Part shown: positions 1 through 39,033 of the stretch, piece after piece
How the letters are laid out: each line of letters starts with the position of its first letter
Numbering within the stretch: the stretch's first letter is position 1
Translations under genes and position numbers: made by a program
NCBI GenBank assembly: GCA_024640685.1
Contig: JAHEEN010000008.1
Span: 1 to 39,033, forward strand
Direction of reading: 5' to 3'
DNA from: Rhodospirillaceae bacterium
GTDB taxonomy: Bacteria > Pseudomonadota > Gammaproteobacteria > Steroidobacterales > Rariloculaceae
DNA length: 39,033 bases
Notes under the pieces: generated by a model
The model's input: only the letters and a program-made list of their open reading frames with translations
Database searches by the model: none
What the model was told of the DNA's origin: nothing

Positions 1-2
1 CA

Positions 3-227
3 CCGATGGACGCGCTCGTCTGCGCGACGCGCAACGGCGCCGAGGTGCTCGGGCTGCTAGACGAGCTCGGCACGCTCGAGGCCGGCAAGAGCGCGGACTT
101 CATCGTGCTGAACGCGAACCCGCTCGACGACATCACGAACACGCGCAAGATCGATCGCGTGTATCTGCGCGGCCACGAGGTCGATCGCGAAGGCCTACGT
201 GCGCGCTTCGCCGCGCAGATGAACTAA
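3..227 (+). CDS. Amidohydrolase family protein, C-terminal end (5'-truncated by window edge)
   Basis: The reading frame is open at the left edge, so this is the last 74 residues of a longer protein. The tail reads GTLEAGKSADFIVLNANP followed by DDITNTRKIDRVYLRGHEV. This is the typical closing beta-sandwich of imidazolonepropionase-like or dihydroorotase-like amidohydrolases, where the chain returns from the TIM barrel to the small composite domain. The metal-binding residues lie upstream of the window, so substrate and cellular location cannot be judged. The internal ATG at position 6 is probably not a start, because the preceding codon is also in frame. The gene ends with TAA nine bases before a large inverted repeat. 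Confidence 0.85.
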   Translation, partial: PMDALVCATRNGAEVLGLLDELGTLEAGKSADFIVLNANPLDDITNTRKIDRVYLRGHEVDREGLRARFAAQMN

Positions 228-235
228 CTAAAGAC

Positions 236-349
236 GTACCGGTTACCAACAATTCAACATATCCGCATTCCACGCAGTGACCCGCCAGCAAATGTGTGAA
301 ATCGCAGCCGGTCTATCGACAGATATGTTGAATTGTTGGTAACCGGTAC
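236..349. repeat. Perfect 28-bp inverted repeat with 58-nt spacer
   Basis: The left arm 236-263 begins GTACCGGTTACC and the right arm 322-349 is its exact reverse complement, ending GGTAACCGGTAC. The arms are 28 bp with no mismatch and are separated by 58 nt (264-321). No T-run follows on either strand, so this is not a standard Rho-independent terminator. The right arm ends 37 nt before the ATG of the FAD dehydrogenase at 387 and 22 nt before its ribosome binding site. A cis-regulatory role (paired operators or an mRNA leader hairpin) or a small non-autonomous element are both possible. Just after it, ACCGAACAGT/ACCGAACAGA forms a short direct repeat at 347-366. Confidence 0.9.
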
Positions 350-386
350 CGAACAGTACCGAACAGAAACCGGAGGAACTGACGCC

Positions 387-2024
387 ATGACCGATAAGAA
401 AACCGACGCACTGAGCCGACGAGCATTTTTGACGTCTACGGCGGCTGCCGGCGTCACGGCCGCAACGCTGACGCCTGGACACGCCAACGCACAGTCGGAG
501 GAACGCTGGGACTACGAGGCCGACTTCGTCTCGATCGGCGCCGGTGTCTCGGGACTCTCGGCGGCCGTGTCCGCGCTCGAGCACGGCGCCTCGGTAATCC
601 TCGTCGACGAGAACTTCGACATCGGCGGTCACGGCATGGTCTCCGGCGGCGTCGTCCATCTCGGCGGCGGCACGAGCGTGCAGCGCAAGCACGGCATCGA
701 GGACTCCGCCGAGAGCGTCTACCAGGATTGGATTCGCGCCGATCATCCGCTCGCGCGATACAACGACCGCGACATCGTCCGCGCATTTGCCGATGAGAAC
801 GCGCCGACGTTCGAATGGCTAATCGCCAACGGCGTTGAATTCCACGAAGAGGAAATGGTCGGCCCGCAGATGGCCTCGAGCGTTGCACGACAGGTGCGCA
901 CGCGGCAGTGGCCGAACAAGGACGAGATCTATACGACACGACCGTCACGGCGCGGTTCAGGGCTCGTGCGCGCGTTGGAGAATAAAGCCCGTGAGAACGG
1001 TGCTGAGATTCTGCTCGAGCACCGCATGACGAGGATCATCCGCGAAGAGCCGCGAGCAGGCCGCGTCCTCGGCATCGAGGTCGAGCACGAGGGCCGCACG
1101 CTGCGCATTCGCGGGCGCAAGGGCATCCTCGTCGCGACGGGCGGGCACGGCAACAGCATTCCGTTTCGACGTATGTTCGATGCGCGATTGACCGAGGAAT
1201 ACGCCGTCGCCGGCGATCCATACTCCCGTAAGAGCGCCGACGGCGAGATCGCCGCAATGACACTTGGCGCCGCGCTGTGGGGCACGTCGGCGCAATCCAA
1301 CGAAGCCGAACGCGTCCTGCAAAAACCCGAGCACATTGGCGCGAAGTACGGCTACAGCAGCCTGCATTGGCCGGCCGACAGCCCGATCTTCGACAGGATA
1401 GGCGGCGAAGGCCTGACGAACATCGATTGGACGAATGCGATTCTCGTGACACTCGAGGGCCGCCGCTTCTATGACGAGACCGTCGACAGCTACGACTTCC
1501 TCGCAGCATGCATGGAGTGGCACGGCGATCCTGGCAAACGCAACGGCGGCGGACCGATCTGGGCGATATTCGATCACGCGGCAGTCGAGCGCCAAGGATG
1601 GAACCCGACGCCGCCGTACGTCGATCCGAATGGTTATTTCTTCAGTGCCAATACGATCGCCGAGTTAGCGGCAAAAATCGAGAATCCGTTTCAGCCGAAG
1701 CCGATGGACGGGACTGTGCTCGACGCGACGGTTTCGCGTTACAACCGCTTCGCGGCAACCGGCACCGACGACGATTTCGACAAGCCCGCGCCGTTCCCCG
1801 CGATCGATACGCCGCCGTTCTACGCGGCTTGGGCGACGCCGCTCGTGCACGACTCGTATACGGGCCTGCGCACGAACGCATCCGCGCAAGTCATGGATTT
1901 ATACGGTCAGGTCATCGAAGGGCTTTACTGTGCCGGCGAGTGCCAGGGCGGGCTCAACCAGCACGGTCTCGGCCGCAGCATCGTGTTCGGCCGCATTGCC
2001 GGACGGCACGCGGCGCAGAGCTGA
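387..2024 (+). CDS. Tat-exported FAD-binding dehydrogenase (fumarate reductase/3-ketosteroid dehydrogenase-like)
   Basis: The 545-residue flavoprotein belongs to the FAD_binding_2 family (succinate dehydrogenase/fumarate reductase/3-ketosteroid-1-dehydrogenase superfamily). The ATG at 387 is chosen because GGAGGA at 372-377 sits nine bases upstream; the frame is open back to 333, but that extension runs through an inverted repeat. The N-terminus has a twin-arginine signal (SRRAFL near residue 11, hydrophobic stretch, then AHANAQS-like cleavage), so it should fold with FAD in the cytoplasm and act in the periplasm. The dinucleotide-binding motif is VSIGAGVSGLSAAVSALEHG near residue 48. The C-terminus carries the family's FAD-capping segment (YTGLRTNASAQVMD, then GLYCAGECQGG). 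No haem domain is fused, so electrons must pass to a separate carrier. The substrate is not evident. Confidence 0.85.
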   Translation: MTDKKTDALSRRAFLTSTAAAGVTAATLTPGHANAQSEERWDYEADFVSIGAGVSGLSAAVSALEHGASVILVDENFDIGGHGMVSGGVVHLGGGTSVQRKHGIEDSAESVYQDWIRADHPLARYNDRDIVRAFADENAPTFEWLIANGVEFHEEEMVGPQMASSVARQVRTRQWPNKDEIYTTRPSRRGSGLVRALENKARENGAEILLEHRMTRIIREEPRAGRVLGIEVEHEGRTLRIRGRKGILVATGGHGNSIPFRRMFDARLTEEYAVAGDPYSRKSADGEIAAMTLGAALWGTSAQSNEAERVLQKPEHIGAKYGYSSLHWPADSPIFDRIGGEGLTNIDWTNAILVTLEGRRFYDETVDSYDFLAACMEWHGDPGKRNGGGPIWAIFDHAAVERQGWNPTPPYVDPNGYFFSANTIAELAAKIENPFQPKPMDGTVLDATVSRYNRFAATGTDDDFDKPAPFPAIDTPPFYAAWATPLVHDSYTGLRTNASAQVMDLYGQVIEGLYCAGECQGGLNQHGLGRSIVFGRIAGRHAAQS

Positions 2025-2064
2025 CGCGGTAACAGCCAGAGGCGCGAGAGAAACTGGTCGGCCG

Positions 2065-2538
2065 CTAGGGCGCCCCTGCACCGGACGAGGGCGCCTCACA
2101 CCACTCGTCGACCTCGGCCGCGGCGAGCGCGCGCGCCTCGACGATTTCTTCGGCGGACAGCCGCTCCATCGTTCCATCTGGAGCCGTGCGCACGAGGTCG
2201 TCCGTGCTCTCGAGGACATTGAGCTGACGTTTCGCAAGCTCACAATTTTCGGCGATGCGCTGCGCAATCTGCGCGTTCGTCATCCGATCGGCCGGGTTGC
2301 CCTCCGGCGTCGGGGCGTTGCCGACGAACGTCGACTGCCGCACGGGCGCAACCGTCAGAGGCACTGCATTACCAGGCTGCTCCGCAACCGTGACGTGCAC
2401 GACATCGACGTTGTCGCCAAACGGCCGGTCGCCGTAAACGACGGTGCCATCCTCGGTCACCGAGCGAAAGACTTCCGCAGCATGCGCGATGCCGGTCAGT
2501 TGGCCGAGCACCAATAGCGCAATCAATCTCATTTCCAT
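2065..2538 (-). CDS. Secreted DUF4124 domain protein
   Basis: This 157-residue protein starts with a Sec signal peptide (MEMRLIALLVLGQLTGIAHA, cleavage expected after AHA). Directly after it comes a DUF4124 module, recognisable from EVFRSVTEDGTVVYGDRPF; family members normally read VYRWVDENGVVHYSDRPP. The rest is hydrophilic and helical, with one cysteine in ENCELAKRQL and one near the end in DEWCEAP that could pair. DUF4124 proteins are common periplasmic proteins of gammaproteobacteria with no assigned biochemical role. The gene is convergent with the FAD dehydrogenase and has 40 bp between the stops. It appears to be a single-gene unit. Confidence 0.75.
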   Translation of the reverse strand: MEMRLIALLVLGQLTGIAHAAEVFRSVTEDGTVVYGDRPFGDNVDVVHVTVAEQPGNAVPLTVAPVRQSTFVGNAPTPEGNPADRMTNAQIAQRIAENCELAKRQLNVLESTDDLVRTAPDGTMERLSAEEIVEARALAAAEVDEWCEAPSSGAGAP

Positions 2539-2637
2539 TTCCCCGGGCCCCTAGCCTGGCTCAGATTTCTACACAGTCTCGCCGCTTCGGGGAGTGAAGC
2601 CGTTCTCATTATTTCCGTCCCGACAGAGACAATCGAC

Positions 2638-3111
2638 TTGCGCACGTTGGTGCCTATACCTGTCAACCTGACGTCGGCTCAATCCACCCAAGTCGACGAA
2701 GCACTGCAACACTTCGACACGCCTGCATTGCACATTGGGTTCAAGCCCTTCCTCGTGCCGTTCTTCGTCGTGCGCTACTTTGCAATCTGCAGCGGTCACG
2801 GCATCTTTGCGGTCTCGATGTTCGGCGATCAGGACGGCTATTTCGGCGAACTGCCCGGCATGAATCCCCTCGGCGCGCTCGCACAGGCACGCGAAATTTT
2901 CTGGTCGCTGCTGGCGCTCACTGGCCGTAATACCCGCGGGACGCTAGAATCGCGTGGCCTTCCGGGCGCTTGTAATTCAATCCCAACAATAAACGGGGGT
3001 ACGCCATGGCCGAGCCCAACGGGCCAGACAGCCCGCAGCAATCCACCGCTGCAAACGTCGCGCGGGACGTGTTTTCGTCAGAGAAGCGCGAGGACATCTG
3101 GGCCCTGCTGA
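2638..3111 (+). CDS. Doubtful ORF with partly coding-like composition
   Basis: This frame is open from before 2521 to the stop at 3109-3111, but it has no ATG/GTG with a ribosome binding site. The nominal start is a bare TTG at 2638. Between about 2640 and 2935 codon use is like that of real genes here (mostly G or C at the third position). The translation is plausible, with a hydrophobic stretch FLVPFFVVRYFAI and later GELPGMNPLGALAQA. After 2935 composition decays and the frame overlaps the better supported gene at 3006. I do not recognise the sequence. It may be a decayed gene, a fragment whose start was lost, or chance. Confidence 0.2.
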   Translation: MRTLVPIPVNLTSAQSTQVDEALQHFDTPALHIGFKPFLVPFFVVRYFAICSGHGIFAVSMFGDQDGYFGELPGMNPLGALAQAREIFWSLLALTGRNTRGTLESRGLPGACNSIPTINGGTPWPSPTGQTARSNPPLQTSRGTCFRQRSARTSGPC

Positions 3112-3194
3112 TCGCGGCGGGAATATTTCTCGTCAGCGTCATCGCGCCCGAACCCGTGCACGCATTCTTCAGCAGCGTGCTCGTGCTGTTCTGA
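3006..3194 (+). CDS. Small single-span membrane protein upstream of YeiH-like exporter
   Basis: This 62-residue protein has an ATG preceded by a GGGGG ribosome binding site at 2995-2999. The N-terminal half is hydrophilic (MAEPNGPDSPQQSTAANVARD). A conserved-looking amphipathic bridge, SSEKREDIWALLIAAGIFLVS, leads into a transmembrane helix, and a second hydrophobic end reads FFSSVLVLF. It ends 19 bp before the exporter gene, and the two are clearly cotranscribed. I infer an accessory subunit or assembly factor for the exporter, from position and size only. Confidence 0.6.
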   Translation: MAEPNGPDSPQQSTAANVARDVFSSEKREDIWALLIAAGIFLVSVIAPEPVHAFFSSVLVLF

Positions 3195-3213
3195 CAGCCA
3201 GGAGATCCAGATC

Positions 3214-4332
3214 ATGGTTAAAGGTCTCGTCGTCGCGGACTGGAAGAGGTATGTGCCCGGCTTCCTGTTCTGTCTCGCGTTTGCGTTCATCGGCATGAAT
3301 CTCGACCGGCTGTTCCGCAGCCTGTCGCGCGAAGGCGTCGAGTGGGCGACGTTCGTCTACGAAAGCGCACAAATGAACTATGTGGCGATCCTACTGCTCG
3401 GCGGCATCGTCATACGTAATTTCTTACCGATCCCGGCATCGCTGCTGCCCGGCATTCGCATCGCGCGCCCGGTGTTGAAGCCCGGCATCATCATTCTGGG
3501 CGTCCACTACGTCTGGGCCGATGTCATACGTGTAGGCGGCTTAGGACTCGCGCTTACGGGATTTTTCATCTTCGGCACGGCTATCATCGTCATGTACTGG
3601 TGCAAGCGCTGGGGCGTCACCGACGGGCTCGGCGGCATCATGGGCGCGGGCACAGGTGTCTGCGGCGTGTCGGCGATCATCGCAACCGGCCCGGTCGTCA
3701 AGGCATCGCCGATCGAGATGGCCTATGCGATCGGCACAATCCTGCTCTTCGGCACACTGATGCTGTTCACGATGCCGTACATCGGCCAAGGCATCGACCT
3801 ATCCGAATCCCAATTCGGCGCGTGGGCGGCCGTTGCGATATTGAACACTGCGCAGCTCGTCGCGGCAGCGGAATGGTACGGGACCGAGGCACGCGACACA
3901 GCCGTGCTTATTAACGTCGCACGCATCATGTTCCTGCCGGTCGTCGTGCTGTTCTCGCTGTGGTTCTACATTATCCGAACGGGTAAAGAGCAGGACGCGG
4001 CCCCGATCAGCAAATGGCAGCTGATCAAGGACAAATTTCCGGTATTCATTCTGGGCTTTTTCGTATTGGTGCTGTTGCACAGCATGAATATCGAGGCGCT
4101 CGGCGGGCCTGCCGAGGCCGGCTCGCCGTTCTGGGCGATGAACGCCGCCTACACGTGGTGCTTTGCGATCGGCTTTGCCGGCATTGGTCTCTCGATCTCG
4201 ATTGACGATATGAAGAAGGCCGGCGGGCGGGCGTTCGCAATCGGCACGGTCGCATCGATGGTCAAGATGATCCTCGGGCTCGGCGTCGTGTTGCTGATCG
4301 GTGCGACGGCGTTACGCGTCACGGGCGGCTAG
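3214..4332 (+). CDS. YeiH/UPF0324-type putative sulfate exporter family transporter
   Basis: This 372-residue integral membrane protein has about ten hydrophobic helices spread along its length. It matches the YeiH (UPF0324, PSE) family. Characteristic features are the glycine-rich segment GLGGIMGAGTGVCGVSAIIATGPVVKASP around residues 142-173 and a closing LSISIDDMKKAGGRAFAIGT segment near residue 327. Family members are annotated as putative sulfate or sulfonate exporters, often beside taurine/sulfoacetaldehyde or sulfur-oxidation genes; direct biochemical proof is thin. The ATG at 3214 follows CAGGAGATC, a good ribosome binding site. A Usp-domain gene follows three bases after the stop, and a thiosulfate-permease-like gene lies convergently beyond it, which supports a role in sulfur-compound traffic. 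Confidence 0.8.
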   Translation: MVKGLVVADWKRYVPGFLFCLAFAFIGMNLDRLFRSLSREGVEWATFVYESAQMNYVAILLLGGIVIRNFLPIPASLLPGIRIARPVLKPGIIILGVHYVWADVIRVGGLGLALTGFFIFGTAIIVMYWCKRWGVTDGLGGIMGAGTGVCGVSAIIATGPVVKASPIEMAYAIGTILLFGTLMLFTMPYIGQGIDLSESQFGAWAAVAILNTAQLVAAAEWYGTEARDTAVLINVARIMFLPVVVLFSLWFYIIRTGKEQDAAPISKWQLIKDKFPVFILGFFVLVLLHSMNIEALGGPAEAGSPFWAMNAAYTWCFAIGFAGIGLSISIDDMKKAGGRAFAIGTVASMVKMILGLGVVLLIGATALRVTGG

Positions 4333-4335
4333 CTC

Positions 4336-4809
4336 ATGAGAATCCTCGTCTGCATCGACGGCGAACCGCATACCAGCGGCGCCGTCGAGCGGGCGATAGA
4401 GCTCGCGCGCGCTGAGTCGGCCGAGCTCATCGGCCTGCACGTCATCGACGAGTGGCTGCGTCAATTCTCGAGCGAGATCTATGCGCAAGGGCGCAAGGAA
4501 TATCTCGAGTGGGTCGATCAGTGCCTCGAAGACAAGGCGTCCGAAGTGCGCAAATCTTTCATGGCCCGCTGCCATGCGTCCAGTGTGCCCGCGCGCTTTG
4601 TCCTCCGCGACGGCGACCGCGCCGCCGAAATCGCTGCGGTCATCGATGAGCTCGAGCCCGAGCTCGTAATTACTGGTGGTAAGGATCTGACGCGATGGCA
4701 GCGCTTTCGCTCGGCCAACTTAGCCGCGCAGCTGCGCAAAGCTTGTGGCAACGCACTATCGATGGAAACTGTGACCGTGCCGCAGCGGCGCCCGGATCTG
4801 GTTGTCTAA
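4336..4809 (+). CDS. Universal stress protein (UspA) family protein
   Basis: This 157-residue single Usp domain opens with MRILVCIDGEPHTSGAVERAIELA, the beta1-alpha1 unit of the fold. Its later strand ELVITGGKDLTRW corresponds to the nucleotide loop. The ATP-binding consensus G-2X-G-9X-G-(S/T) is not present: the loop reads GGKDLTRWQRFRSANLA, so it is probably a non-ATP-binding UspA-type member. The start lies three bases after the exporter stop (TAG CTC ATG), which implies translational coupling. Small Usp proteins encoded next to transporters often act as regulatory partners of the permease; that role is inference here. The stop codon overlaps the convergent TsuA-like gene by four bases. 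Confidence 0.8.
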   Translation: MRILVCIDGEPHTSGAVERAIELARAESAELIGLHVIDEWLRQFSSEIYAQGRKEYLEWVDQCLEDKASEVRKSFMARCHASSVPARFVLRDGDRAAEIAAVIDELEPELVITGGKDLTRWQRFRSANLAAQLRKACGNALSMETVTVPQRRPDLVV

Positions 4810-6011
4810 GAATCGAGTCCGAACAGCGGCCTGAATCGTGCCCCAACGCCGTTGCCGACGAACGCTGCTACGAACCAGACCCAACCGTGCAAGCTCGCCG
4901 ACGCGACCCCGCTGAAGAACGAGCCGATGTTACAACCGTACGCGAGTCGCGCGCCGTAACCGAGCATTAGGCCGCCGATCACGGCGGCGGCGAGCGAACG
5001 CGCCGGGATTCGCCAGACCGGCGCGAACTTTCCGGCAACCCCAGCCGCGATCAGCGCGCCGAGCAAAATGCCGAAGTTCATAATCGACGTGATATTTGCA
5101 AACACGCTATCGGTCAACTGTCCCGCACGGCCGGGTGCCTGCCAATACGGCCAGGCAGCAACGTCGACACCCGTCGTCGCGATCAGCTTCGATCCCCAGA
5201 GCGCAAACCCCGACGTGATGCCCCACGGCCGGCCGGCCAGCGCGAGCGTCGCGATATTGACGAGCGCTAGACCGAGGGCACCGGCGAGCAACGGCCACGG
5301 GCCTTTGAGCCACTTCGAGCCGTGCATCGGCGTCCACGTCTGAACTAATTGACCGCCGCTTCGGCGCCGCTCGACCCCGGCGACGATCGCGAACAGCGCA
5401 CCGGCGATCGCAAGCGTGCCAAGCAACGCGACGACCGGCCCGAAGTGCTCGAGCAGCGAGTAACCCTGCGCACTGGGCAGCGCCTGCCATTCGTCGAAAT
5501 GCCACGCGCCTAGCGCCGAGCCCGCAATGAACGCAATCAGCGTGACGATCATCCGCGTGCTGCCGCCGCCAACGGTGTAGAGCGTGCCCGACGCGCACGC
5601 GCCGCCGAGTTGCATGCCAATACCGAATAGAAACGCGCCCGCGACGAGCGACGTGCTCAATGGCGCGACATTGCCGCGCAGCGCCGTGCCAAAGAGCTCG
5701 CCCTGCGCAATCAACGGTATGAACACGAGCGCCGTGACGCCGAGCATGATCATCTGCACACGCAGCCCGCCGCTGCTGCCGGCGCGAATGAAGTTGCGCC
5801 ACGCGCCGCCGAAGCCGAACGACGCGTGATAGAGCACCCAGCCGGCGCCAAGCCCGACGCCCATCAGCGCCGCCTGACGCCAGCCAAATGTCTGGGCAAG
5901 GTAGAGGGCCAGCACCGCGGCTACGATGCCCGCGATGACGACGATGCGCACGTTCGCAGGTACGCTGTCGGCAACCGCCGGGGCCCGTCGGGTCAAGACT
6001 TCAGCTTGCAC
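4806..6011 (-). CDS. YeeE/YedE (TsuA-like) thiosulfate/sulfur permease
   Basis: This 401-residue polytopic membrane protein of the YeeE/YedE family imports thiosulfate in characterised members (TsuA). Two family signatures with the functional cysteines are visible: GMQLGGACASGTLYTVGGGS with Cys139, and YGARLAYGCNIGSFFSG with Cys360. They are related by internal pseudo-symmetry. GTG at 6011 is the start because AGGAGGA lies at the right distance upstream on the minus strand. It converges with the YeiH/Usp operon and the stops overlap by four bases, so an exporter and an importer of sulfur oxyanions sit tail to tail. Confidence 0.85.
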   Translation of the reverse strand: MQAEVLTRRAPAVADSVPANVRIVVIAGIVAAVLALYLAQTFGWRQAALMGVGLGAGWVLYHASFGFGGAWRNFIRAGSSGGLRVQMIMLGVTALVFIPLIAQGELFGTALRGNVAPLSTSLVAGAFLFGIGMQLGGACASGTLYTVGGGSTRMIVTLIAFIAGSALGAWHFDEWQALPSAQGYSLLEHFGPVVALLGTLAIAGALFAIVAGVERRRSGGQLVQTWTPMHGSKWLKGPWPLLAGALGLALVNIATLALAGRPWGITSGFALWGSKLIATTGVDVAAWPYWQAPGRAGQLTDSVFANITSIMNFGILLGALIAAGVAGKFAPVWRIPARSLAAAVIGGLMLGYGARLAYGCNIGSFFSGVASASLHGWVWFVAAFVGNGVGARFRPLFGLDS

Positions 6012-6216
6012 TCTGGCGGTCCTCCTCCAGAACTTCTGCTGTTCGATGGTAGACGACCTGCGAGTGCGCCGTCGCTCCGACGCCTATTGTAGCGTCTGAG
6101 TCGGCCGTCTGATCCTCATGCAAAGCCCACCGCACGGGACGCAAATGACGACGGCGCCTGCGCATCGCGTCGTCCGCGTATCCGTTTTCCTTGATTCTTT
6201 AAATAGTAACGTTTAG

Positions 6217-6231
6217 GTTATGTTACATAAC
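6217..6231. promoter_or_regulatory. Perfect palindrome GTTATGT-T-ACATAAC in AT-rich divergent intergenic region
   Basis: The 328-bp gap between the divergent genes at 6011 (minus) and 6340 (plus) is the shared promoter region. Its centre, about 6190-6245, is strikingly AT-rich for this genome. It contains a perfect 7+1+7 dyad, typical in size and symmetry of a TetR or MarR family operator. A TTGATT (6191-6196) could serve as a -35 element, but no convincing -10 lies at the matching distance. The rest of the gap shows nothing recognisable. Function is inferred from position and symmetry only. Confidence 0.4.
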
Positions 6232-6339
6232 AATAAGAACAAGGCGTAGATTCTTGATAGACAACACTGAATCAGGCTGCGGTTTGTCCGAGACTGGCGG
6301 AGTCTTCACGGATAGTTCCGAACGAACCCTTACGGACCG

Positions 6340-8736
6340 ATGAGCCCGAAGTGCTTCTCACGACGCCGGCCGGCGGCAACGACTGTTGTCGTCGTGGCTA
6401 TGCTCGCACTCCTCGATACGAGTGCCGGCACGTCGCTGCTCGTTTCACACGCTCGCGCGCAGGATGCCGCGCTGCCGGAGGTGGTTGAGCAACTGCTCGA
6501 CCACCCGCGGCTACCCGCCGTCGCAACGGATCCAGCGGACCGCTACCTGCTGCTCATCGATCAGCATGGCTTGCTGCCGAACGATCAGTTGCGTGCGCCG
6601 AGTATCAACGTCGCGGGTAGAAGGCTGGACCGGCTCACGGGGGGGCCCCACGCACCGATCGCCTATTTCGGCTTGACGATTGTCGACCTTGAATCCGGAA
6701 CACGGACGCGTGTTCACGTGCCGAGCGCCACGACGATCGGTTTCCCGCTTTGGGCTCCGGACGGATCGAGTTTCGCATTCACGGCTACGACCCAGAACGG
6801 CATTGAGCTGTGGATCGGTGATCCACGGACGGGCCATTCGCGCCGTTTAGTCGACGACGCCGTCAACGCGGCGCTCGGCGCGCCGTGTACCTGGATGCCC
6901 GACAGCCGACAACTCATGTGCCGGCTCGTGCCGGACACCCGGGTCGCGTTGCCCGAGGGCGGCGGCGAGGCCGTCTCACGCGTCGCAGCAGCTAATGCCC
7001 CATCGGGATCGGATCGAGATCTCATCCGGCACTTTCTCTATTCCCAGCTCGAGATGATCGATGTAGAGACGGGTGAACGGCGACAGTTGAACCGACCGGC
7101 CGTTATCGAGAGCGTCAGGCCCGCACCGAGCGGACGCATCTTTCTGCTGACGGTCGCAAGGCCACAGTACTCGCGAGTCGGCGCAGTCGAGGCGTGGGCG
7201 CGCCACATCGAAGTGTGGAACACCGACGCGCACCTGCTGCAAGCACTACCGCTCAGGGACGCCGACCAGTCCGATGCGATCAGGGCCGCGCACTGGCAAC
7301 CTACCGCGCCCGAGACCTTGATATGGGTGGCCCGATTTGGCGATAAGGAACGTGTATTGGCTCAGGCTGCGCCGTTCCTCGAACCCGCGACGACTATCTT
7401 CGAGACTCCGCGCCGATTCTCGGGCGTCGAGTGGCTCGAGGACTCGAGCCGGGCGCTCGTCAGCGAATTTGATACAGCTCACCGCATCACACGCACATGG
7501 CTCATCGATGTGGGGAACACCGAGGCACCGCCGCGGCGCCTGGGATCGCGCAGCGTCGATGCAGCCTATCCTGCGCTCGGACCACGGCTGAACCGCAGCA
7601 ATGCCAGTGGCCACGACGTCGTGCGTGTAGACAACAATTCGATCTACGTACTCGGCCGGTCCGTGCAAGATTCCTACATCGACAGGGTCAATCTCGAATC
7701 GATGGAGACCGAGCGCGTTTGGGAATCCGGAGAGCCCGGTCACGAGCGCGTGATCGATCTCTTGACAGCGAACGGCGATCGTCTGCTTACGCAGTATGAG
7801 GCCGCGAGCGAACCGCCCAACTATCGGTTGCACAATCTAGAAAGTGGCGCGATGCAAGCACTCACGCAGCGCACGCACCCAGCGCCCGAGCTCACGCAAA
7901 TCACGCGAATCCCATTGCGCTACCGGCGCAGCGACGGGATCGAGCTCTCTTCGATGCTCTACGTCCCGCGCGGGAGCTTGAAGAACGGCGAGCTGCCGCT
8001 CTTGGTCTGGGCCTATCCGCGCCGCTACGGGCGCGACGTTGCGCCAGTGAGGTCAATGGGCACCGATCGCTTTCCGGATGCGGAGGAAGCCTTCAAGCTC
8101 TCGTTCGTGCTCAGCGGCTACGCAATTCTCGACCACGTGAGCATGCCGATCGTCGGCGAGCTCAACGATACGAACGATACGTTCGTCGAGCAGGTCATCG
8201 CAAATGCCGAGGCAGCGCTGCGCGCGGCAGCGGACACCGGTTACACGGATCCGGCGCGCGCCGGTATCGCCGGGCACAGCTATGGCGCTTTCATGGTCGC
8301 AAACCTGCTCGCGCACAGCGATCTGTTCGCGGCCGGAATAGCAATGAGCGGCGCCTACAACCGAACGCTGACACCGTTTGGGTTTCAAACGGAGCGCCGC
8401 TCACTTTGGGAAGCGCGCGATGCGTACCTAAGAATGTCACCCTATCTTTATTCCGATCGGATCGAGGCGCCGATGTTGCTAATTCACGGAGCGCTCGATG
8501 ACAACGCCGGCACGCCGCCAGCCCAATCGCAACAGTTCTACGATGCGATTCGCTACAACGGCGGTCAGGCGCGCTTAGTGCTATTACCCTACGAGGGACA
8601 TACCTACCGGGGAAGGGAATCCGTATTGTTGACGGCACGCGTCATGCTGAATTGGCTCGACGACCATCTCCGGCGGGCCGACCGCGGCAGCGTAGTTACG
8701 ACGGCCGCTCTCGACGACGCGCGAGTCAAGCTCTAA
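6340..8736 (+). CDS. Secreted S9 family serine peptidase, S9D glutamyl endopeptidase-like
   Basis: This 798-residue protein has an N-terminal export signal (basic SRRRPAATT, hydrophobic core, cleavage near AHARAQDA). A seven-bladed-propeller-like region follows, then a C-terminal alpha/beta hydrolase. The catalytic triad is visible: Ser647 in GHSYGAF, Asp720 in HGALDDN and His754 in YEGHTY. The segments SMPIVGELNDTNDTFVEQ, FMVANLLAHSDLF and AYNRTLTPFGFQTERRSLWEA are close to plant chloroplast GEP and bacterial S9D enzymes, which cut after glutamate. The ribosome binding site before ATG 6340 is weak. The protein should hydrolyse oligopeptides in the periplasm or outside the cell. It stands alone, convergent with the EF-hand gene. 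Confidence 0.85.
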   Translation: MSPKCFSRRRPAATTVVVVAMLALLDTSAGTSLLVSHARAQDAALPEVVEQLLDHPRLPAVATDPADRYLLLIDQHGLLPNDQLRAPSINVAGRRLDRLTGGPHAPIAYFGLTIVDLESGTRTRVHVPSATTIGFPLWAPDGSSFAFTATTQNGIELWIGDPRTGHSRRLVDDAVNAALGAPCTWMPDSRQLMCRLVPDTRVALPEGGGEAVSRVAAANAPSGSDRDLIRHFLYSQLEMIDVETGERRQLNRPAVIESVRPAPSGRIFLLTVARPQYSRVGAVEAWARHIEVWNTDAHLLQALPLRDADQSDAIRAAHWQPTAPETLIWVARFGDKERVLAQAAPFLEPATTIFETPRRFSGVEWLEDSSRALVSEFDTAHRITRTWLIDVGNTEAPPRRLGSRSVDAAYPALGPRLNRSNASGHDVVRVDNNSIYVLGRSVQDSYIDRVNLESMETERVWESGEPGHERVIDLLTANGDRLLTQYEAASEPPNYRLHNLESGAMQALTQRTHPAPELTQITRIPLRYRRSDGIELSSMLYVPRGSLKNGELPLLVWAYPRRYGRDVAPVRSMGTDRFPDAEEAFKLSFVLSGYAILDHVSMPIVGELNDTNDTFVEQVIANAEAALRAAADTGYTDPARAGIAGHSYGAFMVANLLAHSDLFAAGIAMSGAYNRTLTPFGFQTERRSLWEARDAYLRMSPYLYSDRIEAPMLLIHGALDDNAGTPPAQSQQFYDAIRYNGGQARLVLLPYEGHTYRGRESVLLTARVMLNWLDDHLRRADRGSVVTTAALDDARVKL

Positions 8737-8755
8737 CTGGAATATTGGTGTAGCG

Positions 8756-8786
8756 AAAAAAATGCCCGGCTCCTGAGAGCCGGGCA
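8756..8786 (-). terminator. Rho-independent terminator for the EF-hand gene
   Basis: A perfect 10-bp GC-rich stem (TGCCCGGCTC at 8763-8772, GAGCCGGGCA at 8777-8786) has a four-base loop. On the minus strand it is followed at once by seven Ts (A-run at 8756-8762). It lies 24 bp past the stop of the minus-strand EF-hand gene. On the plus strand there is no T-run after the stem, so it acts mainly for the minus strand. Confidence 0.9.
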
Positions 8787-8810
8787 CCTACTATCAGAAG
8801 ACGCAGACCG

Positions 8811-9020
8811 CTACTGCGCTGCCGCGTACTCTTCCTGGTCGAGTGCGCCGTCCTGGTTCGTATCAGCTGTAGCGAAGTCCAGGCCTTCGATGGCCGCCGC
8901 TTCTTCCATGCTGATCTGACCGTCGGCATTCGTATCGACTTCCTCGAACGAAGGAAGCTCTTGAGCAAGAACGAGACCCGAAAAGCCGATAGCTGCAAGC
9001 GCAAGCAAGTATTTCGTCAT
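8811..9020 (-). CDS. Small periplasmic two-EF-hand protein
   Basis: This 69-residue protein starts MTKYLLALAAIGFSGLVLAQ, a Sec signal with cleavage expected after LAQ. The mature part holds two canonical 12-residue EF-hand loops, DTNADGQISMEE and DTNQDGALDQEE. Each has Asp/Asn at positions 1, 3 and 5, Gly at 6 and Glu at 12, so both should bind metal, normally Ca2+. The ATG at 9020 is preferred over an in-frame upstream GTG because AGAGG lies eight bases before it. The gene lies 263 bp downstream of a same-strand PQQ dehydrogenase, whose cofactor needs a metal ion, so metal buffering for that enzyme is a possible role. Neither loop has the proline at position 2 seen in lanmodulin. Confidence 0.85.
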   Translation of the reverse strand: MTKYLLALAAIGFSGLVLAQELPSFEEVDTNADGQISMEEAAAIEGLDFATADTNQDGALDQEEYAAAQ

Positions 9021-9283
9021 GAGGGAAACCTCTTTCAATGTTAGGGATACAACAACCAAAAAACTCCGATTGCCGCAAACCGGCGTCCGGTACCCGAAAT
9101 AGTCCGAGACGCATGTTCACGACACACGACATATTCTGCGACGCGTACGGCAGATCAACCTGTCTCCAAACCGAGACACCACATTCGAGCTTGAGTATTT
9201 CGAACAAGTGAGCTCGTTAAGGAATTGAAGTCGCTCGGAAACTGTGCGCCCGATGATCGGTAGATTGACAGGTGCGGGAGCGG

Positions 9284-11317
9284 CTAAGGCCGTAGCCGCT
9301 CCGTCACGTAGCCGGCAATATCGCGCGCCTGCGCTGACGTGAACGTGCCCGTGAAGCTCGGCATATCGTTTCGCCCGTCTGCGATGATACGTACGACCTG
9401 GCCGATCGGCAGCCCCGGGGTGATCGGCGGTGCGACGTGGCCGGTGTCGCCATCCTCGCCGTGGCAAGCGACGCAGGCTTGTGCGAACAGCGCCTGCCCG
9501 TTCTCGATGTTCGGCGTGCCGACGATCGCACCGATCACGTTGTTCTCGTCGGGGCCCGCGGCGGCAACCTGTTCCATCGACCCATCGAGCGAGAACAACC
9601 AGACGCTGTCGCCGCGCGGCGAGCCTGCAAAGACATTCCCCGCCGAGTACACAGCGACGTACTGCTCGCCGTCGTGCTCGAACGTCGCGGCCGTCGCGTT
9701 GACGCCCGCTCCGGTCTGGAAGTCCCAGAGCATGTTGCCGGTATCGGAGTCGAGCGCCGTGATGCGACCGTCGCTGCGCCCGACGAACACGAGCCCGCCG
9801 GCTGTCGCAATCGAGCCGGAGTAGCAACGATCAGGCCAGCGTTGCCACCACGCGACCGTGTTCGTGTTGACGTCCATTGCCGTGAAAACGCCGTACGACG
9901 GTACGCCCGATGCGCCGCCGAAGCGCCCGCCCATGTAGCGCTCGCCACCCGGCGGGTCCTCCGGCGCTTCCGGATCGGCCTCGTAGAAATAAACGCGATT
10001 GTTCGCACAAACGAACATCAGTTCGCGCTCGGGATCGTAGGAGCTAGGCGGCCAGTTCGCGCCGCCGCGGGAACCGATGACGCGCTCGTTCCAGAACGGC
10101 ACGAAGACGTGATCGTTCTCGGGCAACGTGAAGCCTTCGGGCGGCACCGGAATCGTGATTGGCTTGAACGGCTCGCCGACCGGTATCGGCTGGGTCGCAG
10201 CCGTCGCCTGGCGCGGCTCCTGCGGCACCGGCACGTCTTCCATGCCGATCAGCGCCTCACCAGTCTCACGGTCGAGCAGATACATCCAGCCGGTCTTATT
10301 GAACGACGCAATCGCCTGACGCTCGCGCCCGTCTATCTCTGCATCGAACAGCACGACCGGCGTCGAGGAGTCGAAATCCCAGATGTCGTGGCGGATCTGC
10401 TGAAAGTGCCAGCGGTACTCGCCGGTTTCGACATCGATCGCAACCGTCGACAGCGAGAACAGGTTGTCGCCAGTGCGCACGGCGCCGTTGAAATCGGGCC
10501 CGGGATTGCCGGTCGAAAAGTACAGCAGGCCGAGTTCGGGATCGATCGCCGGCGTCTGCCAGACCGTCGCACCGCCGTGCTCCCAGACGTTCGATCCGGC
10601 CGGCCATGTGTCATGACCGATCTCGCCGGGTCCCGGAATCGTGTAGAACGTCCAGACGAGCGAGCCATCAGACGCAGCGTACGCCTTGACGCGCCCGCGC
10701 GTGCCAAACTCCGCGCCCGCAAATCCCGTGATCACGAGACCTTCGTAATAGCGTGGCGCCGAAGTGATGCTGTAGCCCTCCTCCCAGCGCTCGGCCTGTA
10801 TCGACCAAACGACGTCACCGGTCGCTTGGTCGAGTGCGACGAGCTTGCCGTCGAGCTGGCCGACGTAGACCTTGCCGTCCCCAAGGCCTAAGCCGCGGCT
10901 CGTCCAGCCGCAGCAAATCGTATCGATGAACGGGTTCAGATCGGCTTCGTAGCTCCACAGCATGTCGCCGCTGTCGATATCGATTGCGAAGACGTCGTCG
11001 GCACCCGTGACGATGTAGAGCACGCCGTCGTGGACGAGCGGCTCGGCTTCGCCCGAATACTGGGGGCCGACGCCGGAGCCGTTCAAGCGCGCTCGCCAGA
11101 CGCCCTTGAGGTTCGCGACGTTATCGCGATTGATCTGCGTCAACGCCGAGTAACGGCGGTTGTAGAGATCGCCGCCGTTCGTCGACCAGTTATCCTCCGG
11201 CACCGTCGCCAATGCATCTGCTGAGAACCCCGTATCGGGCTGTGCGAGGCTCAATGCCGACACTGAAGACAATCCGATCGCGACGAGTTTTAGCGTCGTT
11301 GTTGTTCGCAAGGACAT
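9284..11317 (-). CDS. PQQ-dependent quinohemoprotein alcohol dehydrogenase
   Basis: This 677-residue protein has a Sec signal (MSLRTTTTLKLVAIGLSS), an eight-bladed PQQ propeller and a C-terminal cytochrome c domain with CVACH (Cys615, Cys618, His619). The adjacent cysteines Cys135-Cys136 in DTICCGWTSRG form the vicinal disulfide that sits above PQQ in this family. The catalytic base is Asp314 in HDIWDFDSS. Layout and length fit type II quinohemoprotein alcohol dehydrogenases, which oxidise alcohols in the periplasm and pass electrons through the fused haem. Asp316, two residues after the catalytic aspartate, is the position associated with lanthanide use in the alcohol dehydrogenase branch. 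It is divergent from the flavoprotein gene at 11465. PQQ synthesis genes are not in the window. Confidence 0.9.
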   Translation of the reverse strand: MSLRTTTTLKLVAIGLSSVSALSLAQPDTGFSADALATVPEDNWSTNGGDLYNRRYSALTQINRDNVANLKGVWRARLNGSGVGPQYSGEAEPLVHDGVLYIVTGADDVFAIDIDSGDMLWSYEADLNPFIDTICCGWTSRGLGLGDGKVYVGQLDGKLVALDQATGDVVWSIQAERWEEGYSITSAPRYYEGLVITGFAGAEFGTRGRVKAYAASDGSLVWTFYTIPGPGEIGHDTWPAGSNVWEHGGATVWQTPAIDPELGLLYFSTGNPGPDFNGAVRTGDNLFSLSTVAIDVETGEYRWHFQQIRHDIWDFDSSTPVVLFDAEIDGRERQAIASFNKTGWMYLLDRETGEALIGMEDVPVPQEPRQATAATQPIPVGEPFKPITIPVPPEGFTLPENDHVFVPFWNERVIGSRGGANWPPSSYDPERELMFVCANNRVYFYEADPEAPEDPPGGERYMGGRFGGASGVPSYGVFTAMDVNTNTVAWWQRWPDRCYSGSIATAGGLVFVGRSDGRITALDSDTGNMLWDFQTGAGVNATAATFEHDGEQYVAVYSAGNVFAGSPRGDSVWLFSLDGSMEQVAAAGPDENNVIGAIVGTPNIENGQALFAQACVACHGEDGDTGHVAPPITPGLPIGQVVRIIADGRNDMPSFTGTFTSAQARDIAGYVTERLRP

Positions 11318-11464
11318 CGGAAGTTCCCCCTGACTCGTCCCGAGATACTAGCAGCCGGATCTGTTCAAAGCCCAGCATAGGGGGGGCGTCCAGGCAACGC
11401 GTGCCTGCCACGCCACGCTCGACTATGCTCGTTCGCAGCGGCACATCGATTGGGGAACTGGCAG

Positions 11465-13015
11465 ATGACGATTGAGATCAACCGGCGGCGATTCTTCAAG
11501 GGCGCGGCGGCGCTCACGGTCGGAGGCCTGAGCGCTTCGGCGACGTTGGCGCAATCCGGTGCGGAGCCGGCTGATGCTGCAGGTGTGCTAGAGCTGCAAA
11601 CACGCCGCGCACAACGCTGGGCCGGTCGAGGTCTCTCGGACTGGGTGCGGCCGCGGGACGGCGTCGATCACAACGTGGTCATCGTCGGCGGCGGCCAAAG
11701 CGGCATTGCGATCGCCTATGGGCTCAAGCGCAAGGGCATCGGTAAGGTCGAGGTCATCGACCGCGCGGCGCCCGGCCAGACCGGAATCTGGCGGTCGATC
11801 GCGCGCATGCAGCAGCTGCGGACCGGCAAGACGCTGATCGGGCTCGAGCAGGACAACCCGACACTCGGCTTTCGCGCGTGGTTCGAGACGCTCAACGGCG
11901 CCGACGCGTTCGATGCGCTCGATCGGATTCCGCGGCTCGCCTGGGCCGACTACGTCGATTGGTTTCAAGAGGTCACCGAGACGAGCGTTCGCTATCGCAC
12001 GCGGCTCATCGAGATCGAGCCGCAGGGCGATCTATTGCGCCTGCATCTCGAATCCGAAGGCGTGCGCCGCGAGGAGACGACGCGCAAGGTCGTGCTCGCG
12101 AATGGCTATGCAGGCTCCGGCGGACCGAACGTACCGGGCTTCCTAAGCGCGCTCCCGAACGAGTACTGGAGCCACACGAGCGACGACATCGATTTCGCGG
12201 CTTTGCGCGGCCAGGTCGTAGGCATCGTCGGCGCAGGCTCCTCGGCATTCGATGCGGCCGGCGTCGCGCTCGAGGCCGGCGCCGCCGAGGTTCACATGTT
12301 CAATCGCCGGCCGTACGTCGGCTACCCGGGCGGCTCGCCGGCCACGGGGCCGAGCGATCGCGGCCATGCGAACGCTCGTGAAATGGCGTTCGAGCTGCCC
12401 GACATCGTGCGCTGGCGCAACTACCTGCGCGGCGATCGCAGTGTCGCAACGGCACCGACCGACTCGATCGAGCGCGCCGTCAGGCACGACAACTTCCGTG
12501 TGCATCTGGAAAGCTCGCTCGCCGACGTTCGCATCGACAGCGGCCGAGTCGCCGCGAACGTCCGCGGCCAACCGTGGCGTCTCGACCATCTGATTGCCGG
12601 CACGGGCTACCGAATCGACATCGCGACGCAGACCGAGCTTTCCGGCATCCAGGAGTCGATCGCGCGCTGGGCCGACCGGTACGAGCCCGAGCCGGGCGAG
12701 GACAACGCCGGCGGCGCGATTCATCCCTACCTCGGCACAGGCTTCGAGTTTCTACCGCGCGGCAGCACCGGTGGCGAGTACCTGCGCAACATCCACTGCT
12801 TCAATCTATCGGCTCGCCTGAGCTTCGGCATGTCGATCGGCGACGTGCCGAGCTGTGTCGACCATCCGCGCCTGGTTGCGACGATCGCACGAGATCTGTA
12901 CGTCGAGAGCGTCGATGTCGCGGCGCACGAGCGCTGGGCCGAGTCGCCGATGGCCCCGGCGGACCCGGCGCCGTACGAAAGGGCGATCGCGGCGAGCACG
13001 AGCCAGGCTGCCTAA
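11465..13015 (+). CDS. Tat-exported FAD/NAD(P)-binding oxidoreductase (flavin monooxygenase-like)
   Basis: This 516-residue flavoprotein begins at ATG 11465, eight bases after GGGGA (11452-11456). The twin-arginine signal reads NRRRFFKGAAALTVGGLSAS. Two Rossmann motifs are visible: VVIVGGGQSGIAIAYGLKRKG near residue 70 for FAD, and VVGIVGAGSSAFDAAGVALEAG near residue 250 for a second nucleotide. This arrangement is shared by class B flavin monooxygenases and related NAD(P)/FAD oxidoreductases. The hydroxylase fingerprint FxGxxxHxxx(Y/F) appears only loosely, as YWSHTSDD. A periplasmic flavoprotein would not see NADPH, so I expect a dehydrogenase or oxidase role or a bound nucleotide instead. 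It shares a 147-bp divergent promoter region with the PQQ dehydrogenase. Confidence 0.75.
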   Translation: MTIEINRRRFFKGAAALTVGGLSASATLAQSGAEPADAAGVLELQTRRAQRWAGRGLSDWVRPRDGVDHNVVIVGGGQSGIAIAYGLKRKGIGKVEVIDRAAPGQTGIWRSIARMQQLRTGKTLIGLEQDNPTLGFRAWFETLNGADAFDALDRIPRLAWADYVDWFQEVTETSVRYRTRLIEIEPQGDLLRLHLESEGVRREETTRKVVLANGYAGSGGPNVPGFLSALPNEYWSHTSDDIDFAALRGQVVGIVGAGSSAFDAAGVALEAGAAEVHMFNRRPYVGYPGGSPATGPSDRGHANAREMAFELPDIVRWRNYLRGDRSVATAPTDSIERAVRHDNFRVHLESSLADVRIDSGRVAANVRGQPWRLDHLIAGTGYRIDIATQTELSGIQESIARWADRYEPEPGEDNAGGAIHPYLGTGFEFLPRGSTGGEYLRNIHCFNLSARLSFGMSIGDVPSCVDHPRLVATIARDLYVESVDVAAHERWAESPMAPADPAPYERAIAASTSQAA

Positions 13016-13068
13016 GCGGCTCTCTCACCCAAAGCGCACCCATCGGCCGGCCATGGGCCCGCCGGCGT

Positions 13069-13097
13069 TTGTCTCGGCGCCAAAACCATCGTATAAG
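13069..13097 (+). promoter_or_regulatory. Candidate sigma-70 promoter for the beta-propeller/cytochrome/MBL operon
   Basis: A -35-like TTGTCT at 13069-13074 and a -10-like TATAAG at 13092-13097 are separated by exactly 17 bp. They lie about 100 bp upstream of ATG 13200, in the 184-bp gap after the flavoprotein gene. The rest of the gap shows no other signal. Confidence 0.45.
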
Positions 13098-13199
13098 AAG
13101 GGCCTCAGTCCGACGGCGGAAAATGCGGAAGAAAGCGCAGCCGCCACGGGGGAATCTCGCTTCCAGTGAGCACACGCCAGCTGTGCCGGAGGTCATCTA

Positions 13200-14261
13200 A
13201 TGGATAACGCGAAATCTCGCACGATGCTCACCGCTCTGACGACGGGCCTGCTGTTGGCCGCAGCCGCGGGCGCACAGGATTCTGTCGTGCGGATCATTCA
13301 GACGAACTACGCCGGCAGCAACGCCCACGTCATCGATCCGGCGACGAACACGGTCGTCGGGGTCATCGACAACGTGCCGATGGCGCACGCCGCCGTCAAT
13401 CATCCGGACGGCCGCTACTTCTATTTTGCGAACGAGTTCGCGCATCAGGTCGACGTCGTCGACACGAAGACGCTCGAGGTGCTCGAATCGATCCCGCTGC
13501 TCGACCGACCGAACAAGCTCGTGGTCAACAAGAAGCACAATAAGCTCTACGTGGGTATCCGCGACCAAGCATTCCTGCAGGTCATCGACCTCGACTCGCA
13601 CGAGGTCATCAAGACGATCCCGGTGCATTACGGCATTCACAACGTCTATACGACGAAGGACGACGCGTGGATCATCGCCGGCCTCGGTAAGACGCCGGAC
13701 ACGAACGACGAGCCGACGATCCAGGTCGTCAACGCCGTTACCGACGAGATCGAGTTCAGCATCGCACTCGACGGTCACCGCGTGCGGCCGATGGCAATCG
13801 AATCGAATCCCGACGGCTCGCCGAAGCGCATCTTCGCGCAAGGCACGCGGCTCAACGGCTTTTTCGTCGTCGATTGGGAGCAGCGCAAGGCCGTCGACTT
13901 CGTCAGCCCTCCGCCGCTGCCGGTCTCGCAGCAGAACTTCGACGGCATCCAGGATGGCGTCGGCCACGGCCTCGCCGTACTGCCTGATCAATCGGCGCTG
14001 TGGTACGCGAGTCGGCTCGATAGCCGCGTCTACTCATGGTCGCTGCCGGATCTCGAGTTCAAAGGCGGCATCGAAGTCGGTCCGTCGCCGCAGTGGCTGA
14101 CGACGACACCGGACGGTGCGACGCTTTACGTCAGCATGGTCGGCTCGATGGAGACGGCCGCGATCGACACGAAGACGCACGAGATCGTCGCGCGAATTCC
14201 GGTCGGTTTCGGGCCGAAGCGCAACTCGACACACGTTCTGCCTATAGCGGCGGCCCGATGA
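13200..14261 (+). CDS. Secreted YVTN/YncE-like beta-propeller protein
   Basis: This 353-residue protein has an N-terminal signal (MLTALTTGLLLAAAAGAQ) and repeats of about 40 residues of the YVTN beta-propeller type, such as NAHVIDPATNTVVGVIDNVP, HQVDVVDTKTLEVLESIPL and LQVIDLDSHEVIKTIPV. It lacks recognisable catalytic residues. Similar propellers are encoded with PQQ dehydrogenases (the PQQ-dependent catabolism-associated beta-propeller family), where their job is unknown. GGAGG at 13187-13191 precedes ATG 13200. The stop overlaps the next start in ATGA, so translation of the two is coupled. Confidence 0.85.
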   Translation: MDNAKSRTMLTALTTGLLLAAAAGAQDSVVRIIQTNYAGSNAHVIDPATNTVVGVIDNVPMAHAAVNHPDGRYFYFANEFAHQVDVVDTKTLEVLESIPLLDRPNKLVVNKKHNKLYVGIRDQAFLQVIDLDSHEVIKTIPVHYGIHNVYTTKDDAWIIAGLGKTPDTNDEPTIQVVNAVTDEIEFSIALDGHRVRPMAIESNPDGSPKRIFAQGTRLNGFFVVDWEQRKAVDFVSPPPLPVSQQNFDGIQDGVGHGLAVLPDQSALWYASRLDSRVYSWSLPDLEFKGGIEVGPSPQWLTTTPDGATLYVSMVGSMETAAIDTKTHEIVARIPVGFGPKRNSTHVLPIAAAR

Positions 14262-15079
14262 GTTCCCGGGACTCGTTCGCGCGCGGCTTCGGCCGCGCCG
14301 CGCTCGTCGGCATCGCAGGCGTCGTGCTCGTCGCGTTCAGCAACCCTACCGAAGCGCAAGAGCTCGACTTCGAGTATTACCGCGAGAACATCGAGCCGAT
14401 GTTCTACCGCTCGCGCGGCAACTTCATGCCGCCGGACCCCGGTGAGCCTGCCTGCGTGATGTGCCATACGTGGCAGACCAATACGCCGTTGAGCTTGCAG
14501 AGGCTAGAGGAGAACGCCGACGGCAGCGTCTATTGGACCGAGGCACAGTCGCGGCAGAACTTCGCGGTCGTGTCCAGCCTCGTGACACCGGGCGATCCCG
14601 AGGCGAGCCGCCTGCTGCTGAAGCCGTTGCACCCGTCCGCTGGCGGCACGGCTGAGCACACCGGCGGCAAGTTCTGGGACTCGCGCAACGACCCCGAGTA
14701 TCAGACGCTCGCGCAATGGGTCGGCGCGGCGGCGCCTGCGGCTACGGCCGACGCGCCCGAGGTCGACTTCGAGTTCTTCCGCGCCTGCGTGCATCCGATG
14801 TTCTTCCAGGCAACGCCCGGCGGCATGGCGTGCACCAACTGTCACGGAGATCAGTTCGCGCCGCCCGACGTCGACGAGTCATGGGGCCTTGTGCAACGCC
14901 TGATAGCGCCCGGCGCGCCGACGCAGAGCCGGCTGTTGATGCACCCGCTGCATCCGGATGCGGGCGGCGACTACGTGCACAACGGCGTGCGCCGCTGGCG
15001 CAGCCAAGACGATCCCGAGTGGCAGATGCTCGCAGGCTGGGTCAACGGCGAGCGCACCGGGACGATGTGCCGACGCTAA
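14258..15079 (+). CDS. Secreted cytochrome-like protein with two CxxCH haem sites
   Basis: This 273-residue protein starts at ATG 14258 (overlap ATGA with the preceding gene); the frame is open further upstream only as a shadow of that gene. After a signal ending SNPTEAQE there are two tandem copies of a domain of about 115 residues. Each begins (L/V)DFE(Y/F)(Y/F)R, has one haem motif (CVMCH in the first, CTNCH in the second), contains TPGDPEASRLLLKPLHPSAGG or APGAPTQSRLLMHPLHPDAGG, and ends with QTLAQWV or QMLAGWV. This pattern recalls cytochrome-like domains common in Planctomycetes. It probably carries electrons for the neighbouring periplasmic oxidoreductases. The clear internal duplication is the notable point. 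Confidence 0.8.
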   Translation: MSSRDSFARGFGRAALVGIAGVVLVAFSNPTEAQELDFEYYRENIEPMFYRSRGNFMPPDPGEPACVMCHTWQTNTPLSLQRLEENADGSVYWTEAQSRQNFAVVSSLVTPGDPEASRLLLKPLHPSAGGTAEHTGGKFWDSRNDPEYQTLAQWVGAAAPAATADAPEVDFEFFRACVHPMFFQATPGGMACTNCHGDQFAPPDVDESWGLVQRLIAPGAPTQSRLLMHPLHPDAGGDYVHNGVRRWRSQDDPEWQMLAGWVNGERTGTMCRR

Positions 15080-15091
15080 TACGCCGCTGAC

Positions 15092-16051
15092 ATGAACAAT
15101 GCGACGACTCTATCGTGCGCGCTGGCCGCTATCGCCTGCGGGCTTCTGGCCGGTCTCGCGGTCGCGCAAGATCGTGCACCGGCCGAGTTCCGCGAGGTCG
15201 CGCCCGACCTCTACTTCAACTTCGACTTCGATGGCTCGAACTCCGCGGTACTCGTCACCGACGACGGCGTGCTCGTCGTCGACACGCGAATGCACCCCGA
15301 CGATGCCGAGGACTTACTCGACCAAATCCGGCAAGTGACAGATGCGCCGATTCGCTACGTGGTTGTCAGTCAGCATCATGGCGACCACTACATGGGCAAT
15401 AGCGTCTTCAAGCGGGAAGGCGCGACGATCATCGCGCATCCGGATACTCAGGCCGTCATCGAGGAGCGCTTCGAGTTCGAGCGCACGACGCGACCGTTTG
15501 CGGCTCGCGGCCAAGATCCCGACGAGGTCGTGCTCGTGCTGCCTGACGTGCTGTTCTCTAGCCGCGCAAAGATCGTGCTCGGTGGCCGCACGGTCGAGCT
15601 GATCTATCTCGGACCCGGACAGAACGAAGGCGACACGCTCGTCTATTTTCCCCACGCGCGTGCGCTGCACACCGGCGGCGTGTTTCACAATCGCAGCTGG
15701 GCCAACACGTCGTACGCACCATCACTCGCTGGATGGGTCAGCGTGCTGCGCACAATGCAGACGATCGATGCCGATATCTATCTGCCGCCGCACGGCGACC
15801 TCGCGACAGGCACCGATATCGAAAACTTCACAGCGTTCATCGACGAGATCGACTCGAGCATGCGCGCAGCGATTGACGACGGGCTATCGCTGGAACAGAT
15901 ACTCGATACGCTGACGTTCGACGCGTATTCGGACTGGCGCGGCTACGATCGCAGGCCGCGCAATTTGACCGCAGTCTACGAGCTGATGACGCAGGGTGAG
16001 GCGAACTATTTCGTGCCGGCCAGCCGAGCGACGCCTGCGCCGGCAAACTGA
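15092..16051 (+). CDS. Secreted metallo-beta-lactamase-fold protein with altered metal site
   Basis: This 319-residue protein begins with a signal peptide (CALAAIACGLLAGLAVAQ) and has the MBL fold of quinoprotein-associated and SoxH-like hydrolases. The HxHxDH motif reads QHHGDH, so the first histidine is Gln94 while His96, Asp98 and His99 remain. The usual GHTxGD histidine is Gln177 in GPGQNEGD, and the usual TGD aspartate is Gly196 in HTGGVF. His234 in LPPHGD is kept. Ligands for one zinc site (Asp98, His99, His234) therefore persist and those for the other are mostly lost. It is the third gene of the propeller-cytochrome operon, 12 bp after the cytochrome gene. Substrate unknown; it may be monozinc or non-catalytic. 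Confidence 0.8.
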   Translation: MNNATTLSCALAAIACGLLAGLAVAQDRAPAEFREVAPDLYFNFDFDGSNSAVLVTDDGVLVVDTRMHPDDAEDLLDQIRQVTDAPIRYVVVSQHHGDHYMGNSVFKREGATIIAHPDTQAVIEERFEFERTTRPFAARGQDPDEVVLVLPDVLFSSRAKIVLGGRTVELIYLGPGQNEGDTLVYFPHARALHTGGVFHNRSWANTSYAPSLAGWVSVLRTMQTIDADIYLPPHGDLATGTDIENFTAFIDEIDSSMRAAIDDGLSLEQILDTLTFDAYSDWRGYDRRPRNLTAVYELMTQGEANYFVPASRATPAPAN

Positions 16052-16060
16052 GTCTGACGA

Positions 16061-16090
16061 GGCCGCCGCGCTAGGGCCTAGGCGGCGGCC
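16061..16090. terminator. Long GC-rich hairpin between convergent genes
   Basis: Nine outer pairs (GGCCGCCGC at 16061-16069 with GCGGCGGCC at 16082-16090) and five inner pairs (CTAGG with CCTAG at 16071-16081) fold around a single-base tip, with one bulged G at 16070. It sits in the 52-bp gap between convergent genes. No T-run follows on either strand, so a bidirectional stop signal is likely but unproven. Confidence 0.45.
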
Positions 16091-16103
16091 GTCCAACCCT
16101 AGC

Positions 16104-17066
16104 CTATGATCCTCCGAGCTGCCGGGCGAGGAACTCCCGAACCGTCTCGTATGCGAGGTCGGTTTTCGGCCCCGGGTTCTCCGTCCAACGGTGCGGAGAG
16201 TCCCCGAACAGCTCGTACTCACAGTGTCCGCCGGCTGCGTTGTAGCTATCGCAAAATGCTTTTTGCACCTCAGGTAGCACGTTGTCGTCGAGCTCGCCCT
16301 GCATGATCAACAGCGGCACGAGCGTCGCGTCTTCGCCGCGCTCGATGATCTCCTGTGGATTCGACTCGTGAATCGAGTCCCACGGCACGAAGTACGTCGT
16401 GTTGTTCTTGACCATGCGCTCGTTGTCTCGCGATACGGCGTTCTCGTAACGCGCAAACGTGTTGCTGACCGGCGACCGTGTCGCAATGAAGTCGACTGTC
16501 GCATCGATATCGGGCGCCTCGGACAGCGGAATGGCGTTGTAGCGCGGATCGTGCGGCCGCATGCCGAGGATCTCGGCAACGTGGCCGCCGCTCGAGCTCG
16601 CAAAGATCCCGAACTGCGATGCGTCGCCGTTCCAGCGCGCGGCATTGTGCTTGAGCCAGCGAATCCCGTAGTTCGCGTCCTGCACGTCGGCAGGATACGG
16701 CGCCTCCGGCGCGCGCGTCTGGTCGATCGCGACGACCAACACGCCGCTCTCGGCGATCGCTCGATCGATCGGCTCCTCGGCCAGGCGGTCACGACGATTC
16801 CAGCCGCCACCGTGCAGATCGAGCACGACCGGGAACGGCCCGGCGCCGACGGGCTCATAGATACGCGCCATGAGCTCGCGCCCGACGCTGTTGCGCCTGA
16901 ACGGTACCTCGGTGACCTTGAGCTCGTACCGCGCGGTCGGGTCATAGGCCGGCCCGTCTGCCGCGCTGACGTTAACCGCAGTGATGGCCAATACGGCGGC
17001 ACCTGCCACTCCGAAGGCCGATACGGTCGTTAAAAAGCCCCGACGTCCGCTGGATCTGATCTTCAT
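16104..17066 (-). CDS. Tat-exported alpha/beta hydrolase (esterase, BD-FAE/HSL-like)
   Basis: This 320-residue protein starts at ATG 17066, nine bases after GGAG; the frame is open back to a TTG at 17081, which overlaps that ribosome binding site. The twin-arginine signal reads SSGRRGFLTTVSAFG. The oxyanion-hole motif LDLHGGGW, nucleophile motif FASSSGGH, acid motif MQGELDDN and terminal GDSPHRW supply the Ser-Asp-His triad. This matches carboxylesterases of the hormone-sensitive-lipase/BD-FAE type (Abhydrolase_3, prolyl-oligopeptidase-like). It probably cleaves acyl esters in the periplasm. A 130-bp gap separates it from the hicB gene downstream of its start. Confidence 0.85.
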   Translation of the reverse strand: MKIRSSGRRGFLTTVSAFGVAGAAVLAITAVNVSAADGPAYDPTARYELKVTEVPFRRNSVGRELMARIYEPVGAGPFPVVLDLHGGGWNRRDRLAEEPIDRAIAESGVLVVAIDQTRAPEAPYPADVQDANYGIRWLKHNAARWNGDASQFGIFASSSGGHVAEILGMRPHDPRYNAIPLSEAPDIDATVDFIATRSPVSNTFARYENAVSRDNERMVKNNTTYFVPWDSIHESNPQEIIERGEDATLVPLLIMQGELDDNVLPEVQKAFCDSYNAAGGHCEYELFGDSPHRWTENPGPKTDLAYETVREFLARQLGGS

Positions 17067-17196
17067 CGTTATGTTCTCCAATAAGCCATCGTGAACTCAG
17101 CACTGATTCGGCGTGACTCGATAATACGCCCGGACGGAGAAGCAGGACAGAGGCCGTAACATCGGCCGACATCTCGGATGTCTGTGGAATAAATGC

Positions 17197-17409
17197 TCAA
17201 GCCGCGACGTCGACGAACTCCACACGCGACGTGGGTGTTGGGATCGGCTCGCCGTCCTCCCTGAGCCCTTCGATATGAAATTCGATAGCGCCCTGGATCA
17301 GCCTCAACACCTCGTCGTAGCTGTCCGCGGCAGCAACACAGCCCGGCAGATCCGGTACGTATGCGCCGAACCCCGTATCGCTTATCTCAACGATGACTGC
17401 GTATCGCAT
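17197..17409 (-). CDS. hicB: HicB family antitoxin
   Basis: This 70-residue protein opens MRYAVIVEISDTGFGAYVPDLPGCVAA, the classic HicB partial RNase-H fold, followed by an amphipathic helix (YDEVLRLIQGAIEFHIEGLREDGE) and a short tail ending in PTPTSRVEFVDVAA. It has no added ribbon-helix-helix or helix-turn-helix DNA-binding domain, so it is the short form. GAGGAG lies directly before the ATG, nine bases after the end of the hicA frame, giving the usual toxin-first hicAB order. The antitoxin frame is intact although the toxin frame is broken. Confidence 0.9.
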   Translation of the reverse strand: MRYAVIVEISDTGFGAYVPDLPGCVAAADSYDEVLRLIQGAIEFHIEGLREDGEPIPTPTSRVEFVDVAA

Positions 17410-17418
17410 GCTCGCTCC

Positions 17419-17607
17419 TCAACGCTTGAGCCCAGCTCGTTTGAGTTTGCCACTGAGCGTTCCGCGGGGCATCTCGATACTGCGGTTGCCAGCCACGGTG
17501 ATCGTCCCAGGCTTGACTGGATGCTTGAATTGACGGTGGCTACCACGGGTTCTGACGAGGAACCATCACTCGTTCTCGAGCATCCGAATAAGTTCGTGCA
17601 CCTTCAC
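17419..17607 (-). pseudogene. hicA: hicA toxin gene inactivated by an in-frame TGA
   Basis: Read on the minus strand from GTG 17607 the frame gives MKVHELIRMLENE, then TGA (17568-17566), then WFLVRTRGSHRQFKHPVKPG and a tail ending GTLSGKLKRAGLKR before TGA 17421-17419. This is a full HicA double-stranded RNA-binding-like mRNA interferase of about 62 residues. It includes the catalytic histidine region GSHRQFKHP. The stop falls exactly where HicA proteins have glycine before tryptophan (GW), so one change GGA to TGA explains it. No start codon lies soon after the stop. The product should be a 13-residue peptide unless the stop is read through or is a sequencing error. Confidence 0.85.
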
Positions 17608-17762
17608 TCATTGAGCATGAGGCGGCCGTTGCTCTGGATGAATCTCCAGATCCCCTTTGGGTCTCGCCAGAAATGCTTCTACCGCGCGAATCGCGGTTGA
17701 CCTACGCGCGAGTCCGGCGATAGGGTGCCGACTGCCAAAAGTTCACGGATGAGGAAGTCACT

Positions 17763-18950
17763 ATGCCCCTGAGCTGCCGCCTGCCGACGACGTTGGCGAT
17801 CGCCTGCCTGGCGCTAGGTTTCGGCGGGAAGGCCCGCGCGACCGACGTTGCCGTTTGCACCGACGTCGGCAATTTCACGATCGAGCTATTCGACGAGCAA
17901 GCGCCGCTGCACGCCGCGAATTTTCTGGAGTACGTCGATCGCGGCTTCTACAACGGCACGGTGTTTCACCGCGTGATCGAGGGCTTCGTCGTTCAGGGTG
18001 GGGGCGTCACGCGCACGTTCCGCAGCAAAACGACGCTGCCGCCCGTTGCCAACGAGGCGGACAACGGCTTGACCAACGACCGCGGCACGCTGTCGGCCGC
18101 ACGCACTTCGGATCCTGACTCGGCGACGTCGCAGTTCTACGTCAATCTAGAGAACAACGCGAACCTAAACCGCCGCGGCGGCGACGCCGGCTACTCGGTG
18201 TTCGGTCGCGTCCGCGAAGGCATGCCGGTCGTCGACAATATCGCCGCGCTACCGACCGGCCCGGCGGGACCATTCTCGTCGGACGTCACGAACCCGCTCG
18301 TCGCGGTCACGTCGATGGTGCGCGTCGTACCGGACCGCTACGCGAATCTCACCGGCGAAGATAAGCTCGCGGCGCTCAGGGCAGACATCGACAACGCCGT
18401 CGCAGCCGAAGACAACGCGGCCGCAGCGATGCATTTCAACGAGTACCGCGCGGTGTGCGGCGAGCTCGGCCCCGAGATGCTCCTGACCGAAACCGAAGTG
18501 CTAGCAGCCGTCGGCCGCACCGCGGCCGCACACGAATCGGTCACCGAGTATCTGCGCGTCGCCAACAACACGAGCGAGGAGTACTTCCGCGCAATGTCGT
18601 TGGCTCGGGAGCTCGAGGCAGCCGTCACCGACGGCTCGGCTGAGGCGATGGCGCTGCAACGTCTCGCCGAGCTGACGGCCGAGTGCGAGCTACCGAGCGC
18701 GCCGACGATTCCGAATGCGACGAGTACGACGATGGACGCGATGGTCGAGGCACAGGAGGCCGTCCAGGACTATATCGAAGCGAGCACCGAAGCACTGGAG
18801 TGCCTCGAGGAGCTTGCCGAGGACGACGATCTCTCCGATGAGGATCAGGCGCTCGCGATCTTGGCCTATAACTACGAGGTCGCAAACCAAGAATCGTTGG
18901 CGGCGCAATGGAACACGCAGCGCGAGCTGTTTCTCGCGCTGCAAGAATAG
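17763..18950 (+). CDS. Secreted cyclophilin-type peptidyl-prolyl isomerase with long helical C-terminal extension
   Basis: This 395-residue protein has a signal peptide ending KARATDV. A cyclophilin domain covers about residues 28-190 (NFTIELFDEQAPLHAANFLEYVDRG, FHRVIEGFVVQGGG, SATSQFYVNLENN). The active-site residues seen in bacterial cyclophilins are present: FHRVI, the Q of VQGGG, and SQFYVN. A further 200 residues or so are acidic, alanine-rich and mostly helical, with few cysteines (AVCGEL, TAECELPS, ALECLEEL). Bacterial periplasmic PPIases are usually about 190 residues, so the extension roughly doubles the size; I do not recognise it as a known domain. GAGGA at 17751-17755 precedes the ATG. 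It is likely a periplasmic folding catalyst for proline-containing clients. Confidence 0.85.
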   Translation: MPLSCRLPTTLAIACLALGFGGKARATDVAVCTDVGNFTIELFDEQAPLHAANFLEYVDRGFYNGTVFHRVIEGFVVQGGGVTRTFRSKTTLPPVANEADNGLTNDRGTLSAARTSDPDSATSQFYVNLENNANLNRRGGDAGYSVFGRVREGMPVVDNIAALPTGPAGPFSSDVTNPLVAVTSMVRVVPDRYANLTGEDKLAALRADIDNAVAAEDNAAAAMHFNEYRAVCGELGPEMLLTETEVLAAVGRTAAAHESVTEYLRVANNTSEEYFRAMSLARELEAAVTDGSAEAMALQRLAELTAECELPSAPTIPNATSTTMDAMVEAQEAVQDYIEASTEALECLEELAEDDDLSDEDQALAILAYNYEVANQESLAAQWNTQRELFLALQE

Positions 18951-19082
18951 GCTCGGCGGAGACAGGCCAGCAGCCGGCGAACACGGACGTCGCGTTCACG
19001 CGCTGTTCAGATTCTTTCACGTACGCTACTCGGCAAGTTCACTGTACGCTCCGTGAAGGGTCATGGAGTGAGCGAGCTCGCC

Positions 19083-20639
19083 ATGTTACTCACGGGACTC
19101 CGGGCGCGGTTGCGCTCCACTTGCCAAATCGCACTCATCGGTGTGCTCACGCTGGCCGGCTGCAGCGGCGGTGATGATGGCGGTGGAGAGCCGGTAGCCG
19201 TTCTACCTCTCTCGCCTCTGATCGAGATCTCCGACGAGTTCACTACGATCGACGGTGAGCTCGTCGAATCCTTCGTCGAAGTAGCGCCCAACGGATATGA
19301 GACGTGGAGTGGCGAGGTCATGCTGTCCGGCGGGCCGGGTGTCGCTACGTCCGTGCACAATGATGCGACTGGCGAGACGGTGCAGACGCTAGTTACGCAG
19401 CGATGCGAGAACATTCTAGGAGCCCAAGTCTGCACAGACATCTGGGCAGCCCCCGCGATCGCGCTCGCGTTCGGCAGCAACGTCATCACCGCAACGAACT
19501 CTGGCGGCTCGGCCTCGATCACAATCGAGCGAATCGGTCTACCGCGCTACAGCACGCCGTTCAGAGTCGACGAAACTCTGACGTTTACCGATATTGCGAC
19601 GGGTGCCTTTCATAGCTGCGGCATCGCCACCGGCGGACAAGCGTACTGCTGGGGCGACAACGAATTCGGCCAGCTCGGCAGCTCCGCGCCGATGGAGACC
19701 TGCGGCAGCGGTACATTCGCGTGCAGCTCCGTGCCAGTGCCCGTCGACGGCGGCCTATCGTTCGTTGCACTGGCCGGTGGGCTCACGCATACCTGCGGCA
19801 TCGACGACAGGGGCGATGCGTACTGCTGGGGTCGAGGCACTGAGGGCCAGCTCGGCGACGGCGTGCTGGAGGACAGCCGCGTTCCTATCCTGGTCGCGGG
19901 CGGCTTGACGTTCACGTCGATTTCGGCGAGTCGCGCGGAGTTGAGCACTTGCGCCGCCACCGCCGGTGGCGCTGCATGGTGCTGGGGCGACAACTTGTTC
20001 GGTGAGGCCGGCAACGGCAGCAAAGACCCCGCGGCCGTCCCGGTGCAGGTCGCGACCGCGCTTGCGCTCGGCCCCGTTAGCGTCGGTACCGGGCACGCGT
20101 GCGCCGTTGCCGCAACCTCCGACACGCTGTGCTGGGGGGACAATTCAGCCGGCCAGCTCGGGGTCGGCTCGGCTGGCGAGGACGGCGGCATTGCCGAGAG
20201 CTTGACACCGACGACGGTGCTCGGCGGACTCACATTCGATCGCGTCGTCACCGGTCGCGAGCACACTTGCGCGCTCGATCTCGCCGGTGAAATCTACTGC
20301 TGGGGCGCGAGCGACCTCGTCGGCGCTGCCAGTAGCGACACGAACGTCACAACGCCCCTCGCGCTCGACGTCGGCTCGGGCTACGTCGACCTGGCTAGCG
20401 GCGATCTCGAGACCTGTGCGCTCGATGCGACGCAGACGGCGCACTGTTGGGGGCCACGGCTCGATTGGCAGTTCAATCCCGTAGACCGGTTGGAGCCGGA
20501 GCCCGTCTTATTCGGCCCGTTGTTCGAAAAAATCGCGAGCGGCTCCATGCACACGTGTGGGCTCGGCAGCGATACCTTCGTCTACTGCTGGGGCAACAAC
20601 CCCTGGGGTCAGGTCGGGCAGCCGCCCAGCGATCCATAG
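19083..20639 (+). CDS. RCC1-repeat (regulator of chromosome condensation-like) lipoprotein
   Basis: From ATG 19083 this is a 518-residue lipoprotein with basic n-region, hydrophobic core and lipobox LTLAGCSGG; in-frame GTGs at 19053 and 19068 are alternative starts. After about 160 residues of low-complexity and beta-rich linker come seven RCC1-type blades. Each centres on C-x(8-9)-(Y/W/L/H)CWG, for example CGIATGGQAYCWGDNEFGQLG and CGLGSDTFVYCWGNNPWGQVG. The paired cysteines suggest one disulfide per blade, typical of secreted bacterial RCC1 proteins. It should form a seven-bladed propeller anchored to the outer membrane. Ligand unknown. It stands alone, convergent with the M20 peptidase. 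Confidence 0.85.
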   Translation: MLLTGLRARLRSTCQIALIGVLTLAGCSGGDDGGGEPVAVLPLSPLIEISDEFTTIDGELVESFVEVAPNGYETWSGEVMLSGGPGVATSVHNDATGETVQTLVTQRCENILGAQVCTDIWAAPAIALAFGSNVITATNSGGSASITIERIGLPRYSTPFRVDETLTFTDIATGAFHSCGIATGGQAYCWGDNEFGQLGSSAPMETCGSGTFACSSVPVPVDGGLSFVALAGGLTHTCGIDDRGDAYCWGRGTEGQLGDGVLEDSRVPILVAGGLTFTSISASRAELSTCAATAGGAAWCWGDNLFGEAGNGSKDPAAVPVQVATALALGPVSVGTGHACAVAATSDTLCWGDNSAGQLGVGSAGEDGGIAESLTPTTVLGGLTFDRVVTGREHTCALDLAGEIYCWGASDLVGAASSDTNVTTPLALDVGSGYVDLASGDLETCALDATQTAHCWGPRLDWQFNPVDRLEPEPVLFGPLFEKIASGSMHTCGLGSDTFVYCWGNNPWGQVGQPPSDP

Positions 20640-20668
20640 CCGGGCGGAAATTCAGCTTCGCGGCACGC

Positions 20669-22069
20669 TCAGTCGCCGCGCGCGTAGATCCTGATCAGCC
20701 GGTCGAGAAACTCGCGTCCCTCGAATAGCGACTGCACACGGGTGCGCTCGTTTAAACCGTGCGCGTTGCGCGTTGCCTGATCGGCAAAGATGCCACTGAC
20801 GCCGTACGTCGGTATGCCGCGCGGCGTTAGGAAACGTGCATCGGTTGCGCCTGCAAGCATACTGAAGACGACCGGAACGCCGGGCCAAAGCTCCTCGGTC
20901 ACGCGCCGGATCGGCTCGACGATCTCGGGCGTTAACGGCGGCGGCGCGCCGACCGTCTCCGGCGGATGCACGAAACTCACGGCTATGCCGTCATCGGCGA
21001 CGAGTGAGATCAATGTTTGCCGGATCTCTTCCTGCGTATGGCCCGGAAAGATACGGCAGTTGACGTTCGCGCCCGCGCGCTGCGGCAGCGCGTTACGTGC
21101 GTGGCCTGCGTCGAGCATCGTCACGACACAGGTCGTGTGCAGAATCGAGTTGTAGCTCGGGTTCGCCGTGATGCGCGCAAGTGCGTCCACATCGGGCGGA
21201 TCTGCGAGGATTCTAGCCATGTCGTCGCCGAGCGGGCCGGTCTCGATCTCGGCAAGGCTTTCGAAGAACGCGCGGTTCGTCGCATTGAACTCGATCGGGA
21301 ACTCGTACGCCTCGATGCGCCCGATCGCAGCCGCCAAGCGATAGATCGCGTTGTCACGTTGCGGCCGCGATGAGTGACCGCCGGGATTCGTGATCTCGAG
21401 CCAGAAATCCTGATAGACCTTCTCGCCGGCAAGCACGGCGTTATAGCCGCGCGTGCCATCGGGCTCGAGGCGGCCGAGCCCGCCTTCGTTGATGGCAAAC
21501 TCCGCGTCGATCAGCTCGCGATGGTTCGTGACCAGATAGTCGACGCCGTTGAAATGCGCAGCCGTTTCCTCACCGCATGTCAGCGCGAGCTTCAGCGTAC
21601 GCGGCGGACGGTAGCCCTCCTGAACGTACGTCGCCATCAGGTCGACGAAAATCGCGGCCATGGCCTTGTCGTCGGCCGAACCGCGCCCGTAGAAGTACCC
21701 GCCCTCCTCGATCAGCGTGAACGGGTCGCGCTCCCAATCCTCGGGGTTCGCCTCGACGACGTCGATATGCGCGAGCAACAGCAACGCGCCCTCGCCCGAG
21801 GCCGTTCCCGGCAGCCGCGCGACCAAGTTGCCTTGTGTCGGAAACTCGGGCGGCACGACAACTCGAATATCGCTCGCCGGCATGCCGGCTGCCTCGAGCC
21901 GCGCTCCCATCGCCTCGGCCGCGCGCGTGCAACTGCCGACGGACAGCGTCGTGTTGATCTCGACGAGCTCCTTGTAGATCGCCCGCAACGACGCCTCGTC
22001 CGCGAACGAGCGACTCATGATGCACGCTGCCAATGCCAGCCCGATACCGAACTTGAAGCTGACGCCCAT
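20669..22069 (-). CDS. Secreted M20 family metallopeptidase
   Basis: This 466-residue protein has a signal peptide (FGIGLALAACIMSRSFADE) and the M20/M25/M40 fold. The two-zinc site is readable: His101 in LLAHIDVV, bridging Asp133 in GRGSADDKA, and Glu167-Glu168 in TCGEETA (general base and ligand). Later come NEGG and the C-terminal HGLNERTRVQ histidine. The dimerisation lid holds ITNPGGHSSRPQRDNAIY. Family members hydrolyse dipeptides, N-acyl amino acids or carboxypeptidase substrates; with export it is probably a periplasmic carboxypeptidase-like enzyme. AGAGGT precedes the ATG. It is divergent from the haem/PQQ gene at 22187. Confidence 0.85.
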   Translation of the reverse strand: MGVSFKFGIGLALAACIMSRSFADEASLRAIYKELVEINTTLSVGSCTRAAEAMGARLEAAGMPASDIRVVVPPEFPTQGNLVARLPGTASGEGALLLLAHIDVVEANPEDWERDPFTLIEEGGYFYGRGSADDKAMAAIFVDLMATYVQEGYRPPRTLKLALTCGEETAAHFNGVDYLVTNHRELIDAEFAINEGGLGRLEPDGTRGYNAVLAGEKVYQDFWLEITNPGGHSSRPQRDNAIYRLAAAIGRIEAYEFPIEFNATNRAFFESLAEIETGPLGDDMARILADPPDVDALARITANPSYNSILHTTCVVTMLDAGHARNALPQRAGANVNCRIFPGHTQEEIRQTLISLVADDGIAVSFVHPPETVGAPPPLTPEIVEPIRRVTEELWPGVPVVFSMLAGATDARFLTPRGIPTYGVSGIFADQATRNAHGLNERTRVQSLFEGREFLDRLIRIYARGD

Positions 22070-22186
22070 GATCTACCTCTTCTTCTTGTACGTTCGCACG
22101 CGTGACGATGCCCCGATGCTATCACCTTAAGACGCACGAACTCGCCTATACTGCAGAGACAAGAAACGACCGGGGGATGCGCCATT

Positions 22187-24034
22187 ATGAACCTTTGCGC
22201 ACGACCGCTGTTACTGTTGGCCTTTTTACCGGCATTGGCGTTCACACAAGATTCGACGGTCAGCGGCGAGGCTGTCTACGCGCAGTACTGCGCATCGTGT
22301 CACGAGCAAACCGAGACGCGCATCGTGACGCGCGAAGCGCTCGAGCTGATGTCGCCCGAGCGAATTCTCCGCACGCTCGACTTCGGCGCGATGATGACGA
22401 TCGCCTACCCGATGCGCCGCGACGAGCGGCTCGCAGTCGCAAGCTACCTCGGCAAGGGCGAGGACGAGTCGCAGCTGCCGCCGAGCGCTTATTGCCCCGC
22501 AGAGACCGAGATGTTCGCCGACAGCGCGGCTGGCAGCTGGCGTGGCTGGAGCCCGAGTGCCGCGAACACGCGTTATCAAGATCCCCAGCGCGCCGGCATG
22601 ACGGCCGCCGACCTCGACCGCCTCGAGCTCAGGTGGGCGTTCGGTTTTCCGGGAGACGTCATCGCGTTCGCGGCATCGACGCTCGTCGACGGCACGCTGT
22701 TCGTCGGCAGCGCAGGCGGCATCGTCTTCGCGCTCGATGCGGCGTCAGGTTGCGTGCACTGGCAGTACGATGCCCGCGGCCCGGTGCGCGCCGCACCCGT
22801 TATCGCCGAAGATGGCGACACGCGCACGTTGCTGTTCAGCGATCAGAACGGCGGCGTGCACGCGATCGATGCGCAGACCGGCGCGCAGCGCTGGCGCGTG
22901 CGCGTCGAGGAGCACGAGGCGACGCGCTTGACCGGATCGTTTGCACTTGCCGACGGTGTCGTGTTCGTGCCCGCTGCGTCGTGGGAAGAGACGCGCTCGA
23001 TCAATGCCGAATACGAGTGCTGCACGTTTCGCGGCAGCATCACGGCGTTGCGTGTCACCGATGGCTCGCGCCTCTGGAAGACCTATCTGATCGACGAGCC
23101 CGTGCGCACCGGCGCGACGAGCGTCGGCACTGCAACGTACGGCCCATCCGGCGCCGGCGTGTGGTCGACGCCGACCGTCGATGCGGGACGCGGTCTGCTG
23201 TACGTCACGACGGGCGATAACTACTCGCACCCGGCCACGGCGAGCAGCGATGCGATCGTCGCGCTCGATCTCGACGACGGGCACATCGTCTGGTCGCAGC
23301 AAACGACACCGAACGACGTCTACAACTCATCCTGCGGCACGCAGGGGCCGAACTGCCCAGAGGACCGTGGCCCGGATTACGACTTCGGCGCAGCGGCACT
23401 GGTCGTGCCGATTGGCGACGGTCGCGACGTGCTCGTCGCCGGGCAGAAATCCGGCGTCGTCTACGGCCTCGATCCGGACGATGCCGGCCGCATGCTCTGG
23501 CAAACGCGTGTCGGCGAGGGCGGCGTCAACGGCGGCGTGCAGTGGGGCATGGCGAGTGACGGCGCCTACGTTTACGCATCGGTATCGGATGTCGTCCGTC
23601 CGCGCGGCCTGATGGCGCGACCGGGCGCGGTCGGCAACGCGCCGCTCGACCCCGAGCTCGGTGGCGGTTTAACCGCGTTGAGTCCCGCCGATGGCAGCCG
23701 CGTCTGGCACTCGCCGGGCCATGCGTGCACACCGCCGAAGCCCGGCTGCAGCCCGGCGCAACCCGGAGCACTGACGGCGATCGAAGGTGCCGTATTCTCC
23801 GGGTCGCTCGATGGACACCTGCGCGCGTTCGCCGCCGACGACGGTCGCCTGCTGTGGGATTTCGACACCGCGAGGGCGTATTCGACCGTTAACGGCGTCT
23901 CAGGCTCCGGCGGATCGCTGGACGGTGCGGGCCCGGTCATCGCCGGCGGCATGGTGTTCGTGAACTCAGGTTACCCGCGTTTCGGCGGCATGCCGGGCAA
24001 CGTGTTGCTCGCGTTCGGACTTGCGGCACCATAG
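22187..24034 (+). CDS. Cytochrome c-PQQ propeller dehydrogenase (polyvinyl alcohol dehydrogenase-like)
   Basis: This 615-residue protein starts with a signal peptide (LLLLAFLPALAFTQ), then a small cytochrome c domain with CASCH (Cys35, Cys38, His39). A PQQ-type propeller fills the rest, with repeats such as GIVFALDAASGCVHWQYDA, GVHAIDAQTGAQRWRVRVEE and DGHLRAFAADDGRLLWDF. The order N-terminal haem then propeller is opposite to that of the quinohemoprotein at 9284. It matches polyvinyl alcohol dehydrogenases, which also carry GPDYDFGAAALVV-like segments. The likely role is periplasmic oxidation of an alcohol or polymer with electron transfer to the fused haem. TATACT at 22147-22152 is a possible -10, with a poor -35. 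The Tat amidohydrolase follows after 30 bp. Confidence 0.8.
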   Translation: MNLCARPLLLLAFLPALAFTQDSTVSGEAVYAQYCASCHEQTETRIVTREALELMSPERILRTLDFGAMMTIAYPMRRDERLAVASYLGKGEDESQLPPSAYCPAETEMFADSAAGSWRGWSPSAANTRYQDPQRAGMTAADLDRLELRWAFGFPGDVIAFAASTLVDGTLFVGSAGGIVFALDAASGCVHWQYDARGPVRAAPVIAEDGDTRTLLFSDQNGGVHAIDAQTGAQRWRVRVEEHEATRLTGSFALADGVVFVPAASWEETRSINAEYECCTFRGSITALRVTDGSRLWKTYLIDEPVRTGATSVGTATYGPSGAGVWSTPTVDAGRGLLYVTTGDNYSHPATASSDAIVALDLDDGHIVWSQQTTPNDVYNSSCGTQGPNCPEDRGPDYDFGAAALVVPIGDGRDVLVAGQKSGVVYGLDPDDAGRMLWQTRVGEGGVNGGVQWGMASDGAYVYASVSDVVRPRGLMARPGAVGNAPLDPELGGGLTALSPADGSRVWHSPGHACTPPKPGCSPAQPGALTAIEGAVFSGSLDGHLRAFAADDGRLLWDFDTARAYSTVNGVSGSGGSLDGAGPVIAGGMVFVNSGYPRFGGMPGNVLLAFGLAAP

Positions 24035-24064
24035 CCTGACGAAAAGACAAAGGAGATACCGAGC

Positions 24065-25141
24065 ATGGCGAGTCGTAGAGCGTTTCTGAAGTCCATCGGC
24101 TGTGCGGCGGGCGGCGCGCTACTGGCCAAGCATAGCCTCGATGCCCGCGCGCAACCGCCGCGGCGCGAGATCTCGATAGGAGGCCGACGCATCACGACGG
24201 TCGACATCCATGCGCATTGCGCATTTCCGGAGCTGCGCGATGTCGTCGCCGGTACGCCGCTCGCCGATGCACCGATACCGGAGTGGCAGTTCCTGGGACC
24301 GAATCGACTCGAGCAGATGAACGAGCGCGGCATCGACATACAAGTGTTGAGCATGACGATCAGCGGCCATTGGTGGTACGCAGCCGATCGCGCGCTTGCC
24401 GAGCGCATCGTGCGCGTCGCCGACGAGGCGCTCGCGGCCTGGGTCGAGCAGCACCCGGACCGTTTCGTCGCAGTGTCGTCGGTTGCATTACCGTACCCGG
24501 AGCTCGCCGCCGAGCAGCTCGAGTACGCCGTCACCGAGCTCGGCGCGCGGGGCGCAGCCGTCGGCGGGCAGGTAGAAGGCGAGTATCCGTCGTCCGAGCG
24601 CTTCGACCCGTTCTGGGCCAAGGCCGAGGAGCTCGGCGTCCCGGTCTTCATGCATCCGGCGCTGGGCGCGCCGAATATCGTCGTCGACGGTGCGCTCGCC
24701 GGCCGCGGCGGGCTCTTCAATGTCGTCGGCGGACCGCTAGAGACGACGCTGTTTCTGACGCATATGATCGTCGACGGCACGCTCGACCGTTTTCCCGGTC
24801 TGCGCATTGTCGGCGCCCATGGCGGCGGTTATCTGCCGTCGTACCTCGGCCGCACCGAGGTCGCGTGCGCGCGTTTCGAGAACTCCGAGTGCCTGAACAC
24901 GCGCCTGCCCAGCGAGTATCTCCGCAGTCAGATCTTCGCCGACTCGATGGTGTTTTCGGAGGAAGGGCTGCGGCATCTCGTCGCCGAGATGGGCGCGACC
25001 CAGGTCGTCTACGGCACAGACATGCCGTTCCCGTGGCCCGACACGCTCGATCTGATTCTCGACTCGCCGTCGTTGAGCGATACGGATAAGGCCGCGATCG
25101 CTGGCGGTAATCTACTGCGGCTGCTCGGCATCGACGCCTGA
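24065..25141 (+). CDS. Tat-exported amidohydrolase_2 family protein (ACMSD-like)
   Basis: This 358-residue protein has a strong ribosome binding site (AAAGGAGA) and a twin-arginine signal (SRRAFLKSIGCAAGGALLA). The TIM-barrel metal site is visible in order: TVDIHAHC (HxH), VFMHPALG, IVGAHGGGYLPSY and YGTDMPFPWP (Asp). These are the marks of the ACMSD/gamma-resorcylate decarboxylase/4-oxalomesaconate hydratase group, so decarboxylation or hydrolysis of an aromatic-derived acid is possible; the exact substrate cannot be read. Export by Tat is unusual, since most members are cytoplasmic. It lies 30 bp after the PVADH-like gene and 14 bp before the AmiD-like gene, suggesting one operon. Confidence 0.8.
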   Translation: MASRRAFLKSIGCAAGGALLAKHSLDARAQPPRREISIGGRRITTVDIHAHCAFPELRDVVAGTPLADAPIPEWQFLGPNRLEQMNERGIDIQVLSMTISGHWWYAADRALAERIVRVADEALAAWVEQHPDRFVAVSSVALPYPELAAEQLEYAVTELGARGAAVGGQVEGEYPSSERFDPFWAKAEELGVPVFMHPALGAPNIVVDGALAGRGGLFNVVGGPLETTLFLTHMIVDGTLDRFPGLRIVGAHGGGYLPSYLGRTEVACARFENSECLNTRLPSEYLRSQIFADSMVFSEEGLRHLVAEMGATQVVYGTDMPFPWPDTLDLILDSPSLSDTDKAAIAGGNLLRLLGIDA

Positions 25142-25155
25142 GCCGGAGCCTCCGA

Positions 25156-26016
25156 GTGCGGCGAGCCTGCATTGCAAGCCTCGCGATGTTGGTGGCGTGC
25201 AGCCGGCTCGATGTCGTCGACGTGCCGGCCGAGGTGCAAAGCGAGCGCGTCGACCATCTCGTCATTCACTTCACCGGCGAGGACTTCGCCGAATCGCTGC
25301 GGCTGTTGTCGGAGCGGACCGCGGTACCGGTTAGCGCGCACTATCTCGTCCCCGCGCCGAACGATCCGACGTATCCGCGACGGCAACTGCAAGTGCATCG
25401 GCTTGTCCACGAGGATTTTCGCGCGTGGCACGCGGGCACGAGTTACTGGGCCGAGGCGACCGAGCTCAACGCGCGCTCGATTGGCGTCGAGATCGTCAAC
25501 GAGTCGCGCTGCACGGACGTCGTCCGCAACTTGGAGCCGAATACGCCGGAGAACCAGCGCTGCGAGTTCCGTGAATTTGCGCCCGAGCAGATCGAGCTCG
25601 TCATCGCGCTCGCGCTCGACGTGCTCGAACGCAATCCGGGCATCGATCCCGAGGACGTCGTCGGCCACGGCGACATCGCGCCCGACCGCCGCATCGATCC
25701 CGGCCCGACATTTCCGTGGCGCCTGCTATACGAGCGCGGAATTGGCGCGTGGCCCGATGACGCGACGGTCGCGAGCTACCGCGCGCGCTTCGCTGCCGCG
25801 CCGCCCGATATCGCGCTCGTGCAACGCGCGCTTGCGGCATACGGTTATCGGGTCGAGGCGACCGGCACGAACGACCCGCAGACGCGCTTTGCGCTGCGCG
25901 CGTTTCAGACGCACTTCAGGCCCGCCGATTGGTCGGGCCGGCCCGATGTCGAAACAATAGCGATTCTATATGCGCTGCTCGAAAAGTATCGGCCGAACGA
26001 TCTCGCCGATCTGTAG
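25156..26016 (+). CDS. AmiD-like N-acetylmuramoyl-L-alanine amidase lipoprotein
   Basis: This 286-residue protein begins at GTG 25156, eight bases after GGAG. The lipobox LVAC puts lipidation at Cys15. The Amidase_2 domain has zinc ligands His38 (VIHFTGEDF), His171 (VVGHGDIAP) and Asp181 (RRIDPGPTFPW), in the AmiD order. A C-terminal peptidoglycan-binding domain follows (RALAAYGYRVEATGTNDPQTRFALRAFQ). It should cut the amide between MurNAc or anhydroMurNAc and L-alanine at the inner face of the outer membrane, a cell-wall recycling role. It is convergent with the TolC-like gene, with 12 bp between. Confidence 0.9.
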   Translation: MRRACIASLAMLVACSRLDVVDVPAEVQSERVDHLVIHFTGEDFAESLRLLSERTAVPVSAHYLVPAPNDPTYPRRQLQVHRLVHEDFRAWHAGTSYWAEATELNARSIGVEIVNESRCTDVVRNLEPNTPENQRCEFREFAPEQIELVIALALDVLERNPGIDPEDVVGHGDIAPDRRIDPGPTFPWRLLYERGIGAWPDDATVASYRARFAAAPPDIALVQRALAAYGYRVEATGTNDPQTRFALRAFQTHFRPADWSGRPDVETIAILYALLEKYRPNDLADL

Positions 26017-26028
26017 CCCGCGCAGCGC

Positions 26029-27489
26029 TCAAGGCACGGCTGTTTCGTCGACGCCGAGACGCTCGAGATCCATCGTCGTCGCATCGAAGTTGATCCGCGC
26101 GATGCGGCGCTCGAGGTCCGCAGCGAGATACTGAATCCTCGCGTCGGCGGCACGTTCCTCGCGAATGTTGACGAGGAAGAAATCGCTCGCGCCGCTCTCG
26201 AAGCGTTGCTGCTCGGCATCGCGCATCGTTTCGGCCTGATCGACCTCTTGCTCGGCCAAGCGCAAGAGCTCCTCGGCGACGTCGAGAGCCAGGACGATGT
26301 CCTGCACCTCGACCTCGAGACGATCGAGCTGCAGACGCTCGCGCTGCTCCAGAATCTCGACCTCGGCATGCTCGCGCGCGATTCGTCCGCGCGCCGCGCG
26401 GCGCTGCAATGGCACCGAGAAGCTCAAGCGCATTGCCGCATCGGTCGAGTCGCGCGACGGTCCGCCCTCGGCAATCGAGCCGAGACCGTGCGACAGCTCG
26501 AAATTGAGGTCGACGCGCGGCTTCATCGAGTTCTCGGCCAATGCGATCCGGTTCTGTGCGCGCTCGATCGCCGTGCTCAGGATTGCGAGTTCCGGACGCT
26601 GCATGATGCTCGTCATCGCGCCGGGACCGGCGCCGACGGCGAGCAACTCGAACTCACCGATCGGCGCCGTTGGGGGCATTTGATCCGCAACGGGCAGCTG
26701 CGGCTCGCCGTTCTCGTCTCGGTAATAGAACGACAGCGCGAGACCGGCACTTTGAAAATCCCGCCGCGCGCTCGCTGCGAGCCGCTGACGGCGCGTGATG
26801 TTCTGTCCGTTCTCGACGAGAAAAATCTCCGCGAGCGCGCCGGAGCGAACCTGCTCTACGAGGCCGCTCTCACGCTCGAGCGCGATCGCGAGCAGCGTGT
26901 CGAAGACCTCGAGTTGACGACCAGCCGTGACCCAGCGCCAGTAAGCAGCCAGTGCCCGTTGCTGTACCCCGACGCGGGTCAGCAACAGATCGAGGCTCGC
27001 CTCGCGAATCGCGAGCCTCGCATCGGTGCGACGGAATCGACGGTCGTCGATATCCCGATCGCGCAGCAGCGAGAACAGCACGCCGACCTTGAGCTCGCCA
27101 CGGTCGTTCGTGTAGTTGGCGTCCTCGTATATCGGAAACGTTCCGTCCGACAGTCGGTAGCCGACGTACGCACTGCTGCCTAGCGGCCCGAAGTTTTGTC
27201 GCACGCCGCTATCGATGACACTGCCGTCGTAGAAACCTGCTGTGCGACTCGAGCCGTCGGCACCGAACACGAGATCGAATGCGCCCTCGGCCTCGAGCAA
27301 AGCCGCGTCGGCGCCGCGGCGCTCGGCGAGCGCCTCGAGGATCGTCGGAAAGTGCACCGCCGATGACGCGAGCACGTCCTCGGCACTGAGCATGCGCGGC
27401 ACCTGCGCCAGGCCTCTCGGCGGCAGCACGACGGCTGCTAGCAAGGCCAGCACGGCGCCGATGCGTCTGAGGTGGCGCATCGCGCTCAT
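26029..27489 (-). CDS. TolC-like outer membrane efflux protein
   Basis: This 486-residue protein has a signal peptide (GAVLALLAAVVLPPRGLAQ) and two outer-membrane-efflux repeats made of long helices. Examples are the first-half MTSIMQRPELAILSTAIERA and the late coiled stretch EELLRLAEQEVDQAETMRDAEQ. It is the trimeric outer-membrane channel of the tripartite exporter encoded upstream. Its ATG overlaps the HlyD stop (ATGA at 27486-27489), so it is the last gene of the ABC-HlyD-TolC operon. Confidence 0.85.
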   Translation of the reverse strand: MSAMRHLRRIGAVLALLAAVVLPPRGLAQVPRMLSAEDVLASSAVHFPTILEALAERRGADAALLEAEGAFDLVFGADGSSRTAGFYDGSVIDSGVRQNFGPLGSSAYVGYRLSDGTFPIYEDANYTNDRGELKVGVLFSLLRDRDIDDRRFRRTDARLAIREASLDLLLTRVGVQQRALAAYWRWVTAGRQLEVFDTLLAIALERESGLVEQVRSGALAEIFLVENGQNITRRQRLAASARRDFQSAGLALSFYYRDENGEPQLPVADQMPPTAPIGEFELLAVGAGPGAMTSIMQRPELAILSTAIERAQNRIALAENSMKPRVDLNFELSHGLGSIAEGGPSRDSTDAAMRLSFSVPLQRRAARGRIAREHAEVEILEQRERLQLDRLEVEVQDIVLALDVAEELLRLAEQEVDQAETMRDAEQQRFESGASDFFLVNIREERAADARIQYLAADLERRIARINFDATTMDLERLGVDETAVP

Positions 27490-28538
27490 TCACCGGTACC
27501 GAGCGGCTGAGTCCCCGCCGGGAAGTTCGGCGGGAAGTTGTTGAGCTGGCGCCAGATCTCGTAGCCGACCGAGACTGTCTCGAGCAAAACCCATCCGCGC
27601 ACGTTCGAGCCGAAGCGCACGAAGCCCTGATCTGGCCACGGATGCGGGTCGTCAGGATCCTCGGTCACCAACACGCGAAACCGTCCGGCCGTGCTCGCCG
27701 ACGGATCGACGGCCGCAACAATGCCGCCGAAAGTGCCGACCGCGACCGACGGCCAGCCGCTGAACTGCACGACCGGCCATCCTTCGAACTGCAATCGCAC
27801 CGTGGCGCCCGGACGGACCAGCGCGATGTCGCGGCCGTCAATGTAGAGCTCGACGGCACGCTCGGCATTGTCGGGCACGAACGTTGCGATCACGTCGCCG
27901 GCATTGACGAACGTCGCCTGATCGCCGGCGTTGACGCGCAGGATCACGCCGTCGCGCGGTGCGCGCACAGTTTGCACCGACTGCCGCGATAGATTGACCT
28001 CGACGCGATTGAGCTCGGCACGGGCCTCGGCGACACCGGCACGCAGCTCCTCGACGCGGATGCGCGCCTGCTCGTAGTCGCGGCGCGCCGCAAGTCCGCG
28101 CTCGAACAAGCCTTGCATGCGGTTCATGTCGATCTCGGCGGTCTCAGCCGCGGTCTCCGCAGCGCTGAGCTTCGCGAGCACCTGAATGCGCTCGTTCTCG
28201 AGTCGATCAATCAGGTTCGGATCGATGTCGGCGATACGAACGATTGGATCGCCGATGGCAACATGGCTGCCGTCGCGCACGAACCACTCCTGTTTGCGGC
28301 CCGACACGAGCGCGTTGATCTCCTGCACACGATCGTTCGGGTTCAACGCCGTGACTGTGCCGGTGCCGTGTGTCGTTTGCACCCATGGCGTGAATGCGAG
28401 GAACGCGCCGAGCCCGAGGAAGAGCACGAGCAGCATGTGGCTGACGACGCGCATGACGCGCGGCACACGCAGCTCGTGTAGCGCTTGAAAATGCTCACTG
28501 TGACGTTCGAGATTGCTCATGTTCGCTGCCCCGGTCAC
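27486..28538 (-). CDS. HlyD-family periplasmic adaptor subunit
   Basis: This protein of 350 residues (GTG 28538) or 344 residues (ATG 28520) has one N-terminal transmembrane helix, VVSHMLLVLFLGLGAFLAFTPWVQ. Then come the half-lipoyl domain (GTVTALNPNDRVQEINA, VSGRKQEWFVRDGSHVAIGDPI), a helical hairpin (NRMQGLFERGLAARRDYEQ) and the returning lipoyl half (VRAPRDGVILRVNAGD). The beta-barrel domain follows (RPGATVRLQFEGWPVVQ). The GTG overlaps the ABC stop in GTGA, typical of coupled type I secretion genes. It should bridge the inner-membrane ABC protein and the TolC-like channel. Confidence 0.85.
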   Translation of the reverse strand: MTGAANMSNLERHSEHFQALHELRVPRVMRVVSHMLLVLFLGLGAFLAFTPWVQTTHGTGTVTALNPNDRVQEINALVSGRKQEWFVRDGSHVAIGDPIVRIADIDPNLIDRLENERIQVLAKLSAAETAAETAEIDMNRMQGLFERGLAARRDYEQARIRVEELRAGVAEARAELNRVEVNLSRQSVQTVRAPRDGVILRVNAGDQATFVNAGDVIATFVPDNAERAVELYIDGRDIALVRPGATVRLQFEGWPVVQFSGWPSVAVGTFGGIVAAVDPSASTAGRFRVLVTEDPDDPHPWPDQGFVRFGSNVRGWVLLETVSVGYEIWRQLNNFPPNFPAGTQPLGTGE

Positions 28539-30280
28539 GTCGCTGCGAGCGCCGGCGTTGCTCGGCCGAGACGCGCACCGTCCTCTTTACAAATCTCGAG
28601 TACCGAGTCGCTAACGAGCGCGTCGAACGAGTCGAAGACGCGTTGGCGGGTGTTACCGAGATACAGGTATGCATCGAAGCCGAGCGTGCGATGGCGATCC
28701 GTGAAATAGATAACGGTGCAATTGCAGTTCGCCTGCAGCATATCGAGAGCGCGCCGCAGCTCAGCGTCGGGCATCGTGTCGAACAATTGATTCAATACGA
28801 GCACGCGTGGCTTCGCGATGATCGCTGCGGCCAGCTTGAGCTGCATCGTCTCGGAGATCGTCAACGGCCAGCCCGTCGTCGACAGCCGTGTATCGAGGCC
28901 GTCGGCGAGCCGTGCGACCGCACTGCCGAGACCGACCGCCTCGAGCACCTCGAGATCGCGCGCACCCGAGTCTTCATCGCCGCTCAAGTCCAAGTACTCA
29001 CGAATCGTCAGATCGACGATCGTCGGGCGCGCGAGATAGATAACCTTTTGCCGCAGCGTGTGCGGCTGTATGCCCATGACATCGAGGCCGCCGAGCGAGA
29101 TCAAGCCGCTCTCAGTCCTCACATGGCGCTTCAGCAGATTGATCGTATCCCGCTGTACGCCGTGCGACTCGGCAACGGCCATGACACGTTTACCGCTCGC
29201 AATACGGAAATCAAGCACGCGGTCGCCGAGCGATACATTCGTAAACGTCAGATCGGCGCTGGCGCCGACCTCGACGAGATCGCCGGTCAGCTCCTCTTGG
29301 CGAATCGCATAGAACAGCGACAGCTCGTCGATCGAACCGCAGATTTCATAGAAATAGGCCAGATAGGTGCCGAGCTGAGAGACGCCGAGTAACGCCACCG
29401 ACAGCACCAGCTCGGCAGCGACGAGCTGCCCGAGCGACAGCTCGCCTTGGATCACGAGCCAGCCCCCGAGACCGAGCAGCACGGCGCTCGCAAGCGCATA
29501 CAGAAATAGGAAGCTCAGTGTCTGGGCGAAGTGATGCCGGAAATGCCGGGCGTGCTCGTGGACGTAGTCGGCCGTGACCGCATTCGTGCGGTCGAGCGCC
29601 CTTGCGATATGCCGCTCGGACTTGAAGTAGCCGTTCGACTCGCCGAGTCCCTCGAGCCAGTTCGCAGTCGCATGCTTCTTGTGCGAGACGTTGACGGCAC
29701 TAAACATCGCGCGCTTGCCCCAGATCAACCAGATCAACCAGATCAGTCCGACGATCACGAGATTGAATACGAGGAACAGCGGGTGATACAGCGAGACGAG
29801 CACGAAGCCGACGACCGCCTGGAGCACGATCGTGAAGCCGCCGATCAATAGATTCGGCAAATTCTTCTGCACGATGACGATGTCGAAATAGCGGTTGAAC
29901 AGCGCGGACAGGCGCAAGTCTTGAAAGAACGGGTTCAGCGCATAGATCGAGCGCAATGCGATCTCCGACACCATCCGTGCGTAGAACCGTCGTTGAAACA
30001 AATCCATGACGTGAATACGCAGCGCGTTCAGCAAGCCCGACAGCAACAGCAGCACGAACAGCGAGACCGACAGCACGACGAGCGACAGCGTCAGGCCGGT
30101 GTTCGCGACCGTGTTGATCAGCATCTGCACCGAGATCGGCGTCGCCAGCGACAGCACGCTGATGCCGATGCCGTAGACGATCGCGAGCGAATAGAAATTC
30201 GTCTCCGGACCCAAGATCCGGAATATCGCGCCGATCAGCTCGCGCAAGCTCAAGTCTTTCTGCACTGTTTGCTCGGACAT
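28535..30280 (-). CDS. ABC exporter half-subunit with degenerate nucleotide-binding domain
   Basis: This 581-residue protein (ATG 30280) has an N-terminal six-helix exporter membrane domain (residues about 20-310) and a C-terminal region collinear with an ATPase domain. Every ATPase motif is altered. The Walker A site reads AESHGVQRDT with Gln376 at the lysine position. The signature region reads LTISE rather than LSGGQ. Walker B reads LVLNQLFD, with Asn497-Gln498 for Asp-Glu. The switch histidine is Asp528 (IYFTDRHR). There is no peptidase C39 domain. It heads the ABC-HlyD-TolC operon and overlaps HlyD by four bases. It can hardly hydrolyse ATP alone, so it may pair with a second ABC subunit or work another way. 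No substrate gene is obvious nearby. Confidence 0.85.
   Translation of the reverse strand: MSEQTVQKDLSLRELIGAIFRILGPETNFYSLAIVYGIGISVLSLATPISVQMLINTVANTGLTLSLVVLSVSLFVLLLLSGLLNALRIHVMDLFQRRFYARMVSEIALRSIYALNPFFQDLRLSALFNRYFDIVIVQKNLPNLLIGGFTIVLQAVVGFVLVSLYHPLFLVFNLVIVGLIWLIWLIWGKRAMFSAVNVSHKKHATANWLEGLGESNGYFKSERHIARALDRTNAVTADYVHEHARHFRHHFAQTLSFLFLYALASAVLLGLGGWLVIQGELSLGQLVAAELVLSVALLGVSQLGTYLAYFYEICGSIDELSLFYAIRQEELTGDLVEVGASADLTFTNVSLGDRVLDFRIASGKRVMAVAESHGVQRDTINLLKRHVRTESGLISLGGLDVMGIQPHTLRQKVIYLARPTIVDLTIREYLDLSGDEDSGARDLEVLEAVGLGSAVARLADGLDTRLSTTGWPLTISETMQLKLAAAIIAKPRVLVLNQLFDTMPDAELRRALDMLQANCNCTVIYFTDRHRTLGFDAYLYLGNTRQRVFDSFDALVSDSVLEICKEDGARLGRATPALAAT
29721..29745. repeat. Short tandem repeat inside the ABC gene
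   Basis: A 9-bp unit (CAGATCAAC) occurs 2.8 times in a row. On the coding strand it produces the triplet repeat LIW-LIW-LIW within a transmembrane helix of the ABC subunit. Slippage here would change helix length in steps of three residues without shifting frame. Confidence 0.8.
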
Positions 30281-30408
30281 CGTTCTTTCGCCGTTCCAAC
30301 ATGAAGCGCGGCGCTTCGGCCGCCGCTCCGAAATACATTCGTCTGGATGAATCGAGCGGATTCCGCACAGACCCCATCCGCTCGAGGCTGTAATGTGCCA
30401 GAATAGAG

Positions 30409-30427
30409 ACATCGAAATATTCGATGT
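30409..30427. promoter_or_regulatory. Perfect dyad ACATCGAA-ATA-TTCGATGT, LysR-type box
   Basis: This 8+3+8 perfect inverted repeat lies in the 229-bp gap between the divergent ABC operon (start 30280) and the LysR-type regulator gene (ATG 30510). It contains the T-N11-A core of LysR-type operators (T30412 to A30424). AT-rich sequence follows, with TATATT at 30431-30436 as a possible -10 for the regulator gene. Position and symmetry suggest the regulator binds here and controls both directions. The remaining part of the gap shows nothing else. Confidence 0.6.
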
Positions 30428-30509
30428 TTATATATTTATTCGCAGTTTTTATCGATTTTTAGAGTACCAGCGTCACGCCGGCTGCGGCCGAAGAGAGGCT
30501 CCCGCGATC

Positions 30510-31424
30510 ATGAGACACCTGAATTACAGCCACCTGCACTACTTCTGGACCGTCGCCCGCGAAGGCAGCATCGCCGCGGCAGCCGAGACGCTGCACCTGA
30601 CACCGCAGACCGTCAGCTCACAGCTGAAGCTGTTGCAGGAATCTGTCGGCCAACCGCTGTTTACGCGCGCCGGCCGCGGGCTTGCGCTAACCGAGACTGG
30701 CAAGGTCGTCAAGGAATACGCGGACGAGATCTTCACGATCGGCGCCGAGCTCGCACATCGCGTACGCTCCGGAGAACCGGCGAGGCGGACGGTGCTCAAC
30801 GTCGGCATCGTTAACTCGATTCCCAAGCTCGTCGTCTGTCGTGTGCTCGAGCCTGCGATGGCGATGACCGATCCGTTTCGCATCGTCGTGCGCGAAGGCA
30901 GCTTCGACGACCTGCTCGGCGAGCTGGCCGTGCACCACATCGACCTGTTGCTATCCGATCACGCGATACCGCCGGGCATGCACGTCAAGTGCTACAACCA
31001 CGCGCTCGGCGACAGTGAGCTCGCGTTCTTTGCGCACGAGACCAAGGCCACCGACTACGCGGCGAATTTCCCGCAGTCGCTCGACGACGCGCCGATGCTG
31101 TTGCCGATTGCCGCGAGCGCGACGCGACGCGCGCTCGATGACTGGTTCGAGCGCGTTGGCGTCAGTCCGCGCATCGTTGCGGAGCTCGAGGATAATGCGC
31201 TCGTCAAAGCGCTCGGCGAAGCGGGTCTCGGAATTTTTCCGGCGCCGACCGCTATCGCACTGGAGATCTCGCAGATGTATAGCTCGCGGATCATCGGTCA
31301 CGCCGATGGCGTCAAGGAACCGTACTTTGCGATCTCCGCGGAGCGCAAGCTCCGGCATCCTGCCGTCGTGCGTGTAACTGAAGCTGCGCGCGCGGGGCTG
31401 TTCCGCTCCGGCGCCCGGCCTTGA
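30510..31424 (+). CDS. LysR-family transcriptional regulator, NhaR-like
   Basis: This 304-residue protein has an N-terminal winged helix-turn-helix, MRHLNYSHLHYFWTVAREGS then AAETLHLTPQTVSSQLKLLQ, which matches NhaR closely. The effector-binding domain follows (residues about 90-300). AGAGAGG at 30492-30498 fits ATG 30510, although the frame is open back to 30393. NhaR activates the Na+/H+ antiporter gene nhaA in enterobacteria. Here no antiporter is adjacent, and the divergent neighbour is the export operon, which is its likely target through the dyad at 30409-30427. Confidence 0.85.
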   Translation: MRHLNYSHLHYFWTVAREGSIAAAAETLHLTPQTVSSQLKLLQESVGQPLFTRAGRGLALTETGKVVKEYADEIFTIGAELAHRVRSGEPARRTVLNVGIVNSIPKLVVCRVLEPAMAMTDPFRIVVREGSFDDLLGELAVHHIDLLLSDHAIPPGMHVKCYNHALGDSELAFFAHETKATDYAANFPQSLDDAPMLLPIAASATRRALDDWFERVGVSPRIVAELEDNALVKALGEAGLGIFPAPTAIALEISQMYSSRIIGHADGVKEPYFAISAERKLRHPAVVRVTEAARAGLFRSGARP

Positions 31425-31497
31425 GGCACGCGAGGCCCTCGATGTCTTGCCGCAACCGTGACCTGGATTCGACACTGGTAGGCTCGAGTTCACTAGC

Positions 31498-32208
31498 ATG
31501 TCGGGCGAGTCTGGCGAGACCGGCATGCCCAAGCTCTGCGAAAAATGCGGTACCTACGATCCGACGTACGAGTTGACGGCGGATTCATGCTGCCCGTGCT
31601 GCGGCGTCGTCTACGCGAATCTACCGCAGCCGTCGACAGCTTCGCCCGTCCCGGCCGCGTCGGCACCGATCCCGACTGACCCCCCGGCAGCTGTCGACAC
31701 GGTCGAGCCCGACTGGGAGCCGGTGAAGCCGGCTGAGTTCTGGGCTAGCGTTGCGGCCGTCGGCGTATTGTTTGCGTTGATCTTGTTCGACGACGATGGC
31801 TTCCTGCTGCTGCTCGATGGAGCAAATCTTGCGTTCCATGAGGCCGGTCATATTTTCTTCGGGCTGCTTGGCATGACGCTCGGCCTCTACGGCGGAACGC
31901 TCGGTCAGCTCGTGTTTCCGATCGTCGCCGGTATCAAGTTCCGGCAGCAACGCCAAGCGGTCGCCTTCGCATTGAGCGGCGTCTGGTTGTTTCAGAACTT
32001 CTTGAACATCGCGCGTTACATGGCCGATGCGCGTGCGAAAGCTTTACCGCTCGTCGGCGGCGGCGAGCACGACTGGTATCACATCTTCACGCGCTGGGGT
32101 CTGCTCGACAGCGACACGACGATCGCATCGATGACGCAGACGGTCGGCTGGCTCGGGATGCTCGGCTGCGTGCTGTGGCTGTGGCGGCGCTTTAATGCGC
32201 AGCGCTGA
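31498..32208 (+). CDS. Zinc-ribbon membrane protein with HExxH motif (possible M50-like protease)
   Basis: This 236-residue protein has an N-terminal zinc ribbon (CEKCG near residue 14, CPCCG near residue 32), a proline/alanine-rich linker and then at least four hydrophobic helices. The helix LLLLDGANLAFHEAGHIFFG carries HEAGH, the HExxH zinc site of site-2-type intramembrane metalloproteases. Later the segment GGGEHDWYHIF supplies further possible ligands. An internal ATG at 31525 (MPKLCEKCG) is an equally good start. Catalysis is inferred from the motif only; cleavage targets are unknown. It is a single gene, convergent with the DUF6152 gene 14 bp away. Confidence 0.65.
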   Translation: MSGESGETGMPKLCEKCGTYDPTYELTADSCCPCCGVVYANLPQPSTASPVPAASAPIPTDPPAAVDTVEPDWEPVKPAEFWASVAAVGVLFALILFDDDGFLLLLDGANLAFHEAGHIFFGLLGMTLGLYGGTLGQLVFPIVAGIKFRQQRQAVAFALSGVWLFQNFLNIARYMADARAKALPLVGGGEHDWYHIFTRWGLLDSDTTIASMTQTVGWLGMLGCVLWLWRRFNAQR

Positions 32209-32222
32209 CGCAAGCGCCAGGC

Positions 32223-33254
32223 TCAGCGGCCGGAGAAGCGTCGCGCATTGTCTGGGTCGCAAGCGAATCCCAAGTACTCGAAGTGCGGCGCGTAGTACCA
32301 GTTAAGCGTCCCGGCGAACGGCTCGGCGAGATACTCGGGGTCCTCGAGCTCGAAATCGATGACGATGTGCGTGCGATCCTCGCTCAAACGAAACCGTTCG
32401 ACGACGCGCTTACCTAAACCAGAAGGCACGCCCTCCGCCCGCGCGGGTCTGCCGAAGAACGGCGCGCGATTGAATGAAAAGTTCGTCGTCTCGACGACGA
32501 GCACATCGCCTTCCCAGCGCCCGATCGAATGCCCTTGATTGCTTCGTTCGCTGCCGTCCAGGTGGCTGCGTCCGTCCATAAAGACCGTGCGCTCGACGTT
32601 GAAGCGCTCGTTACGCATGAGAATCACGTCGTCCCCGAGAACGATCTCATTGAGGTACGGCGCGACGAGTAGCGTCGGCGTCGGCGGAGCGATGCACTGC
32701 GCCGACGGATTCTCGGTTCGTATATCGTAGGCTGCTTGCGCGGCGATCGCTTTCGGCGTCAGCTCGACCTCTGCCCAAGCCGCGTAATAAGGCTCGAAAT
32801 CGCCGACGCTGAGCTCCCAGATGCCGGCCATGTCCTCGGCGCGGGCCAACGAGTCGGCGTCATCGGTGCCTCGTAGGAAGTATGACCGCGCGGACAGCGT
32901 CGCGCCGTTGCTCTTCGTGGCAGCGATCAACAGCCCATGCTTGCGCGCGACGTTTCTGTCCGGATTGATGCGCACGCTGATCTGCTCGCCCGGGACGAAC
33001 GACTCGCGCGTCCAGCCGCTGCGGGTCAGGATCGGCGTCGCGTCGGTCTCGACCTCCCACTCGACGAGCTCGCCGGCCTCGTCGCGCGTCTCTACGTAGA
33101 TGTAGACGTGCGGATTGGCCCAATTGAAACGTGTGACGGTGCCCTGGAAGGCCACGACCTGTTGCCGATCGAAGATCGTCGCGCTGTGATGGGCGGCCGC
33201 GAGCGTCGGCAGGCCGCATGCGAGCGCCATGAGTAAAGTGGGCTTGATCGGCAC
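32223..33254 (-). CDS. Secreted DUF6152 family protein
   Basis: From GTG 33254 (GGAG seven bases upstream) this is a 343-residue protein with signal peptide LLMALACGLPTLAAAHHS. The mature N-terminus HHSATIFDRQQVVAFQGTVTRF followed by NWANPHVYIYVE is the hallmark of DUF6152, where the leading histidines may bind metal. The rest is beta-rich and contains IGRWEGDVLVVETTNFS, a segment shared with related secreted proteins of this group. Function unknown; such proteins are abundant in proteobacteria and acidobacteria rich in PQQ enzymes. It is divergent from the E1 alpha gene across 117 bp. Confidence 0.75.
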   Translation of the reverse strand: MPIKPTLLMALACGLPTLAAAHHSATIFDRQQVVAFQGTVTRFNWANPHVYIYVETRDEAGELVEWEVETDATPILTRSGWTRESFVPGEQISVRINPDRNVARKHGLLIAATKSNGATLSARSYFLRGTDDADSLARAEDMAGIWELSVGDFEPYYAAWAEVELTPKAIAAQAAYDIRTENPSAQCIAPPTPTLLVAPYLNEIVLGDDVILMRNERFNVERTVFMDGRSHLDGSERSNQGHSIGRWEGDVLVVETTNFSFNRAPFFGRPARAEGVPSGLGKRVVERFRLSEDRTHIVIDFELEDPEYLAEPFAGTLNWYYAPHFEYLGFACDPDNARRFSGR

Positions 33255-33371
33255 GACAAGTCTCCGCTTACGTCGGCATAACGTGTATACCACAGTGCGG
33301 GCGGCGACTTTCTGTACAATGGCCGGGCGGGCGGACGCCTGGTGGCTTCCCGGCCCGCGGGAGGTGAAACC

Positions 33372-34691
33372 ATGACTCAGAACATCGGTCGGGTCGACCG
33401 ACGCACGCTCCTCAAGATGATCGGCGCGGCGGGCGCATCGGCAACAGTCGTCTCCGCCTGCGGCATCCCACCGGGGAATGCCGCCGCAGGGCCTGCCGGC
33501 GTCACCGGTGCCGAGTTCGGCAAGTCGGTACGGCTCGCGACAGCGGGCCCCGGCGGCAACAAAGCCTGGCGCCCGGGCGACGCGATCAAATTTCTCCCAC
33601 CGGAAGCCATGCCGACACGCGGCGCGGCCGCCGACACGCTCGCGGGGCTACCGAAAGCCAAGCTGCTCGAGTTCTACCGACTCATGCAGGCAAGCCGCCG
33701 CTGGGAAACGACGATGAAGGACTTATTCCTCGCGGGCGAGGACGGCCTCTACGGCTCGTTTCACACCTACGCCGGCGAAGAGGCGATCGCTGTCGGCTCG
33801 ATCGGCGCGCTCAACGACGACGACTACATCGCGAGCACGCACCGTGGCCATGGCCACCTGATCGCGAAAGGCGGTGATCTGGACAAGATGTCCGCCGAGA
33901 TTTTCTTCAGGCAAGAAGGCTACAACAAGGGCTACGGCGGCTCGATGCACATCACCGACATGTCGAAGGGCATCATGGGCATGAACGGCATAGTCGGCGC
34001 GAGCTTCTATATGGCGGCCGGTGCCGCGTTGCGCGCGAAGGTGCGCGGCACGCAGCAGGTCGCGGTTGCCTATTTCGGCGACGGCGCAGCCGCATCACCT
34101 TATTACTTCAGTGCCGTGCGCTCGTGCGTCAACGAAACATTGCCGGTCATTTTCGTTAACGAGAACAACTTCCAGTACATGGCCAACCCCATGGCCAACA
34201 CGGTGCCGACGAAGTACGTGGCCGAGCTCACGAAGGGTCTCGACATCCCGCACTTCGTCGTCGACGGCAATGACATTTCGGCCGTCTACGATGCAACGCG
34301 CCAAGCCGTCGAGCATGCTCGCGCGGGCTTGGGCCCTAGCGTCATCGAGGGCATCACGTATCGCTGGTACGACCACTCGGGCTTTGCCGGTGGGCGCGTC
34401 GGTGAGGATGCGGCGATAGGCCTGCCTTACCGCACTGACGAGGAAGTGCGCGCCTGGATGTCGCGCGACCCGCTACCGCGCTACAAGCAGTGGCTCGTCG
34501 CGATGGATCTGGCTACCGAGAGCGAGCTTGCCGATGTCGAGGCCAAGGCGCAGGCGGCCGTCGATGCATCTGTCGCGTACGCGCGTGCGGGCACTGACCC
34601 CAACCCGGAGGCCGGTGTGCTCGAGACGCACGCATCGGGGGCCGTAGCAGCCACGCAGTTCTACAACCGCCGCGGCATTGCCACGAGCTAG
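33372..34691 (+). CDS. 2-oxoacid dehydrogenase E1 alpha subunit with Tat/lipoprotein signal
   Basis: This 439-residue protein begins at ATG 33372, with GGGAGGTG just upstream. The first 30 residues form a twin-arginine signal (VDRRTLLKMIGAAGASATVVSAC) ending in a lipobox VSAC with Cys30. The catalytic part starts near residue 95. It shows HRGHGH (158-163), GYGGSMHI and the thiamine-diphosphate motif from GDG (237-239) to NN (265-266), 30 residues as expected. Pyruvate/acetoin/branched-chain E1 alpha proteins are cytoplasmic and about 330-400 residues, so the added N-terminus is unusual. The neighbours are E1 beta, a zinc-finger protein and a cytochrome c lipoprotein; no E2 or E3 gene is adjacent. 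TACAAT at 33315-33320 is a possible -10 box. Confidence 0.85.
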   Translation: MTQNIGRVDRRTLLKMIGAAGASATVVSACGIPPGNAAAGPAGVTGAEFGKSVRLATAGPGGNKAWRPGDAIKFLPPEAMPTRGAAADTLAGLPKAKLLEFYRLMQASRRWETTMKDLFLAGEDGLYGSFHTYAGEEAIAVGSIGALNDDDYIASTHRGHGHLIAKGGDLDKMSAEIFFRQEGYNKGYGGSMHITDMSKGIMGMNGIVGASFYMAAGAALRAKVRGTQQVAVAYFGDGAAASPYYFSAVRSCVNETLPVIFVNENNFQYMANPMANTVPTKYVAELTKGLDIPHFVVDGNDISAVYDATRQAVEHARAGLGPSVIEGITYRWYDHSGFAGGRVGEDAAIGLPYRTDEEVRAWMSRDPLPRYKQWLVAMDLATESELADVEAKAQAAVDASVAYARAGTDPNPEAGVLETHASGAVAATQFYNRRGIATS

Positions 34692-34703
34692 GGGGAAAGA
34701 GCC

Positions 34704-35687
34704 ATGGCGATCAAAAACTATTATTACGCACAGCTCGAAGCCGTCGCCCAGGAGATGCGCGCGAACCCGGATATGGTGTTCTTCTACGAGTACCAGTCAC
34801 CGATCTCGGTATCGCCGACCGGTGAGGTACTCGATCTCGCGCGAGAGTTCGGCGACGTGCGCACATCCGGCCGCGGCTGGCCGATCGACGAGCAGTGGAT
34901 TGCGGGTGCCGCCATCGGCGCGGCGACCGCAGGCTCGAAGGCCATCGCGCGACTGCCGTCGATGGCGCAGATCTACGCGATCGAGTACGTCTACAATCAA
35001 GCAGGCAAGATCCGCTCGATGACGGGCGGTCAGGCGAGCATGCCGTTCGTGCTCTGGGTCGACGGCTCGGGCCGACGCCGCGGCAGTGCCGGTCAGCACA
35101 CCGACGTTGGCGCCGAATCGCTGTACGTGAATCTGCCCGGCGTCAAGGTCGTCGTGCCGTCGAATGCGTACGACGCGAAGGGCCTGCTCGTTGCCGCAAT
35201 TCGCGATCCGGATCCCGTGACTTATCTCGACTATCCCGAGGTCAAATCGGGCCAGCAACCCGACGTGCCCGACGAGGCCTACGAGGTTCCGCTCGGCCAA
35301 GCCGCGATCCGGCAGGAAGGCACGGATCTGACAATCGTCGCCTGGGCCCCCGCGACGATCGACGTCGCGCGCGCGCTGCCTACGCTCGCTGAAGCCGGTA
35401 TCAGTGCCGAGTTCATCGATCCGCGCTCGCTAAAGCCGCTCGACGTCGATACGCTCGTGCGCTCGGCCGAGAAGACCGGGCGACTGCTAGTCGTCGAGCA
35501 CGGCCACTACACCGGCGGCTTCGGCTCGCACGTGATCGCCGAGGTCGTGCAGGCGGTCCCGGGCATTACGGCGCGGCGAATTGCATTTCCCGACGTGCCC
35601 GGCCCCGGTGCCGCCGTCATGATGGACTGGCTGCGCCCGGATGCGCCGAAGATCGTCGATGCCGCCAAGCAGCTCGTGAATGCCTAG
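34704..35687 (+). CDS. 2-oxoacid dehydrogenase E1 beta subunit
   Basis: This 327-residue transketolase-type beta subunit shows the thiamine-binding strand with Glu in DEQWIAGAAIGAATAGSKAI and the later GQHTDVGAESLYVNLPGVKVVVPSN. The C-terminal domain follows (TDLTIVAWAPATIDVARAL, GRLLVVEHGHYTGGFGSHV). Length and order are normal for pyruvate or acetoin dehydrogenase E1 beta. GGGGGAAAGAG precedes the ATG, 12 bp after the alpha gene. It has no signal peptide of its own; if the alpha subunit is exported folded by Tat, the beta subunit would have to travel with it. The stop overlaps the next gene by eight bases. Confidence 0.85.
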   Translation: MAIKNYYYAQLEAVAQEMRANPDMVFFYEYQSPISVSPTGEVLDLAREFGDVRTSGRGWPIDEQWIAGAAIGAATAGSKAIARLPSMAQIYAIEYVYNQAGKIRSMTGGQASMPFVLWVDGSGRRRGSAGQHTDVGAESLYVNLPGVKVVVPSNAYDAKGLLVAAIRDPDPVTYLDYPEVKSGQQPDVPDEAYEVPLGQAAIRQEGTDLTIVAWAPATIDVARALPTLAEAGISAEFIDPRSLKPLDVDTLVRSAEKTGRLLVVEHGHYTGGFGSHVIAEVVQAVPGITARRIAFPDVPGPGAAVMMDWLRPDAPKIVDAAKQLVNA

Positions 35688-35973
35688 CGACAACTGCCCG
35701 CGCTGCGGCGAGCCGCTCGCCGCGCAGACCGTGCGCACGGCAATCTGGCAGGGCGAGCGCCTCGCAGTCGTCGAGGACATTCCGGCATTCGTCTGCAGCG
35801 GCTGCCTCGAGCAGTTCTACGACGATGATGTCAGCGATGCGCTGCGCCGCCTGACCGAGCACGGCTTTCCGGGCGACGACGCGCTGCGCGAGATCGCCGT
35901 GCCGGTGTTCTCGCTCGACGGCCGCGTGCGCCGCCGCGCCGCCGCAGAGGACGCGGATGTCGACGTTGTTTGA
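35680..35973 (+). CDS. YgiT-type zinc finger protein
   Basis: This 97-residue protein opens MPSDNCPRCGEPLAAQTV and continues to VCSGCLEQFYDDD. This CxxC-CxxC ribbon with a WQGERLAVVEDIPAFVC core is the YgiT-type domain found in the N-terminus of MqsA and in many stand-alone proteins. No helix-turn-helix domain follows, and no MqsR or RelE-like toxin is adjacent, so it is not a clear antitoxin. It overlaps E1 beta by eight bases and the cytochrome gene by 17 bases, so all are translated as one coupled unit. Its role in this operon is unknown. Confidence 0.75.
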   Translation: MPSDNCPRCGEPLAAQTVRTAIWQGERLAVVEDIPAFVCSGCLEQFYDDDVSDALRRLTEHGFPGDDALREIAVPVFSLDGRVRRRAAAEDADVDVV

Positions 35974-36385
35974 CGCTGCGCTGGTCACGCGACCGCACAT
36001 CGCAATCGGCGTCGCACTCTTAGCACTCGCTGCGTGCACGGCGGAGGATCAGAGCACACCCACTCCAGAACCGGCGCCCGCGCCGACCGAGCCCGTCGAT
36101 AGCGGACCGATCACGATCGATCTCGATGCGATCTTTCCGGCGGGCGCGGGCCGCGATCTGGTGCTCAACAACTGCCAGACCTGTCACACCTGGGTACCGA
36201 TCGTCGTGCTGCAGATGGACGAGGCCGCCTGGTACCGCAACGGCTTGAATCACCGCGGTCGCGTCGAGGCGCTCAGCGACGAGGACTTCGAGACGCTCTA
36301 CGCGTACTTGTCCGCGACGTTTACGCCCGAGCGGCCCGTGCCCGCATTGCCGGAGGCGCTGCTGCAGTCCTGGACGTCGAATTAG
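35957..36385 (+). CDS. Monohaem cytochrome c-like lipoprotein
   Basis: This 142-residue protein has a short N-terminus, hydrophobic core and lipobox LAAC, giving lipidation at Cys27. A proline-rich spacer follows (TPTPEPAPAPTEP). The haem motif is CQTCH (Cys73, Cys76, His77), with Met possibly in VLQMDEAAW as sixth ligand. A terminal helix, DEDFETLYAYLSATF, matches small class I cytochromes. It is the last gene of the E1 operon, overlapping the zinc-finger gene by 17 bases. It should be membrane-anchored in the periplasm and carry one electron at a time. Confidence 0.8.
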   Translation: MSTLFDAALVTRPHIAIGVALLALAACTAEDQSTPTPEPAPAPTEPVDSGPITIDLDAIFPAGAGRDLVLNNCQTCHTWVPIVVLQMDEAAWYRNGLNHRGRVEALSDEDFETLYAYLSATFTPERPVPALPEALLQSWTSN

Positions 36386-36423
36386 CCACACACCGGATGC
36401 GCGTACCGATCGACAGCGCCGCC

Positions 36424-36466
36424 GTTACATTCTGTTACGAGTAGCGAGCTGGGATCTCGCTATAGT
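36424..36466 (+). promoter_or_regulatory. Direct-repeat box and -10 of the two-component operon promoter
   Basis: GTTAC (36424-36428) and GTTAC (36434-36438) form a direct repeat with ten-base period, the form used by OmpR-family regulators such as CpxR. Exactly 22 bp later lies a good -10, TATAGT (36461-36466), with no recognisable -35 at the right spacing. An activator bound at the repeat would overlap the -35 region. The arrangement sits 54 bp upstream of the response-regulator ATG, suggesting autoregulation. The same layout recurs at 38737-38779. Confidence 0.6.
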
Positions 36467-36519
36467 CACGTACGCTGAGACGGTGACCACAAACCGCGGC
36501 GGCGAGAGAGACTAGGAGC

Positions 36520-37239
36520 ATGGATCGGGAGCCGAACATTCTCGTCGTCGACGACGATCGTGAGATTCGCACCATGTTGAGCGAGTACCTCGAAAAGAAT
36601 GGCTTGAACGCGACGGCTGTCGGCGACGCCGACAGCACTCGGCGCGCGTTGCGTGAGGCCGATTACGATCTGATCGTGCTCGATCTGATGCTGCCGCACG
36701 AGAGCGGGCTCGAGATCTGCCGCGATCTCAGAGCGCGATCCGACATCCCCATCATCATGCTGACCGCGCTCGGCGACGAGGTCGACCGCATCGTCGGGCT
36801 CGAGGTCGGTGCCGATGACTATATGGCCAAGCCGTTCAATCCGCGCGAGCTGCTCGGGCGCATCCGCGCGGTGCTGCGCCGCACGACTCGAGAACGCTCG
36901 GCGCCGGCCAGCGAGGCCGTGCGCGAGTACCGCTTCGGCGATTGGACGCTCGATCTCAAGGCGCGCGATCTGAAGTCTGCCGACAACGAGACGGTCGAGC
37001 TCACGGGTGCCGAGTTTCGGCTGATGGAGTTCCTGCTCGAGCGCGCCCCGCAAGTCGTCACGCGGCGCGATCTGATGCGCGAGCTGCGCGGCCGCGAGCA
37101 CGACCCGTTCGATCGTAGCATCGACGTGCAGGTCAGCCGCCTGCGTCAGAAGCTCAAGCGCCGCGACGACGATCCGCAGCTCATCAAGACCGTGTACGGC
37201 GAAGGCTATGTCGTCGGCGTTCCCGTGACAGCGGGTTGA
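36520..37239 (+). CDS. OmpR-family response regulator
   Basis: This 239-residue protein has an N-terminal receiver domain with acidic pocket (VVDDDRE), phosphoacceptor Asp55 in LIVLDLMLP and lysine in YMAKPFNP. A C-terminal winged-helix effector domain follows (TGAEFRLMEFLLERAPQVVTRRDLMRE, then SIDVQVSRLRQKLKRR). AGGAG at 36513-36517 precedes the ATG. It is the partner of the kinase nine bases downstream. Winged-helix regulators of this family bind direct repeats with a ten- or eleven-base period, consistent with the boxes before this gene and before the gene at 38864. Confidence 0.92.
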   Translation: MDREPNILVVDDDREIRTMLSEYLEKNGLNATAVGDADSTRRALREADYDLIVLDLMLPHESGLEICRDLRARSDIPIIMLTALGDEVDRIVGLEVGADDYMAKPFNPRELLGRIRAVLRRTTRERSAPASEAVREYRFGDWTLDLKARDLKSADNETVELTGAEFRLMEFLLERAPQVVTRRDLMRELRGREHDPFDRSIDVQVSRLRQKLKRRDDDPQLIKTVYGEGYVVGVPVTAG

Positions 37240-37248
37240 GGCAGGCTG

Positions 37249-38673
37249 ATGCGCCGCATGCCCGATTCGTTGTTCTCCCGATTGCTGCTCGCGCTGCTCG
37301 GCGTGATCGGACTGACGATCGTCATTGCCGGCACGTTGATCGTGCAGGAACGTCGGGAGCTCGCATTCTGGGCCGGTGAGGCGTCCAGCTTCGTGGCCGT
37401 GATCGCCGAGACATCGGCATCGCTCGCCGAGATGCCGCCGGCGGATAGAGACGCCGCGGTCGAGGCGTTGCGCGAGGAGCCGCCGTCGATCGAGGTCGAG
37501 TTTCAACGCCGCCCGGAGCAGTCACCCGACCGTGTACGCACCGTGCTCGCGGCCTACCGGCGGGCGCTCGAGCGACGCCTGGGACCTGACTACGACGTCG
37601 CCGTGGCGCTTGCCGATCGCGAGGCCATCGACGTGGGCATTCCGGTCGTTCGCGAGCGGTCCGGGCCGCGCGGCGCGGATCGCTTCGAGCGAGGCGGCCC
37701 TGATCGCTTCGAACGCCGCGGCAGACGGCAACCGCGGCAAGTCGATGTGCGCATCGGACTGCCCGATGGCAGCGATCTCGATTTTCGTGCGCCGCTGCCG
37801 CGGCCTGGACAAGCCCCGCCGGGCTCGATCTTCCCGCAGCTCGCGGTGCTGACGCTCGCACTCGGCGTCGTGCTGTTCTTCATGACGCGCACGATCACGC
37901 GACCCTTGTCGAGACTCGCCGACGCTGCAGAGACGGTCGGCCGTGGCGGCCGTGCTGCGCCGCTGCCCGAGGTCGGTGCGCGCGAGGTCCGCGAGGCGAC
38001 GCGCGCGTTCAATGCGATGCAGGAGCGTCTGCACCGCTACCTCGACAGCCGAACCAGCGTGCTGGCTGCGATGTCGCACGACCTGCGCACGCCGCTGACG
38101 CGCATCCGCTTGCGCGTCGAATCGCTAGCCGACGAATCGGTAAGGGAACGTTTTATTGCCGATCTCGACGAGATGAACCGCATGATCAGCGGTGCGCTGA
38201 GCCTGTTCCGCGGACTCAATGACGACGAAGCCGAGATCAGCTGCGATATCGCGGAGCTGCTCGACGAGCTACGCGGCGAATTTGCGGAGATGGGCGTCAC
38301 TGTCGAGATCGAAGGCGGAGCGCTGCGCCCGATTCGCATCAAGCCGCTGGCGATCAAACGCTGTCTGACGAACTTGCTGTCTAACGCCGCCAAGTTTGCG
38401 GACAAGCCGCGGATCGTCATCGACGACGGGCCCGAGCTCGTGATCCGTGTCTGCGACGACGGGCCCGGAATTCCGGACGTGGATCTCGAGCGCGTCTTCG
38501 AGCCATTCTATCGCGTCGAGAGCTCGCGGAACGTAGAGACAGGCGGCACGGGATTGGGCTTGAGCATTGCCCGGGACATCGCCCAGGCGCATGGCGGCTC
38601 GCTCGTGTTGCGCAATCGCTCGCCGCACGGCCTCGAGGCAATATTGACCCTCCCGCGAGCGGCGGAGGCCTAG
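37249..38673 (+). CDS. EnvZ/CpxA-type membrane histidine kinase
   Basis: This 474-residue protein has a first transmembrane helix near residues 8-28 (RLLLALLGVIGLTIVIAGTLIV), a periplasmic sensor of about 165 residues, a second helix near 198-215 (LAVLTLALGVVLFFMTRTI) and a HAMP domain. The dimerisation/phosphoacceptor helix has His277 in MSHDLRTPLTRIR, and the ATPase domain carries LLSNAAKFA (N box), CDDGPGIP (G1) and GGTGLGLSIAR (G2). All catalytic motifs are intact. The sensor contains a strongly charged repeat (ADRFERGG, PDRFERRG) near residues 144-162. It is translated nine bases after the regulator. Signal unknown; sensor size fits an envelope-stress or metal sensor. Confidence 0.9.
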   Translation: MRRMPDSLFSRLLLALLGVIGLTIVIAGTLIVQERRELAFWAGEASSFVAVIAETSASLAEMPPADRDAAVEALREEPPSIEVEFQRRPEQSPDRVRTVLAAYRRALERRLGPDYDVAVALADREAIDVGIPVVRERSGPRGADRFERGGPDRFERRGRRQPRQVDVRIGLPDGSDLDFRAPLPRPGQAPPGSIFPQLAVLTLALGVVLFFMTRTITRPLSRLADAAETVGRGGRAAPLPEVGAREVREATRAFNAMQERLHRYLDSRTSVLAAMSHDLRTPLTRIRLRVESLADESVRERFIADLDEMNRMISGALSLFRGLNDDEAEISCDIAELLDELRGEFAEMGVTVEIEGGALRPIRIKPLAIKRCLTNLLSNAAKFADKPRIVIDDGPELVIRVCDDGPGIPDVDLERVFEPFYRVESSRNVETGGTGLGLSIARDIAQAHGGSLVLRNRSPHGLEAILTLPRAAEA

Positions 38674-38736
38674 GCAAGCCTCGAGACCAGGGCCTTCGCG
38701 CTTCCTGCAGGTACCCCCCCGCGCCTGCAACATTTC

Positions 38737-38779
38737 CTCACAATTGCTTACAGCACGCGGCTCTCCCGCTGCCTAGAGT
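38737..38779 (+). promoter_or_regulatory. Second direct-repeat box and -10, same layout as the two-component promoter
   Basis: CTCAC (38737-38741) and CTTAC (38747-38751) form a ten-base-period repeat. Then come exactly 22 bp and TAGAGT (38774-38779) as a -10-like hexamer. Box type, spacing and -10 match the arrangement at 36424-36466. It lies 85 bp upstream of ATG 38864 in the 190-bp gap after the kinase gene, making the last gene a likely target of the regulator encoded just before it. Confidence 0.45.
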
Positions 38780-38863
38780 ACCCGTAAGCACAGCCGACAC
38801 GACATTCTCGAACCACGAGCGGATACGCCGACGAAACTCAGCAGCAATTGAAGGAGAGAGACA

Positions 38864-39033
38864 ATGAAAACTTGCTTGGTCGCGGCACCGGCCTTGTTGA
38901 TTCTCGCAGCGAGCTCGGCGACGGGTGTCGTCCCCGCGTGGCAGGAGCCCGGCTTCGTCATGGAAGAAATCGTCGTCACAGCGACCCGGCCGGCATGGCA
39001 GCGCACTGACTTCGTCATGGAGGAGGTGGTCGC
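38864..39033 (+). CDS. Secreted protein with 19-residue tandem repeats, 3'-truncated by window edge
   Basis: An excellent ribosome binding site (AAGGAGAG, 38851-38858) precedes ATG 38864; the frame is open to the window end (56 codons). The signal peptide reads MKTCLVAAPALLILAASSATG. The mature part starts a repeat of period 19 residues: PAWQEPGFVMEEIVVTATR (residues 24-42), then PAWQRTDFVMEEVV and on past the edge. EEIVVTATR resembles the TonB box at the start of TonB-dependent receptors, but here it is repeated. It may be a small repetitive envelope protein, or the N-terminus of a larger receptor. The upstream box suggests control by the adjacent two-component system. Confidence 0.75.
   Translation, partial: MKTCLVAAPALLILAASSATGVVPAWQEPGFVMEEIVVTATRPAWQRTDFVMEEVV

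Follow-up and report, generated by a model that had tools for sequence, protein, structure and literature searches.

Among PQQ dehydrogenases from the ocean, the D-x-D motif was reported in 61% of 6,328 proteins (Voutsinos et al. 2025, PMC11996626); genomes carry up to 70 genes with this motif, and Gammaproteobacteria are among the carriers (PMC11996626). According to a review, XoxF is further set apart from MxaF by Gly171 and Thr259, where MxaF has Ala and Pro, respectively (PMC11845868). PedE of Methylopila, a calcium enzyme with Ser at the +2 position, retained 60-80% of its activity with 10 mM lanthanides (PMC10409515); the motif therefore need not foretell metal tolerance. PQQ scavenging is widespread, mostly in Gammaproteobacteria, and the signature of the PqqU receptor consists of an aromatic residue at position 99 and arginines at positions 304 and 365 (E. 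coli numbering; Munder et al. 2025, PMC12124388). The same work proposes from modelling that Glu at PqqU position 274 may permit co-import of a metal with PQQ, and reports that this change inactivated the E. coli receptor (PMC12124388). Lanmodulin has four EF-hand loops, one or more of which carry Pro at the second loop position (PMC9260416, PMC11845868), and 12-13 residues separate its adjacent loops (PMC11845868).

The DNA analyzed here (the window) is a stretch of 39,033 nt from a Rhodospirillaceae bacterium (assembly GCA_024640685.1, contig JAHEEN010000008.1, positions 1-39,033, forward strand), whose GTDB lineage is Bacteria; Pseudomonadota; Gammaproteobacteria; Steroidobacterales; Rariloculaceae. 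The genome of the organism is a 3.49-Mb draft, 92.95% complete, so that the absence of any single gene from it is uncertain; it contains 16 matches to TIGR03075. The own-genome matches L011/L015 (window 22187-24034) and L014 stand outside our residue tables. The features discussed below are listed in Table 1.

Table 1. Features of the window around the dehydrogenase gene. Counts out of 84 refer to clade members from the best 80 of 134 relatives.
Feature	Coordinates	Strand	Basis
PQQ- and heme-c-containing (quinohemoprotein) dehydrogenase, 677 aa	9284..11317	-	ORF, Pfam, PDB relatives, AlphaFold2 model
Vicinal pair Cys135-Cys136, alcohol-dehydrogenase type	10910..10915	-	alignment; C135 and C136 each in 80/84
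Glu203, metal-ligand position	10709..10711	-	aligned with MxaF Glu177; 79/84
Asn271, metal-ligand position	10505..10507	-	aligned with MxaF Asn261; 83/84
Asp314-Phe-Asp316, catalytic Asp and the +2 Asp	10370..10378	-	alignment; both Asp in 84/84
Heme-c site CVACH, residues 615-619	9461..9475	-	PF13442; CxxCH in 72/84
Short secreted two-EF-hand protein, judged outside the system	8811..9020 (likely ATG at 9020; listed ORF 8811-9059)	-	ORF, Pfam, synteny
EF-hand loop 1, DTNADGQISMEE	8901..8936	-	Pfam, loop scan
EF-hand loop 2, DTNQDGALDQEE	8829..8864	-	loop scan
Terminator-like hairpin after the EF-hand gene, 13-pair stem	8760..8789	-	consensus scan
S9-family peptidase	6340..8736	+	PF00326, 85.1 bits; synteny with EF-hand orthologues

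A sequence-only reading of this region had described the product of the dehydrogenase gene as a quinohemoprotein, and the domain searches agree with it. The propeller matched PF01011 with 331.1 bits (gathering score 26.7), and the C-terminal domain matched PF13442 (Cytochrome_CBB3) with 47.5 bits (cut-off 27); with a fused cytochrome domain and both scores above their cut-offs, the label is therefore correct. At the level of NCBIfam subfamilies, the enzyme scored 445.2 bits against the methanol/ethanol model TIGR03075, under its curated cut-off of 480.05, and 235.6 bits against the membrane glucose/quinate dehydrogenase model TIGR03074, under its cut-off of 832.65. The closest solved structures by sequence were 1yiq (296 bits) and 1kv9 (274), both quinohemoprotein alcohol dehydrogenases, followed by PedH (269). 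The AlphaFold2 model has a mean pLDDT of 82.5 and was compared with 1kv9 (Z 44.8, rmsd 2.7, 556 aligned), PedH (Z 44.7, rmsd 2.4, 504 aligned), and XoxF (Z 44.5, rmsd 2.1, 503 aligned); the predicted fold fits all three equally well. Confidence is low at two ligand loops of the model: the mean pLDDT of 10-residue blocks is 85 around Glu203, 60 around Asn271, and 63 around Asp314/316.

The same reading had pointed to an aspartate two positions after the catalytic Asp314, and this residue is present: the 677-aa ORF contains the sequence HDIWDFDSS. We aligned the window enzyme with PDB chains and plasmid references. The ligand quartet of Glu203, Asn271, Asp314, and Asp316 consists of the same residues as in the XoxF and PedH rows (6zcw, 6dam, 6oc5, 4mae). 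MxaF and the type II quinohemoprotein alcohol dehydrogenases (type II QH-ADH; 1kv9, 1yiq, 1kb0) share the first three ligands, while the fourth place is occupied by Ala or Thr. Among the characterized rows of this panel, the combination of Glu, Asn, and an Asp at +2 was found in lanthanide enzymes (XoxF, PedH) only. E. coli Gcd, a membrane glucose/quinate dehydrogenase, has the sequence WDMD, but other residues stand in place of Glu and Asn, and it has no Cys pair. The warning that glucose dehydrogenases also read WD-x-D was thus justified as far as the motif goes, but it is not simply transferable to the window enzyme, which has both the Glu and the Asn. Judged by its aligned residues, the metal site is of the alcohol-dehydrogenase type, unlike that of the E. 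coli glucose dehydrogenase.

The comparison with each described group is mixed. The window enzyme resembles the type II QH-ADHs in its propeller with a fused C-terminal heme c, its Cys pair, its Glu/Asn/Asp ligands, and a Lys at the position of MxaF Arg331, and these enzymes are its best sequence and structure matches; it differs from them in having Asp rather than Thr at +2 and in belonging to a separate clade. PedH and XoxF share all four ligand residues with it, including the +2 Asp, whereas the window enzyme has the fused heme, an Ala before the Glu ligand, a Lys instead of the Arg at the Arg331 position, and a place in another clade. With Gcd it has the D-x-D motif and the Lys at the Arg331 position in common, and Gcd belongs to the nearest large group in the tree; however, Gcd has neither the Glu/Asn ligands nor the Cys pair, and the window enzyme scores far below the TIGR03074 cut-off. 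The ocean enzymes of Voutsinos et al. share the motif, whereas the main text of that paper never uses the word "cytochrome" (PMC11996626) and the window enzyme is heme-fused. The window enzyme is one more D-x-D quinoprotein, a type already published as the ocean majority. What is worth noting is the heme-fused clade and its position beside the glucose dehydrogenases. We noticed no characterized enzyme of this clade in the literature searched, which is no proof that none exists.

Two positions near the ligands depart from XoxF. The residue preceding the Glu ligand is Ala202, where the XoxF (Gly171 of XoxF2) and PedH rows have Gly. Three positions after the Asn ligand, the window enzyme has Pro274 and XoxF has Thr (Thr259 of XoxF2); this second test is weak, because PedH also has Pro. 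Nine quinoproteins from the same genome were aligned as well: Asp occupied the +2 position in 9/9, and Ala, Ser, or Thr in 0/9. Four of these proteins (L004, L007, L008, and L009) were without the Glu and the Asn in the same alignment.

To collect the clade, six peptide patterns, none of which spans the +2 Asp, were used; they matched 258 stretches (134 relatives), and the best 80 of the 134 were kept, giving 79 loci. ORFs were retained if they lay on the plus strand, exceeded 500 aa, and contained WD and H[FY]Q somewhere, with no demand for the second Asp; the partial sequence L093 was excluded. The resulting 84 rows are the 85 family ORFs minus L033_2368 and L041_302, which fall into other clades in the tree, plus own_L005; the window enzyme itself is not counted. 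In this clade from the best 80 of 134 relatives, Asp314 and Asp316 were each conserved in 84/84 members, and the full ligand quartet was found in 78/84. Conservation of the +2 Asp is beyond chance, since it is complete and the fetching patterns do not contain the residue. The heme count (CxxCH in 72 of the 84) is biased upward, because one of the patterns was the heme motif. Of the 84 members from the best 80 of 134 relatives, 62 have Ala at position 202 and 22 have Gly, and all have Pro at position 274. The 34 members that were compared with the window enzyme share 48 to 74% identity with it, and the statement on conservation is therefore restricted to the clade.

For the phylogenies, the +2 column was masked and ref_L114 was excluded; a quick tree was calculated from 60 rows and a careful tree from 46 of those 60. 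The clade grouped with the glucose-dehydrogenase-like rows, with an SH-aLRT of 94 in the quick tree and bootstrap/SH-aLRT values of 99/94 in the careful tree. XoxF, MxaF, PedH, and the type II QH-ADHs were together on the opposite side (100/99), and the clade of 1kv9, 1yiq, and 1kb0 (6 rows, 100/100) left the window enzyme outside. Constraining the clade to the alcohol dehydrogenase side gave a tree that was 9.7 log units worse (p-AU 0.024); this is moderate evidence, because the quick tree was already in view when the groups were defined. Placement outside the lanthanide clades had been named in advance as counting against the lanthanide interpretation, and this is where the clade falls. The D-x-D motif is present on both sides of the tree, a distribution that fits an old residue that was lost from the calcium enzymes.

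These results leave the lanthanide interpretation of the extra Asp partly standing: the D-x-D motif is confirmed and conserved and is accompanied by Glu203 and Asn271, but the tree does not place the enzyme with the known lanthanide users. Alternatively, an enzyme of this class could rely in vivo on Ca2+ (or Mg2+), with the +2 Asp an ancient residue, as in membrane glucose dehydrogenase, and no marker of lanthanides. The closer relationship of the clade to the glucose dehydrogenases, the WDMD of E. coli Gcd, the occurrence of D-x-D on both sides of the tree, and the agreement of Ala202 and Pro274 with MxaF are all consistent with calcium. However, Glu and Asn were kept alongside the extra Asp in 78 of 84 members (best 80 of 134 relatives), the Gcd-type rows are without this Glu and Asn, and the full combination occurs in lanthanide enzymes only among the characterized rows of the panel. 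We consider use of calcium possible though somewhat unlikely, and use of a lanthanide by the dehydrogenase plausible on its aligned residues. For the explanation as a whole, that is, a quinohemoprotein with the quartet site, likely at least facultative use of lanthanides, imported PQQ, and an unrelated EF-hand neighbor, we estimate a probability of roughly 0.55.

The supply of PQQ was assessed from the genomes of the family. In the organism's own genome, PqqE had no match reaching the cut-off, and PqqC was not found; PqqC was also missing from 15 of the 17 family relatives searched, leaving two of the 18 family genomes (G005 and G015) that contain it. Dehydrogenase matches were present in 17/18 family genomes, with up to 47 in one of them (matches are stretches, not genes). 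A homologue of E. coli PqqU (E up to 1e-20) was detected in 18/18 family genomes and in 21/29 overall. The homologue in the organism's own genome (L186 on contig C145, outside the window) has F99, R304, R365, R536, and E274. We aligned ten homologues, one from G018 and the others from nine of the family's 18 genomes, and Phe at 99, Arg304, and Arg365 were present in 10/10. Position 274 was Glu in eight of the nine family members, including the organism studied here; G003 has Lys there, and G018 has Gln. Because PqqC is mostly absent and a PqqU homologue with the signature is present, the family genomes look like those of PQQ scavengers, and uptake through a PqqU-type receptor is the organism's probable source of PQQ. 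A more speculative extension, which we think unlikely, is that the family imports a PQQ-lanthanide complex through the Glu274 form of PqqU and so loads its D-x-D quinoproteins, including the heme-fused clade near the glucose dehydrogenases.

A set of positions that contact PQQ in methanol dehydrogenase was mapped on the window enzyme. They were either kept or substituted as in characterized relatives (Ala for Ser174, Lys for Arg331), with the exception of two Trp positions, which vary between families. These contacts bear on the idea that the enzyme is an "empty" quinoprotein and has lost its use of PQQ, in a genome apparently unable to make it. That idea could draw on the unmatched PqqC, on PqqE without a match over its cut-off, and on a match to the acido-empty-quinoprotein model TIGR04528 (group A), but the score of 345.9 bits is under the cut-off of 650 and under the 445 bits for TIGR03075, the PQQ contacts are retained or replaced as described, and the genome encodes a PqqU homologue bearing the signature residues from the literature, so that we find it very improbable. 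The sub-cut-off score and the PQQ contacts led us to reject TIGR04528 as the identity of the enzyme.

The gene next to the dehydrogenase on the same strand had been read as encoding a secreted protein with two EF-hands, which the data bear out: the protein has a hydrophobic leader (judged by eye) and two loops, and it matched PF13202 with 40.6 bits (cut-off 25.9). The two ORFs, as listed, are 224 bases apart. A second, weaker terminator-like hairpin lies between the two genes; two terminator-like sites were found in the region, against 1.0 expected from shuffles. Homologues of the EF-hand protein (E up to 0.001) were detected in 9/29 genomes, its own included. In three of eight orthologous loci (L169, L170, and L171; 51-59% identity), a homologue of the S9 peptidase is convergent with the EF-hand gene, as it is in the window. 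A dehydrogenase adjoined the EF-hand orthologue in none of the eight loci, the relevant upstream side being visible in six. Downstream of the nearest dehydrogenase orthologues for which that side was visible, in G002 (82%, partial), G001 (77%, partial), and L017 (73%), other genes were found and the EF-hand gene was absent. A tblastn search with the EF-hand protein against the 79 dehydrogenase loci (L017-L095) recovered no orthologue (best E 0.79).

The protein scored 25.6 bits against the lanmodulin model NF053806 (cut-off 135), and three of its orthologues scored 26.2, 29.3, and 27.8 bits against the same cut-off; a search of the whole draft genome with this model gave seven matches, none over it, a result that weighs against the favored explanation of the dehydrogenase. 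Unlike lanmodulin, the protein has two loops, both with Thr at position 2. Its loops are 12 residues apart, as in lanmodulin. We examined loop spacing in 37 proteins with 60 gaps, whose loci had been collected as matches to EF-hands or lanmodulin; 9/60 gaps belong to the neighbor and its orthologues. Of the 51 gaps in non-orthologous proteins, ten had a spacing of 12, and a spacing of 16 was more common (14/51); the 12-residue spacing is therefore not specific to lanmodulin. With the score, the number of loops, and the Thr at position 2 taken together, we rejected the identification of the neighbor as a lanmodulin.

The neighbor had also been proposed as a possible periplasmic carrier of the metal, perhaps a lanthanide, for the dehydrogenase; adjacency on the same strand, secretion, two loops with lanmodulin-like spacing, and the weak match to the lanmodulin model speak for this role, but its orthologues adjoin the S9 peptidase (3/8) and never the dehydrogenase, the three nearest dehydrogenase orthologues with visible downstream DNA are without it, and the lanmodulin comparisons failed, which makes such a role highly unlikely. 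The adjacency of the two genes is, from the synteny, probably local and accidental.

In the lanthanide-capable quinohemoprotein that we favor, the enzyme would act in the periplasm and oxidize the hydroxyl of an alcohol or a sugar at PQQ inside an eight-bladed propeller. The fused C-terminal heme c would take the electrons from PQQ and deliver them to the respiratory chain. Below PQQ, Glu203, Asn271, Asp314, and Asp316 would hold the metal, in a site predicted to accept a lanthanide; use of one is probable, on at least a facultative basis. In an organism without PqqC, the PQQ loaded into the enzyme would probably be imported by the PqqU-type receptor.

If the enzyme runs on calcium, D-x-D with an intact Glu and Asn would be an unsafe marker of lanthanide use, and published figures based on the motif, such as 61% for PQQ dehydrogenases in the ocean, would be overestimates. 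If it depends on lanthanides, lanthanide catalysis would reach a large clade of heme-fused enzymes in apparent PQQ scavengers. Should co-import of PQQ and lanthanide prove true, lanthanide catalysis would extend beyond the proven branches, and cofactor and metal would be acquired in one step, without lanmodulin.

Among the relatives of the dehydrogenase, three loci (L018, L022, and L030) carry the gene as a tandem pair with both copies on the same strand; in these pairs, the C-terminal CxxCH is found in one copy and is missing from the other. Two members of the clade, in loci L086 and L094, are without the heme. In these, the metal-site Glu, Asn, and both Asp residues are retained, although the Cys pair is replaced by PF.

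The features discussed here are listed in the table. The flavoprotein has a leader with RRRFF, judged by eye to be Tat-like; no homologue of it was found in the 79 loci of dehydrogenase relatives (L017-L095) at an E value of 1e-10. The N-terminal part of the second propeller protein matched cytochrome c weakly, at 25 bits against a cut-off of 27, and inspection of the protein's sequence by eye revealed no D-x-D. The top NCBIfam match of the metallo-beta-lactamase-fold protein was to "quinoprotein relay system zinc metallohydrolase 2", at 122.7 bits against a cut-off of 280. The YeiH-family and YedE/YeeE-type genes lie near each other, and the RCC1-repeat protein is encoded here by a bacterial genome.

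Features in the window and elsewhere in the same genome (G000)
Feature	Location	Strand	Remarks
YeiH-family protein	window 3214-4332	+	PF03601
YedE/YeeE-type sulphur transport protein	window 4806-6011	-	PF04143
Flavoprotein	window 11450-13015	+	divergent from dehydrogenase, 132 bases between
Metallo-beta-lactamase-fold protein	window 15092-16051	+	NCBIfam match below cut-off
RCC1-repeat protein	window 19053-20639	+	PF13540, PF00415
Second PQQ-type propeller protein	window 22187-24034	+	
L001, dehydrogenase paralogue	G000:C107:1789-3378	+	groups with type II quinohemoprotein alcohol dehydrogenases
L186, PqqU homologue	G000:C145:9926-11836		

A homologue of the PQQ importer PqqU is present in all 18 family genomes (G000-G017), and the biosynthesis protein PqqC was found in just two of the 18. 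PqqU position 274 is Glu in eight of nine aligned family homologues.

The paralogue L001 matched the type II enzyme 1kv9 with 709.8 bits. Characterised members of this subfamily have Thr at the +2 position, whereas L001, with the motif WDFDATQ, has Asp there; this residue possibly reflects a metal switch within the type II quinohemoprotein alcohol dehydrogenases.

Follow-up and report, generated by a model that had tools for sequence, protein, structure and literature searches.

An apparently Tat-exported thiamine-diphosphate E1 enzyme encoded in one operon with c-type cytochromes

Textbooks describe E1 enzymes as components of lipoyl complexes in the cytoplasm or in organelles, and to our knowledge no thiamine-diphosphate (ThDP) enzyme has been demonstrated at work in the periplasm. 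What, then, is an E1 with a twin-arginine (Tat) signal doing in an operon with a cytochrome c lipoprotein? The question is raised by a locus in a 39,033-nucleotide stretch of DNA, here called the window. A search of the open-access literature for an exported E1 or a periplasmic ThDP enzyme returned nothing relevant. We conclude that an E1 bearing an export signal and accompanied by its own cytochromes is real, conserved and apparently undescribed. A Tat-exported E1 for which cytochrome c replaces lipoyl-E2 is likely the best explanation, in the absence of biochemical or localisation data; the mechanism is well motivated and untested.

Organization, conservation and origin of the operon

The operon encodes E1α, E1β, a YgiT-like zinc-ribbon protein and a cytochrome, cytB (table 1). 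The initial annotation had placed the four genes 12 bp apart or overlapping, with no E2 or E3 gene adjacent, and both statements held. The coordinates give 12 bp between E1α and E1β, an overlap of E1β with the YgiT-like gene and an overlap of the latter with the cytochrome gene. Pfam and NCBIfam searches matched E1_dh (E1α), Transket_pyr and Transketolase_C (E1β) and YgiT_finger (zinc-ribbon protein). E1α scored under the PDH_E1_alph_y cut-off of NCBIfam, and Pfam matches of the window cytochrome were all sub-threshold. Divergent from the operon lies a gene for a DUF6152 protein (window 32223-33293, minus strand); distant relatives of both its halves are found downstream of the regulator/kinase pair of a same-genus genome (L065:5304-6558).

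Table 1. Positions of the operon's genes and sequence features in the window.
Feature	Position	Strand	Support
E1α, 439 aa, ThDP-binding alpha subunit, 2-oxoacid/acetoin dehydrogenase E1 family	33372..34691	+	PF00676 E=3.7e-61; PDB 1ni4
Shine-Dalgarno GGAGGTGA, few bases 5' of E1α ATG	33360..33367	+	read directly
Tat signal and lipobox: DRRTLLKM, hydrophobic GAAGASATVVSA, Cys30	33372..33461	+	R10 R11 invariant; pN/pS 0.20
RR codons of E1α Tat signal	33399-33404	+	
ThDP motif of E1α, GDG(236)...NENN(266)	34077..34169	+	GDG, NN kept in all spanning rows
E1α active-site loop YDHSGFAGGRVGEDAAIGLPYR, including His335	34368..34433	+	family conservation
E1β, 327 aa, without signal peptide	34704..35687	+	PF02779/PF02780
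YgiT/MqsA-N-like zinc-ribbon protein, 97 aa, CPRC...CSGC	35680..35973	+	TIGR03831
Monohaem c-type cytochrome lipoprotein, cytB orthologue, LALAAC27	35957..36385	+	
cytB haem motif CQTCH	36173-36187	+	
cytB invariant second His	36251-36253	+	

When one genome was scanned for each bacterial and archaeal species, 23 close homologues (62-75% identity) emerged, mostly in metagenome-assembled genomes (MAGs) of Bryobacterales and other Acidobacteriota, with two in Comamonadaceae MAGs. The gene order recurs, and the Tat signal and cytochrome co-occur. The initial annotation had described one CQTCH cytochrome, which is correct for the window (cytB); the complete cluster elsewhere has two in tandem, cytA-cytB. 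The genes E1α-E1β-YgiT-cytA-cytB formed an unbroken series in 18 loci and, as far as its contig extends, in a 19th (L005), so that YgiT-cytA directly follows E1β in 19 of the 21 loci continuing past E1β; the contigs of L007 and L023 end earlier and fall outside this count. The loci L009 and L012 were rejected as cytochrome-less exceptions, since the L009 genome has YgiT-cytA-cytB on the contig of its E1, about 10 kb farther downstream, and the L012 genome has it on a different contig. Cytochromes are present wherever a search was possible, beside the E1 in 19 loci and elsewhere in two genomes. Past these genes, the flanks were overall not conserved. The record of L012 is titled Acidimicrobiia and its E1 groups with Acidobacteriota, pointing to a mis-named bin or a transfer.

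Neither the window nor the 312 kb surrounding the 23 loci yielded an E2 or E3/LpdA homologue, and an E2/E3 gene linked without a cytochrome in related genomes, which would have refuted the original proposal, was not seen. The E2 genes of the window genome sit on other contigs, so a lipoyl partner in trans is not excluded.

The Tat-E1 clade was monophyletic on a long branch (support 100/100), with the window E1 nested among Acidobacteriota (99/94 for the nine-row set). The window genome itself is probably gammaproteobacterial, with a 16S fragment 89% identical to Methylomagnum and 87% to Legionella. It alone carries the operon among 39 relatives (itself included) and among the 369 genomes of its class; there were 11 carriers in the 399 genomes of the class to which the L008 genome belongs, and 1 in the 301 of the L018 genome's family. 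The simplest interpretation is horizontal transfer. Assembly contamination is an unlikely explanation, as a same-genus genome without the E1 operon has orthologues of the flanking response regulator (82%) and kinase in the same order.

Export signal, lipid anchor and active site of E1

The initial annotation had read a Tat signal and lipobox in front of an intact ThDP subunit, and this held. Directly behind a strong Shine-Dalgarno site, the E1α N-terminus (MTQNIGRVDRRTLLKM...VVSAC30) meets the criteria for a Tat lipoprotein: an RR motif, a hydrophobic stretch, a lipobox Cys and TatC in the genome, which also encodes cytochrome c assembly genes. The twin arginines were kept in 24 of 24 E1α proteins, as R10 R11 in the 23 aligned rows and in L022, whose split gene was read separately from the alignment (at L022:553-1958, E1α occupies two overlapping frames, reflecting a frameshift or an assembly error). 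Among close relatives, pN/pS was 0.20 in the signal segment, 0.25 in the linker and 0.09 in the E1 domain; the value for the signal segment indicates that it is translated and constrained. Invariant arginines, purifying selection and a gene order kept in 19 of 21 loci together argue that the Tat pattern is not due to chance. Also kept in the family were a lipobox or AxA-type cleavage site and a family-specific linker preceding the E1 domain. A downstream E1α start was considered and rejected on the basis of the Shine-Dalgarno site and the conserved N-terminus. Homologues lacking the extension would have counted against the proposal; none was seen, as all 23 carry it.

Could this be an ordinary cytoplasmic E1 with a merely Tat-like N-terminus, using unlinked E2/E3 in trans? 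E2 genes are indeed present elsewhere in the window genome, E1β carries no signal, and the nearest annotated plasmid relatives are acetoin dehydrogenase E1s beside E2. Against this stand the twin arginines in all 24 proteins, the Shine-Dalgarno site before the start, the purifying selection and the retained cleavage site and linker. Furthermore, the other E1α copies examined in related genomes had no such signal at their start. We regard this explanation as very unlikely.

We compared lipobox and AxA-type sites by eye, excluding upstream cysteines of the L019 cytA, which belong to an over-extended frame before the true start. To the extent that they were readable, the E1α, cytA and cytB proteins of the window and the Acidobacteriota loci carry a lipobox-type Cys (the E1α of L008 and L009 included), and all three lack it in the Comamonadaceae loci L018 and L019, where ordinary AxA-type cleavage sites are found. 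The joint loss of the anchor from E1α and both cytochromes independently supports a shared compartment, with the caveat that the switch rests on this one lineage. The signal and the anchor are read directly and export of E1α by Tat is well supported, while TatC-dependent export, lipidation and localisation are inferred. The membrane-anchored periplasmic dehydrogenase initially proposed is thus largely supported in its export and anchor, with the Comamonadaceae proteins lacking the latter.

The active site is intact. E1α GDG...NN and His335 and E1β Glu63 and His132 are invariant in the family and align with PDH E1, the two E1β residues with the catalytic Glu and His of PDH E1β (alignment to 3duf_B). 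The protein pair meets the criteria for the E1 family, namely an E1_dh alpha subunit, a transketolase-like beta subunit, the ThDP motif and the catalytic Glu/His. Pfam matched no FAD or Fe-S domain in the E1 subunits. Behind His335, the window E1α has a longer loop (DHSGFAGGRVGEDAAIGLPYR) than acetoin dehydrogenase E1α (GHFEGD...YR). In known E1 structures the alpha loop after this His is near the substrate entrance, so the longer loop may reflect remodelling to suit another partner.

Cytochromes and the proposed electron transfer

The two cytochromes are paralogues, with an identity of about 28-35% between cytA members and the cytB of the window. Having cytB without cytA, the window differs from every homologous locus with a complete downstream region; no cytA was found in the window genome (93% complete) when searched family by family. 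C26, C29, H30, H52 and Y70 were invariant in 26 sequences, with no invariant Met. In DHC, the sixth ligand H51 sits 17 residues before Y69L70 (PMC2909971), and the same 17 residues separate H52 from Y70L71 here. Profile matches to DHC and to the CGRCH...H segment of quinohaemoprotein amine dehydrogenase were weak (E 0.003-0.007) and align the second His. An AF2 model of cytB (pLDDT 88.5) gave SorB as best Foldseek match, weakly by E value (0.15) and with probability 0.99. The criteria for a bis-His class I monohaem cytochrome are met: CxxCH, a His at DHC-like sixth-ligand spacing and no conserved Met. A sixth-ligand candidate is thus seen directly, and the invariant second His at this spacing suggests bis-His haem. 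A low-potential bis-His haem in cytA and cytB is likely, as inferred from sequence without ligation data. Separately, cytA (e.g. L018:7193-7591) has two more conserved Cys, in CxxCHxxxC and a C-terminal CTPF/CAPY, which could form a disulfide.

In the mechanism that we propose, E1α and E1β would fold in the cytoplasm with ThDP/Mg2+ into the usual heterotetramer, and the Tat signal on alpha would export the folded complex. E1β, lacking its own signal, is assumed to hitchhike. Mature E1α would be lipid-anchored, or soluble in Comamonadaceae. The periplasmic E1 would form a ThDP-enamine from a 2-oxoacid or acetoin-like ketone, and the enamine would give up its two electrons one at a time to cytA and cytB (cytB only in the window), the co-encoded monohaem cytochromes with probable bis-His ligation, from which they would enter the respiratory chain. 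Acyl-ThDP would then be hydrolysed or its acyl group transferred, without CoA, NAD or lipoate. The co-export of beta, the electron handover to cytochrome c, the substrate and the localisation, all part of the initial annotation, remain inference, as does the product.

In acetoin dehydrogenase systems, the first enzyme is measured as an acetoin:DCPIP oxidoreductase, with the dye DCPIP in the presence of ThDP and Mg (PMC4275255), which indicates that electrons of an E1 enamine can reach an acceptor outside the enzyme. By analogy, a dedicated periplasmic cytochrome in place of the dye might be a plausible natural route. The nearest annotated plasmid relatives are of the acetoin dehydrogenase type, and one of them adjoins a gene for 2,3-butanediol dehydrogenase, making acetoin or pyruvate-like 2-oxoacids the first candidates for a substrate that is undetermined. 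We lean, with reservation, towards a bolder reading: a periplasmic ThDP respiratory dehydrogenase with direct transfer from enamine to bis-His cytochrome, without lipoate, CoA, NAD, flavin or Fe-S.

A pair of MBOAT and DltD/SGNH-like genes directly follows cytB at L006:11723-14196, L018:8081-10511, L019:6053-8444 and L067:1897-4255, and was not seen in the window or the remaining loci. Its presence in three separate lineages is suggestive of a link to envelope acylation.

Alternatively, the exported E1 might be a non-oxidative ThDP enzyme (a decarboxylase or carboligase, e.g. acetoin-forming), with the cytochromes serving another linked function. E1 enzymes are capable of carboligation, the E1αβ and YgiT-cytochrome modules are separated in two genomes, and the MBOAT and DltD/SGNH-like genes of some lineages leave room for cytochromes serving a wider envelope process. 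However, the cytochromes co-occur with E1 wherever this could be checked and switch anchor with E1α, and a non-oxidative enzyme needs no electron acceptor; we consider this alternative unlikely. Less likely still, the exported E1 might make an activated acyl group as its real product, the cytochromes acting as oxidant, and the MBOAT/DltD-like pair would use this group to acylate an envelope polymer. The position of the pair directly after cytB in the four loci favours this reading, but neither the window nor the other loci showed the pair and no acyl acceptor was identified, rendering it very unlikely.

The zinc-ribbon protein, conserved in the family, is cytoplasmic by sequence. Its AF2 model (pLDDT 85) best matched MqsA in Foldseek (3gn5/3hi2/3ga8), and by NCBIfam and Foldseek it qualifies as an MqsA N-terminal zinc domain, sharing the predicted fold and CxxC pairs with the MqsA (YgiT) antitoxin. 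Unlike MqsA, it sits in a metabolic operon and no second (HTH) domain was matched in its 97 aa: NCBIfam matched the finger only, and Pfam gave weak sub-cut-off matches. With E1β and a cytochrome as neighbours, no adjacent toxin and no second domain, a toxin-antitoxin role is unsupported. Its role is unexplained; as a guess, this cytochrome-linked protein might help assembly or regulation.

Comparison with known systems

If the preferred reading of an exported, cytochrome-coupled E1 is true, it would define a new class of respiratory dehydrogenase, coupling ThDP chemistry directly to cytochrome c beyond the inner membrane, and its Tat cargo would be a folded, cofactor-loaded heterotetramer. It also opens the question of whether an E1 enamine uses a natural cytochrome as one-electron acceptor, a role mimicked in vitro by DCPIP-type dyes.

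The acetoin dehydrogenase E1 (AcoA/AcoB) shares the alpha/beta ThDP architecture, the THRGHGH and GGSMHI motifs and the catalytic residues, its alpha subunit being 40-43% identical to the window E1α. Acetoin reference operons adjoin E2 and/or LpdA and lack a Tat signal, whereas the window family has the signal, no E2/E3, a longer alpha active-site loop and its own cytochromes. PDH and branched-chain E1 enzymes (1ni4, 1w85, 3duf, 1um9) share fold family and catalytic residues but are cytoplasmic or organellar and acylate lipoyl-E2; the NCBIfam scores of the window protein are far under the PDH cut-offs. The pyruvate:quinone oxidoreductase PoxB and pyruvate:ferredoxin oxidoreductase also use ThDP and, dispensing with lipoate, hand the electrons of the enamine to a redox carrier. 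They hold FAD or Fe-S within the enzyme and act on the cytoplasmic side, whereas the acceptor here would be separate periplasmic cytochromes. The low-potential cytochrome DHC (2fwt) shares, in its N-domain, the CxxCH and the distance between the sixth-ligand His and the YL signature; DHC is dihaem, whereas cytA and cytB are separate monohaem lipoproteins. SorAB and quinohaemoprotein amine dehydrogenase are exported dehydrogenases with a small dedicated c-type cytochrome, and SorB, the cytochrome subunit of the sulfite dehydrogenase SorAB, is the best fold match of cytB. Their cofactors are molybdenum or quinone, in contrast to the ThDP of the system described here.
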